In this document: positions 1 to 64,000 of the stretch, in pieces | Layout: every line of letters starts with the position of its first letter | How positions within the stretch are numbered: the first letter of the stretch is position 1 | Source of the DNA: Stappia stellulata DSM 5886 | GTDB lineage: Bacteria; Pseudomonadota; Alphaproteobacteria; Rhizobiales; Stappiaceae | Reading direction: 5' to 3' | Length of the DNA stretch: 64,000 bases | Assembly (NCBI RefSeq): GCF_000423705.1 | Contig: NZ_KE384083.1 | Location: 248,001-312,000, forward strand | Notes under the pieces: generated by a model | What the model saw: the letters and a program-made list of their open reading frames with translations, nothing else | Databases searched by the model: none | Told to the model about the DNA's origin: nothing | Program-made: the position numbers and the translations under genes

Positions 1-657
1 GACCGGGATCATGAAGGCGCCCGGCCCGCCGATCACGCAGCGGCGGTAATATTCGTCGAGATCGGGGATGTTGAACTGCGAGCCGTAACCGCCCTCGGTC
101 ATCAGCGGCAGGCCGTTGATGGTGATGCCTTTGCGGACGGCTGCATCGCGCGCCATCGTTACCGGCAGGCCCTGATTGTTCGGCCCGTCGCCGGAGACGT
201 CGATCACCCGCCGGTCGGCCAGGAACGGCACCGCCTCAAGCAGGCGGACAGCGTGATCGATCCCGCCGGAAATCGAGGTCCGCCGTTCGCCCCGGCTGTG
301 CTGTGACAGCAGCGTGGCCGCAATGGCCTGCGCGTCCGCGCGCGTTTCGATCACGGTCCAGGCGACGATCTCGCGGGCATGATAGTCGGCGGCCCATTCG
401 AACAGCGTCACGGCAATGCGCCCATGCGGGCCTTGCGAGATCGCGCGCAGCACCTGCGGGCTTGAAATCGCATCCGCATATCCGCGCCGCTGGATGCGCA
501 TCTCCTCATGCGACATCGACCGCGACACATCGACAGCCAGCACCAGCGCCACATCGACAGCGACCTCGGCGCGCGCGGACGGGACAATCGCCGCAGATAC
601 GATTGCGGAAAGGAAGAAGGCCCGCAGCACCGGACCGATCTGGCCGAGCGTTCGCAT
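1..657 (-). CDS. Secreted VWA-like DUF1194 protein (partial)
   Basis: The C-terminus runs off the left edge; 219 codons are visible, close to the usual length of this family. A signal peptide covers about residues 1-30 and ends in SARA. It is followed at once by the metal-ion-dependent adhesion motif DVSRS (D43, S45, S47) of a von Willebrand A fold. A second hydrophobic strand ends in DVSGDGPNN, typical of DUF1194. The product is therefore probably a periplasmic or secreted metal-binding domain protein; its ligand is unknown. The ATG at 657 is the first in frame ahead of the signal peptide. The gene stands alone behind the methyltransferase gene, separated by about 370 bases, so it probably has its own promoter. 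Confidence 0.8.
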   Translation of the reverse strand, partial: MRTLGQIGPVLRAFFLSAIVSAAIVPSARAEVAVDVALVLAVDVSRSMSHEEMRIQRRGYADAISSPQVLRAISQGPHGRIAVTLFEWAADYHAREIVAWTVIETRADAQAIAATLLSQHSRGERRTSISGGIDHAVRLLEAVPFLADRRVIDVSGDGPNNQGLPVTMARDAAVRKGITINGLPLMTEGGYGSQFNIPDLDEYYRRCVIGGPGAFMIPV

Positions 658-1024
658 CCCTTCAGAGTACCGCAACGGCGCCCGCACGCCAGCCTCGATT
701 GCTGTCAGACGGGAACAGGCGCGGCATGATCCTTGCCCCGTCCGCCGGTCAATGGGCGCTCGCGATGACACCGGAAATGAGGAGGGAGAACGCCGGCGCA
801 GGCAAACCCTACGTTCTCGCTGATCAGCGAGACCGGCTGCTACAGCGGCGTCGGCGGATGCCGCAAGTGCGCAGCGCCCGTGGACGGTGCAGCTGGACGC
901 CGGATGTTTTCATGGCGACAGGCGAGCGACTGTATGGCAGCGCGCCCATCGGTGGCGTTGCAGGGAGTGAAGGGGGCAACCAGAAGCCGAGAGGGGCATT
1001 GCGCAATGTTTCACCGCCATCCCC
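658..1024. other. Gene-free gap of 367 bases
   Basis: This lies between the stop of the homocysteine methyltransferase gene and the start of the DUF1194 gene, both on the minus strand. No open frame here has a plausible ribosome-binding site or family resemblance. It must hold the promoter of the DUF1194 gene. I could not pick a convincing -35/-10 pair or a clear terminator. Confidence 0.5.
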
Positions 1025-2041
1025 TCACCCCCGCCGGCGTCTCCCACGCCGCCCGGTGCTTTCGCCGTCTTCGCCTCCCGTCTCCGCCGCTGGCGGGGAA
1101 ACCAGCGGGCCGAGGTGGGCGACCACCTCCCCGACGCTCGGGCGCGTGCCCGCCCGATGCGCGTCTATCGCTGAACGCATTGCCGCCAGATGCGCATAGG
1201 AGGTGCCGCAGCAGCCGCCGATGATGCGCGCGCCGGCGTCCATCGCGAGCTTTGCATAATCGCCCATCAGCTCCGGGGTGCCGGTGTAGACCACAGCGTC
1301 GCCCTGAATGACCGGAATGCCGCAGTTCGCCTTGGCGATCACGACAGCCTCCGGAAAGGCTTGCGTGATTTCCAGGATCGCGGCCAGGAGGTCGGAGGCC
1401 CCCACGCCGCAGTTGGAGCCATAGGCGACCGGGGTGCAGGCGAAATCGCCCGTGAGCGCGCCCAGCGCCGCCGGTTTCAGACCCATCATCGTGCGTCCGG
1501 CGGTGTCGAAACTGGCCGTCACCACGAAGGGCATGCCGACGGCAGCCGCCGCCTCGGCTGCGGCTTTCATCTCTTCCGCCGCCGACATGGTCTCGATCCA
1601 CAGCACATCTGCGCCACCGTCCTTCAGACCTTGCGCCTGTTCGGTGAAGGCTGCGACCGCGTCTTCGTGGGTGAGCGCGCCGAGCGGCACGAAAAGCTCG
1701 CCCGTCGGGCCGATGGAGCCGCCGACGATCACGGCGCGCCCGGCGCTGTCCGCAACCTCGCGCGCCAGACCGGCGGCGGCGGCGTTCAACTCATGCACGC
1801 GGTCTTGAAGCTTGTGCAGCTTCAAACGGTCCCGGTTGGCGCCGAAAGTGTTGGTGAGGATGATGTCGGCGCCGGCCTCGACGAAATTTCGGTGCAGCGC
1901 GCGGATCTTGTCCGGCTGGGTGACGTTCCATTCCTCCGGCGGATCGCCGGACGTCAGCCCCATGTCGAAGAGGTTGGTGCCCGTCGCCCCGTCGGCGAGC
2001 AGCGTGCCCTTTTCCGCCAGAAGATCCTCTAGTCTGCTCAC
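1025..2041 (-). CDS. bmt: Betaine/homocysteine S-methyltransferase family protein
   Basis: A zinc-dependent methyltransferase that moves a methyl group from a donor, most likely glycine betaine, to homocysteine to give methionine. The (beta/alpha)8 barrel shows the three zinc cysteines of the family: one in GSNCG at about residue 211 and the pair in GGCCG at about 277-278. The N-terminal DGATGTNL motif is also present. I chose the GTG at 2041, which has GAGGA eight bases upstream; a TTG at 2056 in the same frame is the alternative. The arginine- and glycine-rich C-terminal tail (last 10 residues) is unusual and may be unstructured. The dimethylglycine dehydrogenase-like gene lies upstream on the same strand, about 300 bases away. 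Dimethylglycine is the by-product of betaine transmethylation, so the pairing makes sense. The donor could instead be another methylated amine or S-methylmethionine. Confidence 0.82.
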   Translation of the reverse strand: MSRLEDLLAEKGTLLADGATGTNLFDMGLTSGDPPEEWNVTQPDKIRALHRNFVEAGADIILTNTFGANRDRLKLHKLQDRVHELNAAAAGLAREVADSAGRAVIVGGSIGPTGELFVPLGALTHEDAVAAFTEQAQGLKDGGADVLWIETMSAAEEMKAAAEAAAAVGMPFVVTASFDTAGRTMMGLKPAALGALTGDFACTPVAYGSNCGVGASDLLAAILEITQAFPEAVVIAKANCGIPVIQGDAVVYTGTPELMGDYAKLAMDAGARIIGGCCGTSYAHLAAMRSAIDAHRAGTRPSVGEVVAHLGPLVSPPAAETGGEDGESTGRRGRRRRG

Positions 2042-2102
2042 TGCCTTGGTCCTCAATATGTCGCAAGGCGCCGACCGCTTACAGGCCCCGCCCCGCCCTC
2101 AA

Positions 2103-2262
2103 CAGTCACCCCGGCCACCGAGCCGGGGTCCAATCCACCGAGCCGCGCACCCAAGCGCGGAACAGAATTATTCGGCCGGTCTCGACCGCACAGCCCCCCT
2201 CGCCCGCTGAGGGCGCCAATAGACCCCGGATCTCCGGCTTCGCCTGCGTCCGGGGTGACGGC
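2103..2262. repeat. Palindromic intergenic repeat mosaic
   Basis: Several nested palindromes occupy the gap between two minus-strand genes. CCCCGGC-6-GCCGGGG spans 2109-2128. ACCCCGGA pairs with TCCGGGGT at 2223-2230 and 2249-2256. The outermost GTCACCCCGG (2105-2114) is repeated inverted as CCGGGGTGAC (2250-2259). Palindromic intergenic repeats of this kind are common in alphaproteobacterial genomes. It may act as a terminator of the upstream dehydrogenase gene, but no clean T-run follows. Confidence 0.55.
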
Positions 2263-2341
2263 CTGAGTGAGCGACGACCTCTGCGGCCACCACTGGATTC
2301 ATGCCCCGGGAGCGGGACTGTCGCTGGTGTCTCCCGTCTCC

Positions 2342-4903
2342 TCAGCTCCTGGGCTTCAGGTTCTGCGGGTCGTAGAGCGGCGCATAGCCGACGCCCGCCA
2401 CCTCGACGGGGAAGCTTTCCGCGAAATACTCGACCGCGAACTTGCGCCCGACTTCCGCCTGCTCGTGCGGCAAATAGGCGAGCGCGATGTTCTTGCCCAC
2501 CGTCGGGCCATAGGCGATGGAGGTGGTGTAGGATCGACGGCCAAGCGCATCGACCAGCGTCTCGCCGGTCGCCGGATCGACCACCGGAAGCGTGCCGACG
2601 GGGAAGCGGGCAACGCCATTGGCATCGGTGTTGTCGGTCATCACCAGCGTGCACAGCATGGCCGGCTGGTGATCGCGGGCGCGGTATTCCAGATGCTTGG
2701 CCTTGCCGCGAAACTCCGCCTCCTTGACCTTCGGCCGGGCAAGATCCGCTTCATAGAGGTTGTACTGGGTGAGAAGATCGGCGTTTTGCAGGCGCAGCGA
2801 CTTTTCCAGCCGCCGCGAATTCGCATAGGTCTCGACCCCGACGGCCGGAATGCCAAGCGCGCGCAAGGCGTCCCAGACGGCAAGCCCGTCGGCGTAGTTC
2901 ATGTGCAGTTCCCAGCCCTGCTCGCCGACATAGGAGAGCCGCAAGGCCATGACGGACTTGCCGGCGATCTCGATCTGGCGAATGGCGGCGAAGGGGAAGG
3001 CGTCCGGGTCGAGCGCTGCCGGGTCGGAGACCACCTTCTTCAGGTTTTCGCGCGCGTTCGGGCCCCAGATGCCGATGGTGGTGTAGGCCTCGCTGACGTC
3101 GGTGACCGTGACGTCGAAGCCCCTGTCCGCCGCCACGCGCTTCACATAGTGGAAGTCGCGCGGGCCGGCATCGGCGCCATCGACGATGCGGCAGCGGTCG
3201 GCCATGCGGAACACCGTGAGATCGGCGCGCACCATGCCCTCGTCGTCGAGGAAGTGGGTGTAGATGCCCTTGCCGATGTTGCCGTCGCCGCCGATCTTCG
3301 CAGCACACAGCCATTCCAGCAGCGCGACGTGATCCGGCCCGGCGACGTCGAACATGTAGAAATGCGAGAGGTTGATGATCCCGCAATCCTCGCTCAGCGC
3401 CAGGTGCTCGGCGTTGGAGACGCGCCAGAAGTGGCGGGCGTCCCACTCGTTTTCGCGCAGCGGGATGCGGTTGCCGTATTTTTCCAGCAGGGGCTCGTTG
3501 GCGGCATAACCGTGGGCGCGTTCCCAGCCGCCCAGCTCCATGAAGTGGCCGCCAAGCTCCACCTCGCGCTCGTAAAACGGCGAACGCTTTACGCCGCGCC
3601 CGCTGGCATAGGGCTCGCGCGGATGGATCGCGGGGTAATAGATCTTCTGCGCCGCCTCGTAGCAGCGCCCCTCGATGTAGCTTTCTTCCGTCTGATGGGC
3701 ATAGAAGCGGGCATAGTCGATCGCGGCATGGTCGATTTCCGTGCGCCCGTCGGTGATCCAGTCGGCGATCAACTTGCCGAAGCCCGGCGCGTCCTTGACC
3801 CAGATGGCGACGCAATACCAAAGCCCGCGCACCTTCTGGCTTTCGCCGCAGGAGGGGCCGCCGGCGGCGGAAACCTGCAGCAGGCCGTTGAAGGACCAGG
3901 TCTCGTTGTAGCCAAGCTCGGCGAGCACCGGTGTCAGCTCCATGGCGCGCTCGAGCGGTTCCATCACCTGCTCCAGCTCCAGGTCGCGCTGCGAGGGGGA
4001 GAGCCGCGCCTCCTCCTTTTCCTGCAGGTCGCGCGGGTGGCACATGCGCGGTGTGTCGGTCTCGTAATAGCCCCACTCGATCTGGCCGCCCTCGGTGGTC
4101 TTGGGGTCGCCGGTGTCGCGCATATAGGCGGAATTGCCCTGGTCGCGCATCAGCGGATAGCCGATGTCCTTGCCCGTCCCGGCGAATTCGTTGAACGGCC
4201 CGAAGAAGGTCAGCGGATGATCGACCGGCATGACAGGCAGGTCCTCGCCCACCATGTTGGCGATCAGCCGGCCCCAAAGCCCGGCGCAGACGATGACGTG
4301 ATCGGCATGGATCGTGCCGCGATGGGTGACGACGCCCTTGATGCGCCCCTCCTCGACGATCAGCGACTTCGCCGGCGTGTTGGCAAAGGCCTTGAGTGCG
4401 CCGGTCGTCTCGCCCTGGTCGACCAGCTTGCCGGCAACCGCCTGCGAGCGCGGCACGACGAGGCCGGCGTCGGGATCGTAGAGCCCGCCCTGGACCTGAT
4501 CCTCCTCGATCAGCGGGAATTTCGCCTTGATCTCTGCCGGGGTGACAAGATGCGCGCGGGTGCCGAACGCCTTGCCCGAGGTGACCTTGCGCCTGATCTC
4601 CTCCATCCAGGTGTCGTCGCCGGTGCGCGCCACCTCGAAGCCGCCGCAGCGCTCATAGTTTCCCATCCTGTCGAAGAAATCGATGGAATAGAGCGACGTC
4701 CATGTGGAGAGAAAGTCGTGGCTCGTGGAATAGCAGAAGTCCGACGCATGCGCCGTCGAGCCGATGTCGGTCGGGATGCCGGACTTGTCGATGCCGACGA
4801 TATCCGTCCAGCCGCGTTCGATCAGGTGATGCGCGATCGAAGCCCCCACGATCCCGCCCAGACCGACGATGACGATCTGTGCCTTGTCCGGAAAAGCCGA
4901 CAT
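2342..4903 (-). CDS. Dimethylglycine/sarcosine dehydrogenase-like FAD and folate enzyme
   Basis: An 853-residue protein of the dimethylglycine/sarcosine dehydrogenase family. It removes a methyl group from an N-methylated amine and passes it to tetrahydrofolate. The N-terminus (about 8-370) is a D-amino-acid-oxidase-type FAD domain with the dinucleotide motif VGLGGIVG at about residues 13-20 and a STAHASDF segment near 50. A bridging FAO_M segment follows at about 370-430. The last 400 residues are a glycine-cleavage T-protein (folate-binding) domain with its C-terminal barrel. The length is normal for the family. The ATG at 4903 is preceded by AAGGGG. No signal peptide is seen, so it is cytoplasmic. 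Whether it prefers dimethylglycine, sarcosine or another amine cannot be told from sequence, but creatinase nearby would supply sarcosine. It is transcribed divergently from the MttB homologue. Confidence 0.82.
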   Translation of the reverse strand: MSAFPDKAQIVIVGLGGIVGASIAHHLIERGWTDIVGIDKSGIPTDIGSTAHASDFCYSTSHDFLSTWTSLYSIDFFDRMGNYERCGGFEVARTGDDTWMEEIRRKVTSGKAFGTRAHLVTPAEIKAKFPLIEEDQVQGGLYDPDAGLVVPRSQAVAGKLVDQGETTGALKAFANTPAKSLIVEEGRIKGVVTHRGTIHADHVIVCAGLWGRLIANMVGEDLPVMPVDHPLTFFGPFNEFAGTGKDIGYPLMRDQGNSAYMRDTGDPKTTEGGQIEWGYYETDTPRMCHPRDLQEKEEARLSPSQRDLELEQVMEPLERAMELTPVLAELGYNETWSFNGLLQVSAAGGPSCGESQKVRGLWYCVAIWVKDAPGFGKLIADWITDGRTEIDHAAIDYARFYAHQTEESYIEGRCYEAAQKIYYPAIHPREPYASGRGVKRSPFYEREVELGGHFMELGGWERAHGYAANEPLLEKYGNRIPLRENEWDARHFWRVSNAEHLALSEDCGIINLSHFYMFDVAGPDHVALLEWLCAAKIGGDGNIGKGIYTHFLDDEGMVRADLTVFRMADRCRIVDGADAGPRDFHYVKRVAADRGFDVTVTDVSEAYTTIGIWGPNARENLKKVVSDPAALDPDAFPFAAIRQIEIAGKSVMALRLSYVGEQGWELHMNYADGLAVWDALRALGIPAVGVETYANSRRLEKSLRLQNADLLTQYNLYEADLARPKVKEAEFRGKAKHLEYRARDHQPAMLCTLVMTDNTDANGVARFPVGTLPVVDPATGETLVDALGRRSYTTSIAYGPTVGKNIALAYLPHEQAEVGRKFAVEYFAESFPVEVAGVGYAPLYDPQNLKPRS

Positions 4904-5217
4904 CCTTCAACCCCTTCATTCCCGCCGGGTGCGCGGCGGATCGTGTCCTTCGTGCCGGCAGTATCGCGGGAATTTTCGGGGCCAGGTTGTTCAATTGCGT
5001 CATCCGGGTGTCGCCGCGACGACAAGCAAACCAAATCGTCCATCCGGCCGGCCCGCCGCGCAGGCACCGCCTTGCGCCGCACCCTCACCCCGTTCCCGCC
5101 CATGACGTTTTTAGGAAATCGCGCGACGCTTTCGGGCCGCAGGTCGCGAGCGATCGGGCGCACAGTAACGATGGACAGCCCGACACCAGGCCCGACACAC
5201 GAGGTTGAGTTTCAAAG
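4904..5217. promoter_or_regulatory. Divergent promoter region, 314 bases
   Basis: This stretch separates two divergently transcribed methylamine genes (dimethylglycine dehydrogenase-like on minus, MttB-like on plus), so it must contain both promoters. It is GC-rich apart from a short AT-richer part around 5025-5042. I could not identify -35/-10 elements or an inverted-repeat operator with confidence. Confidence 0.5.
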
Positions 5218-6759
5218 ATGAGCGAACAGGCAGAGCGCGCGGGACGGCGCGGACGGGCGGCACGGACGGAAAAGCGGCGCGGCGCGAACGCGGGGGCAAG
5301 CATTCCCTATATTTCGCGCAATCTTCCGCTCTTCGACATCCTGAGCGACGAAGGCGCGGAGATCATCGAGGCCAACGCCGACCGGCTGCTCGCCGAGATC
5401 GGGCTGGAGTTTCGCGACGATCCCGAAACGCTGAAGATCTGGAAGGACGCCGGCGCGGATGTCGACGGCGAGCGGGTGCGCTTTCCCAAGGGGCTGCTGC
5501 GCGAGCTGATCAAGACCGCGCCGGCACAGTTCACACAGCATGCCCGCAACCCGGCGCGCAGCGTGGAGATCGGCGGCAACAATACGGTCTTCGCCCCGGT
5601 CTACGGCCCCCCCTTCGTCACCGACCTCGACCGCGGCCGGCGCTACGGCACGATCGAGGACTTCCGGAATTTCGTGAAACTCGCCTATTCCTCCCCCTGG
5701 CTCCACCATTCAGGCGGAACGGTCTGCGAACCGGTCGACCTGCCGGTCAACAAACGCCATTTCGACATGGTGTATTCCCACCTGAAATACTCCGACAAGC
5801 CGTTCATGGGATCGGTGACGGCACCGGAACGGGCGGAGGATTCCGTTGCCATGGCGCGGCTCGTCTTCGGCGACGCCTTCGTCGACGAGAACTGCGTGAT
5901 GATCCAGCTGATCAACGCCAATTCGCCGCTCGTCTTCGACGCGACGATGCTGGGCGCGCTGAAGGTCTATGCGGCGGCCAACCAGGCCTGCATCGTCTCG
6001 CCCTTCATTCTCGCCGGCGCGATGAGCCCGGTCACGGTTGCCGGCACGCTCTCCCAGGTCCTGGCGGAAGCGCTGGCCGGCTGCGCGCTGACCCAGCTCG
6101 TGCGCCCCGGCGCGCCGGTGGTCTTCGGCGCCTTCGTCTCCTCCATCTCCATGCAGTCGGGCGCCCCCACGTTCGGTTCGCCGGAGGGCACGCTGCTGCT
6201 CAACGGCGCGGCAAAGCTCGCCCGGCGTGCGGGCCTTCCCTTCCGCTCGGGCGGATCCTTCACCGCGTCCAAGACGCCGGATGCGCAATCGGCGCAGGAA
6301 TCCACCCAGACCATCATGGCGACCCTCCAGGCGGGCGTGAATTTCGCACTTCATTCCGCCGGCTGGCTCGAAGGCGGCCTGTGCTCGTCCTACGAGAAAT
6401 TCGTGATGGATGCCGACCAGCTCGGCATGATGCATGTGATGGCGAAAGGCATCGACCTGTCGGAGGAAGCGCAGGCGATGGACGCCCTGGCGGAGGTCGG
6501 CCCCGGCGGCCATTTCCTTGGCGCCGCCCACACCCAGCGAAACTTCGAGACGGCATTCTACCGCTCCGCGATCGCCGACAACAACTCCTACGAACAATGG
6601 AGCGCAGACGGCGGGTTGGATGCGAGTATGCGGGCAAACCAGAAGTGGAAACAGACACTTGCCGCCTATGAAGCACCGCCGCTCGACGCGGCAATAGACG
6701 AAGCCCTGATTGGCTTCATGGCTCGGCGAAAGGAAGAATTTCCGGACAGCAATATCTAG
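5218..6759 (+). CDS. MttB-family methyltransferase (non-pyrrolysine type)
   Basis: A 513-residue member of the trimethylamine methyltransferase (MttB) superfamily. The true trimethylamine enzyme carries pyrrolysine at an in-frame amber codon. This frame is open throughout with no internal TAG, so it belongs to the non-pyrrolysine branch. Characterised members of that branch demethylate quaternary amines such as glycine betaine, proline betaine or carnitine and methylate a corrinoid protein. The basic N-terminal extension (about 25 residues rich in R, A and G) is not part of the core. The ATG at 5218 has only a weak upstream GAGG. No corrinoid partner protein is encoded nearby, so the methyl acceptor is not evident. 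The neighbourhood (betaine methyltransferase, dimethylglycine dehydrogenase, creatinase) favours a methylated-amine substrate. Confidence 0.8.
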   Translation: MSEQAERAGRRGRAARTEKRRGANAGASIPYISRNLPLFDILSDEGAEIIEANADRLLAEIGLEFRDDPETLKIWKDAGADVDGERVRFPKGLLRELIKTAPAQFTQHARNPARSVEIGGNNTVFAPVYGPPFVTDLDRGRRYGTIEDFRNFVKLAYSSPWLHHSGGTVCEPVDLPVNKRHFDMVYSHLKYSDKPFMGSVTAPERAEDSVAMARLVFGDAFVDENCVMIQLINANSPLVFDATMLGALKVYAAANQACIVSPFILAGAMSPVTVAGTLSQVLAEALAGCALTQLVRPGAPVVFGAFVSSISMQSGAPTFGSPEGTLLLNGAAKLARRAGLPFRSGGSFTASKTPDAQSAQESTQTIMATLQAGVNFALHSAGWLEGGLCSSYEKFVMDADQLGMMHVMAKGIDLSEEAQAMDALAEVGPGGHFLGAAHTQRNFETAFYRSAIADNNSYEQWSADGGLDASMRANQKWKQTLAAYEAPPLDAAIDEALIGFMARRKEEFPDSNI

Positions 6760-7083
6760 CCGGAGCCACTCCGCGGCTCGGACGGAATACGCATTCCGGC
6801 AACCTGTCGAAAAGCACACTGCATCCGACTGCTGCCGTGCCAAAGTATTGGGCAAATCGTGCAGGCCCCCGCCTCACGCAACAGCATGGCTTTGTTTTTC
6901 TTTGCAATTTTAATAATTTTTCCCCCTCCCCCCTTTCATTGTGAGTCAAATTTTGCTTAGCTGACGCGACTTTCAGGGTCTTGAAACGAACCGCAAAGAG
7001 TTCGTGGCAGGGGAACAGCGCGTTACGCTCCGTCTTTTGGCCGGAAGAGCGTGCCCCTTGCTGTGTATTGCTTAGGGGCACAG
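6760..7083 (+). promoter_or_regulatory. Leader/promoter of the ABC transporter operon
   Basis: 324 gene-free bases between the MttB-like gene and the transporter ATPase gene. It holds a perfect GGAAT-N4-ATTCC palindrome at 6784-6797 and an abrupt AT-rich then pyrimidine-rich tract at about 6890-6960 (T-rich, then C5-T-C6). The tract stands out against the GC-rich surroundings and is a good candidate for the promoter or an UP-like element. If transcription starts there, the 5' leader would be 100 or more bases long. No known riboswitch fold was recognised. Confidence 0.5.
6784..6797. promoter_or_regulatory. GGAAT-N4-ATTCC palindrome (candidate operator)
   Basis: Perfect 14-base palindrome GGAATACGCATTCC followed by GGCAAC. 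A nearly identical string (one extra G at the centre, then GGCAAC) occurs at 43652-43666 in front of the sugar-transporter operon. The spacing fits the GGAA-N6-TTCC site reported for the RpiR-type repressor IolR of Sinorhizobium. Its role here is inferred. Confidence 0.45.
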
Positions 7084-8178
7084 ATGACAGAGACCAAGGG
7101 CGCCGCAGTCCGTTACGAGAACGTACAAAAAAGTTATGATGGCGAGACTCTTGTCGTCAAAAATCTCAATCTCGACATTCCGCCGGGCGAATTCCTCACC
7201 ATGCTCGGGCCGTCGGGGTCCGGCAAAACCACCTGCCTGATGATGCTGGCCGGCTTCGAGCCCGCCACCCACGGCGAAATCTTCCTGAATGACCGTCCGA
7301 TCAACAACGTGCAGCCGCACAAGCGCGGCATCGGCATGGTGTTCCAGAACTACGCCCTGTTTCCGCACATGAGCGTGGCGGAAAACCTGGCGTTCCCGCT
7401 TCAGGTGCGCGGGATGGGCAAGGCGGAACAGGAACAGAAGGTCAAGCGCGCACTGGAAATGGTCGAGCTCGGTCATTTCGGATCGCGTCGGCCGGCGCAA
7501 TTGTCCGGCGGCCAACAGCAGCGCGTGGCCGTTGCCCGCGCGCTGGTGTTCGATCCGGAGCTCGTGCTCATGGATGAACCGCTGGGCGCGCTCGACAAGC
7601 AGCTGCGCGAGCAGATGCAGTATGAAATCAAGCATATCCACGACAACATCGGCGTTTCGATCGTCTATGTGACGCACGACCAGACCGAGGCGCTGACGAT
7701 GTCGGACCGGGTGGCCGTGTTCAACGACGGCGTCATTCAGCAGTTGTCGCGGCCGGATGTTCTCTACGAGAATCCGCAGAACTCGTTCGTCGCCCAGTTC
7801 ATTGGCGAGAACAACAAGCTGAGCGGAACCGTTGAAGCCGTGGAAGGCGAGACCTGCACGGTTCGGCTGGACGACGGAACGATGCTCAAGGCGGATGCCG
7901 TCAACATCGACGGCGTGGGCTCACGCACCACCATTTCCCTGCGTCCGGAGCGCGTCGAATTCGATACGCACGAGACGATGGACAATCTGGTTTCTGGCCA
8001 GATCGAGGAAATGATCTATCTTGGAGACCATATCCGCGTGCGGATGAATGTTGCCGGCAACAACGAATTTGTCGTCAAGGTCCGCAACCGCGGAGAAAAG
8101 CGCGATCTCAAGACCGGGCAAACCGTCGAGATCGGCTGGGCCGCCGGCGACTGCAAGGCGCTCGACGCCGTCGCGTAA
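7084..8178 (+). CDS. PotA-type ABC transporter ATPase
   Basis: The energising subunit (364 residues) of an importer of the spermidine/putrescine-type family, associated with the inner face of the membrane. The Walker A motif GPSGSGKTT is near residue 42. The signature LSGGQQQR and the Walker B aspartate in VLMDEP follow, and a C-terminal TOBE domain covers about 280-364. The ATG at 7084 has AGGGGC seven bases upstream; a longer in-frame start at 7051 lacks a site. It opens a run of transporter genes: ATPase, binding protein, two permeases, with creatinase last. The order suggests one transport-and-degradation operon. The substrate cannot be read from the ATPase; creatine or a related guanidino or methylated amine is the contextual guess. 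Confidence 0.88.
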   Translation: MTETKGAAVRYENVQKSYDGETLVVKNLNLDIPPGEFLTMLGPSGSGKTTCLMMLAGFEPATHGEIFLNDRPINNVQPHKRGIGMVFQNYALFPHMSVAENLAFPLQVRGMGKAEQEQKVKRALEMVELGHFGSRRPAQLSGGQQQRVAVARALVFDPELVLMDEPLGALDKQLREQMQYEIKHIHDNIGVSIVYVTHDQTEALTMSDRVAVFNDGVIQQLSRPDVLYENPQNSFVAQFIGENNKLSGTVEAVEGETCTVRLDDGTMLKADAVNIDGVGSRTTISLRPERVEFDTHETMDNLVSGQIEEMIYLGDHIRVRMNVAGNNEFVVKVRNRGEKRDLKTGQTVEIGWAAGDCKALDAVA

Positions 8179-8281
8179 GCCAGCAAACGGCCCGAACAGA
8201 GATTGCGGCGCGCGGCACCGCGCCCGCAGCCCTTCCCGAGGCACCGCCTCGGGCAAACACCAAAACGAGGGGACTTAATCC

Positions 8282-9382
8282 ATGAAGTTCAGAACACTCC
8301 TTCTCGCCGGCGCTGCAAGCGCGATGATGACGTCGGGGGCCTTGGCCATCGATCTCACCGTTGTTTCCTGGGGCGGCGCCTACCAGGATTCGCAGAAGAA
8401 CGCCTACACCGACCCCTACATGAAGGAAAACCCGGATGTGAATTTCATCTGGGAATCCGCTTCGAACGAGGCCGTCGCCAAGCTGCGCGCCATGAACGAA
8501 GCCGGCAACCTGACCTGGGATCTCGTCGACGTCGTCGCGGCTGACGCCATCCGTCTGTGCGACGAAGGCCTCGCCGAGGAAATCGATCACGACGAAGTGC
8601 TGGCCGCGGCACCGGACGGCACGCCCGCGTCGGACGACTTCGGCGACCTGATCATCTCCGACTGCTACATCCCGCAGATCGTCTATTCGACGACCTTCGG
8701 CTACCGCACCGATGTCGACGCCTGGAACGGCCGCGAGCCGGACGACATCTGCGACGTGTTCGACCTGGAAAACTTCCCGGGCAAGCGCTCGCTCGAGAAG
8801 CGTCCGATCAACAACATGGAATGGGCCCTCCTGTGCGACGGCGTCGCCAAGGAAGATGTCTATGACGTGCTGGAGACCGACGAGGGCATCGACCGCGCAC
8901 TTGCCAAGCTCGGCACCATCAAGGACGACACGATCTGGTGGTCGGCCGGCGCCGAAACGCCGCAGCTGCTCGCCGACAGCGAAGTCGTGATCGGCTCGAC
9001 CTACAACGGCCGCCTGTTCTCGCTCATCGTGGAGCAGGACCAGCCGGTGAAAATGCTGTGGGACGCGCAGGTGTTCGACCTTGACGGCTGGATCGTTCCG
9101 GCCGGCCTGCCGGACGATCGCAAGGCAGCTGTGATGGAGTTCCTGAAGTACGCCACCGATACGCAGCGTCTGGCGGACCAGGCCAAGTACATCTCCTACG
9201 GTCCGGCCCGTGCGTCTTCGGCTCCGCTCGTCGGCAAGCATGCGGAACTCGGCATCGACATGGCCCCGCACATGCCGACCGATCCGGCGAACGCCACCAA
9301 CACCTTCCTGTACAATTACGAGTGGTGGGCGGACTATCGTGACGACCTGGACGCCAAGTTCCAGGCCTGGCTCACGCAGTAA
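8282..9382 (+). CDS. Periplasmic binding protein of the PotD/PotF family
   Basis: A 366-residue solute-binding protein with a clear signal peptide cleaved after about residue 22 (GALA). The mature start DLTVVSWGG is typical of polyamine-family binding proteins. An SBP_bac_8-type fold covers the rest. It delivers substrate to the two permeases encoded downstream. The family binds polyamines, but members next to amine-degradation genes bind other cations. With creatinase in the same gene run, creatine or a related compound is plausible. The gene lies about 100 bases after the ATPase gene and is followed by a string of hairpins, a usual arrangement that keeps binding-protein mRNA more abundant than the permease part. 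Confidence 0.87.
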   Translation: MKFRTLLLAGAASAMMTSGALAIDLTVVSWGGAYQDSQKNAYTDPYMKENPDVNFIWESASNEAVAKLRAMNEAGNLTWDLVDVVAADAIRLCDEGLAEEIDHDEVLAAAPDGTPASDDFGDLIISDCYIPQIVYSTTFGYRTDVDAWNGREPDDICDVFDLENFPGKRSLEKRPINNMEWALLCDGVAKEDVYDVLETDEGIDRALAKLGTIKDDTIWWSAGAETPQLLADSEVVIGSTYNGRLFSLIVEQDQPVKMLWDAQVFDLDGWIVPAGLPDDRKAAVMEFLKYATDTQRLADQAKYISYGPARASSAPLVGKHAELGIDMAPHMPTDPANATNTFLYNYEWWADYRDDLDAKFQAWLTQ

Positions 9383-9390
9383 GCCGCGCG

Positions 9391-9574
9391 CGGCGGCGCT
9401 TCCTGCGCCGCCGACGCCCGACATCGGCCCGCGCCGCCGGCGCGGGCCCCTCTCGCTCCCGACCGGCTTGCAACAGCGGCAACGGAGCGCAAGACGAACA
9501 ACAGGTCCGACCGCAACATGCCGCGCGCGAACCGCGCGTCACGTCAGGTCCGCCGGTCATAAAAAAATGACCGG
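9391..9574 (+). other. Series of hairpins between binding protein and permease genes
   Basis: Three strong stem-loops follow the binding-protein stop codon. The first has a 9-bp stem CGGCGGCGC with a 5-base loop (9391-9413). The second has a 10-bp stem GGCCCGCGCC with a 3-base loop (9426-9448). The third has an 8-bp stem CCGGTCAT around six A residues (9553-9574). None has a long T-run, so partial termination or 3'-end protection of the upstream message is more likely than full termination. Confidence 0.55.
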
Positions 9575-9628
9575 ACGCCGGCAAACCGAGGGACTGAACC
9601 AGAGACTTCTTCCGACGGGGCGGCACGC

Positions 9629-11317
9629 ATGACCATCCAGACTCACGCCGACGAGACGAACGGAACGCCGGAGGTTCTGACGACCGCGGACGGCAAGCCG
9701 CTCAAAACCAGTATCGCGCGCGCCTTGCGCCGCGAGAAGATGCGTGCGCTGCTGCTGATCGCACCGCTCCTGCTTTTCGTCATCATCACCTTCGTCGCCC
9801 CGATCGTCGACATGCTGTTCCGGTCGGTGGAAAACCAGATCGTGTCGACAACGCTCCCACGCACGGTGGTGGAGCTCGACAGCTGGGACGGCACCACCGG
9901 CGAAGCGCCCGGCGAAAACGTCTTCAACGCCCTCCATTTCGACATGACAGTCGCGGTGGAACGCAAGAACCACACGCAGCTCGGCACCCGTCTCAACTAC
10001 GAGGAAAGCGGTATTTCCTCCATGTTCCGCCGCACAGGCCGGCGTGTCGACGACTTCGGGGAAATCTACGCCGACCAGTTCATCGATCTGAATTCGGCCT
10101 GGGAGGCGCCCGCCACCTGGGTTTCGCTCATGGCGTCGCCCGACTGGATCGCCGAGCAGGCGGCCTGGGTCGCCGACAGAGACGCGGCGCGCGCGAACGG
10201 AACAGCGTTCGAACAGCCCGAGCCCGCGTTCGCGATCCGCGAAGGCGTTGCCGAAGCCCTGCCGCGCACCGCCGACATCTATCAGGCGTTCGCCGAGTTC
10301 ATTCAGACCGAGGATCAGGACAGTCCGACCGAGGAAGAACCGTGGAACGCGGTTTACACCGGCCTGCACGACGACCTTCTCGCGAACCCGAACGCCGCCT
10401 CCGCCTTTTCCGGCGAGACCGCCACGCTGCTGAGCCAGGCGGCGAATGCCGTGTCCGGGTTTGAAAAGATCAGTCTTCGGGAGGCCTTCATCGACGCCGA
10501 CGAAGACTGGGGCAATCCCTACTACTGGGGCGTCATTCAGACATTCTCGCCGTCCTACACCTCCGGATATTTCCTGGCCGCCGCCGATGCCGAGCTGACG
10601 CCCCAGGGCATTCAGATGAAGCCGGAGGACGAGCAGATCTATCTGTATCTGTTCTGGCGCACGCTGCTGCTGTCCGTGACCATCACCTTCAGCTGTCTGC
10701 TGCTGGGCTACCCGATCGCTTTCCTTCTGGCCGCCCTGCCCGCGCGCTCGGCGAACCTGTTGATGATCCTCGTGCTTCTGCCCTTCTGGACATCGCTGCT
10801 CGTGCGCACCTCGGCCTGGAAGGTGCTGCTTCAGCAGCAGGGCGTGATCAACGACTTCCTTGTCTGGACCGGGCTTGTCAGCGACGCGGGCCGGCTCGTG
10901 ATGATCAACAACCAGACCGGCACGATCATCGCGATGACCCACATCCTGCTGCCCTTCATGATCCTGCCGCTCTACTCGGTGATGAAGACGATCTCGCCGT
11001 CCTACGTGCGGGCCGCCAAGAGCCTCGGCGCGACCGACTGGACGGCCTTCTGGCGGGTGTATTTCCCGCAGACGGTGCCGGGCATCGGCGCGGGAGCCAT
11101 TCTCGTGTTCATTCTGGCCATCGGCTACTACATCACGCCGGAACTGGTCGGCGGCACCGACGGCATCTTCATCTCGAACCGCATCGCATATCACATCTCG
11201 ACCTCGCTGAACTGGGGTCTGGCGGCCGCGCTCGGCGTCATCCTGCTGCTTGCGGTGATGCTCCTCTTCTATGTCTACGACAAGATCGTCGGCATCGATA
11301 ACGTCAAGCTGGGCTAA
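9629..11317 (+). CDS. PotB-type ABC permease with large periplasmic insert
   Basis: An inner-membrane permease of 562 residues, against about 280-420 for most relatives. One hydrophobic segment lies at about 36-60. It is followed by a soluble stretch of about 280 residues (61-340) with no membrane segment. The standard permease core begins at about 341 with five more helices. The cytoplasmic EAA loop, which docks on the ATPase, is at about 455-483 (AKSLGATDWTAF). By topology the long insert would face the periplasm. The ATG at 9629 is the first good start; its upstream site is weak. It sits between the binding-protein gene and the second permease gene, with a 13-base gap to the latter. What the insert does is unknown; it might contact the binding protein or a cell-envelope partner. 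Confidence 0.85.
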   Translation: MTIQTHADETNGTPEVLTTADGKPLKTSIARALRREKMRALLLIAPLLLFVIITFVAPIVDMLFRSVENQIVSTTLPRTVVELDSWDGTTGEAPGENVFNALHFDMTVAVERKNHTQLGTRLNYEESGISSMFRRTGRRVDDFGEIYADQFIDLNSAWEAPATWVSLMASPDWIAEQAAWVADRDAARANGTAFEQPEPAFAIREGVAEALPRTADIYQAFAEFIQTEDQDSPTEEEPWNAVYTGLHDDLLANPNAASAFSGETATLLSQAANAVSGFEKISLREAFIDADEDWGNPYYWGVIQTFSPSYTSGYFLAAADAELTPQGIQMKPEDEQIYLYLFWRTLLLSVTITFSCLLLGYPIAFLLAALPARSANLLMILVLLPFWTSLLVRTSAWKVLLQQQGVINDFLVWTGLVSDAGRLVMINNQTGTIIAMTHILLPFMILPLYSVMKTISPSYVRAAKSLGATDWTAFWRVYFPQTVPGIGAGAILVFILAIGYYITPELVGGTDGIFISNRIAYHISTSLNWGLAAALGVILLLAVMLLFYVYDKIVGIDNVKLG

Positions 11318-11330
11318 GGAGAACACACAC

Positions 11331-12185
11331 ATGTCAGCCCTTCCCGCCTATGCATCCACCGGCCAGCGCGTCTGGCACTACAGCTTCCGCACGATCTGCG
11401 GCCTGATCTTCTTTTTCCTGATCTTTCCGATCCTGGTAATCCTGCCGCTCAGCTTCAACGCGCAAGACTTCTTCACCTTCACCCGCGAGATGCTCGCCTT
11501 CGATCCGGCTGGCTACTCGTTCAAGCACTACGAAGACTTCTTCACCAATCCCGACTGGCAGCAGGCAATGCGGAACTCCTTTGCCATCGCCCCCGTCGCC
11601 ACTATTCTTGCGACAGCCTTCGGGACGCTTGCGGCCATCGGCCTGTCGCAGGCGCATGTGCCCTATCGTTCGGTGATCATGGCCATCCTGATCTCGCCGA
11701 TGATCGTGCCGCTGATCATCTCGGCCGCGGGCATGTATTTCTTCTATTCGCGCATCGGCCTGCAGGGGACTTATGTCGGCGTGGTTCTGGCGCATGCCGC
11801 GCTCGGCACGCCTTTCGTGATCATCACCGTGACAGCCACGCTCGTCGGCTTCGACAGAAGCCTGGTGCGGGCGGCGGCAAGCCTCGGCGCCAACCCGGTC
11901 ACCACCTTCTTCAAGGTGCAGATGCCGCTGATCATTCCCGGCGTCGTCTCGGGCGCGCTGTTTGCCTTCATCACCTCCTTCGACGAGGTCGTGGTGGTGC
12001 TGTTCCTGGGCTCGGCCGGTCAGAAAACGCTGCCCTGGCAGATGTTCACCGGCCTGCGCGAACAAATTTCGCCCACCATCCTGGCGGTGGCATCGCTGAT
12101 GGTCGCGATCTCGATCGTGCTGCTGACGGTGCTCGAGTTCCTGCGCCGCCGCTCCGAGCGGTTGCGCGGCCTCTCGCCGTCCTGA
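11331..12185 (+). CDS. PotC-type ABC permease
   Basis: The second membrane subunit of the importer (284 residues, normal size). It has six predicted helices and an EAA loop at about residues 180-210 (AASLGANPVTTF). The ATG at 11331 has AAGGAG eleven bases upstream; upstream in-frame codons lie inside the previous gene. It would pair with the large PotB-type permease and the PotA-type ATPase. The gene is followed by about 200 bases rich in hairpins and then creatinase, so creatinase may be expressed at a different level from the transporter. Confidence 0.87.
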   Translation: MSALPAYASTGQRVWHYSFRTICGLIFFFLIFPILVILPLSFNAQDFFTFTREMLAFDPAGYSFKHYEDFFTNPDWQQAMRNSFAIAPVATILATAFGTLAAIGLSQAHVPYRSVIMAILISPMIVPLIISAAGMYFFYSRIGLQGTYVGVVLAHAALGTPFVIITVTATLVGFDRSLVRAAASLGANPVTTFFKVQMPLIIPGVVSGALFAFITSFDEVVVVLFLGSAGQKTLPWQMFTGLREQISPTILAVASLMVAISIVLLTVLEFLRRRSERLRGLSPS

Positions 12186-12228
12186 CGGCGACAACCACGG
12201 CGGGGCGCCCCGCCTTCCCGAAGGGGAA

Positions 12229-12348
12229 CCGGTGACGGCACGCCAGTCACCGGGCGGTCGCGAAAGAGCCTTCGGGCTTCCGTGACCCGGCGAAGCGCAC
12301 TGCTCCAGATCCTTGGCCTGGCGGGCCGGTTCCTCGCGGAACCGGCCC
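12229..12348 (+). terminator. Hairpin cluster after the transporter genes
   Basis: Two stem-loops: CCGGTGAC with GTCACCGG (12229-12236 and 12246-12253), and a perfect 11-bp stem GGGCCGGTTCC with GGAACCGGCCC around a TCGC tetraloop (12323-12348). The second is followed by a T-poor CGTCTTGCG, so termination is probably incomplete. It lies between the last permease gene and creatinase. Confidence 0.5.
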
Positions 12349-12394
12349 GTCTTGCGTTCAACCGCCGCTTTCGGCCCCCCTGAAAGGAACCGAC

Positions 12395-13606
12395 GTGTCC
12401 GACGACCTCATCCGCACCACCCGCTGGCACAATGGCGAGAAAGCCTGGTCGCCCTTTTCGGATGCCGAAATGACCCGCCGCAAGGTCGCCCTGCGGGCAA
12501 CGCTCGCCCGGCGCGACATCGACGCCGCGCTTTTCACCTCCCATCACAATATCTGCTACTACTCCGGCTTCCTCTACTGCCAGTTCGGCCGCCGCTACGG
12601 TTTGGTGATCGACCAGAGCGAGGCGACGACCATCTCCGCCGGGATCGACGGCGGGCAGCCGTGGCGTCGTTCGCACGGCGATGCGGTGACCTATACCGAC
12701 TGGCGCCGGGACAACTACTTCTTCGCCCTTCAGGGACTGACGAAGGGCGTGAAACGGCTCGGAATCGAGTTCGACCATGTTTCGCTGGAGCTGCGGGCGC
12801 TGCTCGCCGAGGCGCTGCCGGGCGTCGACCTGGTCGACATCGCCGGCGACGCGATGATCCAGCGCACGATCAAGTCGGCGGAAGAACACGCGCTCATCCG
12901 CGAAGGCGCGCGCATCTGCGACATCGGCGGGGCCGCCGTGGCCGAGGCGGTGGCGCCGGGCGTCGCGGAACACGAGGTCGCCATCGCCTCGACCAATGCG
13001 ATGATCCGCGAGATCGCCAATAGCTTTCCGCAGGTCGAGCTGATGGACACCTGGACCTGGTTCCAGTCCGGCATCAACACCGACGGCGCGCACAACCCGG
13101 TCACCAACCGGACCGTGAAGGCCGGGGACATCCTGTCGCTCAACTGCTTTCCGATGATCTTCGGTTATTACACCGCACTTGAGCGCACGCTGTTTTGCGA
13201 TCATGTGCCGGACGCACATCTGAAGCTTTGGGAAGTCAATTGCGAGGTGCACCGGCGCGGACTGGAGCTGATCCGTCCCGGCGCGCGCTGCCGCGACATC
13301 GCGGCCGAGCTCAACGAGATCTACCGCTCGCACGGGCTGCTCGGCTACCGCTCGTTCGGCTACGGGCATTCCTTCGGCGTGCTTTGCCACTACTACGGAC
13401 GCGAAGCGTCGGTGGAGCTGCGCGAGGACGTCGACACGGTGCTTGAGCCGGGCATGGTGGTCTCGATGGAGCCGATGATCATGATCCCGGAGGGCACGCC
13501 TGGCGCGGGCGGTTACCGCGAACACGACATCCTGATCGTCACGCAGGAGGCTGCGGAAAATATCACCGGCTTTCCCTATGGGCCGGCGCACAATGTGATC
13601 GGCTGA
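12395..13606 (+). CDS. Creatinase (creatine amidinohydrolase)
   Basis: Hydrolyses creatine to sarcosine and urea in the cytoplasm. It is a 403-residue M24 pita-bread-fold protein whose sequence follows Pseudomonas creatinase along its whole length. The catalytic residues H232, E262 and E358 of that enzyme fall here at H233 (in DGAHNPV), E263 (in ALERTLF) and E359 (in SMEPMIM), a constant offset of one. The long WTWFQSGINTDG and PGAGGYREHDILI stretches are also characteristic. It therefore is not a generic proline peptidase. The ATG follows GAAAGGAACC. It ends a transporter gene run and faces soxG. Its product sarcosine could be oxidised by the dehydrogenase at 2342-4903; the usual heterotetrameric sarcosine oxidase appears decayed next door. 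Confidence 0.93.
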   Translation: MSDDLIRTTRWHNGEKAWSPFSDAEMTRRKVALRATLARRDIDAALFTSHHNICYYSGFLYCQFGRRYGLVIDQSEATTISAGIDGGQPWRRSHGDAVTYTDWRRDNYFFALQGLTKGVKRLGIEFDHVSLELRALLAEALPGVDLVDIAGDAMIQRTIKSAEEHALIREGARICDIGGAAVAEAVAPGVAEHEVAIASTNAMIREIANSFPQVELMDTWTWFQSGINTDGAHNPVTNRTVKAGDILSLNCFPMIFGYYTALERTLFCDHVPDAHLKLWEVNCEVHRRGLELIRPGARCRDIAAELNEIYRSHGLLGYRSFGYGHSFGVLCHYYGREASVELREDVDTVLEPGMVVSMEPMIMIPEGTPGAGGYREHDILIVTQEAAENITGFPYGPAHNVIG

Positions 13607-13620
13607 TTTTGCCTGCCGGC

Positions 13621-13662
13621 CGATCAATATCGCCAAATTCGCGATCAATATCGGTAAAATCC
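13621..13662. repeat. Two 21-base direct repeat units
   Basis: CGATCAATATCG occurs at 13621-13632 and again at 13642-13653, followed in each unit by a similar AAA-containing tail, giving two imperfect 21-base units. They lie downstream of creatinase and before a convergent terminator. They may be an operator-like or chance repeat; no function is assigned. Confidence 0.4.
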
Positions 13663-13702
13663 GGACCGAGTTGGCACTCGACTTCGACAAAATCGGCAAA
13701 AT

Positions 13703-13727
13703 CGCAGGCGGTACGGCACCGCCTGCG
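13703..13727 (-). terminator. Terminator between convergent genes
   Basis: Perfect 10-bp stem CGCAGGCGGT/ACCGCCTGCG around a 5-base loop. Read on the minus strand it is followed by ATTTTGCCGATTTTG, so it should end the soxG transcript. It can also serve the creatinase transcript coming from the other side. Confidence 0.7.
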
Positions 13728-13735
13728 AGGCCGCG

Positions 13736-14371
13736 TCAGGACGACGGTGCCGGAACCGCCCGGTCGACCGGATCGCCCACTCGGTAGCCGAATTCGCTCG
13801 CGGCATCGCGCAACCAGTCGAGAAAACTGTCGGCAAGGCTGGTGGAGACCAAAAGGTCGAAGCTGTCGTCGCTGCGGCGCAGGATGATGACTGGCACCTG
13901 ATCGATCACGGCCTGTGCCAGCGATCCCGGCGGAAACGCCTTGGGGTCGAAATCGATCGCGACTTCCTTGTTGAGCGTCGCGATCGCGGCCGGGCCCGAC
14001 AGGCGGACGCCACGCCGGGCCGATCCGAGGTCCACGACGGCGGCGTCGTTGGTGTCGAGCGCCTCGTCAAGCCGCGTCGCGTCGCTCTCGTCGTCGGCCA
14101 GCCACAGGAACCGTCCGAAGGCCAGCCAGCCGAGCAGCGCCGCCTCCCCTTGCGAGAAACGACCCGGCCGCCCCGGCGGATCCGCCTGGCACAGCGTCGC
14201 CAGTATCTCCGTGACGGCCTCCAGGCGGTTCGGCCAGGCGCCGATTTCCAGCACCGCGCCGAGCTTCAGTTCGCTCAGTGTCAACGCCGGGTCTCCGGCG
14301 CCAACGGTTTCTCCGGGCGTCAGTTCGGCGCTTGAAGGTTTAACGTGAAGCTCGGGCGGAGCATCGGACAT
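13736..14371 (-). CDS. soxG: Sarcosine oxidase gamma subunit-like protein (SoxG)
   Basis: Resembles the small gamma subunit of heterotetrameric sarcosine oxidase (211 residues). The conserved part is in the second half: VVDLGSARRGVRLSGP, then a D-P-x-A-F-P-P-G segment near 150, and a C-terminal SFLDWLRDAASEFGY. In intact bacteria soxB, soxD, soxA and soxG lie in one operon. Here only a shortened soxA-like frame precedes it and no soxB or soxD is present, so this subunit has no visible partner. The ATG at 14371 has GGGAG about nine bases upstream; a frame extension to 14503 lacks a good site. The N-terminal 60 residues are poorly recognisable. It may be a leftover of a lost operon, or serve a sarcosine oxidase encoded elsewhere. 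Confidence 0.65.
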   Translation of the reverse strand: MSDAPPELHVKPSSAELTPGETVGAGDPALTLSELKLGAVLEIGAWPNRLEAVTEILATLCQADPPGRPGRFSQGEAALLGWLAFGRFLWLADDESDATRLDEALDTNDAAVVDLGSARRGVRLSGPAAIATLNKEVAIDFDPKAFPPGSLAQAVIDQVPVIILRRSDDSFDLLVSTSLADSFLDWLRDAASEFGYRVGDPVDRAVPAPSS

Positions 14372-14569
14372 GCAGGCGGCTCCCGTCGGGGTGATGAATA
14401 GGAATCGGCGATCGTGACCGGCCCTCTCTTCCGCCTGCACCGGACAGGCGTCGAGGGTCATGCCGGCGCACACGCCGGATAGTCGGCCAAATGCAACAGA
14501 CACGCATCTGGCATCGGGAAACGGTCGATGACCGTTCCAGATCCAGACTCGCCCGTCGAGACGTTCCGG

Positions 14570-15268
14570 TCAAGGGGCTCGCCGTCGCATCGGCCGCACG
14601 AAACGTCGCATGCGCGGGACCAGCAGCGCATCGCAGGCGGGGCGCATGACATTGGGGCCAAGTTGCCCGGACGTCGCATCGAAACCGCGAATGTCGACCC
14701 CCTTGAGCCGGGTGCGCCCCCGTGTCGCAGCGACGACCGCCCCCGCCTCCAGGCGGATACCGCGCTCAGCCAGAGCGGCGACCAGACGGCGATCCGGGTG
14801 AACACGCGTATCGACCACCGCCTTCACGAAGACACCGGCATCGTGGAGGCTCAAGGCGGCCCGCAGACCGTCGTCCTCTTCGCAAGAGACGATGACGTTT
14901 TGTCCCGGCGCAACGCCATGGTCCTGCACCAGTGCAAGTCCCTCGCACAGACGCATGACGCCGGGCGGATTGCCCCGCTCGAAGTCAGGCGGCTTCCTGC
15001 GCAACGCGCGCAGGGCCCTTGTCAGCAAAGTCCCTTCATCCGTCACCGAGACCGCCTGGAGGCCATCGAGGAGCGCGATCTGCGACGGCGCGGCTTCCTC
15101 GCCGTTTTTCAGCGCCACGCGCGACGCCGGCGCATGACCGTTCGCCATGAGCGCGGAGGCGAGCGTGTCGCCGGCAACCCCTTCGAACGGCCGTCCGTCG
15201 AGGGAGAAGCCGAGCCTCCGCTCCCGCGCAATCAGCGCCCCGCCCCGCTCCAGCCGATAGCCGCTCAT
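14570..15268 (-). pseudogene. Internally deleted sarcosine oxidase alpha (soxA) remnant
   Basis: A 232-codon frame against roughly 1000 residues for SoxA. It begins like SoxA (MSGYRLERGG, then a ferredoxin-like FSLDGRPFEGVAGDTLASAL). After a short unrelated-looking stretch it jumps to a segment like the dinucleotide-domain part of SoxA (about residues 130-200: NVIVSCEEDDGLRAALSLHD, then AVVDTR and AALAERGIRLEAG). The FAD-binding GxGxxG, the folate-binding T-domain and the rest are missing. It lies directly upstream of soxG in the normal order. I read it as a decayed gene with large internal and C-terminal deletions. A small independently functional protein cannot be excluded, since the frame is still open. 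Confidence 0.55.
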
Positions 15269-15344
15269 GGATGTCCTTCGGTTGTGCCGCCCCAACCGCT
15301 CCCATACGACACTTCGGCCGCCCGCGCGACCGCGTTCGGACCCT

Positions 15345-15374
15345 AAAAAACCGCGCCGGATCGCTCCGGCGCGG
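15345..15374 (-). terminator. Rho-independent terminator of the iorAB-type genes
   Basis: Perfect 10-bp stem CCGCGCCGGA/TCCGGCGCGG with a TCGC loop (15351-15374). On the minus strand it is followed directly by six T residues (the A-run at 15345-15350). It lies 30 bases past the stop codon of the molybdoenzyme gene, so the soxA remnant beyond it is a separate unit. Confidence 0.85.
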
Positions 15375-15402
15375 TCTGTGCTTTCGGTAGAACGTAGCCC
15401 GG

Positions 15403-17625
15403 TCAGGCAAGGCCCGCCCTGGAGAGCGGCAGCACCGCCGGCACGCTGCCGGTCGCGGCACGGATCGCGTTGGCGACCGCCGGACCGATGGGCGGCGTGC
15501 CCGGCTCGCCCGCACCTGTCGGAGCGGCGGCCGAGGCAATCACCTCGACCGCGACCTCGGGCATGTCTTCAATACGCAGCGGCCGGTAGGTGTCGAAATT
15601 CTCCTGATCGACGTGGCCGTCGGTCAGCGTGATCTCGTTGAAGAGGATCGCCGCCAGCCCGTAGCCGATGCCGCCCTCCATCTGCGCCTTGACGTTGTCG
15701 GGATTGACGGCGACGCCGCAATCGACCGCACACCAGACCTTCTCGACCTTGAAGGTGCCATCGTCGCGCCGGCTGACTTCGGCAACTTCGGCCACATAGG
15801 TGTTGAACGACTTGTGGACCGCAACGCCCCGGAACCGTTCCTCCGGCGCCCCCTCGTCCCAGCCGGACATCGCGACAACCTTGTCGAGAACGCCGAGCTT
15901 GCGGGTGTTGTCAGCGTCATGCGTGTCGCTGCCGGTCTTGCGGGTGAGATGCGCACGGCGAAAGGCGACCGGATCGGCCTTGGCCGCTTCGGCCGCGCGG
16001 TCGATCATCGTTTCCACCACATAGGCGGTCTGGGTATGACCGACAGACCGCCACCACAGCACCGGCACGCCGACCTTCGGCGAGTGCAGCTCGCCGTGGA
16101 AGTTTGCCAGCGCGTAGCTGAAGTCCTCGACGCCCTCGATGGAGGTGGAATCGATCCCGTCCTTGACGGCGACGGATTCAAACGCGGTTCCCGTCATCAG
16201 CGACTGCTGGACGATGCGATGGTGCCAGGCGACAAGATTGCCGTCGGCATCGAGACCGGCACGCACCTTGTGAACACCCATCGGCCGGTAGTAGCCGGCG
16301 CGCGTGTCGTCCTCGCGGGTGTAGACCAGCTTGATCGGCTGGGACTTGCCCCAGATCTTCGCAATGGAAGCCGCCTCGACGATGTGCTTGGCGTCGAACG
16401 AAGTGCGCCGGCCGAAGGAGCCGCCCCCGTAGAGCGTGTTGATCGCGACATTTTCCTGCGGGATGCCCAGCACGGAGGCCGCCGTTGCCTGGTCGATCGT
16501 CTGGAACTGCGCGGGATACCAAAGTGTCGCCCGGTCTCCCTCGACATGGATGGTGAGCACCATCGGCTCCATCATGCCGTGGGCGAGATAGGGAAACTCG
16601 AAGGTCTCCTCGACCACCCTCGCCGCCCCTTCAAGCTGCGCCGCGGCATCGCCGTCGTCGCGGAACACCGGGCCGTCGTTGTCGGCAAGCGCCCGGTACT
16701 CTTGGAAAAGCGTGCCCGAGGAGCGGGTTTCCGCACCGCTTTCATCCCACTCGATCTCAAGGAGACCCTGCGCCTTGATCGCCGGCCAGGTCGAGGTCGC
16801 CAGCACCGCCACACCGTGGCCCGGCACGTCGAAGATATCGACCACACCGGTGACCTTGCGCGCCTCGTCGGCGTTGAAAGAGGCGACCTTCCCGCCGAAG
16901 GCACGCGGGCGGGCCAACACGGCGACCAGCTGATCCTCGCGCTGCACGTCCATGCCATAGGTATTCGGCGCGCCGACCGTCTTGTTGGGCACATCGAGCC
17001 GGGGGAACCCCTTGCCGATATAGACCCAGTCTTCCGGCGCCTTGAGCGTCACCTCGCCCGGAACCTCCTGCTTCGCCGCCGCCTCGGCCATCTCGCCGAA
17101 TGTCGCCGACTTGCCGGAGGCATGCGACAGCGTGCCGGCCTTGACCGAGATCTCGGAGGACGAAACGTCCCAGGCATCTGCTGCCGCCGCGACCAGCATG
17201 GCGCGCGCGGTGGCACCGGCCTTTCGATACTGCTCGAAGGAATTCGCGATGGCCGTGGACCCGCCCGTCCCCTGCACGCCGAAGAAGAGGTTCTGGTACT
17301 TCGAAGCGTCGGCGGGCGCGAATTCGGCGCGGACCTGCTCGGGCGATGCGTCCAGCTCGTCGGCGACAAGCGTCGCAAGACCAGTGGCGTTGCCCTGCCC
17401 CATGTCGAGATGCTTGTTGAGCACGGTGACGATATTGTCGGGGGTGATGCGCACGAAGGGGGTGAACATCTGCTCGGCCGAGGCGCCTTCGGCAGCCTGC
17501 GCCATGGAACCCGGCAGCTTGACGCCGATCAGCAGACCGCCCGCAGCGCCGGCGGAAAGCTTCAGAAAGGAGCGCCGGCTTGGGCGCGGGGCCGTCGTGG
17601 CCAGTCTTTGCATGAGATGCAGCAT
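15403..17625 (-). CDS. Molybdopterin subunit of an IorB-type aldehyde/isoquinoline oxidoreductase
   Basis: The large catalytic subunit (740 residues) of a molybdenum hydroxylase of the xanthine oxidase superfamily. It resembles isoquinoline 1-oxidoreductase beta and periplasmic aldehyde dehydrogenases. An N-terminal twin-arginine signal (RRSFLK at about 18-23, then a hydrophobic run) shows that the folded, cofactor-loaded enzyme is exported. The GGGSFGRR motif near residue 400 and late glycine-rich segments are typical of cofactor-binding regions. The start at 17625 lies 4 bases after the [2Fe-2S] subunit gene, so the two are co-translated. No FAD subunit is present, as in IorAB enzymes that pass electrons to cytochromes. 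The substrate is unknown; an aldehyde or N-heterocycle is likely. Confidence 0.85.
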   Translation of the reverse strand: MLHLMQRLATTAPRPSRRSFLKLSAGAAGGLLIGVKLPGSMAQAAEGASAEQMFTPFVRITPDNIVTVLNKHLDMGQGNATGLATLVADELDASPEQVRAEFAPADASKYQNLFFGVQGTGGSTAIANSFEQYRKAGATARAMLVAAAADAWDVSSSEISVKAGTLSHASGKSATFGEMAEAAAKQEVPGEVTLKAPEDWVYIGKGFPRLDVPNKTVGAPNTYGMDVQREDQLVAVLARPRAFGGKVASFNADEARKVTGVVDIFDVPGHGVAVLATSTWPAIKAQGLLEIEWDESGAETRSSGTLFQEYRALADNDGPVFRDDGDAAAQLEGAARVVEETFEFPYLAHGMMEPMVLTIHVEGDRATLWYPAQFQTIDQATAASVLGIPQENVAINTLYGGGSFGRRTSFDAKHIVEAASIAKIWGKSQPIKLVYTREDDTRAGYYRPMGVHKVRAGLDADGNLVAWHHRIVQQSLMTGTAFESVAVKDGIDSTSIEGVEDFSYALANFHGELHSPKVGVPVLWWRSVGHTQTAYVVETMIDRAAEAAKADPVAFRRAHLTRKTGSDTHDADNTRKLGVLDKVVAMSGWDEGAPEERFRGVAVHKSFNTYVAEVAEVSRRDDGTFKVEKVWCAVDCGVAVNPDNVKAQMEGGIGYGLAAILFNEITLTDGHVDQENFDTYRPLRIEDMPEVAVEVIASAAAPTGAGEPGTPPIGPAVANAIRAATGSVPAVLPLSRAGLA

Positions 17626-17629
17626 CGGC

Positions 17630-18088
17630 TCAGCCCTCCATCGTGTCGGATGCGCGGTGGATCGCCGCGCGGATGCGGTGGTAAGTGGCGCAGCGACAGA
17701 CGTTTCCGCTCATCGCAGCATCGATATCGTCGTCGGTCGGCTTCGGCGTCTCGGCCAGCAACGCCGTCGCGGCGAGGATTTGTCCCGACTGGCAATAGCC
17801 GCATTGCGGCACGTCGAACTCGCGCCACGCGGCCTGCACAGCGCTTGCCGCCTTGCCGTCGACGCCCTCGATTGTGGTGATCTTCGTGCCCTCGACATCC
17901 GACACCCGCGTCTGGCAGGAGCGTGTGGGAAACCCGTCCATCTGCACGGTGCAGGCGCCGCAGGCCGCGATGCCGCAACCGTATTTCGTGCCGGTCATCT
18001 GCAATTCGTCGCGCAAAACCCACAAAAGCGGCGTATCGGGATCGACATCGACCTCGCGATCCTCGCCGTTCACATTCAAACGGATCAT
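17630..18088 (-). CDS. [2Fe-2S] subunit of the IorA-type oxidoreductase
   Basis: A 152-residue electron-transfer subunit with the two clusters usual for molybdenum hydroxylases. The N-terminal plant-type ferredoxin domain has cysteines in [11 protein letters not shown] (near residue 40) and one more after about 17 residues (RSCQT). The C-terminal four-helix domain has CGYCQSG near 97 and CRC near 130. The ATG at 18088 is preceded by AGGAGG and fits the family start; a longer in-frame start at 18136 adds an unrelated stretch. It has no signal and would be carried out by the twin-arginine signal of its partner. It is transcribed divergently from a LysR gene that may control it. Confidence 0.9.
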
Positions 18089-18220
18089 ATGAGCCTCCTG
18101 GAAACGGGACGGGCATGAATACCGCACGGCCGCCAACCTCGATAAAAACGTCCAGTTTGTAAGTGGGGCAGGATCGGCCTATCGTCCAATTGATTTTGGG
18201 TATCGCGGAACATTCACGGC

Positions 18221-19207
18221 ATGAATATATCGGCAATCGACCTCAACCTGCTGGTCGCCTTCGACGCCCTCTTCAGCGAGCGCAATGTCACGCGGGCCGC
18301 GCGCAGGGTCGGGCTTTCGCAACCGGCCATGTCGAATGCGCTGTCGCGGCTGCGGGCGCTGCTCGACGATGAACTCTTCGTTCGCTCGGGTCGTGGCATG
18401 GAGCCGACCGCGCGGGCGCAATCGCTGGCGCTCCCCGTTCGCGAGGCGCTGGCGCGGATCGAGGAAGCGCTGGCGCCAGCGCTTACTTTCGATCCGGCGC
18501 GGCTCGACCGGGTGGTCCGGATCGCCATGACGGACAATTCCATGGCCGTGCTCCTGATCGAGATGATCGAACGGGTGCGCGAGACGGCGCCGAACCTCGA
18601 CCTTCACATCAAGAACACGCGCCCCTCCGGAATGCCGCCGATGCTCGACGACGGCGAAATCGACCTTGCCGTCGGCGTCGCCAGCGACCTGGAACCCCGC
18701 CACCGCGCCGCCCCGCTCTACTCGGACCGACTGGTCGGCATCGCGCGGCGCGGGCGCTTCGGGCCCGACGGACCGACGCTGGAGCAATTCGTCGAAGCCG
18801 AACACGCACTGGTCGCACCGCGCAACGGTCCGGGAGGCGCAATCGATGCCGCTCTTGCCGCGCAGGGCTTGAAACGGCGCGTGTTCCTGACCCTCCCGCA
18901 GTTCATCTTTGCGCCCTATGCGGTCGCGAAAGCCGATCTGGTTTCCTGCCTGCCGGCGCGTATCGCGCTCGCCAAGGCGGATCTGCTCGATCTGGAGATT
19001 TTCGAACCGCCGATCGAGATGCCGGAGTTCACCGTCTCGCTGATCTGGCACGGTCGCGACGACGCCGACCCGGCGCATCAATGGCTGCGGGCAACGATCT
19101 CGGCCGTGGCGCAGGAGGTCACGCAGGCCGGCGAAGCGGCCGTCCGGGCAATGTGCGGGCCGACAAACGCGACGTCCGGGGCGAAGACGACCGAATTCTG
19201 CTCATAA
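18221..19207 (+). CDS. LysR-family transcriptional regulator
   Basis: A 328-residue regulator. Residues 1-65 form the winged helix-turn-helix (LNLLVAFDALFSERNVTRAA, then SQPAMSNALSRLR), of the NodD/LinR-like LysR type that starts with two-domain D-L-N-L-L. The remainder is the effector-binding periplasmic-binding-like fold. It is divergent from the IorAB-type genes with 132 bases between them, the usual arrangement for a LysR gene and its target. The inducer would be the substrate of that enzyme or a derivative. The ATG at 18221 is the first in frame. Its last 25 residues (rich in A, G and T) extend past the usual domain end. Confidence 0.87.
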   Translation: MNISAIDLNLLVAFDALFSERNVTRAARRVGLSQPAMSNALSRLRALLDDELFVRSGRGMEPTARAQSLALPVREALARIEEALAPALTFDPARLDRVVRIAMTDNSMAVLLIEMIERVRETAPNLDLHIKNTRPSGMPPMLDDGEIDLAVGVASDLEPRHRAAPLYSDRLVGIARRGRFGPDGPTLEQFVEAEHALVAPRNGPGGAIDAALAAQGLKRRVFLTLPQFIFAPYAVAKADLVSCLPARIALAKADLLDLEIFEPPIEMPEFTVSLIWHGRDDADPAHQWLRATISAVAQEVTQAGEAAVRAMCGPTNATSGAKTTEFCS

Positions 19208-19226
19208 CGCCCACCGAACGACAACG

Positions 19227-19250
19227 GCCGGCCGCGAGAAGGCGACCGGC
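19227..19250. terminator. Hairpin between convergent lysR and mcm
   Basis: A 9-bp stem GCCGGCCGC/GCGACCGGC with one G-U pair and a 6-base loop lies between the convergent stop codons. No strong T-run is seen on either strand, so it is a weak bidirectional terminator at best. Confidence 0.45.
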
Positions 19251-19279
19251 CATCGGTGCAGCTTTGCTTCAATTCTATG

Positions 19280-21427
19280 TCACGCCACGTTGCGGCGGCG
19301 GCCGGCGATCAAGTCGACCACGGAGCGGGCGGCATCCAGCACGTTGGAACCGGGACCGAAGATCGCCGCGACGCCGGCCTCTTTCAGGAACTCGTAGTCC
19401 TGGCGCGGAATGACGCCGCCGCAAACGACGATGATGTTGCCGGCGCCGCGCTCCTCCAGCGCCTTGACGAGCTGCGGCAGCAGCGTCTTGTGACCGGCGG
19501 CAAGCGACGACACGCCGACCACATGCACCTTTGCGTCGATGGCGGCTTGCGCCGCCTCCTCCGGTGTCTGGAACAGCGGGCCGGCGAGCACCTCGAAGCC
19601 GACGTCGCCGAAGGCGGAGGAAATCACCTTGGCGCCCCGGTCATGGCCGTCCTGACCGAGCTTCGCCACCATCACGCGCGGCTTTTCGCCAAGCTCGGCG
19701 GCGAGATCGGAGAGACGCGCGACCAGGGTCTGGTATTCCGGCTCGTCCTTGTACTCGCCGGCGTAGATGTCGGTGACGACTTCCGGCGTCGCCGCGTGAT
19801 CGCCGAAAACCGTGCGCATCGCGTCGGAGATCTCGCCAACGGTGGCCCGCGCACGGGCAGCCTCGACGGCGCGCTCCAGAATGTTGCCCTCGCCGGTGCG
19901 GGCGGTTTCCTCAAGCGCCTTGAGCGTTTCGGCAACCGCATCGGGATCGCGGGTCGCGCGGATCTTCTCCAGCCGGCGGACCTGCGACTTGCGCACCGCC
20001 GCATTGTCGATCTGCAGGATGTCGAGCGCGTCCTCGTCGTCGCGGCGGTACTTGTTGACGCCGACGATGACCGCATCGCCCTTGTCGACCGCGGCCTGAC
20101 GGCGGGTCGCCGCCTCCTCGATCATGCGCTTGGGCAGGCCCTTGTCGACGGCGGCGGTCATGCCGCCTTCCGCCTCGATGCGCTCGATGATCTCCCAGGC
20201 GCGGGTGGCGAGTTCGTCGGTCAGGCTCTCCACGTAGTAGGAGCCGGCCAGCGGATCGACGACATTGGTGACGCCGGTCTCGTGATTGAGAATGAGCTGG
20301 GTGTTGCGGGCGATGCGGGCGGAAAACTCCGTCGGCAGCGCAATCGCCTCGTCGAAGGAGTTGGTGTGCAGCGACTGCGTCCCGCCAAGCACCGCCGACA
20401 TCGCCTCGAAAGCCGTGCGCACGACATTGTTGTAAGGGTCCTGCTCGGCCAAGGACACGCCGGAGGTCTGGCAATGGGTTCGAAGCATCTTCGACTGCGG
20501 CTTTTTCGGCTCGAACTCGTCCATGATGCGCGACCACAGAAGCCGTGCCGCGCGCAGCTTCGCCGCTTCCATGAAGAAGTTCATGCCGATGCAGAAGAAG
20601 AACGACAGGCGGCCCGCGAAGGCATCGACATCGAGGCCCTTCTTCAGGGCGGCGCGCACGTATTCGCGCCCGTCGGCCAGCGTGAACGCCAGTTCCTGTA
20701 CCAGCGTCGCGCCGGCTTCCTGCATGTGGTAGCCGGAAATCGAGATCGAGTTGAAGCGCGGCATTTCCTTCGCCGTGAACTCGATGATGTCCGCGACGAT
20801 CCGCATGGAGGGCTCCGGCGGATAGATATAGGTGTTGCGGACCATGAACTCCTTGAGGATGTCGTTCTGGATCGTGCCGGAGAGCTCGGCACGCGACGCG
20901 CCCTGCTCCTCGCCGGCGACGATGAAGCTCGCCAGCACCGGAATGACCGCGCCGTTCATGGTCATGGAGACGGACATTTCCTTGAGCGGAATGCCGTCGA
21001 AGAGGATCTTCATGTCCTCAACGGAATCGATGGCAACGCCCGCCTTGCCGACGTCGCCGAGGACGCGCGGATGGTCGCTGTCGTAGCCGCGATGGGTGGC
21101 AAGGTCGAAGGCAACCGACAGGCCCTTCTGGCCGGCGGCGAGCGCTTTTCGGTAGAAGGCGTTGGATTCCTCCGCCGTGGAGAAGCCCGCATACTGGCGG
21201 ATGGTCCAGGGGCGACCGGCATACATGGTCGCGCGCGGGCCGCGCAGGAAGGGATCGAAGCCGGGAAGCGTGCCGAGATGGTCGATCCCCTCAAGGTCGG
21301 CTTCGGTGTAGAGCGGCTTGACGGGGATGCCCTCCGGCGTCTGCCAGACGAGATCCTCGATGCTGTCCGCCTTGATCTCGCGCGCGGCGAGGGCCTTCCA
21401 GTCGTCGATGCTCTTCTTGTCGCTCAC
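19280..21427 (-). CDS. mcm: Methylmalonyl-CoA mutase
   Basis: Converts (R)-methylmalonyl-CoA to succinyl-CoA with adenosylcobalamin, the last step of propionyl-CoA assimilation. At 715 residues it is the single-chain homodimeric type. The N-terminal barrel carries the substrate-contacting residues around [14 protein letters not shown] (about 85-98). The C-terminal B12 domain has the cobalt-ligating motif DGHDRG near residue 605. The start is GTG at 21427 with AGGAG seven bases upstream, 11 bases after pccA, so it ends the bioY-pccB-pccA operon. No meaB chaperone or epimerase gene lies here. No cobalamin riboswitch is seen, which is expected since it shares a promoter far upstream. Confidence 0.95.
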
Positions 21428-21438
21428 CGGCTTGGCTC

Positions 21439-23445
<2,007 letters not shown>

Positions 23446-23447
23446 GG

Positions 23448-24263
23448 TTAGATTTCTTCTTTCTGCACCATTGACACGAACGCAGACCCGAGTGGGGATA
23501 GATGAGCATTAAATAAAAAGCATCTCTGATCGTTCGATGATAACGCACTCTTGGCTAGGAAAGATGTTGAATTCACCCACAACAGACCCAATGACTCTAG
23601 GTGCAGGATGTTTGGACCTTCTTCCAAGCCACTAAATTCGAACTCCTCCGTATTTGATATATCATCACCCAGAAATACAAGCGTGTAACCATTCAGATTT
23701 TTTAATACTTCCCTTACTCGCGCCTCATCCTTGCCCTCACACAATTTCACAGAACTATAGAAATCTTCTGCGACGGCATCTCTTGTAAACGCGCTAATAC
23801 GAAAGAACTCACGCGAAGGCTGTTGCCTAGATAATTCGTCGAGAAATTGAGCCTGCCATGAGCTAATTGTACTCAAAATCTCTACAGCCCAGACTTTACT
23901 TTCCCCAGGCGCCTCATTTTGATTTGCAAGAAGGTTTGACCACCGCGCAATCATTTCTTCATCGTCGATATCTTCAAGAGATGCCTTCTCCAAGAGTGGG
24001 ATAAGGACTTTGTTCGGAAGTGGCTTGGCTTCAACACCGTCTAAACGCAGTCTTTTTCTCGCTCTACGCGCGACTTCGACTAGAACATCTTCTCTCTGCA
24101 GGCGAATTTGGTCAGCCTTTAATCCGCGACGCTCGGTAAAAGGTCGAATAAGATCGGTAAGAGCATCGACTAAACGGCCTGCGGAGGAAGCGGGGATTTC
24201 CGCCTTAACCTCAGCCTTGGCAGATAGTCCCACGTCGATCTTCACTTGCTTGTCTTCCCCCAT
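23448..24263 (-). CDS. DUF4393 (Abi-alpha-like) protein inserted in the pcc operon
   Basis: A 271-residue protein resembling DUF4393, also called Abi-alpha, a family linked to abortive phage infection. An N-terminal helical part contains a P-x-S-x-G-R-L-V-D-A-L region (about 25-50). The C-terminus ends in LSPLGSAFV, like the TPxGxxF end of the family. Base composition is strikingly different from its neighbours: a spot count of one 60-base line gives 45% GC in a region otherwise in the mid-60s, and codons such as AAA, GAT and TTA are frequent. The ATG at 24263 has GAGG six bases upstream, and that GAGG overlaps the stop codon of pccB. A TTG at 24275 is less likely. It sits snugly between pccB and pccA, on their strand, with gaps of 8 and 2 bases. 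It is probably horizontally acquired; function in defence is inferred from family only. Confidence 0.62.
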   Translation of the reverse strand: MGEDKQVKIDVGLSAKAEVKAEIPASSAGRLVDALTDLIRPFTERRGLKADQIRLQREDVLVEVARRARKRLRLDGVEAKPLPNKVLIPLLEKASLEDIDDEEMIARWSNLLANQNEAPGESKVWAVEILSTISSWQAQFLDELSRQQPSREFFRISAFTRDAVAEDFYSSVKLCEGKDEARVREVLKNLNGYTLVFLGDDISNTEEFEFSGLEEGPNILHLESLGLLWVNSTSFLAKSALSSNDQRCFLFNAHLSPLGSAFVSMVQKEEI

Positions 24264-24271
24264 GGTCGACC

Positions 24272-25804
24272 TCAAAGCGGAATGTTGTCGTGCTTCTTCC
24301 AGGGGTTCGACAGCTGCTTGTTGCGCAGCGTGGCGAAGGCCCGGGCGACGCGCTTTCGCGTCGACTGCGGCATGATCACATCGTCGATGAAGCCCTTTTC
24401 CGCCGCGACGAACGGATTGGCGAAGCGGTCCTCGTATTCCTTGGCCCGCGCGGCGATCTTGTCCGCGTCACCCAGTTCGGAGCGATAGAGGATCTCGGTC
24501 GCCCCCTTGGCGCCCATCACCGCGATCTCCGCCGTCGGCCAGGCGTAGTTGATGTCGCCGCGGATGTGCTTGGAGGCCATGACGTCATAGGCGCCGCCAT
24601 AGGCCTTGCGGGTGATCACCGTCACCTTGGGCACCGTCGCCTCGCCATAGGCGAAGAGCAGCTTTGCGCCATGCTTGATGACACCGCCGAATTCCTGCGT
24701 CGTGCCCGGCAGGAAGCCCGGCACATCGACAAATGTCAGGATCGGAATGTTGAAACAGTCGCAGAAGCGCACGAAGCGGGCGGCCTTGCGCGAGGAGTTG
24801 ATGTCGAGCACGCCGGCAAGAACCATCGGCTGGTTGGCGACGACGCCCACCGTCTGGCCCTCGATGCGAATGAAGCCGGTGACGATGTTGCCGGCATAGG
24901 CCTCCTGGATCTCGAAGAAATCGCCCTCGTCGGCGACCTTCACGATCAACTCCTTCATGTCATAGGGCTTGTTCGGATTGTCCGGGATCAGCGTATCGAG
25001 CGAGGCTTCGACGCGGGAGGGATCGTCGAAGAAATGCCGGACCGGCGGCTTTTCGCGGTTGCTGGCGGGCAGGAAATCCATGAACCGGCGCAGCGCGATC
25101 AGAGCTTCCACGTCATTGTCGAAAGCACAGTCGGCGACCGAGGACTTGCTGGTGTGGGTCTTGGCGCCGCCGAGCTCTTCCGCCGTCACCACCTCGTTGG
25201 TCACCGTCTTCACCACATCCGGGCCGGTGACGAACATGTATGAGGTGTCGCGGACCATGAAGATGAAGTCGGTCATCGCCGGCGAATAGACCGCGCCGCC
25301 CGCGCAAGGACCCATGATCATCGAGATCTGCGGGATCACACCCGATGCCATGATGTTGCGCTGGAACACATCCGCATAGCCGGCGAGCGAGGCGACGCCT
25401 TCCTGGATGCGGGCGCCGCCGCTGTCGTTGAGGCCGACGATGGGCGCGCCGTTCTTCATGGCCATGTCCATGACCTTGCAGATCTTCTGCGCGTGGGTCT
25501 CCGACAGGGATCCGCCGAAGACGGTGAAATCCTGGGAGAAAACATAGACCAGACGGCCGTTGACCGTGCCCCAGCCGGTGATCACGCCGTCGCCCGGCAT
25601 CTGGGTTCCATCCATGCCGAAATCGACACAGCGGTGCGCGACGAACATGTCGTATTCCTCGAAGGAGCCTTCATCGAGAAAGACGTCGATGCGCTCGCGC
25701 GCGGTCAACTTGCCCTTGGCGTGCTGGGCATCGATCCGGCGTTGCCCGCCACCGAGGCGGGCGGCGGCGCGGCGGGTTTCCAGCTCCTGCAAAATCTCCT
25801 GCAT
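24272..25804 (-). CDS. pccB: Propionyl-CoA carboxylase beta subunit
   Basis: The carboxyltransferase subunit (510 residues) that moves CO2 from biotin on PccA to propionyl-CoA, giving (S)-methylmalonyl-CoA. It has the two crotonase-like halves of the family: the N-terminal half with [10 protein letters not shown] and a [12 protein letters not shown] oxyanion region, and the C-terminal half with GGAYDVM and [10 protein letters not shown]. Length is normal. The ATG at 25804 lies 11 bases after the bioY stop, so the biotin transporter and the biotin enzyme are co-transcribed. Its stop codon supplies the ribosome-binding site of the DUF4393 gene. Confidence 0.95.
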
Positions 25805-25815
25805 GGACGGGCCTT

Positions 25816-26394
25816 TCAGCTACGAGGAATACGGGTCAGCGCCACGGCGATGGTGGCGGCAAGAAGCGACTTGACGATACCGCCAAGAATGAAGGGATAC
25901 AGCCCCCAGGCAAAAATCGGCTTGTCGAAGCCAAAAAGAAGGCCGAGCCAGAGCACGCCGGGGAGGAAGACAACCGCCTGGGCGATCAGCGCGGCCGGCA
26001 CGGCGCGCCAGAGGCTCAGCGTCCAGCCGCGCAGGGCGAACCAGCCGGCGATCCAGGCGGAGGCGACAAAGCCGAGCAGGAACCCGCCGGTCGGGCCGGC
26101 CATATAGGAAAGGCCGATGCCCTTGGCCGGAGAGCCGGAAAAGACCGGAAGGCCCGCCGCCCCCTGCGCCAGATACAGGACGACGGCCGCAGCGGCGCAG
26201 CGCGGACCGAGCGTGAAGCCCAGCACCAGCAGCGCCAGCGTCTGCAGCGTCATCGGAACGGGATAAAAGGGGATGCTGACCTTGGCGGAAACGGTCAGGA
26301 GCAGCGATCCGGCGAATGCGGCGACGAGCGTCGCGACAACGCCTTGCGGAGCGAAGGAAAGCGAAGCCGACGTCGATCCGGCATGTTGCGTCAT
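25816..26394 (-). CDS. bioY: Biotin transporter BioY
   Basis: The substrate-binding membrane subunit (S-component) of a biotin ECF-type transporter (192 residues, about six helices). The family features are visible: [12 protein letters not shown] near 45-57, then a GxPVFxG segment and [13 protein letters not shown] near 95-107. No ecfT or ecfA gene is adjacent, so it works either alone or with shared energising subunits. The ATG at 26394 has GGGAGG eight bases upstream. It is the first gene of the propionyl-CoA operon, giving a direct link between biotin uptake and the biotin-dependent carboxylase. Its promoter carries TTTGCAAA sites typical of PccR control. Confidence 0.92.
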
Positions 26395-26484
26395 TGCGAA
26401 ACCTCCCGATGCAATCGTCTGTGCTCCTATCTGGTTCGCGCGGCGAAGTCAGAGTTGAAAAAGCCGCAAGGCAAACTTAATCTA

Positions 26485-26514
26485 TTTGCAAATACAAAAC
26501 TGCAAATTTGCAAA
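26485..26514. promoter_or_regulatory. TTTGCAAA operator pair (candidate PccR site)
   Basis: Two perfect TTTGCAAA octamers at 26485-26492 and 26507-26514, with a third, partial TGCAAA at 26501-26506. TTTGCAAA repeats are the reported binding sites of the short-chain acyl-CoA regulators PccR (Rhodobacter) and RamB (Corynebacterium). The site lies between bioY and the truncated copy of the regulator's own 5' end, about 90 bases upstream of the bioY start. It probably controls bioY-pccB-pccA-mcm and once controlled the regulator gene too. The octamer spacing differs from the 4-base gap reported for PccR. Confidence 0.7.
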
Positions 26515-26547
26515 CTCGCCGATCAAGCCAAATCCCGGGTACGTCCA

Positions 26548-26608
26548 ATGAAAAAGCTCTTTCTCGGTCGCCAGATCCGCAGTCTGCGCGAGAAAGCGGC
26601 GCTGACGC
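26548..26608 (+). pseudogene. Truncated duplicate of the pccR 5' end (61 bases)
   Basis: These 61 bases are identical to the first 61 bases of the regulator gene at 27636-27696, starting exactly at the ATG. After base 26608 the sequences part and the frame continues into unrelated codons until a stop near 26841, so only about 20 regulator residues remain. This copy, not the full gene, now sits next to the original divergent promoter. Confidence 0.9.
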
Positions 26609-26842
26609 CTGACATGCGCCGTCAGCCCCCCAAGGGAAGTACAGCCACAAGCCGGCGCCTGAAGGATATGCATTTTAGCGCGGCGATGGTAAGCGGCTCT
26701 TGCCAGAAACGGCGCAGGACAGAGATCGCTGACCGCCGCTTCGTATGCAGCCGATGTGCTGTTTCAATGCGCGAAAACAGCAGCGTTCGTCATCTGCGAT
26801 CACCCACTTGCAGGCAAAGCGCATACCACGGGAGGAACTGAT
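26609..26842 (+). other. Left part of the inserted segment, no recognisable gene
   Basis: 234 bases between the truncated regulator copy and the sulfotransferase start. The frame fused to the regulator fragment stays open to about 26841, but its sequence resembles no family I know. No transposase remnant, integrase or terminal inverted repeat was recognised. A short GCTGACG/CGTCAGC inverted repeat straddles the junction at 26601-26626. Confidence 0.5.
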
Positions 26843-27589
26843 TTGCTTAACTTGGACCGTCGAGCCGTTCAATACTCGGCTGAGCGTCTTCTTACCGTCC
26901 TCGGCATCCGCCAGCCGAAAAAGCTGCTCATTCACATTCCAAAGAACGGCGGCATGACGATCCGGCATGCTGATCAGCTCAAGGAACGTGTGATCCTAGC
27001 CTCACGGAAGCGTTTGAAGAGCCCAGCCTATGCCGACAGGCTGCTTGCCACAATGAAAGCGAACGGCGATCACCCGGGCTATGAACATGCCCGCTACCGC
27101 GATGTCCGGTTGTCGATTCGAAAAGCCAACAACGCCTTTGCCGTCATCCGCAATCCGTGGTCCCGAGTGGTCTCGCGTTTCACTTTCGCCGTAAGCGCGA
27201 TGGATGACGGACGCGCGCCGGAGGGGTATGTTCCGCGCGATTTCGAAGCTTTCCTGGAAGAGCGACATGTCTGGGGTGCGCGCGAGTTCTTCTGGCACCG
27301 GGCAATTCGTGGATGGTACCCGCAACTCGATTATGTCGTCGACGAAAGCGGAGATATCGCAGTCGATCTCCTGAGACTTGAACACCTATCCGAAGAGACC
27401 AGCCGCTACTTTCAGCTTTCGGCTAGTCTCGATCGTCGCAACAAAAGCGCCAGATCGAAAGCAAGCTACAGGCAATACTACAACGCTCGGCTCATCCAGA
27501 TCGTCGCGGACTGGTATAGCCGCGACATCGAGACCTTTGGTTTCGATTTCGACACCGCAGCCGCGCGCAATACGCTTTACGCGCCATGA
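26843..27589 (+). CDS. Sulfotransferase family 2-like protein
   Basis: A 248-residue cytoplasmic protein with the two PAPS-binding motifs of carbohydrate sulfotransferases. The 5'-phosphosulfate loop is HIPKNGGMT (residues about 30-38) and the 3'-phosphate motif is RNPWSRVVSRF (about 100-110). It would transfer sulfate from PAPS to a polysaccharide, glycolipid or similar acceptor, which cannot be named. I chose the TTG at 26843, which has GGAGG seven bases upstream; a GTG at 26756 in the same frame lacks a site. The gene sits inside the segment bounded by the 61-bp direct repeat and has no functional link to the propionate genes, so it is likely acquired. It now lies between the old pccR promoter and pccR and may be co-transcribed with it. 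Confidence 0.72.
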   Translation: MLNLDRRAVQYSAERLLTVLGIRQPKKLLIHIPKNGGMTIRHADQLKERVILASRKRLKSPAYADRLLATMKANGDHPGYEHARYRDVRLSIRKANNAFAVIRNPWSRVVSRFTFAVSAMDDGRAPEGYVPRDFEAFLEERHVWGAREFFWHRAIRGWYPQLDYVVDESGDIAVDLLRLEHLSEETSRYFQLSASLDRRNKSARSKASYRQYYNARLIQIVADWYSRDIETFGFDFDTAAARNTLYAP

Positions 27590-27635
27590 TCGCGCGACAG
27601 CCGCAGCGTCTCAAGGCCGAAAGAGGCTATCACGC

Positions 27636-27696
27636 ATGAAAAAGCTCTTTCTCGGTCGCCAGATCCGCAGTCTGCGCGAGAAAGCGGCGCTGACGC
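27636..27696 (+). repeat. Second copy of the 61-bp direct repeat
   Basis: Identical to 26548-26608 and forms the start of the intact regulator gene. The distance between copies is 1088 bases. Flanking bases differ on both sides, so the repeat is exactly 61 bases. Confidence 0.92.
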
Positions 27697-29048
27697 AACG
27701 GGATTTCGCCGAAAGGCTCGGCCTGTCGACCAGCTACGTCAACCAGCTGGAAAACAACCAGCGCCCCGTCTCCGCCCCGGTCCTTCTGTCGCTGAGCGAG
27801 AAATTCGGCCTCGATATCTCGTCGCTCTCGGTGGACGACAACGACCGCCTGCTGGCCGCACTCCAGGAGGTCTTCGCCGATCCGGTCTTCGCGGGAAGCG
27901 TGCCCGGCCTGCAGGACTTCAAGATGGTGTGCCAGAACGCGCCCGACTTCGCGCACGGCCTGGTGCGGCTGCACCAGGCCTATCGCCAGACCAGCGAGCA
28001 GCTTGCCATGCTCGACGACACGCTGGCGCGCGACGAAAGCCTGGCACGGCCAACCCCTTACGAGGAAGTCCGCGACTTCTTTCACTTCGAGAACAATTAC
28101 ATCCACGAGCTCGACGTCGCGGCGGAAGCGCTGTCGCAAGCGATCGCACCGGCCGGGCGCATCTTCGCCCGCGATCTCGTCGCCCACCTGGAAGCGCGGC
28201 ACGGGATTGCGGTGCAGCGCCGCCGCTCGGGCGAGGATGCGGGCCAGATCCGCACCTATGACAGATCAGCGCGCACATTGGTGCTCAACGAGGCCCTGCC
28301 GGAATCGACCATCGTCTTCCAGCTCGCGCATCAGATCGCCCTGCTGGAAGCGACCGACATCATGGACGGCGTCTTGAAGGATGCGAAATTCCAGTCCGAC
28401 GACGCCATCCATGTGGCGCGCATCGGACTTGCCAATGCCTTCGCCGGCGCGCTGGTGCTGCCCTATCGCGCCTTCCTGCGCGCAGCGCAGGAAACCCGGC
28501 ACGACCTCGACCTGATCGCCGACCGCTTCGGCGCCAGCCTCGAGCAGGTCGCGCACCGCCTGTCGACGCTGCAACGGCCGCGCATGAAGGGCATTCCCTT
28601 CTTCTTCGCCCGGGTCGACCGGGCCGGCAACATCACCAAGCGGCACTCCGCCACCAAACTGCAGTTCGCCCGTTTCGGCGCCGCCTGCCCCTTGTGGAAC
28701 GTGCACCGCGCCTTCGAGACCCAGGGCACGATCATCCGCCAACTGGCCGAGACGCCGGACGGCTCGCGCTACATTTCGCTCGCCGCCCATGTGATCAAGA
28801 AGTCCGGCGGCTACAGCGGACCGGTGCTGCATTATGCCATCGCGCTCGGCACCGAGATCGCCCATGCGCGCGACATCGTCTATTGCGACGACCTCGACCT
28901 GACGCGAACGGCCGCCTTCGAGCCAATCGGCATTTCCTGCCGCATCTGCGAGCGGCTGACCTGCCCGCAGCGCTCGGTTCCCCCGCTCAACCGCGCCATC
29001 ACCATCGACAGCAACGACCGGCGGCTGATCCCCTACGCCATTACATAG
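27636..29048 (+). CDS. pccR: Short-chain acyl-CoA responsive regulator (PccR/ScfR type)
   Basis: A 470-residue DNA-binding regulator. Residues about 8-62 are an XRE helix-turn-helix (TQRDFAERLGLSTSYVNQLE). The middle holds an IrrE/ImmA-like segment without an obvious HExxH zinc motif. The C-terminal half is the DUF2083 domain with conserved cysteines in CRICERLTC near residue 440. This layout defines the ScfR family (PccR, RamB, PrpR), which senses short-chain acyl-CoA and controls propionyl-CoA or acetate genes. The ATG at 27636 has GAGG about nine bases upstream. It is now separated from its original bioY-facing promoter by the inserted sulfotransferase segment, so its expression and autoregulation may be altered. 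Activator or repressor mode cannot be read from sequence. Confidence 0.85.
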   Translation: MKKLFLGRQIRSLREKAALTQRDFAERLGLSTSYVNQLENNQRPVSAPVLLSLSEKFGLDISSLSVDDNDRLLAALQEVFADPVFAGSVPGLQDFKMVCQNAPDFAHGLVRLHQAYRQTSEQLAMLDDTLARDESLARPTPYEEVRDFFHFENNYIHELDVAAEALSQAIAPAGRIFARDLVAHLEARHGIAVQRRRSGEDAGQIRTYDRSARTLVLNEALPESTIVFQLAHQIALLEATDIMDGVLKDAKFQSDDAIHVARIGLANAFAGALVLPYRAFLRAAQETRHDLDLIADRFGASLEQVAHRLSTLQRPRMKGIPFFFARVDRAGNITKRHSATKLQFARFGAACPLWNVHRAFETQGTIIRQLAETPDGSRYISLAAHVIKKSGGYSGPVLHYAIALGTEIAHARDIVYCDDLDLTRTAAFEPIGISCRICERLTCPQRSVPPLNRAITIDSNDRRLIPYAIT

Positions 29049-29145
29049 GCCGGCCGACGGCCCGCTCGAGGCGGACAAAATGACTGTAAACGTCCGCGAA
29101 TCGTCGGTATTGTCGACAAATCACCGGACAATGGCATGGTTCCTG

Positions 29146-29610
29146 ATGGCAACACCCCGCGATTCCCTCGAGAAAAAGCTGATTGCATTGCTTCAGATGA
29201 ACGCGCGCATGCCGACGTCGGAGCTTGCGCGCAAGCTTGGCGTCGCCCGCTCCACGGTGCACGAGCGGATCGCGCGGCTGGAGCGGACCGGTGTCATCAC
29301 CGGCTATACGGCCGTGCTGTCGCGGCCGGGCCAGGACAATCCGGTGCGCGCGCTGGTCATGCTGGCGGTCGAGCAGCAGCAGGTGCGCCAGACGCTCAAG
29401 CGACTGGAAACATTCCCGGAAATCCGCACCTGTCTGACGGTCTCGGGTGAGTTCGACATTTGTCTGGTCGTCGAGGCGCCGCAGCTTGAGGACCTCGACG
29501 AGGCACTCGACGACATCGCCGGCATTCCCGGCGTGCAGCGCTCGCGATCCTCCATCGTGCTCGCGTCGAAATTCGATCGAAGCCCGATGCCGACGCTTGC
29601 CGGAAGCTGA
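29146..29610 (+). CDS. Lrp/AsnC-family regulator
   Basis: A 154-residue regulator with an N-terminal helix-turn-helix (about 1-60: ARMPTSELARKLGVARSTVH) and a C-terminal RAM ligand-binding and oligomerisation domain (about 70-150). Lrp-type proteins bind an amino acid and control its metabolism. The gene lies 129 bases before the saccharopine dehydrogenase on the same strand, so lysine or a related amino acid is the likely ligand. I chose ATG 29146 because family members start near this point. ATG 29131 or 29080 would add 5 or 22 residues, and none has a strong ribosome-binding site. Confidence 0.82.
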   Translation: MATPRDSLEKKLIALLQMNARMPTSELARKLGVARSTVHERIARLERTGVITGYTAVLSRPGQDNPVRALVMLAVEQQQVRQTLKRLETFPEIRTCLTVSGEFDICLVVEAPQLEDLDEALDDIAGIPGVQRSRSSIVLASKFDRSPMPTLAGS

Positions 29611-29739
29611 GCCGACGATTTGCCGCAATCTCCGTCAAATCGCCGGAAAACGCCGAACATCCGACGAAATTGCCCCTCGCCCGCGAACCGGCGCAAACGT
29701 AACCTCTTAGAAATCAACGCTTTTCAGGAGGAAACACCC

Positions 29740-30873
29740 ATGAGCACCTGGCCGGTACTGATCGTTGGCGCGGGAAAGATCGGGCGCGCGCTTGCCGCGA
29801 TGCTCGCCGACACGGGCGACTATGCCGTCACCATAGCCGACCGCGACACCGCAGCCCTTGCGGCCTCGGCCCGGCCGGGCGTCGCGACGAAGGAGGTCGA
29901 CGTCGCCGATGAGGACGCGCTGGTCGCCGCCCTGTCCGACACAAAGGCGGTTCTCTCCGCCGCGCCATTCTTTCTCACCGAGACGATTGCCCGCGCCGCC
30001 AAGCGCGCCGGCGCGCATTATCTCGACCTGACCGAAGACGTCGCCTCGACCAAGGCCGTGCGCGCGCTTGCCGAGGGCGCGGAGACCGCCTTTGCGCCGC
30101 AGTGCGGCCTGGCGCCGGGCTTCGTTTCCATTGCCGGCCACGATCTCGCCAAACGCTTCGACACGCTCGACACGCTGACCATGCGCGTCGGCGCGCTGCC
30201 GCGCTTTCCAACCAATGCGCTGAAATACAATCTCACCTGGTCGACCGACGGGCTGATCAACGAGTATTGCGAGCCCTGCGAGGCGGTGGTCGACGGCAAG
30301 CCGACGCTGGTCCAGCCGCTTGAGGGATATGAGAATTTCACCCTCGACGGCGTGACCTACGAGGCGTTCAACACCTCCGGCGGGCTGGGCTCGCTCAGCG
30401 AGACGCTGGCCGGCAAGGTCAAGAACCTGCGCTATCTCACGACGCGCTACCCCGGCCACCGCGACATCATGCGCATGCTGTTGCAGGACCTCGGCATGAA
30501 GGACCGCCGCGAGTTGATGCGCGAGGTGCTGGAAACCGCCGTGCCGATGACCCGCCAGGACGTGGTTTTGATCTTCATCACCGCATCGGGCACGAAGGGC
30601 GACCTGCACGAGCAGGATTCCGCCGTCTACCGGGTGACGGCGCAGGAGTTCGCCGGCGACACATGGTCGGCGATCCAGAGCACCACCTCGGCCGGTGTGT
30701 GCACGACGCTCGACCTGCTGCGCTCTGGCGAAATCGCGACACGCGGCCTGATCAAGCAGGAAGACATCGCGCTCGACACTTTCCTGGCAAACCGCTTCGG
30801 ACGCACCTTCGCGAGCGGGGCGGCAACGCCTGCCCGCAGCAGTGCCGCAGCCGCACCGCGCGCCGCCGCCTGA
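29740..30873 (+). CDS. Saccharopine dehydrogenase family protein
   Basis: A 377-residue cytoplasmic oxidoreductase with an N-terminal Rossmann fold ([12 protein letters not shown] at about 9-20) and the C-terminal saccharopine dehydrogenase domain. Members cleave saccharopine to glutamate and aminoadipate semialdehyde (or lysine and oxoglutarate) with NAD(P). The ATG at 29740 has CAGGAGG eight bases upstream, which settles the start. The last 20 residues are an alanine-rich tail ([11 protein letters not shown]) with no counterpart in the domain. Behind an Lrp regulator it fits lysine degradation. No lysine-oxoglutarate reductase is next to it, so the partner enzyme must be elsewhere, or the substrate differs. 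Confidence 0.78.
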
Positions 30874-30966
30874 GGCGGACGCAATTCGGGCCCAAATTGC
30901 CGTATAGTCGGGGGAATTGGACGATTCCCTCGACACGCCCCGACACAAGGGGCAGGGCCACGCCGA

Positions 30967-32922
30967 ATGCTCGAAACGCTGAACCTCGTGATCCTGATCG
31001 CCGCCGGTCTCGTTGCCGTATCGGTGTTCACATCGCTTGTCAGCTTCCGGGTCGGGGCACCGCTGCTGCTGGTGTTTCTGCTCGTCGGCATTGCCGCCGG
31101 CGAGGACGGCCCCGGCGGCATCGCCTTTTCCGATGCCCGCGCCGCCTATTTCATCGGCTCCATCGCGCTTGCCATCATCCTGTTCGATTCCGGGTTTCGC
31201 ACCCGGCTGTCGACCTTTCGCCTCGCCGCGGCGCCGGCGCTTGTGCTGGCGACGCTCGGCGTCGGCATCACCTCGGCGGTTGTCGGGACGGCGGCGCATC
31301 TCCTGTTCGGCTGGTCGTGGGTCGAGGGGCTGTTGCTTGGCGCCATCGTCGGCTCGACGGACGCGGCGGCGGTGTTCTTTCTGCTGCGCGTCGGCGGGGT
31401 GCACCTGCGCGAGATGATCTCCGCCACGCTGGAAGTCGAATCGGGATCGAACGATCCGATGGCGATCTTCCTGACGATGACGCTGGTGAGCATGATCACG
31501 GCCGGCGCGCTCGACTTCGACAGCGGAACGGCCGGCGGGCTTGCCCTGGAATTCGTCCAGCAGATGGGCATCGGTTTCGTCGCCGGGCTTGCCGGCGGCT
31601 ACGCCATCGTCCAGCTCGTCAACCGGGTCAACCTGGAACCCGCACTTTATCCGATCGTCGTGCTGGCGCTTGCACTCGCCCTGTCGGGTGCGACCCCGCT
31701 TGCCGGCGGCAGCGGGTTTCTCGCCGTCTATGTCGCCGGCATAACCTGCGGCAACGTGCGCATCCGCCAGCAGCCGGCACTGAAGAACTTTCAGGGCGGC
31801 ATGACCTGGCTCGGCCAGATCGGCATGTTCCTGACGCTCGGGCTTCTCGCGACGCCATCGCAGTTCGGCGAGGTTGCGCTGCCCGGCTTCGTGCTCGCCG
31901 CAATCCTGATCTTTCTCGCCCGTCCCATCGCGGTCTGGCTCTGCCTTCTGCCCTTCGGATTCACGCGGGCGGAGATCGCCTTCGTCTCCTGGGTCGGCTT
32001 GCGCGGCGCGGTTTCCATCCTGCTTGCGATCCTGCCGCTGATCGCGGAGCTGCCCAACGCGCAGGCAATCTTCAACGTCACCTTCCTGATCGTGCTGACC
32101 TCGCTGGTGCTGCAGGGGTGGACGATCCGCCCGATGGCGAAATGGCTGAAGCTGATCGTCCCCGCAAGGCGCGGGCCGGTGGAGCGGATCGAGCTGGAAC
32201 TGCCGGGCGGGCTCGATCACGAGATCGTCTGCTACACCGTCCATCCGGCGAGTGCGGTGGCGCGCGGTGCGCGCATTCCCCGCTGGGCGCGGCCGACGCT
32301 GATCCTGCGAAACGGCAAGACCATCCGCCTGCAAAAGGCCGGACGTCCCGAGGCTGGCGACCGGGTCTATATCCTCACCAACGCGCGACAGGTGCCGGTG
32401 CTCGACGCGCTCTTTGCCGGTGCGCCGGAAGACGAGCACGACCCTGCCCTCTTCGGCGACTTTCCGCTCGATCCGGCGACGCGCATCGCCGATGTCGGCG
32501 CGGCCTACGGGTTCCGCGTGGAGCGGCGCGATGCCGAGCTAACGCTGAAAAAGGTGATGGAACGCGAGCTCGGCGACGACATCGAGCCGACCGACCGCGT
32601 GCCTTATGGCGACATCGACCTCGTGGTGCGCGACATCAACGACGACCACGAGATAACCGGGGTCGGGCTTGCGGTGGAACATGTGGAGCCGGAGGAGCCG
32701 GTGCTGCCGTTCTTCTTCTCGCGGCAGGATCTCAGCCGCATGAGCAGGCGCGCGGCCAGCCGGCTGCGCATGCGCCGTGCCCGCAAGAAGGTGACAGCCC
32801 GCAGGCTCAGCGCCTATGAGACACCGCGCGCAGCGGCAGGGGCGGAACCGAAAGACGACCCGGCGGAGCACGCAGATACCGCCTCGAAAACCGCCCCGGC
32901 GCCGAAGCGACCCGCGTCCTGA
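30967..32922 (+). CDS. K+/H+ antiporter of the NhaP2 (CPA1) type
   Basis: A 651-residue inner-membrane cation/proton antiporter. Residues about 1-395 contain 12 or 13 helices with the NhaP-type acidic motif ESGSNDPMA (about 159-167). The cytoplasmic tail holds a TrkA-C domain (about 400-485) and a CorC/HlyC-like domain (about 490-580), as in NhaP2/CvrA potassium exporters. A basic, proline- and alanine-rich extension of about 70 residues follows. It protects against excess potassium or alkaline cations and may be nucleotide-regulated through the TrkA-C part. The ATG at 30967 is used. The gene faces the ChaN gene with only 12 bases between stop codons. Confidence 0.86.
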   Translation: MLETLNLVILIAAGLVAVSVFTSLVSFRVGAPLLLVFLLVGIAAGEDGPGGIAFSDARAAYFIGSIALAIILFDSGFRTRLSTFRLAAAPALVLATLGVGITSAVVGTAAHLLFGWSWVEGLLLGAIVGSTDAAAVFFLLRVGGVHLREMISATLEVESGSNDPMAIFLTMTLVSMITAGALDFDSGTAGGLALEFVQQMGIGFVAGLAGGYAIVQLVNRVNLEPALYPIVVLALALALSGATPLAGGSGFLAVYVAGITCGNVRIRQQPALKNFQGGMTWLGQIGMFLTLGLLATPSQFGEVALPGFVLAAILIFLARPIAVWLCLLPFGFTRAEIAFVSWVGLRGAVSILLAILPLIAELPNAQAIFNVTFLIVLTSLVLQGWTIRPMAKWLKLIVPARRGPVERIELELPGGLDHEIVCYTVHPASAVARGARIPRWARPTLILRNGKTIRLQKAGRPEAGDRVYILTNARQVPVLDALFAGAPEDEHDPALFGDFPLDPATRIADVGAAYGFRVERRDAELTLKKVMERELGDDIEPTDRVPYGDIDLVVRDINDDHEITGVGLAVEHVEPEEPVLPFFFSRQDLSRMSRRAASRLRMRRARKKVTARRLSAYETPRAAAGAEPKDDPAEHADTASKTAPAPKRPAS

Positions 32923-32934
32923 TCCTGCCCGGCA

Positions 32935-33930
32935 TCACGGCTGTTCCCGCGCCTTTTCGAACCGTTTTTCGAGTTCCGCGCAAGGGTCGCCGCGCGCGGC
33001 CCCGCGTCCGGGGGTGAACCAGACATAATCGTAGAGCGCCCCGCCACCGTCGCCGACCGTCACATAGTCCGAGGGCATTGCCGCCGCCTCCCGGACCTCG
33101 ACAAAGGCCACGGAAACCACGTCGCTTGCCGCTTCCCGCCAGGCCAGATAGCGCGGCACGCCAAAGTCCTTGCGCACATGTCCGGCCCCGGCGATCAGCA
33201 CCGCCCCGTCCGCGCGCCCCGTCCCGGCCGCGATCATCGCATCCGCAAGGACCGCATCGCGCAACCGCTGCACTGCAACCAGCGGCGTCAGCGCGGCACG
33301 CGGCATCAATCCGCAATGACCGTCGAACAGCGTGTCGAGCAACCGGGCGTCCTCCGCCACACCGAGCGGGTTTTCCAGGGCGAGAACCGCAATCTTCTCC
33401 CCGCCGAGGCTCTCCATCCCTTCCCTTGCCAGCACGCGGCGATCCGCGCGCGGCGCATCGCCCGCAACCACGGGCAGGCCGGCACCGAGAGCGACCTCCA
33501 GGATCGGGCGATAAATCCCATAGTCCGGCCAGCCAAGCTCCGACCAGCCGACCGCCGCGCCGAACCCGGCCGCATCGTCGGGCGTTGCGGCGAGATGAGC
33601 CTCGATCCGCCCCTGCCGGTCGCGCGGGACCATTTCCAGAACCACAGCCGGGCGACGGCCTTGCGAGACGACCTGTCCCAGCAAATGGGCCTGAAGCGCA
33701 TGATGGTCGGGATTGTCGTGGATCTCGCCGAGAAGCACATAGCGCGCGTCGCGCACAGCCTTTTCGACCGCACCCGCCGCCACGAAGTCGCCGTCCGCGC
33801 GCGACCAGACCTTGCCGGCGAGCGGATGCTCTGCTCCCGCCTCCAGCGTGAAGGCAGGCACCTCGGCGCGCACAGGAAACGCCGCAAGGCAGAACGCCCC
33901 GAGAAACGCGATCGTCGAATACCGGACCAT
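32935..33930 (-). CDS. ChaN/Tiki-like haem-binding family protein
   Basis: A 331-residue exported protein of the ChaN (DUF399, haem-binding uptake, Tiki superfamily) type. The signal peptide covers about 1-21 (ends VRAE) and has no lipobox cysteine, unlike lipoprotein members. The motif GEIHDNPDHH near 70-79 and a later AGAGHVRKDFG near 262 are the family's conserved polar clusters, similar to metal sites of Tiki proteases. ChaN has been linked to iron or haem uptake; the exact role is not established. The ATG at 33930 has GGAGG four bases upstream. It is divergent from the pseudoprotease-like gene, sharing a 148-base promoter gap. Confidence 0.75.
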   Translation of the reverse strand: MVRYSTIAFLGAFCLAAFPVRAEVPAFTLEAGAEHPLAGKVWSRADGDFVAAGAVEKAVRDARYVLLGEIHDNPDHHALQAHLLGQVVSQGRRPAVVLEMVPRDRQGRIEAHLAATPDDAAGFGAAVGWSELGWPDYGIYRPILEVALGAGLPVVAGDAPRADRRVLAREGMESLGGEKIAVLALENPLGVAEDARLLDTLFDGHCGLMPRAALTPLVAVQRLRDAVLADAMIAAGTGRADGAVLIAGAGHVRKDFGVPRYLAWREAASDVVSVAFVEVREAAAMPSDYVTVGDGGGALYDYVWFTPGRGAARGDPCAELEKRFEKAREQP

Positions 33931-34078
33931 GACACCTCCGCTCACTTGCTCGCAAAGACAATGTAGGCAAGAAACCCCGCCTGGCGAAGAGCCGGCGCCT
34001 TCCGGTTGACGAAAAAGTCCTTGCAGGGCAGGTAAATAAGGCAAGACGACAGACCGGACGCCCGAAAGGAACGTAGGA

Positions 34079-35785
34079 TTGGTTGCGGACAAGTCGAAAC
34101 AGGTGTTCAGCCCGCGGGACACGACCCTCTTCCCCCTCCAAATCGAGGAGGTCCGGGTTCGCCAGGGTGACACGGTCGAAGCGGGCACGGTGCTGCTGAC
34201 CCTGAAAACGGCACCAGGCAAGACACTTGCGATGCGCTCGCCGCTCGCCGGCACAGTCACCCAGATCGCCGCCGGAGTGGGCGACAGTCTGGCAAACCCG
34301 CGTGCGCTGGTGATCCTGACCGAGGCCGACGACGACATGATCGACGGCGAATGGGAAGAGGCCGCCGATCATCCCTCCCCCTCGCCCGGCGACACCGCCG
34401 CGGAATCCACGGACCGGGCCCGGCCCGACACCGCATCGGACCTGCCGCCCCGCCGAGACAGTCGGAACAGGCGCGGCCCGCTTGTCGGGATCGCCGCAGG
34501 ACTTGCCGCGCTGGCGCTTGCCTATCCGTTGTACGGCGAGGATCTGCTGCAGGCGCTGCGCACGACCGACCCGTCGGCTCACACGGCCTCGACCAAAGCG
34601 TCTTCCGCATCATCCGGCACCCCAACCGCCATGACGCGTGCCGCAGAAACCGCTCCCTACTCCGGCCCCCTGTCGAAAACCGCCATGCGCGCGCGCGATC
34701 TCGGGGATCAGCGGCAGGGCCTGACCGACGCGCAGCGTTTCGTCGGTCTCGGTGTCCTGCGTATCGAACGCGGCGACAGAAACTCCTTGGACTGTGAAGC
34801 GGTCGTGGTCTCGGACCGTTTCGCCGCAATCTCCACCATCTGCTACGAGCCGGCCATCGCCGAGTACGGCGAGCAGGACAACATGCGCATGTCGTTTCAG
34901 ACTCTGCGCCCCATCATCGCCCGCAACGAACGCGGAGAACGGGACGAAGTACCCGGCCTTTCGCGGTTGCGACGACTGGATGTCGAGGCTCTCCACGTCT
35001 GGCCCGGCATGGTCGGGAAAGACGGCGTCGCCTCGATTGCGCTTGCCGAATTCGCAAGCGCGGCGCCCGGCTCCATCGGATCCTCCGGCTTCTGGAGGTT
35101 CACGAAAAACTCGGCGCCGCCGGTCCTCGCCTTTCGCGGCGTCGCGCTGGACGATCCCGGCCGGTACCATCGCTTGGCGCTGAATTGCCGCTACTGGCTG
35201 GCGGAGAATGCCGAGACATCCGGCAATCGCCCCCTGTCGCTTGGGACCGATCCGGACTGCGCCCGCGATGCCGGCCCGAGGCGCGGTGCGATTCGTGCCC
35301 GGCATGAAAACGGCAAGATGTACTTCGCCGGCTTCTTCACGTCCCAACGCCGCAGCGGAAAGATCGTCCGCCACGCCGTGGCATTTTCGCCCGCCGACAC
35401 GGAGCTTCTGCGTCTCGCCAAAAACGGCGATGCCCTGCCCGACAACCGCATGACGGTCAGGCCGGGGAAACGACTGGAAGCGGGCGGGAAAGGCCTGGGC
35501 CTGCGCTTTTCCAACCCCTGCGACCGGACCATCGCGTTCCACATTCTCGGCTCGAACACCATGTCGGCACGGCAGCGCCTGCTGACCTACAAAGTGACCG
35601 CGGGCCGAGCCACGCCGGTCGAGTGGCATCTCGAACCGGCGTATTCCCGGATCGGCATCGGTCAGAGGGATCGTGGCCCCATCCCCGGTTCCCGACGCAA
35701 GACCTTTGACGGCAAGCGTCTCGACCTCGTTCCCTTCAAGAACAAGAGCGGGATGGAACTTCAGGTGACCGCGATCTGCGACTGA
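34079..35785 (+). CDS. Membrane protein: lipoyl-like domain plus degenerate trypsin-fold domain
   Basis: A 568-residue protein I cannot assign to a named family. Residues about 13-80 look like a biotinyl/lipoyl-type barrel. A low-complexity linker follows, then one membrane helix at about 133-152, placing the rest in the periplasm. The region 225-440 follows chymotrypsin landmarks: C239 and C255 are 16 apart like C42-C58, S-I-A-L at 319-322 matches the D-I-A-L strand, and C394-A-R-D-A-G matches C-x-G-D-S-G. All three catalytic residues are replaced (His by I254, Asp by S319, Ser by A398). It would thus be a non-enzymatic protease-like binding domain. The start is TTG at 34079 with AAAGGA upstream. 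It stands alone; the comparison is by eye. Confidence 0.55.
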   Translation: MVADKSKQVFSPRDTTLFPLQIEEVRVRQGDTVEAGTVLLTLKTAPGKTLAMRSPLAGTVTQIAAGVGDSLANPRALVILTEADDDMIDGEWEEAADHPSPSPGDTAAESTDRARPDTASDLPPRRDSRNRRGPLVGIAAGLAALALAYPLYGEDLLQALRTTDPSAHTASTKASSASSGTPTAMTRAAETAPYSGPLSKTAMRARDLGDQRQGLTDAQRFVGLGVLRIERGDRNSLDCEAVVVSDRFAAISTICYEPAIAEYGEQDNMRMSFQTLRPIIARNERGERDEVPGLSRLRRLDVEALHVWPGMVGKDGVASIALAEFASAAPGSIGSSGFWRFTKNSAPPVLAFRGVALDDPGRYHRLALNCRYWLAENAETSGNRPLSLGTDPDCARDAGPRRGAIRARHENGKMYFAGFFTSQRRSGKIVRHAVAFSPADTELLRLAKNGDALPDNRMTVRPGKRLEAGGKGLGLRFSNPCDRTIAFHILGSNTMSARQRLLTYKVTAGRATPVEWHLEPAYSRIGIGQRDRGPIPGSRRKTFDGKRLDLVPFKNKSGMELQVTAICD

Positions 35786-35804
35786 GATCGGCGACTGCCC
35801 GGCC

Positions 35805-36998
35805 TCACACCGCGCTCAGGTTTTCCAGCGCAAGCGCAATGCCCTGGCCGCCGCCGATGCACATGGTCACAAGCGCATAGCGCCCGCCGGTGCGTTCCAG
35901 TTCGTACATCGCCTTGACGGCGAGGATGCACCCGGTGGCCCCGACCGGATGGCCGAGCGCGATGGCCCCGCCGTTCGGATTGACCCGGTTCGACGGCAGA
36001 CCCAGTTCGCGCATCACCGCGCAGGCCTGCGCTGCAAAAGCCTCGTTGGATTCGATCACGTCGAAGTCCGCCGCCGTCATCCCGGTCTTTTCAAAGAGTT
36101 TCTGCACCGCCGGCACCGGACCGATGCCCATGACATCGGGGGAAACGCCCGCATGCGCATAACCGATCAGCCGCGCCATCGGCGTCAGGCCGCGCGCCTC
36201 CGCCTGGGACCGCTCGGCCAGAACGACAGCCGCCGCCCCGTCGTTGATCCCCGAGGAGTTGCCAGCCGTCACGGAGCCATCCTTGCGGAACACGGCCCGA
36301 AGACCGCTCAGCGTCGAGGGCGACGTGTCAGGGCGCGGATGTTCGTCGGTCGCGAAAGCCACGGTCTCGCGCCCGGCGCGAACCTCGATCGGCAGGATCT
36401 GGTCGACGAACCGGCCGTCGCGGATCGCGATCCCGGCACGGTTCTGGCTGTCGACGGCAAGGGCGTCCTGCGCCTCGCGGCTGATGGTGTAGCGTTCGGC
36501 GACATTTTCCGCCGTGACACCCATGTGCCCGCCGCCGAAGGGATCGTTCAGCGCGCCGAGCATCATGTCGTGCAGCACGGCCTCGCCCATTTTCACGCCG
36601 AAACGCGCACCGGGCGAGGCATAGGGCGCACGGCTCATGGATTCCGCACCGCCGGCCAGCGCATAGTCGGTATCGCCGAGAAGGATCGACTGCGCGGCCG
36701 AAACAATCGCCTGCGCACCCGAGCCGCACAGTCGGTTGACGGTCAGCGCCGGGGTCTCGACGGGAATGCCGGCGTCCACCGCAGCGACGCGCGCGAGATA
36801 CATGTCCCGGGGTTCGGTGTTGATCACATGACCGAAGACCACATGGCCGATGTCGGTCGCGGAAACGCGCGAGCGCCGGATTGCCTCGGCAGCCACCTTC
36901 GCCCCCAGTTCGCTCGGCGGCACGCTCTTGAGCGATCCCCCGAAACTCCCGATTGCCGTGCGGACACCCGAAACAAGAACAACTTCACGCTGCGTCAT
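35805..36998 (-). CDS. Acetyl-CoA acetyltransferase (thiolase)
   Basis: A 397-residue thiolase that condenses two acetyl-CoA to acetoacetyl-CoA or runs the reverse. All active-site landmarks are present: nucleophile C91 in NRLCGSG, the NEAFA asparagine loop, the histidine in GGAIALGHPVGATG (about 350) and the second cysteine C380 in CIGGGQG. Length is typical of the biosynthetic PhaA/AtoB group. No phaB or phaC neighbour is present to fix its pathway. It could serve ketone-body, fatty-acid or polyhydroxybutyrate metabolism. It is a single-gene unit, with a strong hairpin about 140 bases upstream of its start isolating it from mmsA. Confidence 0.92.
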   Translation of the reverse strand: MTQREVVLVSGVRTAIGSFGGSLKSVPPSELGAKVAAEAIRRSRVSATDIGHVVFGHVINTEPRDMYLARVAAVDAGIPVETPALTVNRLCGSGAQAIVSAAQSILLGDTDYALAGGAESMSRAPYASPGARFGVKMGEAVLHDMMLGALNDPFGGGHMGVTAENVAERYTISREAQDALAVDSQNRAGIAIRDGRFVDQILPIEVRAGRETVAFATDEHPRPDTSPSTLSGLRAVFRKDGSVTAGNSSGINDGAAAVVLAERSQAEARGLTPMARLIGYAHAGVSPDVMGIGPVPAVQKLFEKTGMTAADFDVIESNEAFAAQACAVMRELGLPSNRVNPNGGAIALGHPVGATGCILAVKAMYELERTGGRYALVTMCIGGGQGIALALENLSAV

Positions 36999-37137
36999 CT
37001 AACCCTCTTGGACTGTTGACCTTCCGCCGTCGCGGCGGCCCTGATTTTTCGGCACCCTATCGGGACTTGCGAGGAACCGCAAACAGGACCGCGACGGAGG
37101 GAAAACCTGCAACCAGAAGCTTGCAGCGACGCACACG

Positions 37138-37163
37138 AAAAAGCCGGGACGCTTGTCCCGGCT
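37138..37163 (-). terminator. Rho-independent terminator upstream of the thiolase gene
   Basis: Perfect 9-bp stem AGCCGGGAC/GTCCCGGCT with a GCTT loop. On the minus strand it is followed by five T residues (A-run at 37138-37142). It would stop transcripts coming from mmsA through the repeat block before they reach the thiolase gene. Confidence 0.75.
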
Positions 37164-37206
37164 CTTTCCTGCTCTCGATAGAGACGCTGCTGCGTGCCGA
37201 CGCTTA

Positions 37207-37718
37207 CCGGCTGGCGGTCTCGGACAACGGGCTCGCGCCCGCTTGCCCCCGATCCGCGTTCGCCCCTGCCATCGCCCCGCTTTTTTAGAGACGCCTCGCG
37301 CGACGGGCGGAAAATCCGCCCTGGCGAGGCTTGGCGATGGCTCGGGCTTCATCCAGCGATCAATTCTGTCCGACCCGGTCAAGACCGGGCCGGATTGATC
37401 TCGCCGCCCGACCGGCTTGCGGTCTCGGACCACGGGCTGCGCCCGCTTGCCCTCGACTCGCGTTCGCCCCTGCCATCGCCCCACTTTTTAGAGACGCCTC
37501 GCGCGACGGGCGGAAAATCCGCCCTGGCGAGGCTTGGCGATGGCTCGGGCTTCATCCAGCGATCAATTCTGTCCGACCCGGTCAAGACCGGGCCGGATTG
37601 ATCTCGCCGCCCGACCGGGTTGCGGTCTCGACGCGGGCTGCGCCCGCTTACCCTCGACTCGCGTTCGCCCCTGCCATCGCCCCACCGGGCGATGGCTCGG
37701 GCTTCGCCCGACCGGGGC
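37207..37718. repeat. About 2.5 tandem copies of a 203-base intergenic repeat
   Basis: The unit starts at about 37207, 37410 and 37613 (last copy truncated). About 130 bases (37285 onward) are identical to the stretch 203 bases later. Each unit contains GGGCGGA-3-TCCGCCC and CCCGGTC-2-GACCGGG palindromes. The period is not a multiple of three, so the frames open across it cannot be one repeated protein; I treat it as non-coding. With 36999-37206 (thiolase promoter and terminator) it makes up the 720-base gene-free gap. The third copy ends right at the mmsA stop codon. Confidence 0.85.
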
Positions 37719-39218
37719 TCACTTCATCGTTGGAATGACGAATTCGGCGCCGTCCTTGAGGCCCGACGGCCAGCGCGAGGTGACCGTCTTCGTGCGCGTG
37801 TAGAACTTGAACGAATCCGGGCCGTGCTGGTTGAGATCGCCGAAGCCCGAGCGCTTCCACCCGCCGAAGGTGTGATAGGCCAGCGGCACCGGGATCGGCA
37901 CGTTGATACCGACCATGCCGATGTTGATGCGGCTGGCGAAATCGCGGGCAGTGTCGCCGTCGCGGGTAAAGATCGCCGTGCCGTTGCCGTATTCGTGGCT
38001 CATCGGCAGATCCAGCGCCTCGTCATAGTCCTTTGCGCGAACCACCGACAGAACGGGGCCGAAGATCTCTTCGGTGTAGATCGACATGTCCTTGGTCACA
38101 TTGTCGAACAGGCAACCGCCCATGAAGTAGCCATTCTCGTAGCCCTGCATGGTGAAGTCGCGGCCGTCGACGGCAAGCGTCGCGCCATCCTTGACGCCCT
38201 GCTCCACCAGACCGAGCACACGGTCGCGTGCCTGTGCCGTCACCAGCGGGCCGAAGTCGACATCGTTGCCGGCCGTATAAGGACCGATCTTCAGGGCTTC
38301 GACGCGCGGGATAAGACGCTCCATCAGCGCATTGGCGGCTTCCTCGCCAACGGGCACGGCAACCGAGATCGCCATGCAGCGCTCGCCGGCGGCACCATAG
38401 CCCGCGCCGATCAGCGCATCGGCCGCCTGGTCCATGTCGGCATCCGGCATGATGATCATGTGGTTCTTGGCGCCGCCGAAGCACTGCGCGCGCTTGCCGG
38501 TCGCGGTCGCACGCGAATAGACGTAATGGGCAATCGCGGTGGAGCCGACGAAACCGACCGCCATGATGTCCGGATCGTCGAGAATGCCGTCGACGGATTC
38601 CTTGTCTCCGTTGACGACGTTGAGAATGCCCGCCGGCAGACCGGCCTCGAGCATCAGTTCGGCCAGCATGATCGGCACGGACGGATCGCGCTCCGACGGC
38701 TTCAGGATGAAGGCGTTGCCGGCGGCAATTGCCGGGCAGAACTTCCACATCGGGATCATCGCCGGGAAGTTGAACGGCGTGATGCCGGCGACGACGCCAA
38801 GCGGCTGGCGCATGGAGTACATGTCGATGCCGGGACCGGCGCCCTCGGTGAACTCGCCCTTCAGCAGGTGCGGCGCACCGATGCAGAATTCCGCGACTTC
38901 CAGACCGCGGATGACGTCGCCCTTGGCGTCGGGAATGGTCTTGCCGTGTTCGCGCGACAGGGCCTCGGCGAGCTTGTCCATGTCGCGGTGCAAGAGCGCG
39001 ACGAATTTCATCAGCACGCGGGCGCGCTTCTGCGGGTTCTGTGCAGCCCAGGCCGGCTGTGCGGCGGCGGCATTCTCGACGGCGGCGCGAAGCTCTGCCT
39101 GCGAGGCGAGCGCGACCTTGGCCTGCACTTCGCCGGTTGCCGGGTTGTAGACGTCGGCATGACGCCCGGAGGTGCCTTCGACGTGCTTGCCGCCAATGAA
39201 ATGTCCAATTGTCTGCAT
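37719..39218 (-). CDS. mmsA: CoA-acylating methylmalonate-semialdehyde dehydrogenase
   Basis: A 499-residue aldehyde dehydrogenase that turns methylmalonate semialdehyde into propionyl-CoA, or malonate semialdehyde into acetyl-CoA. It is used in valine and in inositol breakdown. The catalytic cysteine is C281 in GERCMAIS, and the family-specific GGAKNHMIIMPDA precedes it. The ATG at 39218 has GGGAG nine bases upstream; the open frame beyond it to 39347 is not family sequence. A LysR gene is divergent. Its proximity to iolG-like and inositol-type transporter genes suggests the inositol role, while the propionyl-CoA product links it to the pcc module at 19-26 kb. Confidence 0.93.
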   Translation of the reverse strand: MQTIGHFIGGKHVEGTSGRHADVYNPATGEVQAKVALASQAELRAAVENAAAAQPAWAAQNPQKRARVLMKFVALLHRDMDKLAEALSREHGKTIPDAKGDVIRGLEVAEFCIGAPHLLKGEFTEGAGPGIDMYSMRQPLGVVAGITPFNFPAMIPMWKFCPAIAAGNAFILKPSERDPSVPIMLAELMLEAGLPAGILNVVNGDKESVDGILDDPDIMAVGFVGSTAIAHYVYSRATATGKRAQCFGGAKNHMIIMPDADMDQAADALIGAGYGAAGERCMAISVAVPVGEEAANALMERLIPRVEALKIGPYTAGNDVDFGPLVTAQARDRVLGLVEQGVKDGATLAVDGRDFTMQGYENGYFMGGCLFDNVTKDMSIYTEEIFGPVLSVVRAKDYDEALDLPMSHEYGNGTAIFTRDGDTARDFASRINIGMVGINVPIPVPLAYHTFGGWKRSGFGDLNQHGPDSFKFYTRTKTVTSRWPSGLKDGAEFVIPTMK

Positions 39219-39321
39219 GGGTCGTTTCTCCCTTTTGGCCAAGCCGCGATTTTCACGCGTGCGGTCCCCTCGACAATGAGGCGGACGAATTGGCTGGCTC
39301 TGTATTGCCTTCGTTTTTTGT

Positions 39322-39350
39322 CGGATGCAATGTGAGGAAAGCCGCATCCG
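39322..39350. promoter_or_regulatory. Inverted repeat in the mmsA-lysR promoter
   Basis: CGGATGC (39322-39328) and GCATCCG (39344-39350) form an inverted repeat with a 15-base spacer, midway between the divergent mmsA and lysR starts. LysR proteins bind such dyads as dimers of dimers, so this is the likely operator of the adjacent regulator. A T6 run at about 39314-39319 precedes it. Confidence 0.5.
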
Positions 39351-39400
39351 TTGTGCAAAAATAGAAACTCAAGCTGTCAGCGAACCAGACCGGAGCCTAC

Positions 39401-40282
39401 ATGAACTGGGACGATACGCGCATCTTCCTTGCCGTTGCACGCCATGGCCAGTTGCTGGCCGCCGCCCGGGCGCTCGGGGTCAATCACGCAACGGTTGCCC
39501 GCCGGCTGTCGGCGCTGGAAGCCGATCTCAAGGTCAAGCTCGTGGACCGGCGCACCACCGGTTCGATGCTGACGGAAGCCGGCGAGCGGTTTCTGGCCTC
39601 CGCCGAGCGGATCGAGGCGGAGATGCTGGGCGCCCGGGCGGAGATCGGCGGCGCCGATGTGGCCGTTTCCGGCACGGTGCGCATCGGCGCGCCCGACGGC
39701 TTCGGCGTCGCGTTCCTTGCGCCCCGGCTCGGCGAGCTGGCCGAGCGGCACCCGGAACTGACCCTGCAGCTGGTGCCCGTGCCGCGCGCCGTGTCGCTGT
39801 CGCGCCGCGAGGCGGATATCGCCATCACCGTCGAGCGGCCCGACCACGGCCGACTGGTTGCCAAGAAACTCGTCGACTACACGCTCGGCCTCTATGCCGC
39901 GCGGGCCTATCTGGAGCGCGAGGGCTATCCGGAGACCCCGCAGGCCCTCAAGCAGCACGCCCTGGTCGGCTATGTCGAGGATCTCGTCTATTCCGCCGCG
40001 CTTGCCTATGCCGACGAGATCGACCGAAGCTTTCAACCGCGCTTCGAGATCGCCTCCGCGCTCGGCCAGACGGAGGCGGTGCGCTCAGGTGCCGGCATCG
40101 GCATCCTGCACGCCTTCATCGCCCGCAATCACCCGGAGCTGAAGCGCGTGCTCGAAACGCAAAGGATCGACCGCAGCTACTGGCTGGTTTTGCACGAATC
40201 TTCCCGCGACCTGCGCCGGGTGCGCGTCGTCGCCGATTTCATCGCCGAACAGGTCGCACGCGACCGCGCGATCTTCACCTGA
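39401..40282 (+). CDS. LysR-family regulator next to mmsA
   Basis: A 293-residue LysR protein. The helix-turn-helix is at about 1-60 (WDDTRIFLAVARHGQLLAAA, then NHATVARRLSALE), of the subgroup often found beside aldehyde dehydrogenase genes. The rest is the effector-binding domain. It is divergent from mmsA with 182 bases between starts and an inverted repeat in the middle, so it most probably controls mmsA. It converges with the Gfo/Idh dehydrogenase gene with a 30-base gap. The effector is unknown; malonate or methylmalonate semialdehyde precursors are guesses. Confidence 0.86.
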   Translation: MNWDDTRIFLAVARHGQLLAAARALGVNHATVARRLSALEADLKVKLVDRRTTGSMLTEAGERFLASAERIEAEMLGARAEIGGADVAVSGTVRIGAPDGFGVAFLAPRLGELAERHPELTLQLVPVPRAVSLSRREADIAITVERPDHGRLVAKKLVDYTLGLYAARAYLEREGYPETPQALKQHALVGYVEDLVYSAALAYADEIDRSFQPRFEIASALGQTEAVRSGAGIGILHAFIARNHPELKRVLETQRIDRSYWLVLHESSRDLRRVRVVADFIAEQVARDRAIFT

Positions 40283-40312
40283 CCGAAAAAATGCCGCAGA
40301 CGTCCCGGACAC

Positions 40313-41452
40313 CTACCCCCCGACGGCGGCCACCTCGACCCAGCGGCCGGACTCGAAGGACCGCGCCGCCGCATGCACGGTGCGCTCGAGCTCGATCCCC
40401 TCGGCGAAGGAAATGACCGTTGCCGGTTCACCGGCGATCGCATGCAGCAGCTCCCGACATTCGACCACCTTGAGGTCGTTGAAGCCAAGGCCATGGCCCG
40501 GCGCCGGAACAAAGCGGTCGTAAGGCGGATGCTGCGGCCCGGTGAGAACACGGGCAAAGCCTTGCTGGCGCGCATCCCCCTCGGCGCGGTAGAGCTCGAC
40601 CTCGTTCATGCGCTCCTGGTCAAAGAGGATCGCCCCCTTCGATCCGAAGATCTGGAGCGCGATCCGCCCCTTGCGCCCCCAGGCGCAGCGATTGACCTGG
40701 AGGCTTGCCTGCACCCCGCCCTCCAGACGCATCAGCATGTTGGCCATGTCATGGGTTTCGACCGCACGCTGCCCGCCCGCCTCGTCGGTCCGGGTCGCAT
40801 AGGGCATCGCCATGTCGCAAAAGACCCGCTCGACCCGTCCGAACAACCGCTGGATCAGCGACAGCGGGTGGACGGCGAAATCATCGAGCGCGCCATAGCC
40901 GGAAGACGCCGCATTCTTCCAGAAGAACGGCGTGTCCGGATCGGCCATGAAATCCTCGTCCATCTCCGCACGGATCTGGAACGGCGTGCCGATGGCACCC
41001 TCAGAAACCAGTCGGGCAATTTCCCGAAAAGCGGGGTTCTGGATGTAGTTGTACCCCAGGATCGCAACACGGCCGCTCCCCTCGGCCGCAGCATTCATGG
41101 CCAGCGCATCGGCGAAGGCAGGCGCCATCGGCTTTTCGCACCACACGTGCTTGCCGGCCTCCAGCGCGGCGGTCGCCATCTCGGCATGAAACTGGTTCGG
41201 CGTGGTGATCGAGACGACATCGACGGCGGGATCCGACACCAGCGTACGCCAGTCGCCGGTTGCACGCGCAAAGCCGAACTCCGCAGCCCGCGCACTTGCA
41301 TAGGCGTCAGACGTTTCGCACAGCATCTCGAGCCGGGGGCGTGCGACATCGCCAAAGACGGCCCGCACGGCATTCCAGGCGAGCGCATGGCATTTGCCCA
41401 TGTAGCCCGTTCCGATCAGTCCGACACCGAGCGGCGCATTCGACATTGCCAT
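40313..41452 (-). CDS. Gfo/Idh/MocA-family dehydrogenase
   Basis: A 379-residue NAD(P)-dependent sugar or inositol oxidoreductase. The Rossmann motif GLIGTGYMGKCHA is at about 9-21. The conserved lysine motif CEKPMA, which places the catalytic lysine, is near 104-109. The C-terminal beta-sheet domain carries the family's histidine region (GALDDFAVHPLSLI). The ATG at 41452 has GAGGA five bases upstream; a second ATG at 41446 is possible. It is divergent from the IolG-like gene and the region has an inositol-type transporter, so a scyllo- or chiro-inositol isomer is a reasonable substrate guess. Confidence 0.85.
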   Translation of the reverse strand: MAMSNAPLGVGLIGTGYMGKCHALAWNAVRAVFGDVARPRLEMLCETSDAYASARAAEFGFARATGDWRTLVSDPAVDVVSITTPNQFHAEMATAALEAGKHVWCEKPMAPAFADALAMNAAAEGSGRVAILGYNYIQNPAFREIARLVSEGAIGTPFQIRAEMDEDFMADPDTPFFWKNAASSGYGALDDFAVHPLSLIQRLFGRVERVFCDMAMPYATRTDEAGGQRAVETHDMANMLMRLEGGVQASLQVNRCAWGRKGRIALQIFGSKGAILFDQERMNEVELYRAEGDARQQGFARVLTGPQHPPYDRFVPAPGHGLGFNDLKVVECRELLHAIAGEPATVISFAEGIELERTVHAAARSFESGRWVEVAAVGG

Positions 41453-41592
41453 GAGGTCCTCTTTTTCCCGCTTGCGCGGCCCGGTGCGCAGGTGCGACGC
41501 CGGTCCCATCCGCTTTTTCGCGCCGGGCCGCGTTCAGCCACCGGCGACGATCTTGCGCGAGTGAAACGTAAATTCTATGGTGCGGTCAATAT

Positions 41593-41606
41593 GGAACATA
41601 CATTCT
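41593..41606. promoter_or_regulatory. GGAA-N6-TTCT half-palindrome near iolG start
   Basis: GGAACATACATTCT lies 18 bases before the chosen iolG start codon. It differs by one base from the GGAA-N6-TTCC pattern seen twice upstream of the sugar transporter. It is a plausible weaker site for the RpiR regulator encoded nearby, positioned to block transcription or initiation of iolG. Confidence 0.4.
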
Positions 41607-41623
41607 CTTCGAAAGGACCTGAC

Positions 41624-42622
41624 GTGCTTTCCATCGCAATCATCGGAGCCGGGCGGATCGGGCAGATCCACGCGGCCAATCTCGCGGCGCGCGCGGCGGA
41701 TCACAAGGACGTGACGCTGGCGGGCATCTGCGATGCCAGCGAGGCTGCGGCGCGCACGCTTGCCGCACGGCTCGAGGTGCCCGTTATCGATCTCGACGAG
41801 GCGCTGGAGGGGAGCGAATCGAACGCGGTGCTGATCGCCTCCTCGACCGACACGCATTCCGATTTCATCGAGCGGGCGGCAAAGGCCGGCAAGGCGATCT
41901 TCTGCGAAAAGCCCGTCGACCTCTCGGCCGCACGGATCGAAGGCGTGCTGGACACGGTAACCTCCGCGGGCGTGCCGCTCTTCATCGGGTTCAACCGGCG
42001 TTTCGATCCGAATTTCGCCAGCCTCCGGTCGCGGATCGACGACGGCCAGATCGGCGAGGTGGAGCTGGTGACGATCCTGTCGCGCGACCCCTCTCCGCCG
42101 CCCCTCTCCTATATCGCGCGCTCGGGCGGGTTGTTCCGGGACATGATGATCCATGATTTCGACATGGCGCGTTTTCTGCTCGGCGAAGAGCCGGTCGAGG
42201 TCCATGCGGTCGGTTCCAGCCTTGTCGATCCGGCGATCGGCGAGGCGGGCGACGTCGACACCGCTGCCGTGCTGCTGAAGACCGCAAGCGGAAAGATCGC
42301 TCAGATCTCCAACTCCCGCCGCGCCACTTACGGCTACGACCAGCGCGTCGAGGTGCACGGCCAAAAGGGCCTGTTGCGCGCCGAAAACCAGCTTGAAACC
42401 ACCGTCGAACTGGCGACCGCGGCCGGTTTCACCGCCGACCCGACACAAAACTTCTTTCTGGAGCGCTATGCCGCGGCATACCGGTTGCAACTGAACGCCT
42501 TCCTGGCGGCCGCCAGAGGCGAGCGAGCGCCCAAGCCCGACGGACATGACGGGCTGATGGCGCAACGGCTGGCAGATGCGGCAACCCGGGCCGCGCAGAG
42601 CGGACAGCCGGTTCGCGTTTGA
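41624..42622 (+). CDS. iolG: Inositol 2-dehydrogenase-like protein (IolG)
   Basis: A 332-residue Gfo/Idh/MocA oxidoreductase that would oxidise myo-inositol to scyllo-inosose with NAD. The Rossmann motif GAGRIGQIHAANLA is at about 8-21, CEKPVDL near 95 holds the catalytic lysine, and RSGGLFRDMMIHDFDMARFL (about 165-184) is the active-site stretch characteristic of inositol dehydrogenases, with the D-x-x-x-H pair. The GTG at 41624 has AAAGGA six bases upstream and gives the usual family length; an ATG at 41591 adds 11 residues. It converges with the RpiR regulator gene. No iolC, D, E or B is in the window, so the rest of the pathway must lie elsewhere. Confidence 0.82.
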   Translation: MLSIAIIGAGRIGQIHAANLAARAADHKDVTLAGICDASEAAARTLAARLEVPVIDLDEALEGSESNAVLIASSTDTHSDFIERAAKAGKAIFCEKPVDLSAARIEGVLDTVTSAGVPLFIGFNRRFDPNFASLRSRIDDGQIGEVELVTILSRDPSPPPLSYIARSGGLFRDMMIHDFDMARFLLGEEPVEVHAVGSSLVDPAIGEAGDVDTAAVLLKTASGKIAQISNSRRATYGYDQRVEVHGQKGLLRAENQLETTVELATAAGFTADPTQNFFLERYAAAYRLQLNAFLAAARGERAPKPDGHDGLMAQRLADAATRAAQSGQPVRV

Positions 42623-42643
42623 CGGCGGAACGCGCGGACAATA

Positions 42644-43492
42644 TCAGCTGTCGTCGCCGTCCCGCCCCCGGCGCAATTCGGCGGCGGCGACACACAGCGC
42701 CATTGCCAGGCACAGGGTGCCGGAGAGCGAGCGAAAGGCGCCGAGGTCCGCTTCCACCACCTCGATCACGGCGCGCGCGGACTGGATCAGCGGCGAGAAC
42801 GGGGAATCTGTCAGCGCGAGCACCGGGACGCCACGCTCGGCCGCCGCGTTGGCCACATCCACCGTCAAGGACGTGTAGGGGGTGAAACTCACCGCCACCA
42901 GCAGATCCTGCGGCCCCGCCGCCCCGACCTGCTCGGGGCCGAGCGAGGCCAGATTGTCGACCAGCACCGCCGACATCCCGAGCTTGGCGAGTGCGTAGGA
43001 CATATAGGCACTCACCGGAAAGGCGCGGCGTTGTCCGACGAGATAGATCACCCGCGCGTCCGCCATCATACGCGCCGCCTCTTCCATGGTATCGCCTGAG
43101 ATGGAATTGCGCAGCCTGAGCAGCGAGGCGACCGCCGTATCGACGAAATCGCCGAACAGCGCATGCGCATCGCGGCTTTCGCCCGACCGACGGCGCAAGG
43201 TCTCCAGCCGCTCGTCGTAATCCGGCCAGCGTTCGCGCAACCGGGCACGAAAGACGTCCTGGAACCCCGAAAACCCCTGATAGCCGAGCGACTGGGCGAA
43301 GCGAACCAGGGTCGAGGGCTGGACGCCTGCCTGTTCCGCGATAACGGCGACCGTCCCGAAGGTTACGTCGTCGGGACGGTCGACGGCGAAAGCGGCAACT
43401 TGCGCGAGGCGCTTGGGCATGGCCGGACGGCGCGCGATCAGAAGGGCACGCAAACTGTCGTAGTCCCGCGGGGCCTCCTGCACGTCACTCAT
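42644..43492 (-). CDS. MurR/RpiR-family regulator (IolR-like)
   Basis: A 282-residue repressor-type regulator. The N-terminal HTH_6 domain covers about 1-80 (FGTVAVIAEQAGVQPSTLVRFAQSLGYQGF). A SIS sugar-phosphate-binding domain fills about 125-265 (VIYLVGQRRAFPVSAYMSYA). RpiR proteins sense a phosphorylated sugar; the rhizobial member IolR controls inositol genes through GGAA-N6-TTCC palindromes. Such palindromes occur upstream of the adjacent transporter operon and near iolG. It is divergent from the transporter, sharing a 342-base gap, and converges with iolG. Assignment to IolR rests on this context, not on a calculated similarity. Confidence 0.83.
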   Translation of the reverse strand: MSDVQEAPRDYDSLRALLIARRPAMPKRLAQVAAFAVDRPDDVTFGTVAVIAEQAGVQPSTLVRFAQSLGYQGFSGFQDVFRARLRERWPDYDERLETLRRRSGESRDAHALFGDFVDTAVASLLRLRNSISGDTMEEAARMMADARVIYLVGQRRAFPVSAYMSYALAKLGMSAVLVDNLASLGPEQVGAAGPQDLLVAVSFTPYTSLTVDVANAAAERGVPVLALTDSPFSPLIQSARAVIEVVEADLGAFRSLSGTLCLAMALCVAAAELRRGRDGDDS

Positions 43493-43623
43493 TCCATTTC
43501 CCTCTCATGTTCGCATTTGCCGGCACAATCGCCGATCTTGTCAAAAACCGCAAAGCTTCCTGCCTTCCCGAGCGTTCGCATGCGGCGATCCGGTTTTCAG
43601 CTTGACACCGCCAAAGCTAAAAT

Positions 43624-43666
43624 GGAATAAAAATTCCAGATGCTGTTTTTTGGAATACGGCATTCC
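43624..43666. promoter_or_regulatory. Tandem GGAAT palindromes before the sugar ABC operon
   Basis: TGGAATAAAAATTCCA (43623-43638) is a 16-base palindrome with GGAA-N6-TTCC spacing. GGAATACGGCATTCC (43652-43666) is a second with one more central base. Between them runs a T6 tract. They lie 170-210 bases before the binding-protein gene, inside the 342-base gap shared with the divergent RpiR gene. They are probable operators of that regulator. The rest of the gap (43667-43834) is GC-rich and leads to a strong GGGAGGA ribosome-binding site. Confidence 0.65.
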
Positions 43667-43834
43667 GGCAACTTCATATCGGTTGCAATCCTGCGACATT
43701 TGGGAGCCCGCAGGAGCATGCGCCCGTCGCCGCACGTCGGCGCAAGCGCCACCGGATGAAGGAGCCACCAGGGAGATTTGCCTGAAGTCCCGTTCAACGG
43801 GGTCCCCGCTACGGGGAAACTGGGAGGAAATCAA

Positions 43835-44785
43835 ATGAAACGCTTGTTCACTCGCATGCTGTCGGCCGCCGCCGTGGTGGGGCTGAGCGCGGTTGCGCCG
43901 GTCGCACCGGCCTCCGCCGACGAGATCAATATCATCGTCGTCAGCCACGGCCAGGCCTCCGATCCTTTCTGGTCGGTGGTCAAGAACGGTGTGGCCCAGG
44001 CCGGCACCGACATGAATGTCACGGTCGACTACCGCGCGCCGGAAACCTTCGACATGGTGGCGATGGCCCAACTCATGGACGCCGCCGTCAACCAGGAGCC
44101 GCACGGCCTGATCGTCTCGATCCCGGACGCGGATGCACTGGGCGATTCCATCCGCAAGGCGGTATCCGCCGGCATCCCGGTTGTTTCGATGAACTCCGGG
44201 TCCGACGTGTCCGCCTCTCTCGGCGCGGCGCTTCATGTCGGCCAGGAAGAATATGACGCCGGCAAGAAGGCAGGCGAAAAGCTGGCCGAAATGGGTGGCA
44301 AGAAAGGGCTTTGCGTCAACCACGAGGTCGGCAACGTCTCGCTCGACCAGCGCTGCGAAGGGTTTTCCGACGGCTTCGGCGGGTCTGTCACCGTGCTTCC
44401 CACAACCAACGATCCCGGTGAGATCCTGTCCAAGGTCAAGGCCGCCATCGCCTCCGACGGCGACATCGACACCATCATGGCACTTGGCGCATCGCTCGCC
44501 GGCGAGCCGGTCGTTCAAGCCGTGAAAGACAGCGGAATGGTCAGCGACATCAACGTCGCGACCTTCGACCTGTCGGCAAACTTCCTGCAGGCGGTCGCCG
44601 ACGGGGAAGCTGCCTTCGCCATCGACCAGCAGCAGTATCTGCAGGGCTACCTGCCGGTGGTGTTCCTCGCCAACCACGCCCGCTACGGCCTGATGCCGGG
44701 CGGCAATGTGCCGTCGGGTCCGAACCTGATCACCAAGGACAAGGCGGCCCAGGTGGTCGACCTTTCGGCCAAGGGCATTCGCTGA
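43835..44785 (+). CDS. Sugar (inositol-type) ABC transporter binding protein
   Basis: A 316-residue periplasmic protein of the ribose/inositol-binding (Peripla_BP_4) class. The signal peptide covers about 1-28 and ends PASA before DEINIIVVSHGQ. The mature protein has the two Rossmann-like lobes with the ligand contact region ASDPFW near 40. The ATG at 43835 has GGGAGGA six bases upstream, a strong site as expected for an abundant binding protein. It heads an operon with a permease and ATPase, downstream of palindromic sites for the divergent RpiR regulator. Myo-inositol is the contextual ligand; fructose or ribose are alternatives. Confidence 0.87.
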   Translation: MKRLFTRMLSAAAVVGLSAVAPVAPASADEINIIVVSHGQASDPFWSVVKNGVAQAGTDMNVTVDYRAPETFDMVAMAQLMDAAVNQEPHGLIVSIPDADALGDSIRKAVSAGIPVVSMNSGSDVSASLGAALHVGQEEYDAGKKAGEKLAEMGGKKGLCVNHEVGNVSLDQRCEGFSDGFGGSVTVLPTTNDPGEILSKVKAAIASDGDIDTIMALGASLAGEPVVQAVKDSGMVSDINVATFDLSANFLQAVADGEAAFAIDQQQYLQGYLPVVFLANHARYGLMPGGNVPSGPNLITKDKAAQVVDLSAKGIR

Positions 44786-44807
44786 GCGGATGATCGACCG
44801 TTGACCG

Positions 44808-44846
44808 CCCGGGGGCGCGGCCTTGCGCCGGGCCCCCGTTTCGTTT
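44808..44846 (+). terminator. Partial terminator after the binding-protein gene
   Basis: A stem CGGGGGC/GCCCCCG (44810-44816 and 44832-44838), extended inward by CGGC/GCCG past one-base bulges, is followed by TTTCGTTTCC. It sits between the binding-protein and permease genes, a usual place for partial termination that lowers permease expression. Confidence 0.65.
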
Positions 44847-44913
44847 CCGTTCCCCGTCGCGGTTCGACAGCGCCCCGGGCGCCGGCCGCGAGGAAGGCTT
44901 GCGAGGCCACAAG

Positions 44914-46035
44914 ATGAGCGATGCAGACGCCGTGCCGGCCACACCGGCCCCGCCGGACGAACGCCTCAAGCAGACCACCCTCATGACCCGCTTGTTGCGG
45001 CGTCCGGAACTCGGCGCACTGGCGGGTCTCGTGCTGGTAACCGCGTTTTTCATGGCTGTTGCCAATCCGGCGATGTTCACGCTTGCCGGCATCATGAACT
45101 TCATGGCCCCCGCCGCCCAGCTCGGCATTCTCGCCATCGGCGCGGCATTGCTCATGGTCGGCGGTGAATTCGACCTTTCGGTTGGCTCCATGGTCGCCTT
45201 TGCAGGCCTCGCCTTCGGCACTGTGCTCGTGACCTGGGACATGCCGCTCGTCGTCGCCATCGTCGCCACACTGGTGTTTGCCGGCGGGATCGGCGCGATG
45301 AACGGCCAGATCGTGCTGCGCACCGGCCTTCCCTCCTTCATCGTCACGCTGGCGTTCCTGTTCATCCTGCGCGGGCTCACGCTCGTCGGCCTGAAATGGG
45401 CGACCGACGGCGCGACCCAGCTTCGCGGCGTCAAGGAGGCCGCCGGCGACAGTCCGATCCTGGAACTCTTCTCCGGTGAGGCCTTCGAGGGCCTTTTCGC
45501 GATGCTGGCCGCCAACGGCTGGATCGACACCTTCCGAAACGGCACGCCGAAGGTCACCGGCATGCCGGTGGAGATCTTGTGGTTTGCCGGGATCGCGCTG
45601 GTCGCCACCTGGGTGCTGCTGCGTACCAAATTCGGCAACTGGATCTTCGCCGCCGGGGGCGACGCCAATGCCGCGCGCAACTCCGGCGTTCCCGTGCGCC
45701 GGGTCAAGACGATCCTGTTCATGGCAACCGCCATGTGCGCCGCGCTCGTTGCGATCCTGACCGTGCTCGACGCCGGTTCCACCGATGCCCGGCGCGGTTT
45801 CCAGAAGGAGTTCGAGGCGATCATCGCCGCCGTGATCGGCGGTTGCCTGCTGACCGGCGGTTACGGCTCGGCCATCGGCGCGTTTCTGGGCGCGATCATC
45901 TTCGGCATGGTGCTGATCGGGCTGACCTATACCAACATCGACCAGGACTGGTATCTGGTGTTCCTCGGCGGGATGTTGCTGCTGGCGGTCCTCTTCAACA
46001 ACTTCATCCGCAAGCGGGCGACGGGGGAGCGCTGA
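44914..46035 (+). CDS. Sugar ABC transporter permease (RbsC class)
   Basis: A 373-residue inner-membrane permease of the ribose/inositol/fructose class with about 8-10 helices. The conserved [20 protein letters not shown] segment (about 68-87) and the FDLSVGS motif after it mark the family. A hydrophilic stretch of about 60 residues (roughly 170-225, [14 protein letters not shown]) sits between helices as in FrcC-like permeases. The ATG at 44914 has GAGG eight bases upstream. The gene is followed by the ATPase gene after only 4 bases. Confidence 0.87.
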
Positions 46036-46039
46036 GGCC

Positions 46040-46831
46040 ATGACCGATCCCAATTCCACACCGCTCATCGAGGTGCGCGACCTGGTCAAGCACTTCGGCT
46101 CCGTGATCGCGCTCGGCGGCGTCTCCATGAAGGTGCATCCCGGCGAAGTGCTTTGCCTGCTCGGCGACAATGGTGCCGGCAAGTCGACGTTGATCAAGAC
46201 GCTGTCGGGTGTCCACGCGCCAACCTCCGGCAGCTTTCATGTCGAAGGCCGTCCGGTCTCCTTCCAGAGCCCGCGCGCGGCCCTCGATGCCGGCATCGCG
46301 ACGGTCTATCAGGATCTCGCGATGATCCCGCTGATGTCGATCACCCGCAATTTCTTCATGGGCCGGGAGCCGCTGAAAGGCTTTGCACCGTTCCGCCACA
46401 TGGACATGGCCCATGCCGACACGGTCACGCGCGAGGAGATGCGTCGCATCGGCATCGACGTGCGCGACCCGCAACAGGCGGTCGGAACCCTTTCGGGCGG
46501 CGAACGCCAATGCGTCGCCATCGCGCGCGCCGTCTATTTCGGCGCCAAGGTGCTGATCCTCGACGAGCCGACGTCCGCGCTCGGCGTCGCCCAGACCTCC
46601 ATGGTGCTGAAATACATCAACCAGGTGCGCACCAAGGGGCTGGGGGTGATCTTCATCACCCACAACGTGCGCCATGCCTTCGCCGTCGGCAACCGCTTCA
46701 CGGTGCTCAACCGCGGCAAGACGCTCGGCACCCACACCAAGGACGAGATCGACATCGACGCACTGCAGAACCTGATGGCGGGCGGCAAGGAACTCCAGGA
46801 CCTCGGCGCGGAGCTCGGCGGGACGGTCTAG
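46040..46831 (+). CDS. Single-domain sugar ABC transporter ATPase
   Basis: A 263-residue ATPase with one nucleotide-binding domain: Walker [10 protein letters not shown] near 42-50, signature [14 protein letters not shown] near 150 and Walker [13 protein letters not shown] near 172. Many sugar importers of this class use a doubled ATPase of about 500 residues. This one is the short form, like FrcA of rhizobia, and would act as a homodimer. The start overlaps nothing and follows the permease by 4 bases. It closes the three-gene operon. About 200 gene-poor bases follow before pirin. Confidence 0.88.
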
Positions 46832-47034
46832 AAAGCCGTCCGCACCGCGCGGGTGGCACGGGCCGCTGTCACGACGCCGGCACGTGAACGACATTCCGTG
46901 ATTTCAGGAAGACTGTTCACCCAAGAGACACGCTCCGTCTCCTGTTCGCTGTCTGGAATGCAGGGCGCAATCGGCTATTCTTCTGGCGAAGGGACGCTGC
47001 ATGGCGCCCCTGCGAACCTGAGGAGGAGACGCCG

Positions 47035-47955
47035 ATGACCTGGATGCCCGATCTCGACCCGACACCCGGCGATGCCAGCGCCTGCGACATGATCGACACG
47101 ATCATCGTTCCCCGGGCGCGCGATCTCGGCGGCTTCGAGGTACGCCGCGCGCTGCCCTCTCCCAAACGCCAGATGATCGGCCCCTTCATCTTCTTCGACC
47201 AGATGGGACCGGCCGAGTTTCTCCACTCCGGCGGCATCGACGTGCGCCCGCATCCGCATATCGGCCTTGCCACCGTCACCTATCTGTTCGAAGGCGAAAT
47301 CCATCACCGCGACAGTCTCGGCTCCGATCTGCCGATCCGCCCGGGCGACCTCAACTGGATGACGGCCGGTGCCGGCATCGTGCATTCGGAGCGCGAGGAC
47401 CCGGAGCAGAAGGCACGGGCGCGCAAGCTTTTCGGGATCCAGAGCTGGGTCGCCCTGCCCAAACAAGTCGAGGAAACCGCGCCGGCCTTCGAGCATATCG
47501 GCAAGGCCGATCTACCGGTATTGAGCGACCAGGGCGCGACGGTGCGGGTGATCGCGGGCGAATTGTTCGGCGCACGCTCGCCGGTCAGGACCGCCTCGGA
47601 AACGATCTATGCCGATGTCACGCTGGAGGACGGCCGACGCCTGCCGGTCGACGCCACCCATGAGGAACGCGCGATCTACACCGTCGAGGGCACGGTCGAA
47701 ATCGCCGGCGATACCTTCGACCAGGGCCAGCTTCTCGTCTTCAAGCCGGGCGACGCCATCACCGTGACGGCGCGCGGACCGGCGCGGTTCCTGATCCTCG
47801 GGGGCGAACCGATGGACGGTCCGCGCCACATCTGGTGGAATTTCGTTTCCTCCTCGAAGGAACGGATAGATCAGGCCAAGGAAGACTGGAAGCAGATGCG
47901 CTTCGATACCGTTCCCGGCGACGCGGAAGAATTCATTCCCCTGCCCGGCCGCTGA
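47035..47955 (+). CDS. Pirin family protein
   Basis: A 306-residue bicupin. The N-terminal cupin carries the metal-binding cluster in [23 protein letters not shown] (its H-x-H-I-G, H and E residues), with a later HSERE motif, as in bacterial pirins that bind Fe or Ni. Some pirins have quercetinase activity or act as redox-sensing regulators; which applies here is unknown. The ATG at 47035 has AGGAGGA nearby. The 3' end overlaps the end of the convergent anchored-protein gene by 23 bases. It appears to be a stand-alone gene after the transporter operon. Confidence 0.88.
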
Positions 47956-48865
47956 CGCCGCGCGTGTCGCGCATCTGCCCGTCCGCACCGCCGACCGGCC
48001 GGTTGCGCTTGCGCTCACTCGCCCTTTCCGCCTCCCAGGCGAAGGGGGCGAAGAGTTCAGCGGGAGCAACCAGATCGACGACGGGAAACTCGACGATGAC
48101 ATTCACCCGCACGACATCCGGCGCGTCGCCGGTGAGATCGGGATCCTCCGGCAGAATGGTCAAGGTCATGCCGTATTGCTCGAAGGTTGCCGCGCGGTTG
48201 TCCGCCACCGCCGCCTGCACCTCCTCGGGCCACGGCCAGCCGTAACGCGCGCCGACCGCGTCGAGCACCCGCATCAGCGAGGCGCGCGCCTGGCGAACGG
48301 TCGCCGGATTTTCCGCATTCAGCTTGATGCGCACGGTGTTGAGCGAAATCTCGCTTTGACCGCGCAAGTTGACGAAAAGGGTCGCCTTGCGACCGTCCGA
48401 CAAGCTGCGACCAAGAACGACCAGCTCGCTCGCGCAATACCAAAATCCGGCCACGAAGGGATCCGGCTTCCAGTCGGACATCGGCACGCCGAGACCGGAG
48501 ATCGCCGCGCAGAGATCTGCCGGATGGCCGCCATAGACGCGCTTGAAGACGGCGGGTCGGTCGAGCTCGGGCCGCAGCAGCCGCGCCCGCTCGTCCGACG
48601 GGATCCCGGCCAACGCATCGGCGGGCAGATCCGGCGCGATCTCCGCCGACGGCGGCGGCTCCGGCGCCTCCCCCACCACGCCGGAGGCAATCGCAACGGC
48701 GAGCGCGACGGCCGCGACCCCGCCCAGCACCATCAGGCCCCGGCGAAGCGTCTGCCGTCGATGCAGGCTGGCAAGCGTCTGGCGTCCGCTTTCGCCCTCC
48801 GCAAGCGTCGCTCCGGACCCGCCTGACGTCGCGTCCTCGGTGTTTTGCCAAATCGTCTTCGGCAC
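47933..48865 (-). CDS. Membrane-anchored protein of unknown function
   Basis: I do not recognise the family. The product (310 residues from GTG 48865) has a hydrophilic N-terminal 40 residues, one membrane helix at about 44-64, a proline- and alanine-rich linker, and a periplasmic domain of about 220 residues with two cysteines ([10 protein letters not shown] and WYCASEL). The GTG has AAGGG six bases upstream. ATGs at 48931 and 48937 and a start at 48982 extend the frame but lack sites and would run into the divergent hydrolase promoter. The 3' end overlaps pirin by 23 bases on the opposite strand. The pattern of strands suggests an alpha/beta domain. No enzyme motif is visible. Confidence 0.6.
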
Positions 48866-48992
48866 GTCCCGCCCTTCACTGCGAAAAACGCTGTCTGCGC
48901 GCTGGAAAGCCACCGTAGAGTGATGCACCATGCGCATGGACACCCGGCGCAAGTTTGTGGTCGCCAGGCCCTGTCCTATCACGGGAGGTCAC

Positions 48993-50264
48993 ATGCTGGA
49001 GGCGCTTTTTCGGCGCGTCGACGACAAGCGCGACGAGCTTGTGCGGCTGACACAGGATCTGATCCGCATCCCGACCGTCAATCCTCCGGGCGAAGCCTAT
49101 ACGCCTTGCGCGGAGTTCATCGGCAACCGGCTGGCAGCGCGCGGTTTCCAGGTGGTCTACATGCGCGGCGAGGACACCCCCGGCGACAGCACCCGCTATC
49201 CGCGTACCAATGTGGTGGCGCGCTTCGAGGGCCGACGGCCCGGCCCTTGCGTTCATTTCAATTCCCACATCGATGTGGTCGAGGCCGGTCACGGCTGGAG
49301 CGTCGACCCTTTCGCCGGCCTCGTGCGCGACGGCAAGATCTTCGGACGCGGCGCCTGCGACATGAAGGGCGGGCTTGCCGCCTCGATCATCGCCATCGAG
49401 GCCCTTCTGGAAGCCATGCCGGAGTTTCCCGGCGCCATCGAGATCTCCGGCACGGTCGACGAGGAATCCGGCGGCTTCGGCGGCGTTGCCTATCTGGCGT
49501 CCAAGGGGCTGTTCTCCAAACCGCGCGTCGATCACGTGATCATTCCCGAACCGCTCAACAAGGACCGCATATGCCTCGGTCATCGCGGTGTGTGGTGGGC
49601 GGAGATCGAAACGCGCGGCTCCATCGCCCACGGGTCGATGCCGTTTCTGGGCGACTGCGCCGTGCGCCACATGGGAGCCGTGCTGGAACGCTTCGAGCGC
49701 GACCTCTATCCCAAGCTTGCCGGCAAGCACACCGACATGCCGGTGGTGCCGGAGGGCGCGCGCTCCTCCACGCTCAACATCAATTCCATGCATGGCGGGC
49801 AGCCGGAAGGCTTCGACGGCCTGCCCTCGCCTTGCGTTCCCGACAGTTGCCGAATGGTGATCGACCGCCGCTACCTGATCGAGGAAAGCCTGGAGGAGGT
49901 GAAGGGCGAGGTGATGGACATCCTCGACGATCTGGCCCGCACGCGCGAAAAATTCGACTATCGCATCCGCGACCTCATGGAGGTGATCCCGACGATGACC
50001 GACCGCGACGCTCCGGTGGTGCGCGCGGTCGCCGACGGCATTCGCGACGTGCTGTCGAAAGCGCCCGACTACGTGATCTCTCCAGGCACCTACGACCAGA
50101 AGCATATCGCCCGCATCGGCCATCTGCATGATTGCATCGCCTACGGACCGGGCATTCTGGACATGGCGCACCGGCCGGATGAATTCGTCGGCATCGACGA
50201 CATGGTCGACAGCGCCAAGGTGATGGCGCAAGCGACCGTGGCGCTCCTGACCGGCGGGCGCTAG
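48993..50264 (+). CDS. M20-family deacylase (ArgE/DapE type)
   Basis: A 423-residue zinc amidohydrolase. The metal ligands and catalytic residues of the M20 family are present: HFNSHIDVV (about 84-92), GRGACDMKGG near 118-127 and VDEESGG near 155-161, then a zinc-ligating EP and a late histidine (TYDQKHIARIG). It would remove an acyl group from an N-acyl amino acid or amino sugar, or cleave a dipeptide. The ATG at 48993 has GGGAGG four bases upstream, clearly better than the ATG at 48930. It is followed by a peptide-type binding protein. Together with the transporter it suggests import and hydrolysis of an N-acylated compound. Confidence 0.82.
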   Translation: MLEALFRRVDDKRDELVRLTQDLIRIPTVNPPGEAYTPCAEFIGNRLAARGFQVVYMRGEDTPGDSTRYPRTNVVARFEGRRPGPCVHFNSHIDVVEAGHGWSVDPFAGLVRDGKIFGRGACDMKGGLAASIIAIEALLEAMPEFPGAIEISGTVDEESGGFGGVAYLASKGLFSKPRVDHVIIPEPLNKDRICLGHRGVWWAEIETRGSIAHGSMPFLGDCAVRHMGAVLERFERDLYPKLAGKHTDMPVVPEGARSSTLNINSMHGGQPEGFDGLPSPCVPDSCRMVIDRRYLIEESLEEVKGEVMDILDDLARTREKFDYRIRDLMEVIPTMTDRDAPVVRAVADGIRDVLSKAPDYVISPGTYDQKHIARIGHLHDCIAYGPGILDMAHRPDEFVGIDDMVDSAKVMAQATVALLTGGR

Positions 50265-50339
50265 GCTAGACCCCAAGACGATACGGGACGGCCCTTTGCG
50301 CCCGATCCCGAACGCGGCACGGAAACGGGAGACTTTTCG

Positions 50340-51839
50340 ATGATGGCATTCTTCAACCGGCGCACGGTCCTTGCAGCCGGTCTCGTGATCGGCGCGGCCA
50401 CCGCATTCGGCCCGGCCCCCGCGCAAGCCGCCCGCACCGACCTGGTGCTTGGCGTGCGTCTGGAGCCGCCGCATCTCGACCCGACCGCAGGTGCTGCCGC
50501 GGCAATCGACGAGATCACCTACGCGAACATCTTCGAGGGCCTGACCCGGATCGACAAGGAGGGCGCCGTGCAGCCCTGGCTGGCGAAGAGCTGGTCGATC
50601 TCCGAGGACGGGTTGACCTATACATTTTCGCTCCAGGAGGGCGTGACCTTCCATGACGGCACGACGTTCGACGCGGAGGACGTGAAGTTCTCGCTCGACC
50701 GCGCCCGCGCCGAGGACAGCACCAATGCGCAGAAGCCGCTGTTTTCCGGCATCGAAAGCGTCGAGGTCGTCGATCCCCTGACCGTGAAAGTGACGCTCGC
50801 CCGGCCGAACGGCGGTTTCCTCTTCAACCTCGGCTGGGGCGATGCCGCGATGGTGGCGCCGGAAAGTGCAGACACCAACAAGACGAAGCCGGTCGGTACG
50901 GGGCCGTTCCGCTTCTCCAACTGGGCGCAGGGCGACAATGTCGAGATCGTGCGCCACGACGCCTATTGGGGCGATCCGGTGGCGCTGGAGAAAGCCACCT
51001 TCAAGATCATCGCCGATCCGGCAGCGGCGCTTGCCTCGCTTCTGGCCGGCGACGTCGACGCCTTCCCGATCTTCCTGGCGCCTGAAAACCTGCCGATGCT
51101 GGAGGTCGACCCGCGCTTCACCGTCGCCGTCGGCACCACCGAGGGCGAAACCATCCTCGCGATGAACAACAAGGCCGGGCCGCTTGCCGATGTGCGGGTG
51201 CGCCGGGCGATCTCGCATGCCGTCGACCGGCAGGCGATCATCGACGGGGCGATGTTCGGCATCGGCACACAGATCGGCACGCATTTCGCCCCGCACCACC
51301 CGGCCTATCTCGACCTGACCGAGACCTATCCGCTCGATCTCGACAAGGCGAAGGCGTTGCTTGCCGAGGCCGGCTATCCGGACGGCTTCACCGCGACGCT
51401 CAAGCTGCCGCCCCCGATCTACGCCCGGCGCGGCGGCGAGTTGATTGCCTCGGACCTCAAGAAGATCGGGGTTGACCTGGAGATCGTGCCGCTGGAATGG
51501 GCACAGTGGCTGTCGGAGGTGTTCAAGGGCAAGGACTTCGACTTCACCATCGTCTCGCACACCGAACCGATGGACATCGGCATCTACGGGCGCAAGGATT
51601 ACTATTTCCAGTACGACAGCGCCCGTTTCGACGAGACGATGGCCAAGCTGGACAACGCCTCGGCCACGGATGAACGCTACGCATTGATGGGCGAAGCGCA
51701 AAAGATCATCACCGAGGATGCGGTCAACGCCTATCTGTTCCAGCTCGCGAAGGCGGGCGTCTGGGCGTCGGGGCTGAACGGCCTGTGGGTCAACGCCCCG
51801 ATCCAGGCGAACGACCTGACGGGTGTTTCCTGGGACTGA
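50340..51839 (+). CDS. Peptide/nickel-type ABC binding protein (SBP_bac_5)
   Basis: A 499-residue periplasmic binding protein of the dipeptide/oligopeptide family. The signal peptide covers about 1-30 (ends AQAA). The family strings EPPHLDPTAG near 40 and the later YAxI-x-E-GL and P-VGTGPFRF segments are typical. The start is ATG 50340 or 50343, with GGGAGAC upstream. It follows the M20 hydrolase by 75 bases. Its permeases and ATPase are not next to it but 3.9 kb further on, beyond the inserted proVWX genes. A strong terminator follows. Confidence 0.87.
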   Translation: MMAFFNRRTVLAAGLVIGAATAFGPAPAQAARTDLVLGVRLEPPHLDPTAGAAAAIDEITYANIFEGLTRIDKEGAVQPWLAKSWSISEDGLTYTFSLQEGVTFHDGTTFDAEDVKFSLDRARAEDSTNAQKPLFSGIESVEVVDPLTVKVTLARPNGGFLFNLGWGDAAMVAPESADTNKTKPVGTGPFRFSNWAQGDNVEIVRHDAYWGDPVALEKATFKIIADPAAALASLLAGDVDAFPIFLAPENLPMLEVDPRFTVAVGTTEGETILAMNNKAGPLADVRVRRAISHAVDRQAIIDGAMFGIGTQIGTHFAPHHPAYLDLTETYPLDLDKAKALLAEAGYPDGFTATLKLPPPIYARRGGELIASDLKKIGVDLEIVPLEWAQWLSEVFKGKDFDFTIVSHTEPMDIGIYGRKDYYFQYDSARFDETMAKLDNASATDERYALMGEAQKIITEDAVNAYLFQLAKAGVWASGLNGLWVNAPIQANDLTGVSWD

Positions 51840-51877
51840 TCCGCACGGCCCTGATGCGGGTCCGGCAGCGATGATCG

Positions 51878-51916
51878 AAGGGCGGAGGCGATGGCTCCCT
51901 CCGCCCTTTTCGTTTT
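51878..51916 (+). terminator. Rho-independent terminator after the peptide binding protein gene
   Basis: Perfect 11-bp stem AAGGGCGGAGG/CCTCCGCCCTT with a 9-base loop, followed by TTCGTTTT on the plus strand. It clearly ends the M20-binding protein transcript before the oppositely oriented proVWX block. Confidence 0.85.
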
Positions 51917-51990
51917 GTGACAATGCGAAGCGAAGTTTGCAATCCCCGCCGCGCAAATCGCGACGGGGCGCGGGACGTCCGCGTGCCGTC

Positions 51991-53031
51991 TCAGGCGGCG
52001 TGGTCGGTCTTGCGCGGCACAAGCGCCCGCATGATGTCCGACATCAGCAGCGTGCCGACGGGCTTGCCGTCCCGCATCACGCGGAACCGCGGCGACAGCG
52101 CCCCTTCCGCCTTTTCGATCACGCTTTCCAGATTGTCGTTGTGATCGATCTCGCCAGCGATCTCGCCGTCGACAGGGTCCGTGCGCATCACCGAGCGCGC
52201 GCGCAGCACGCGGGCACGGTTGATGTCGGCCACGAAGTCCGCGATGTAGGCATCCGCCGGATTGAGCAGGATATGCTGCGGCTCGCCCTGCTGGACAACC
52301 GCGCCATCGTTCAAGATCACCAGATGATCGGCGAGCTTCAGCGCCTCGTCGAGATCATGAGTAATGAAGACGATGGTCTTGCGCAGTTCGGCCTGAAGCT
52401 CGATCAGGAGATCCTGCATGTCGGTGCGGATCAGCGGATCAAGCGCAGAAAACGCCTCGTCCATCAACATGATCGGCGCATTGGAGGTCAGCGCGCGGGC
52501 AATGCCGACGCGCTGCTGCATGCCGCCGGAAAGCTGATGGGGAAACTGCCCGCCGAGACCGCCGAGGCCGACACGCTCCAGCCAGCGTTCCGCCTCTGCC
52601 TCGTACTCCTTGCGTTTCCTGCCGCGCGTGGCCAGGGCGAGGCCTGCGTTGTCGAGGACGGTGCGATGCGGCAGCAGGGCGAACTTCTGGAAGACCATCG
52701 ACATGGTCTCGCGACGCATCTGGCGCAGACGCGCCTCGTCCCACTCCAGAATGTTCTCGCCGTCGAGACACACCTCGCCGGCGGTCGGTTCGATCAGCCG
52801 GTTGAAGTGACGGATCAGCGTCGACTTGCCCGATCCCGACAGCCCCATGATCACCGTGATCTCGGTCTCGCGGATGTCGACATTGATGTCGCGCAGGCCG
52901 AGCACGTGGTTTTGGTTTTCCAGCAGGTCCGCCTTGCTCGTGCCTTGGCGGACCGCTTCCATCGCTGTCGCGGGATCGTCCCCGAAGATCTTGTAGAGGT
53001 GGCGGATCGATACTTTTACCTGATTGGTCAT
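51991..53031 (-). CDS. proV: Glycine betaine/proline ABC transporter ATPase (ProV)
   Basis: A 346-residue ATPase of the quaternary-amine importer family. Walker A GLSGSGKST is near 63-71, signature LSGGMQQRVGIARAL near 170 and Walker B IMLMDEAFSALD follows. The C-terminal 80 residues resemble a shortened CBS region, which in OpuA-type proteins senses ionic strength. The ATG at 53031 lies 9 bases after proW. It is the last gene of the proX-proW-proV order, reversed from E. coli proVWX. The likely substrates are glycine betaine, proline betaine or choline. Confidence 0.92.
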   Translation of the reverse strand: MTNQVKVSIRHLYKIFGDDPATAMEAVRQGTSKADLLENQNHVLGLRDINVDIRETEITVIMGLSGSGKSTLIRHFNRLIEPTAGEVCLDGENILEWDEARLRQMRRETMSMVFQKFALLPHRTVLDNAGLALATRGRKRKEYEAEAERWLERVGLGGLGGQFPHQLSGGMQQRVGIARALTSNAPIMLMDEAFSALDPLIRTDMQDLLIELQAELRKTIVFITHDLDEALKLADHLVILNDGAVVQQGEPQHILLNPADAYIADFVADINRARVLRARSVMRTDPVDGEIAGEIDHNDNLESVIEKAEGALSPRFRVMRDGKPVGTLLMSDIMRALVPRKTDHAA

Positions 53032-53040
53032 CGCATGCTC

Positions 53041-54078
53041 CTAGCGGCTGGACTGGCTGGCATCGACGCGGGCGAGTGCCGCCTTCGTGACGCGATCGAG
53101 CAGGATGGCGATCATCACGATGCCGAAGCCTGCAACCAGACCGACACCGAGTTCCAGGTTGCGAATGCCGCGCAGCACCAGCACGCCGAGGCCGGGGGCG
53201 GACACCAGCGAGGCGATCACCACCATGGCGAGGCTCATCATGATGGTCTGGTTCACGCCAGCCATGATGTTGGGCAGGGCCAGCGGGATCTGGACGCCGA
53301 AGAGCTTCTGCCGGCTGGTCATACCGAACGCGTCCGCAGCCTCGACCACGCTCTGGTCGACCAGGCGGATGCCGAGATCCGTGAGACGAATGACCGGAAC
53401 GATGGCGTAGAGGATGATGGCAATGCCGTAGAGCTTCGGCTCCGTCACGGAGAACAGGAAGATCAACGGGATCAGGTAAACGAAGGGCGGCAACGTCTGC
53501 AGCATGTCCAGAATGGGGATGCCAATGCGTTGCATCCGGTCGGACCGCGACATCGCGATGCCGATCGGGACACCGAAGAGGACGCAGATGAAGGCGCAGA
53601 CAAAGATGATGGCGAGCGTTTCCATCGCCGGCTCATAGTGGTCGATGAACGCAAGCAGTCCGAGGGTGGCGGCGACAAACCCGACCACTTTCCAGGACCG
53701 GGCGACCAGAAAGCTCAACAGAAGCAGGACCGGAATGACGATCCACCAGGGGGTGGAGGTCATCATCCAGATCATGTCGCTGAGCATCCAGCTCAAGGGC
53801 TGCGTCAGCGGGTCGATGACAATGCGCAAACCGTCGCGAATGGCCAGGAACCCCTGCTCGAGCCCGAGCGTCAGATCGCGGGTCTGCGGGATCGCGCCGC
53901 AGGCCTCATGAAGCGCATCCAGGGAAGGAAAGGGAAGATCGCGAAGGGATGCCGCGCTGGCGTCATCGCTGCCGGTCTCCGCCATCAGGTCGGCCATGGA
54001 CATCGGCCCGTCGTTGCTGGAGGCATCGCACCACGTCCTCAGCCCGAGCGCATCGAACACACCGTCATAGGTAGCCAT
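53041..54078 (-). CDS. proW: Glycine betaine/proline ABC transporter permease (ProW)
   Basis: A 345-residue inner-membrane permease with an N-terminal hydrophilic region of about 90 residues, as in E. coli ProW, then six or seven helices. The EAA loop (VVEAADAFGMTSRQKLFGVQ) is near 245-265. The ATG at 54078 gives a start in line with the family; the frame extends to 54342 but runs back through the terminator hairpin. Its ribosome-binding site is weak. It lies 9 bases before proV and about 130 bases after proX. Confidence 0.9.
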   Translation of the reverse strand: MATYDGVFDALGLRTWCDASSNDGPMSMADLMAETGSDDASAASLRDLPFPSLDALHEACGAIPQTRDLTLGLEQGFLAIRDGLRIVIDPLTQPLSWMLSDMIWMMTSTPWWIVIPVLLLLSFLVARSWKVVGFVAATLGLLAFIDHYEPAMETLAIIFVCAFICVLFGVPIGIAMSRSDRMQRIGIPILDMLQTLPPFVYLIPLIFLFSVTEPKLYGIAIILYAIVPVIRLTDLGIRLVDQSVVEAADAFGMTSRQKLFGVQIPLALPNIMAGVNQTIMMSLAMVVIASLVSAPGLGVLVLRGIRNLELGVGLVAGFGIVMIAILLDRVTKAALARVDASQSSR

Positions 54079-54143
54079 TGATTGATCCGGACCTGATGAG
54101 GCCCGCCCTTGTTGTTGTTGTTGCAAGACAAGGTGTTGCAATG

Positions 54144-54173
54144 AAAAGGACGGAGCCGGGTCCGGCTCCGTCC
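54144..54173 (-). terminator. Hairpin between proX and proW
   Basis: A perfect 12-bp inverted repeat GGACGGAGCCGG/CCGGCTCCGTCC with only 2 central bases (54148-54173), followed on the minus strand by TTTT. It lies just past the proX stop. Since proW and proV continue in the same direction, it probably acts as a partial terminator that keeps ProX in excess. Confidence 0.75.
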
Positions 54174-54211
54174 GCAGATTCGAAGGGGTGTCCCCTCGTG
54201 GCAGCTCCCGC

Positions 54212-55192
54212 TTACTGGAGCAGCTTCGCCAGGCGCTCGCGCGCCCCGTCGCTGAGCCAGGGGCCCCACTCGTCCTGATGGTTGGTGAGGTAGTAGACAG
54301 CGGCCTCTTCGGCAGAGGCGTTGTTCTCGTCCTTCCAGGCAAGCAGTGCGCTCATCGTGTCTGTCTTGAAGGACATCTTCGACATGAGATCGGCGATCTC
54401 CGGCTCACGCTGCTCAAGTTCGGTCAGCACGGCCGTGAAGATCTTGGCGGTCGGGAAATCGGACGGCTTGGGATCCGGATTTTCCTTGTTCTGATTGGCG
54501 GTATGAGCCGCCTCGTCGTACTCGCCGAGGTCCACCTTCACCATGTCGAACTTGCCGAGCGGAACGGTCGGGCCCCAGTAGTAGCCGAACCAGGGCTCGT
54601 TATCCGCGTAGGCCGCGGCCATGGAAGAGGCCAGGGTCTCGCCGGAGCCGTGGTTGAATACCTCAATGCCGGAGGATTCCAGATCGAAGGCACGGATCAG
54701 GTTGTCGCTGACAACCCGGCAGCCCCAGCCTTCCGGGCAGTTGTTGAACCGGCCACCAACGAGCTCGGGATTGGCCATCACGCCTTCGATGGTTGCGAGT
54801 TCGGGATGCTTCTCGACCAGATAGGCCGGCAGCCACCAGCCCTCGATGCCGCCCGGCACCAGCACTTCGCCGGACTGCTTGAGCTTGCCTTCCGAGATGA
54901 GCCGATCATAGACATCGCCCACGGAGTTCTGCCAAAGCTCGGTCACGATGTCCGGCTCGCCGTTTTCGGCAACCGAAGCCATCGCAGGCACGGTGTCGGA
55001 AGGAACGGCCGAAACGGTGCAGCCGTAACCCTGCTCCATGATGAACTTCGCAACGGTGGTCACGATCTCGGCCGAAGCCCAGTTCATCTGGGTGATGGAC
55101 ACCTCTCCGCAAGTGGCCTCCTGAGCCTGCGCCGAAAGCGGCAGCAGACACGAAGCCGCGAGAGCGGCCGCCGTCAAGGTCAGTTTCCGCAT
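54212..55192 (-). CDS. proX: Glycine betaine/proline binding protein (ProX)
   Basis: A 326-residue periplasmic binding protein of the OpuAC/ProX class. The signal peptide covers about 1-23 (ends AQAQ) and is followed by CGEVSITQMNWASAE. The tryptophans and aromatic residues that cage quaternary ammonium groups are evident (MNW, ELWQNS, GWWLP, WFGYYW). The ATG at 55192 fits the signal peptide; upstream codons to 55324 do not. It is the promoter-proximal gene of the operon and faces the peptide-permease genes across a 540-base AT-richer gap. Confidence 0.92.
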   Translation of the reverse strand: MRKLTLTAAALAASCLLPLSAQAQEATCGEVSITQMNWASAEIVTTVAKFIMEQGYGCTVSAVPSDTVPAMASVAENGEPDIVTELWQNSVGDVYDRLISEGKLKQSGEVLVPGGIEGWWLPAYLVEKHPELATIEGVMANPELVGGRFNNCPEGWGCRVVSDNLIRAFDLESSGIEVFNHGSGETLASSMAAAYADNEPWFGYYWGPTVPLGKFDMVKVDLGEYDEAAHTANQNKENPDPKPSDFPTAKIFTAVLTELEQREPEIADLMSKMSFKTDTMSALLAWKDENNASAEEAAVYYLTNHQDEWGPWLSDGARERLAKLLQ

Positions 55193-55734
55193 GAAATCAT
55201 CCTGAGTTTTTAAGGGAAGAAATAACGATCGCGACAGCAAGCAACACCATCGAACGAAAGACGGCGGCGCCAGCACAGCGGCACCGCGTCGCTCGAAACA
55301 GCGTCTTTCAAGTTTCCCGATCATTGCAATTCTGTATAATCTGACAAAGGTGAAAACTCAAATTCGGTTGAAATGCTTATTCACCTCAACAATCAGAATA
55401 GGCAGGAAAAAGGCACTCTCCAATTGAGAGCCTCGCCATTTTCAACCCTCCCCGAAACTCGCGCCAAACCGCTCTATATTGCGATTGGACGCTACGTAAA
55501 CTTGATCATGCATCAAGCGACTCCCAAACACCTTCATCGATCTTTTTTTCCGTCGCCGCGCCCTGTGGAAGACTCTCCGGAACCCGGACGGCAAAAGAGA
55601 GAGAATCCGACCGTTGTCGCCGCATGCACGCATGTCTTTGCTTGATCGCGGTTCCGCGCTAGGCTCGACCCGGTGCCTCTGCCCCCCGCGTTTTTCCTGC
55701 TCCCTCGCCTCATGCGACGAAGGTCCGCTCCTGG
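55193..55734. promoter_or_regulatory. AT-richer divergent intergenic region, 542 bases
   Basis: Must hold the proX promoter (minus) and the promoter of the peptide permease genes (plus). A perfect TATAAT occurs on the plus strand at 55335-55340, without a good -35 match. AGGTGAA (55348-55354) and TTCACCT (55380-55386) form an inverted repeat 26 bases apart. A 90-codon frame at 55373-55645 has no family resemblance and I do not call it. The composition is clearly lower in GC than the coding neighbours. Confidence 0.5.
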
Positions 55735-56679
55735 ATGCTGGTTTATGCTGCCACACGCTTCGCCAGCCTCGCTGCGACCCTTCTCGTCGCGACGCTTCTG
55801 GTGTTCGTGGTGCTGGAGATCCTGCCGGGCGACCCGGCCCAGCTGATGCTGGGACTGAACGCGCAGGAGGACACGCTTGCCGCGCTCAGGAGTGAAATGG
55901 GCCTCGACCGCCCCGCCTGGGCCCGCTACCTCGCCTGGATCGGCGGTTTCGCGACCGGGGACCTCGGCACGTCCTACACATATTCCGTCCCGGTCGCCGA
56001 TCTCGTGGCGGATCGCGCCGTCGTCTCCCTGCCGCTGGCGATGATCGCGCTGGCGCTCTCCACCGTCATTGCCATTCCCGTCGGCGTTTATGCCGCGCGC
56101 CACCGTGGCGGCTGGCAGGACGGCGGCATCATGGCGCTGACGCAGATCGGGATCGCGATCCCGAATTTCTGGTTCGCCATGCTGCTGGTCTATGTCTTTG
56201 CCGTATCGCTCAGACTGGTGCCCTCCGGCGGCTTTCCGGGCTGGGAGGCCGGCGTCGGCCCCGCCCTGCAAGCGCTGGCGCTGCCGGCCGTCGCGCTAGC
56301 GCTGCCGCAGGCGGCGATCCTCGCCCGCGTCATGCGCTCCGCGCTGATCGATGTGCTGCACGAAGACTACGTGCGCACGGCGCGTGCCAAGGGCCTGACC
56401 CGCCATGCAACGCTGTGGCGCCATGCGGTGCGCAATGCCTTCATTCCGGTGCTGACCATCCTCGGCCTGCAATTCTCCTTCCTGATCGCCGGCACGATCA
56501 TCATCGAAAACGTCTTCTATCTGCCGGGATTGGGACGGCTGATCTTCCAGGCGATCACCCAGCGCGACCTGATCGTGGTGAAGAGCGTCGTCGTGCTGCT
56601 GGTCGGCACCGTGATCCTCGTGACCTTCCTCGTCGACATGGCTTATGCCGCGGCCGACCCGCGGCTGAGAAAACGGTGA
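55735..56679 (+). CDS. Dipeptide-type ABC permease (DppB-like)
   Basis: A 314-residue inner-membrane permease with six helices. The family features are the LPGDPAQLMLGLNA segment (about 30-43), the GDLGTSYTYSVPV region near 78-90 and the EAA loop RTARAKGLTRHATLWRHAVR near 212-231. The ATG at 55735 is the first in frame; no strong ribosome-binding site is seen. It is 4 bases before its partner permease. It most likely works with the binding protein at 50340-51839, although the proVWX genes now lie between. Confidence 0.88.
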   Translation: MLVYAATRFASLAATLLVATLLVFVVLEILPGDPAQLMLGLNAQEDTLAALRSEMGLDRPAWARYLAWIGGFATGDLGTSYTYSVPVADLVADRAVVSLPLAMIALALSTVIAIPVGVYAARHRGGWQDGGIMALTQIGIAIPNFWFAMLLVYVFAVSLRLVPSGGFPGWEAGVGPALQALALPAVALALPQAAILARVMRSALIDVLHEDYVRTARAKGLTRHATLWRHAVRNAFIPVLTILGLQFSFLIAGTIIIENVFYLPGLGRLIFQAITQRDLIVVKSVVVLLVGTVILVTFLVDMAYAAADPRLRKR

Positions 56680-56683
56680 GCCC

Positions 56684-57541
56684 GTGAGCCAGACCCCGCC
56701 CGCCCTGCCGTTCGTTTTCCTGCTGTTGCGCCACCGCACGCTTCTCGCCGGAGGCGCCATCGTCACGCTGGTGCTGGTGGCGGCCCTCGTCTCGCTGGTG
56801 TGGACGCCCTATGCCATCGATGCGCTTTCGGTCGCCGACCGGCTCAAGGGATCCTCGCTGGCGCATCCCCTCGGCACGGATCAATACGGCCGCGACATGC
56901 TGTCGATGCTGATGGTGGGCGCGCGCACGTCCATTGCGGTGGCGCTTGTCGCTGTGGGCATCGGCGTTTGCGTCGGCGTCCCGCTGGGGCTGATCGCCGC
57001 CGCGCGTGGCGGATGGCTGGACGAGGGACTGATGCGGGTCAACGACCTCATCTTCGCCTTTCCCGCGCTTCTGTCGGCTGTCATGATCACTGCCTTGTTC
57101 GGCGCCGGCGCGGTCAATGCGATCATCGCCATCGGCATCTTCAACATCCCCGTCTTCGCGCGCGTCGCCCGCGGCGGCGCGCTCGCTACCAAGTCGCGGG
57201 AATTCGTGCTGGCCGCGCGGGTTTCGGGCAAGGGCGAAATCCGCATCATCGTCGAACACATCCTGCCCAATATCGCCAACCTCCTGATCGTGCAGGGCAC
57301 GATCCAGTTCTCCCTCGGCATTCTTGCGGAAGCCGGGCTCTCCTATGTTGGCCTCGGCGCACAGCCGCCACTCGCCTCCTGGGGGCGCATGCTGAACGAG
57401 GCGCAGACAATGATGATGCTGGCACCGACGCTTGCGCTCTACCCGGGGCTTGCCATTGTCGTCACGGTGATCGGGCTCAACCTGCTCGGCGACGGCTTGC
57501 GCGACCTGCTGGACCCGCGCCTGAAACGGCGGGTGGCCTGA
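56684..57541 (+). CDS. Dipeptide-type ABC permease (DppC-like)
   Basis: A 285-residue permease with an N-terminal helix, the HPLGTDQYGRDMLSMLMVGA motif (about 60-79) characteristic of DppC proteins, and four more helices with the EAA loop near 170-195. The start is GTG at 56684. It ends one base before the start of the fused ATPase gene, so the two are probably translationally coupled. Confidence 0.88.
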   Translation: MSQTPPALPFVFLLLRHRTLLAGGAIVTLVLVAALVSLVWTPYAIDALSVADRLKGSSLAHPLGTDQYGRDMLSMLMVGARTSIAVALVAVGIGVCVGVPLGLIAAARGGWLDEGLMRVNDLIFAFPALLSAVMITALFGAGAVNAIIAIGIFNIPVFARVARGGALATKSREFVLAARVSGKGEIRIIVEHILPNIANLLIVQGTIQFSLGILAEAGLSYVGLGAQPPLASWGRMLNEAQTMMMLAPTLALYPGLAIVVTVIGLNLLGDGLRDLLDPRLKRRVA

Positions 57542-57542
57542 C

Positions 57543-59201
57543 ATGCTGTTCCAGGCGCGCGACCTGAGGGTCGGCATTCACGGAAAACAGATCCTGAAAT
57601 CCGTCAATTTCGAAATCGATGCCGGAGAAACGCTCGGCCTTGTCGGCGAGAGCGGCTCCGGCAAGTCGATGACGGCACTGGCCGCAATGGGGCTTCTGCC
57701 GCATGGCGCCGCCGCCGGGGGCGGCCTGCTCTACGACGGTCGCGACCTCCTGCAATTGCGCGACGCGGAGATGTGCCGCTTGCGCGGGCGACGGATCGGC
57801 ATGGTGTTTCAGGAACCGATGACCGCGCTGAACCCGGTCAAGACCATCGGCGAGCAGATTGCCGAAGGGATCTTCTGGCACATGCGCGTGCCCCGCGCCG
57901 TTGCGGCGGAGCGGGCCCGCGGGTTGCTCGACCGGGTGGGTCTGACGCGGGCGCGGGTGACCGGCGAGCGCTATCCGCATCAGCTCTCCGGCGGGCAACG
58001 CCAGCGCGTGGTGATCGCCATGGCAATTGCCTGCAGCCCCGACCTCCTGATCGCGGATGAACCGACGACCGCGTTGGACGTCACCATTCAGGCGCAGATC
58101 CTCGCGCTCATTCAGGAGATCGTCGACGAAAACCGGATGGGTTGTCTGCTGATCAGCCACGACCTCGCCGTGGTGGCGCAAATGGCGGACCGCGTGGCGA
58201 TCATGCGCGACGGAGAGATCGTGGAAAGCGGCCCGACAGGCTCGCTCTTCGCCAATCTCACGCATCCCTATTCCAGGGCGCTGTTGGCGGCGTCCAACCA
58301 TGTCCCGACCCGCGCCCGGCGACCGATCCGGCCAGGGCGCGCGGCCTCCGACGAATTGCTTCTGAGCGCGCGCGACATCGTTCGCAGCTACCCGCAACCG
58401 CGCACGCGTTTCTTCGAAAAACCGCGCCGGCTGAGCGCCGTCAAGGGCGTGAGCTTCGACATTCGCGCCGGCCAGAGCATCGGCCTTGTCGGGGAATCCG
58501 GCTGCGGCAAGTCCACGTTGGCGCGCACGCTGCTGGCGCTCGAGGCGCCCGACAGCGGCAGCCTGTCGGTCCTGGGCCGCGATCCGTTTTCCGCGACCGG
58601 CGATGCGCGCGAGGCGGTGCACCGGGCCGTTCAGGTGGTGTTTCAGGATCCTTACGGCAGTTTCAATCCGCGCCATCGCATCGGCCGGGTGGTGGCGGAG
58701 CCGCTGCATCTGCTGCGTGGGGAAATCGGAGCGGATGAAAAGCGCGACCGCGTCGCACAGGCCCTGGGCGAAGTGGGCCTGAGTGCCGGGGATGCGAGCA
58801 AATATCCGCATGAGTTTTCCGGCGGCCAGCGCCAGCGCATAGCGATCGCGCGCGCCCTGGTCACGCGGCCGCGCCTGATCATCGCCGACGAGCCGGTCTC
58901 CGCGCTGGACGTGTCGATCAGAGCGCAGGTGCTCGATCTGCTGGCCGGCTTGCGCGCCAGGCTCGGCCTCGCCTATCTGTTCATCTCGCATGATTTGAGC
59001 GTGGTGCGCGCGATCACCGACGAGGTGATGGTGATGAACGGCGGAAAGATCGTGGAGCGCGGACGCACGGCACGCGTCTTCGACCACCCCCGGCACCCGT
59101 ACACGCGCATGCTCGTTGCCGCCGCACCGGACCTCAAGACGGCGCTTGCGGCGCGCCGGGCACGGGACGCCGAGCGACAGGGAGACACCGAAACGCCATG
59201 A
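57543..59201 (+). CDS. Fused DppD-DppF ABC ATPase
   Basis: A 552-residue protein containing two complete ATPase domains that are separate proteins in classical peptide transporters. Domain one has Walker [10 protein letters not shown] near 36 and signature LSGGQRQRV near 150. Domain two has Walker [10 protein letters not shown] near 317 and signature FSGGQRQRI near 425. Each Walker B is intact ([10 protein letters not shown] and [10 protein letters not shown]). The fusion fixes a 1:1 heterodimer. Its last codons overlap the start of the ROK gene by 4 bases (ATGA). No oligopeptide C-terminal cysteine domain is evident at the end. Confidence 0.9.
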
Positions 59202-60118
59202 CGCAGGACACATCGCGGCGGCTCAGGATCGGGATCGACTGGGGCGGCACCAAGATGGAGGCGATCGCGCTCGGAGCCGACGGCGCGGAGCGGTTCCGCC
59301 AGCGGGTTGCAACCCCGCGCGACGACTACGCGGGCTGCATCCGCGCGGTTGTCGCCCTGGTGGAGGCGGCCGAAGCCGCGACCGGCGAAAACGGCAGCGT
59401 CGGGCTGGGCATTCCCGGCTCGCTCTCGCCGGCCACAGGTCTCGTCAAGAACGCCAATTCCACCTGGATGAACGGACAGCCGCTCGACCGGGATCTGGAG
59501 GCCGCACTCGCACGACCCGTCAGGATCCAGAACGACGCGAATTGTCTGGCTGTTTCGGAAGCGACCGACGGTGCTGGGGCGGGCGTGCATGTCGTCCATG
59601 CCATCATCATCGGCACGGGGTGCGGTTCCGGGATCGCCATCGACGGCGCGGCCCATCGCGGCGCAAACGGCATCGGCGGCGAATGGGGCAATATCCCGGT
59701 GCCCTGGATGCGCGAGGACGAGTTTCCCGGTCCCAATTGCTGGACGGGCCATCGCGGCACCATCGACCGGATGTGCTCCGGAACCGGCTTCCAGTGGGAC
59801 TACGAACGCGCCACCGGCACATCGGCCACCGGACGCGAGATCGTCGCGCGGGCCCGCGCCGGAGAGCCGGAGGCGCAAGCCGCGCTGGAGCGTTACATCT
59901 CGCGACTGGCGCGGGCGATGGCAATGGTCGCCAACATTCTCGACCCGGACGTCTTCGTGCTCGGTGGCGGCATGTCGAATGTCGACGAGCTTTATGCGCA
60001 ACTTCCGGACGCGATGGCTCCCTACATATTTTCCGACCAGTATTGCGTGCCGATCCGAAAGGCGAAGCACGGGGACAGTTCCGGCGTGCGCGGTGCCGCA
60101 TGGCTCTGGAACGACTGA
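59198..60118 (+). CDS. ROK-family sugar kinase-like protein
   Basis: A 306-residue protein of the ROK family, most like bacterial N-acetylglucosamine/fructose kinases. The phosphate loop DWGGTK (about 9-14) and the catalytic aspartate in QNDANC (near 110) are present, as is the GTGCGSGI glycine loop. The zinc motif normally written CxCGxxGC reads CWTGHRGT, so two of its three cysteines are gone. Zinc-free folding or loss of activity is possible. It starts inside the end of the ATPase gene, so it is co-translated. An ATPase-kinase pair after a transporter and an M20 deacylase hints at an acylated amino sugar as substrate. Confidence 0.8.
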   Translation: MTQDTSRRLRIGIDWGGTKMEAIALGADGAERFRQRVATPRDDYAGCIRAVVALVEAAEAATGENGSVGLGIPGSLSPATGLVKNANSTWMNGQPLDRDLEAALARPVRIQNDANCLAVSEATDGAGAGVHVVHAIIIGTGCGSGIAIDGAAHRGANGIGGEWGNIPVPWMREDEFPGPNCWTGHRGTIDRMCSGTGFQWDYERATGTSATGREIVARARAGEPEAQAALERYISRLARAMAMVANILDPDVFVLGGGMSNVDELYAQLPDAMAPYIFSDQYCVPIRKAKHGDSSGVRGAAWLWND

Positions 60119-60212
60119 CCTGCCCCTCCCCGACCGGGACAGGCTGTCCTATATCCTTGAAAAGCCCCCGGCCGGTCATCGCCGGGATGGCATGCGACAA
60201 AGGGAGGACAGC

Positions 60213-60806
60213 ATGCGTCGTCTCGCAATTTCAACCGTGTCGGGCCTTGTTGCCTTCGCGGCCCTGCCGGTGGCAACTGCCATCGCCGAGGCGCGCGACT
60301 TCAAGATCGATCCGGCGCATTTTTCCATTGTTTTCAATGCACAGCACATCGATTATGCGCCAACCTGGGGCATGTTCCTGAAAGGCGAAGGCTCTTTCAC
60401 CTTCGACGAGGACACCCGCACGCTGAGCGATCTCACGGTCACGATCCCCGCCGACAGCGTGTTTTCCAACAACGAGCGGCGCGATGGGCATTTGCGCTCC
60501 GACGACTTTCTTTCAGCCGAAACCCATCCCGACATCACCTTCGTGATGACCTCCGCCGAGGAAGAGACGGCGCGCAGCGGCACCGTGACCGGCGACCTGA
60601 CCCTGCGCGGCGTGACACGTCCGGTGACGCTCGATGTCACCTTGAACAAGGTCGGCCCCTACCCCTTCGGCGACACCTATGTGATCGGCATCAGCGCGCG
60701 AACGACGCTGAAGCGGTCCGAGTTCGGAATGACATACGCGGTGGAAAACGGGCTGGTTGGCGACGAGGTGCCGATCCGCATCGATCTGGAGGCGATCCGG
60801 CAGTAG
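60213..60806 (+). CDS. YceI family periplasmic protein
   Basis: A 197-residue exported protein. The signal peptide covers about 1-26 (ends TAIAEA), followed by DFKIDPAHFSIVFNAQH, the typical first strand. The YceI lipocalin-like barrel, which in family members binds a polyisoprenoid or similar lipid, fills the rest, including RDGHLRSDDFLSAETHP near 90-106. The ATG at 60213 has AGGGAGGA six bases upstream. It is about 95 bases after the ROK gene and converges with the cupin gene. Its role here is unknown; isoprenoid quinone handling or stress protection is suggested for relatives. Confidence 0.87.
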   Translation: MRRLAISTVSGLVAFAALPVATAIAEARDFKIDPAHFSIVFNAQHIDYAPTWGMFLKGEGSFTFDEDTRTLSDLTVTIPADSVFSNNERRDGHLRSDDFLSAETHPDITFVMTSAEEETARSGTVTGDLTLRGVTRPVTLDVTLNKVGPYPFGDTYVIGISARTTLKRSEFGMTYAVENGLVGDEVPIRIDLEAIRQ

Positions 60807-60820
60807 GGCGCGAAAGGCGC

Positions 60821-61501
60821 TCAGCCGGTCGCGGGCGCCGAAACGTCGCGCAGATGGCCGGTCTTCACGAAGACGCGCGCACCTTGCGCGCCGGCAACCG
60901 CATGCAATCTTGCGCCGACGGGAAGGCGAAGCCATCCGTCGCGCCCGAAGACCTCTACGCCATGGCGCAGGCTGCCGTCGAGAACCAGCGCTTCCGTGCC
61001 GCCGACGGCATCGAGGGAAACCTCCGCATCCGGCTCCCACTGTTCGACGCGCACATCCTCGCGGTCGTCGGCAAACAGCGGCAGAACCGAGACGCCCGGC
61101 CGGTCGCGATGGGGCACCGGTGCGGCCTTGTTGGTATCGACGATCACATGCGTCCGGTCGGCGGGGTCGAACTGCCAGAGCTTGACGAAAATGACGCAGC
61201 CGTCCTTAGAGGCGGGTGTGTGGCTGGATCCTGGCGGATTGCGCACATAAGTGCCGGCCGGATAGTCGCCGTGTTCGTCCTGGAAGACCCCTTCGAGCAC
61301 GAAGAACTCCTCGCCGCCGCCATGGGTATGCGCGGAAAAGGCGCTTCCCGCGTCATAGCGCACGATCGAGGTGGCACGTGCCACCTCGTCGCCGATGCGG
61401 TCGAGCATCCGGCGGCTGACGCCGGGCATGGGCGAGGCCCGCCACTCAAGCTCGCCGGCGTGGATGGATGCCGGCGTTTTGAAGTCCGCGTTGAGATCCA
61501 T
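60821..61501 (-). CDS. Cupin domain protein (ChrR-like)
   Basis: A 226-residue double-cupin protein. The first cupin has the metal cluster [14 protein letters not shown] (about 58-71) with a later histidine in SSHTPASKD near 95. The second cupin (about 125-220) lacks the full cluster. This resembles the C-terminal cupin of ChrR anti-sigma factors, but the N-terminal zinc anti-sigma domain and a partner sigma gene are absent. It may be a small-molecule-binding or dioxygenase-like protein. The ATG at 61501 has AAGGAGA nine bases upstream. Confidence 0.72.
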
Positions 61502-61593
61502 CGTGATCGTCTCCTTCGACCGCCCGGGGGGAGGGTTTCGAAGCATCAGGATGGGGCGCTTCACCAGACGGTCAAGGGCAAACGCCCGCCGCC

Positions 61594-62838
61594 CTACACC
61601 CGGTTGAGGAGCCGCGCGCGGATCGTGCCCGACAACTTGCGGATTTCCTCCAGAAGCGTGACGGCGTTTTCGACCGGGCCGTCGGCGTCGAGCACGACGT
61701 AACCGACTTCACCGTCGGTCTGGTAATGCTGCGCGGCGATGTTGACCTTCCACTTGGCGAAGAGGTCGTTGAGCTTGCCGAGTTCACCGGGCGTATTGCG
61801 CTGCACCTGGATGAAGCGCGTGTTTTCGGTGCCCTTGGGCAGCTGCACCTGAGGGAAATTCACAGCGCCGATTGTCGAACCGACATCGGAATATTCCACC
61901 AGCCGACGGGCGACTTCCTCACCGATGCGCTCCTGCGCCTCTTCCGTCGAGCCGCCGACATGCGGCGTCAGGATGACATTGTCCAGACCGCGAAGCGGCG
62001 AGAGAAATTCCTCGTCGTTCGACTTCGGCTCGCTCGGGAAAACATCGACGGCAGCACCCGCCAGATGGCCCGACTTCAGCGCATCGGCGAGCGCGTCGAT
62101 ATCGAGCACGGTGCCGCGCGCGTTGTTGATGAGATAGGCGCCCTTCTTCATGGCGGCGATCTCCGCGCGTCCGATCATGCCGCGCGTTTCAGGTGTTTGC
62201 GGCAAATGAAGCGACACGACATCGGAGGCTTCCAGAAGCGCGTGCAGCGTCCCGGTCGGCTCGACATTGCCGTGACGCAGCTTGTCGGTCTGGTCGAAGT
62301 AGATCACCCGCATGCCCATCGCCTCGGCGAGCATGGAGAGCTGCGAGCCGATGTTGCCGTAGCCGACGATACCGAGCGTCTTGCCCCGCACCTCGTTGCT
62401 GCCGGCCGCACTCTTCAGCCAGCGGCCGTTGTGGGCGGCCATCGACTTCTGGAAACTGCCGCGCATCAGCATGACGATTTCGGCAACCGTCAGTTCGGCG
62501 ACGCTGCGCGTGTTGGAAAACGGGGCGTTGAAGACGGTGATGCCGCGCCGATTGGCCGAAACCAGGTCGACCTGATTGGTTCCGACGGAAAAGCAGCCGA
62601 CCGCAACCAGCGTTTGCGCGGCTTCAAGGATCTCCGCATCGACCTGGGTGCGCGAGCGGATCCCGAGGATGTGAACGCCCTGCAGCGCCTCTTTCAGGGC
62701 GTCCTTGTCGAGCGCGGTCTTGAGAAGCTGAACGTTGGTGTAGCCGGAGGCGGCGAGCACGTCGGTAGCCGACGGGCTGATGCCCTCAAGCAGCAACCAG
62801 CGGATCTGGTCCTTGGGGCGAGACAGACCGGTGTTCAT
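61594..62838 (-). CDS. serA: D-3-phosphoglycerate dehydrogenase (SerA)
   Basis: The first enzyme of serine biosynthesis, oxidising 3-phosphoglycerate with NAD. At 414 residues it is the E. coli-type short form. The NAD motif [11 protein letters not shown] is near 160-170. The catalytic Arg, Glu and His are in [12 protein letters not shown] and HVGGST. A C-terminal ACT domain (about 340-414) binds serine for feedback inhibition. The ATG at 62838 has a plausible upstream site; the extra 29 codons to 62925 are not family sequence. It stands alone with about 110 bases to the next gene. Serine and glycine metabolism here joins the one-carbon genes of the left end. Confidence 0.93.
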
Positions 62839-62949
62839 GAGCGTTTCCGTGATCCTGGGACAGGCGGGCGGCAGAGCGCGCGCGACAGATTGCGCTCTCC
62901 TGCCCTGTCCGCGCCCAAAATTCAACTGTCGCCAGGTGGAAATGCAGAT

Positions 62950-63816
62950 CTAGCCGAGCGCGACCCAATCGCGCAGGTCGCGCAGGAAGCGGGTGAGACG
63001 TTCCCTGGTGTCCGCGAAATCCGCCGTCTTCTCATAGGTCTCGACGTTCATGTAGAGCGCGCGATTGACCTCGATCTGAAGGCTGTGGACACCGTTTTCC
63101 GGACCGCCGTGCCGCGCCAGGATCTCCGCGCCCTTGAAGGGATCGTTGATCGCAACGGAGAATCCGAGACCTTCCAGGATCCGGCGGGCCTCCCCGAGGA
63201 AGCCGGCGGCGCAACTGCGGCCCTCGCGGTCGGACAGAACGATGTCGGGACGCAAATCCCCGGTCTCGTCTTCATGCATCGCGTTGGCGACCGGCTGCAT
63301 CGAGTGGAGGTCGAGGTGATAGACCGCGGCGGCGGCGCCGCGTGTCTCGGTCAGAAGTTCCGCAAGCGCCGCATGATAGGGTCGCCAGCAGCGCGCCAGA
63401 CGCGCCTCGTAGTCGGCGCGCGCGAGCGGCGACGCCAGCAGCGGCGCGCCGTCCGGCGGCGTTGCGGTCCAGACCACGCCCTTGCCGAGCCGCGCCTTGG
63501 CGCCCGGGGCCAGCACCAGATCGTCGCCGTCGGCGAGCGTTTCGGGCGCGAGATCGTCGAAGGCGCGGTTCACGTCGCAATAGATCCGCCCGAAGCGGGC
63601 AACAAGCAGCGGCAGGCCGAGATCGGGTGCCGCCGAGAACAGTTCGTCGACATACATGTCTTCCGCCCGGCGGTAGAGCGACGGCGGCTGCAACGGGTCG
63701 AAATCGGCCGGGTAGACCGTGCCGGAATGCGGGCTGTCGAGCACAAGCGGCGCAAGCCCCCGCGCCGGCCGACGGATCTCGATCATGTCACCGTCGGCGG
63801 GCATGCCGTCTGCCAT
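62950..63816 (-). CDS. N-formylglutamate amidohydrolase family protein
   Basis: A 288-residue zinc hydrolase of the N-formylglutamate amidohydrolase (HutG-type) family, which releases glutamate and formate at the end of histidine degradation. The metal-binding SPHSG (about 28-32), YCDVNRAFDD (about 75-84) and DLHSMQ (near 175) are conserved. The ATG at 63816 lies 5 bases after the stop of a peptide-transporter ATPase gene, so it belongs to that operon. That neighbour suggests that the true substrate may be an N-formyl or N-acyl amino acid or peptide brought in by the transporter. Confidence 0.87.
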   Translation of the reverse strand: MADGMPADGDMIEIRRPARGLAPLVLDSPHSGTVYPADFDPLQPPSLYRRAEDMYVDELFSAAPDLGLPLLVARFGRIYCDVNRAFDDLAPETLADGDDLVLAPGAKARLGKGVVWTATPPDGAPLLASPLARADYEARLARCWRPYHAALAELLTETRGAAAAVYHLDLHSMQPVANAMHEDETGDLRPDIVLSDREGRSCAAGFLGEARRILEGLGFSVAINDPFKGAEILARHGGPENGVHSLQIEVNRALYMNVETYEKTADFADTRERLTRFLRDLRDWVALG

Positions 63817-63821
63817 CCCCG

Positions 63822-64000
63822 CTACCCGTCGTTCAGGTGGCAGGCCGACAGACGCCCCGGCGCGATCTCGCGCAGCGCCGGCGTTTCCTCGCGGCAGCGG
63901 GCGAACGCATGCGGACAGCGCGGATGGAAATGACAGCCCTTCGGCGGATTGATCGGCGACGGGATCTCGCCCTTGATCGGTTGGAACACCCGCTTGCGCG
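63822..64000 (-). CDS. Peptide ABC transporter ATPase (C-terminal end only)
   Basis: Only the last 59 codons are in the window. They form the oligopeptide/dipeptide C-terminal domain of OppF/DppF-type ATPases: PIKGEIPSPINPPKGC is followed by the conserved HPRCPHA cysteine-histidine stretch and the ending RLSACHL. This part is often found after the nucleotide-binding domain of such ATPases. The gene continues upstream beyond 64000. It precedes the amidohydrolase by 5 bases. Confidence 0.85.
   Translation of the reverse strand, partial: RKRVFQPIKGEIPSPINPPKGCHFHPRCPHAFARCREETPALREIAPGRLSACHLNDG

Follow-up and report, generated by a model that had tools for sequence, protein, structure and literature searches.

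A probable abortive-infection gene between pccB and pccA in Stappia stellulata and a proposed landing site for small cargo at the 3' end of pccB

The search for defence genes commonly turns to islands and mobile elements. Abi-alpha of Enterococcus faecalis V583, a protein of 272 aa encoded on prophage 6, is an experimentally shown abortive-infection protein that abolishes the plaques of phage Idefix with early lysis; in that study its domain is called DUF4393 and its homologues are placed mostly on prophages (PMC6356687). The DUF4160/DUF2442 pair DhiTA is an experimentally shown toxin-antitoxin pair in Dickeya dadantii (PMC8198452). Homologous recombination in the flanks has been put forward as the way in which cDHS1 and cDHS2, two core defence hotspots of Pseudomonas aeruginosa, are transferred (PMC10250203).

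The window (the whole stretch of 64,000 nucleotides of Stappia stellulata DSM 5886 that was analysed) carries a gene of the Abi_alpha family in its propionate operon, between the genes for the two subunits of propionyl-CoA carboxylase (Table 1). We consider it probable that this is a horizontally acquired gene, likely of abortive infection, which hitchhikes in a core operon where such cargo has landed repeatedly.

Table 1. Features of the propionate operon around the Abi_alpha gene, with positions in the window
Feature	Position	Strand	Basis
Abi_alpha (PF14337, formerly DUF4393) gene	23448..24263	-	PF14337 match, low GC, no match in 13 congeners
pccB, propionyl-CoA carboxylase carboxyltransferase subunit, 510 aa	24272..25804	-	Pfam Carboxyl_trans, E 2.8e-198
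pccA, biotin carboxylase subunit, 668 aa	21439..23445	-	Pfam biotin carboxylase, PCC_BT and biotinyl domains
mcm, methylmalonyl-CoA mutase, next operon gene	19280..21427	-	NCBIfam NF006944 above cut-off
bioY-like gene (presumed name), 11 nt upstream of pccB	25816..26394	-	ORF
Predicted Shine-Dalgarno GAGG of the Abi_alpha gene	24270..24273	-	Sequence; duplex -6.3 kcal/mol
Best Shine-Dalgarno-like stretch of pccA, inside the Abi_alpha 3' end	23455..23463	-	-2.1 kcal/mol

The Abi_alpha gene and its place in the propionate operon

The ORF encodes a protein of 271 aa from an ATG codon. The sequence-only reading had described it as a DUF4393-like gene of about 45% GC between pccB and pccA, and had proposed a search of the protein against PF14337. 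In this search the Pfam match (E 2.1e-12) reached 47.9 bits against a curated cut-off of 29 and spanned profile positions 3-194 of 196, so that the protein belongs to the family and the outcome of no match to DUF4393 did not occur; the measured GC of 0.463 bore out the low GC. A second Pfam match, to DUF2806, was weak and below its cut-off, the NCBIfam search gave nothing above cut-off, PADLOC returned only a weak candidate match (PDC-S47, E 0.0079) and PHROGs a weak match to a family without known function. None of the solved relatives was convincing (best E 0.094), and the single-sequence fold prediction was unusable at a pLDDT of 34. Since neither the solved relatives, nor the predicted fold, nor the weak PADLOC match carry it further, the defence reading rests on family membership, and whether an abortive-infection effector would be the main role of the gene is to us about evenly balanced. 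As such it would most likely be a single-gene effector, with infected cells dying or lysing early as with Abi-alpha of E. faecalis.

The composition of the gene differs from that of its neighbourhood, with a GC3 of 0.441 against a GC of 0.629 and a GC3 of 0.863 for pccB and a GC of 0.649 for the window. It is present in a single copy in its genome (G000), and the protein was matched in 2 of the 101 genomes searched, its own and one from another family of the order (G089). The earlier reading had also proposed a comparison of the pccB-pccA junction among relatives. No match to the protein was found in any of the 13 other genomes of the genus, two of which are less than 90% complete, and the junction itself could be read in all 13. 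Searches by tblastn found no close relatives of the protein in genome_contigs and, at a threshold of 1e-3, no match of the gene among the 50,697 phage and the 72,556 plasmid records searched. A location on a prophage is reported to be usual for Abi-alpha homologues, though not defining; the gene of the window sits in a core operon. Its low GC and the missing match in 13 of 13 congeners together support a horizontal acquisition, as judged from sequence comparison. A conserved and vertically inherited member of the operon was not seen, and with a foreign GC3 and no match in any congener this candidate explanation was ruled out.

The insertion is tight at both ends. The pccB stop codon TGA (24272-24274) reads into TGAGG, which places the predicted Shine-Dalgarno sequence of the Abi_alpha gene over the end of pccB, and the ATG begins 8 nt after that stop. 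At the other end the TAA (23448-23450) is followed by CC and then by the ATG of pccA, a spacing of 2 nt. Both the overlapping ribosome-binding site and the 2-nt spacing were thus found as first read, and the suspicion that pccA is left without a good ribosome-binding site of its own was likewise upheld: its predicted Shine-Dalgarno sequence is the weakest among the 14 genomes of the genus, with -3.3 to -11.3 kcal/mol in the other 13. The anatomy is thus that expected of a translationally coupled cargo gene, as judged from the near-abutting starts and stops and from duplex energies. Further down, the GTG start of mcm lies 11 nt past the pccA stop. TGAGG also stands directly after pccB in G007, a congener whose junction is empty, and on this account it is probably a host sequence that was taken over by the cargo. 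In another congener (G008) the dhiT gene described below has, like the Abi_alpha gene of the window, its best Shine-Dalgarno sequence in the TGAGG over the pccB stop. A scan of 23300-24500, which covered a single promoter type, gave no sigma70-like promoter and no terminator-like site, and the RNA structure around the junction of pccB and the Abi_alpha gene was nothing unusual (z -0.34).

From this arrangement we propose that the gene entered the operon precisely in the interval between the stop of pccB and the start of pccA. Since no promoter of its own was recognised, it would most likely be transcribed from the propionate operon, and it would be translated by coupling to pccB through the GAGG over the pccB stop. 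Ribosomes ending on the Abi_alpha gene probably feed the weak pccA start. The idea of the sequence-only reading that the operon is a means to keep the gene expressed fits this predicted anatomy, in which the starts of all six pccB-linked copies known to us (next section) fall between -4 and +41 nt relative to the stop of pccB.

Several other features were noted around the operon. Six nucleotides, ACCATG, are common to both ends of the insert by eye and were not counted as evidence. The gene upstream of pccB, which we take to be bioY-like, had no NCBIfam match at 1e-10; it is found in 12 of the 14 genus loci and is missing in G011 and G008 (L034, L046). Beside the operon, a unit that includes a sulfotransferase-like gene (26756-27589), of GC about 0.57 against 0.65 for the window, is bounded by a perfect 61-bp direct repeat (26548-26608 and 27636-27696), a duplication of the 5' end of an XRE-type regulator gene that begins at 27636. 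The repeat is present in two copies in G000 and in one copy in each of the 13 congeners, and is a scar similar to the core-gene end repeats described below.

The 3' end of pccB and other core-gene junctions as cargo sites

Matches to pccB with an E value no worse than 1e-150 came from 95 of the 101 genomes, the window genome included, and the gene was located in all 14 genomes of the genus. The junction with pccA was empty in 8 of these, held a DhiTA-type pair in 5 and the Abi_alpha gene in the window genome. The empty spacers measured 16, 16, 23, 26, 37, 37, 40 and 100 bp and the filled ones 638, 662, 677, 829 (window), 943 and 947 bp, the stop codon included. In all five congener cargoes a DUF4160-type gene comes first and overlaps a DUF2442-type gene by 20 nt; Pfam, run on the cargo of G002 alone, gave PF13711 at E 2.7e-16 and PF10387 at E 1.5e-13. 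When the 14 genomes were searched for DhiT, one match was obtained in each of the five, always beside pccB. Thus the same conserved flanks carry different cargo in close relatives, and the junction is a real cargo site in the genus; the hotspot that had been suspected here recurs even more widely than was proposed.

The junction states require at least five changes on the tree of pccB and pccA from the 14 genomes. Between G011 and G002 the DNA identity was 95.4% for DhiT, 89.8% for pccB and 82.7% for pccA, and the value for DhiT exceeds all 3084 equal-length windows of pccA and pccB (maximum 94.1%), which argues that the dhiTA cargo was exchanged between lineages at this junction; for G011 and G004, 3 of the 3084 windows reach the DhiT identity. 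The DhiTA of G005, the sister of the empty G007, is only about 60% identical in DNA to the others, and for this reason at least two alleles probably entered the same site. A third, helix-turn-helix-like ORF follows dhiTA in G011 and G002 (L034, L043; 48% identical to each other), has weak Pfam matches (in G002) and ends in a Shine-Dalgarno-like AAAGGT just before pccA. The pccA-mcm junction contains a hydrophobic ORF of about 150 aa in 4 of the 14 genomes (L038, L039, L044, L045), by eye probably a membrane protein.

Outside the genus, Abi_alpha was again found at pccB. In the order, PF14337 was detected in 14 of 397 genomes at 16 places, of which four are directly 3' of pccB: the window, G162 (L155), G406 (L154) and G286 (L159). 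The gene order in G162 is pccB, Abi_alpha, pccA, mcm, and in G406 a frame break separates the first part of the Abi_alpha gene from its remainder, the pccB there being broken as well. A search of the class with alignment A1 matched 5 of 385 genomes, G000 among them, and in two of the four others (G563 and G564) Abi_alpha is directly 3' of pccB; since 4 of the 9 rows of A1 are pccB-linked, this search may favour such members. The Abi_alpha gene of G564 has pccB on one side and on the other a small gene with two transmembrane segments, homologues of which (39 and 36% identical) directly follow pccB in L252 and L255. Among 249 genomes of the phylum there was one further match, away from pccB. In total, 6 of the 21 detected loci, or 5 of 20 without the window, have Abi_alpha directly 3' of pccB and co-directional with it, the samples of order, class and phylum having genomes in common. 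The linked genes come from the family of the window and four others, and all six have a GC3 below that of pccB. With G898 left out and one gene in 4000 assumed, the chance of at least 5 of 19 loci falling at pccB was about 1e-14, and that of at least 4 of 19 was 1.5e-11.

In the tree of 20 of the 21 proteins (again without G898) the six linked ones are in one 12-row part, mixed with non-linked ones, and linkage to pccB changes five times. A single origin of the six as one clade was rejected by the AU test (p 0.0005), on a tree with long branches. With such branches the number of entries at pccB is uncertain; one entry without later movement does not fit the tree. About 1 kb from one Abi_alpha gene that is not pccB-linked, an integrase-like ORF was noted (L148:4577-5788), whose matches to Arm-DNA-bind_3 (E 1.4e-5) and Phage_integrase (E 1.6e-4) are both below cut-off.

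DhiTA was found at pccB and at other core operons. DhiT was detected in 19 of 397 order genomes, one of which belongs to the genus, and in 5 of 289 of the class, giving 23 loci outside the genus, all with a DhiA homologue beside dhiT. Two of these are directly 3' of pccB (G217, and G131 with an internal stop in dhiT), and three, from three genera and three families, have DhiTA-type genes between pheS and pheT (G111, G433 and G242; L329, L330, L331); the dhiT of G433 has an internal stop, and G242 has both domains in one ORF. The chance of three dhiT loci at pheS is about 1e-4 over 4000 genes. In G447 the pair is between sdhA and sdhB (L336:5176-8276), with dhiT starting 23 nt after the sdhA stop at a GC of 0.37 against 0.47 for the locus, and in G432 it directly follows ilvB, with ilvH further down (L333, L169). 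Further copies of dhiT follow leuC in G208 and serB in G348 and G321 of one genus, the core genes at dhiT loci being named by protein matches (serB for G348 only). For 16 of the 23 dhiT genes outside the genus, the stop of a same-strand ORF of more than 120 aa is no further than 30 nt from the dhiT start.

The junction is also occupied by genes of other kinds. Neither tblastn for Abi_alpha and dhiTA nor the Abi_alpha HMM found any in the stretch of up to 4 kb downstream of pccB in 80 named loci out of at least 593, mostly from Rhodobacterales; other genes were found there, several of them recurring. In named loci, mostly of Rhodobacterales and Rhizobiales, the pccB-pccA gap was between 13 bp and 3.4 kb long and contained several unrelated genes, and in the rest of the family it was 0.7-8.3 kb where pccA was found. 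Among 180 pccB ends, not all independent, pccA lay within 120 bp in 21, no ORF of 60 aa or more started within 80 bp in 71, and some ORF, many of them doubtful, was seen in 88. From these recurring genes and the 180-end survey, the pccB end accepts many kinds of genes, defence being one. The cargo is Abi_alpha and toxin-antitoxin pairs in the genus and unrelated genes in other groups, and the genes at this junction in Rhodobacterales and other relatives are without a known defence role, which speaks against a hotspot for defence alone; PADLOC on 10 cargo proteins was weak or empty for nine and gave E 1.6e-6 for that of L262. Lower-GC single genes directly 3' of pccB were noted at L094:555-1070, L192:5542-6075, L104:583-1104 and L103:619-1581, the types among them being DUF4760-like (two, one below cut-off), weakly HEPN/DUF4145-like and HtrL_YibB-like. 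A family-wide hotspot argued from gap size alone was dropped, given the loose pccB-pccA spacing in most loci outside the genus and noisy ORF calls.

Route of entry and competing explanations

In 46 cargo loci, the 250 bp that immediately precede the cargo were searched for a further copy in the locus, and in three the 3' end of the core gene was found repeated behind the cargo. The pccB end is repeated behind dhiTA in G217 (135 bp, 95.6%), the ilvB end behind DhiTA in G432 (107 bp, 86.9%), and a perfect 29-bp pccB end in G286 (L159), where the Abi_alpha stop codon is inside the second copy. Two further repeats were of other kinds: perfect 57-bp direct repeats around an Abi_alpha gene away from pccB in G395 (L158, about 6420-7645), which looks like a recent single-gene insertion, and a 63-bp repeat (84%) in a short contig of G138. 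The other 41 loci, the window and the five dhiTA loci of the genus included, had no repeat above 26.5 bits. A donor tract in pccB of the window genome was also considered, and none was seen in the identity comparison; pccB of the window showed no repeated 3' end behind the cargo and no drop of identity towards its own end.

The two copies of a repeat were then compared with relatives. In G432 the two copies differ at 14 sites; at 12 of them the copy fused to ilvB matches L272, the nearest relative, and at one the second copy does, and by this comparison the fused copy is native-like; against the congener L273 the agreement is 6 to 6. For G217 the count against L302, its nearest relative, is 6 to 0 in favour of the fused copy, and some distant relatives favour the second copy, for example L306 (1:4) and L318 (2:4). 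Such repeats would fit incoming DNA that carried a foreign core-gene end beyond the cargo; alternatively they may be drifted tandem copies. Homology-assisted illegitimate recombination would give scars of this type. The end repeats at these three other sites thus point to an insertion anchored in core-gene homology. We therefore propose that the pccB 3' end is a recurrent landing site in Alphaproteobacteria for small cargo such as Abi_alpha, DhiTA and others, which probably arrives on incoming DNA sharing the core gene, recombination in the core-gene end bringing in the cargo and sometimes leaving a second copy of that end. We infer co-expression, coupling, anti-phage action, the recombination route and its use for the insertion in the window.

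The return of one family to pccB could also have a functional ground, if an Abi_alpha-like subfamily were a partner of propionyl-CoA carboxylase, in its assembly, its regulation or the sensing of the enzyme or of propionyl-CoA, and were kept beside pccB with any defence role secondary. Six of 21 loci lying directly 3' of pccB and co-directional in five families, and the linked copies all falling in one part of the tree, would suit such a partner, but the other 15 loci are elsewhere, Abi_alpha is found in so few genomes of the order and class, as against 95 of 101 relatives that have pccB, the linked copies do not form a clade, cargo of unrelated kinds occupies the same site and GC3 is below that of pccB in all six copies. 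We hold this to be quite unlikely. The loose gaps of the named loci and of the rest of the family, with their several unrelated genes, and the variable pccA-mcm junction (4 of 14 genomes) speak instead for a tolerated, neutral insertion, in which any gene may land at a loose junction and defence and toxin genes would merely reflect their general mobility, with no selection for coupling and no special route. This too is unlikely in our judgement, as it does not account for two cargo families recurring at pccB in separate families far above chance, for six predicted Abi_alpha starts within so narrow a distance of the stop, for dhiTA having the same habit at pheS, sdhA and ilvB, or for cargo exchanged between species at the same place.

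The perfect repeats bear on yet another possibility, integration of cargo at the pccB 3' end by a trans-acting recombinase that leaves attachment-site repeats. The 29-bp repeat that flanks Abi_alpha in G286, the 57-bp repeats that flank it elsewhere in G395 and the sub-threshold integrase-like ORF of L148 could be taken in this way; yet the repeats are of unequal length (29, 57, 107 and 135 bp) and concern different genes, 41 of the 46 loci lack any repeat of this sort, and no recombinase gene was seen by eye among the flanking ORFs listed for the pccB-linked loci. Site-specific integration is thus very unlikely, and the acquired gene that hitchhikes in the operon is the reading we retain. More broadly, and only tentatively, recombinase-free Abi and toxin-antitoxin cassettes of Alphaproteobacteria could use core enzymes as homing sites, travelling with the end of pccB, pheS, ilvB or sdhA by homologous recombination even between distant families, and settling between subunit genes where their loss would be costly and their expression assured by coupling.

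Comparison with known systems and significance

Mosaic operons arise by horizontal transfer and in-situ displacement, which bring foreign genes inside conserved operons, usually as the replacement of a metabolic gene. In contrast, an unrelated defence or toxin gene was added here, at the same junction in several families. These observations suggest that core operons act as landing sites for defence- and toxin-type cargo. If the pccB/pccA and pheS/pheT junctions are regular landing sites, a simple search between subunit genes could find new single-gene defence and toxin-antitoxin systems. The spread of a small immune gene without a mobile element of its own could then be tested directly, and the expression of an immune gene could be tied to a metabolic pathway, here the use of propionate.

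No earlier description of this pattern was found among the listed titles and opening lines of abstracts from the open-licence literature. Abi-alpha (EF2833) of E. faecalis prophage 6 is of the same Pfam family, of similar size (272 against 271 aa) and likewise a single gene; it is prophage-borne with its own promoter (PMC6356687), whereas the gene of the window is part of a core metabolic operon, where the scan revealed no promoter. The congener cargo has both domains of the DhiTA of D. dadantii, with the toxin gene first and the 20-nt overlap in five of five. The Dickeya pair has its own autoregulated promoter (PMC8198452), while the dhiTA genes found here are inside or behind core genes. Conserved core flanks with strain-variable cargo that includes immune genes are likewise the mark of cDHS1 and cDHS2 of P. 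aeruginosa; those are kilobase islands between separate loci with medians of 26 and 6 kb (PMC10250203), unlike the one to three genes that abut operon genes here, between the subunit genes of one enzyme. The protein families are thus known, and their recurrent, tight placement between genes for the subunits of core enzymes suggests a new form of core-flanked defence hotspot.
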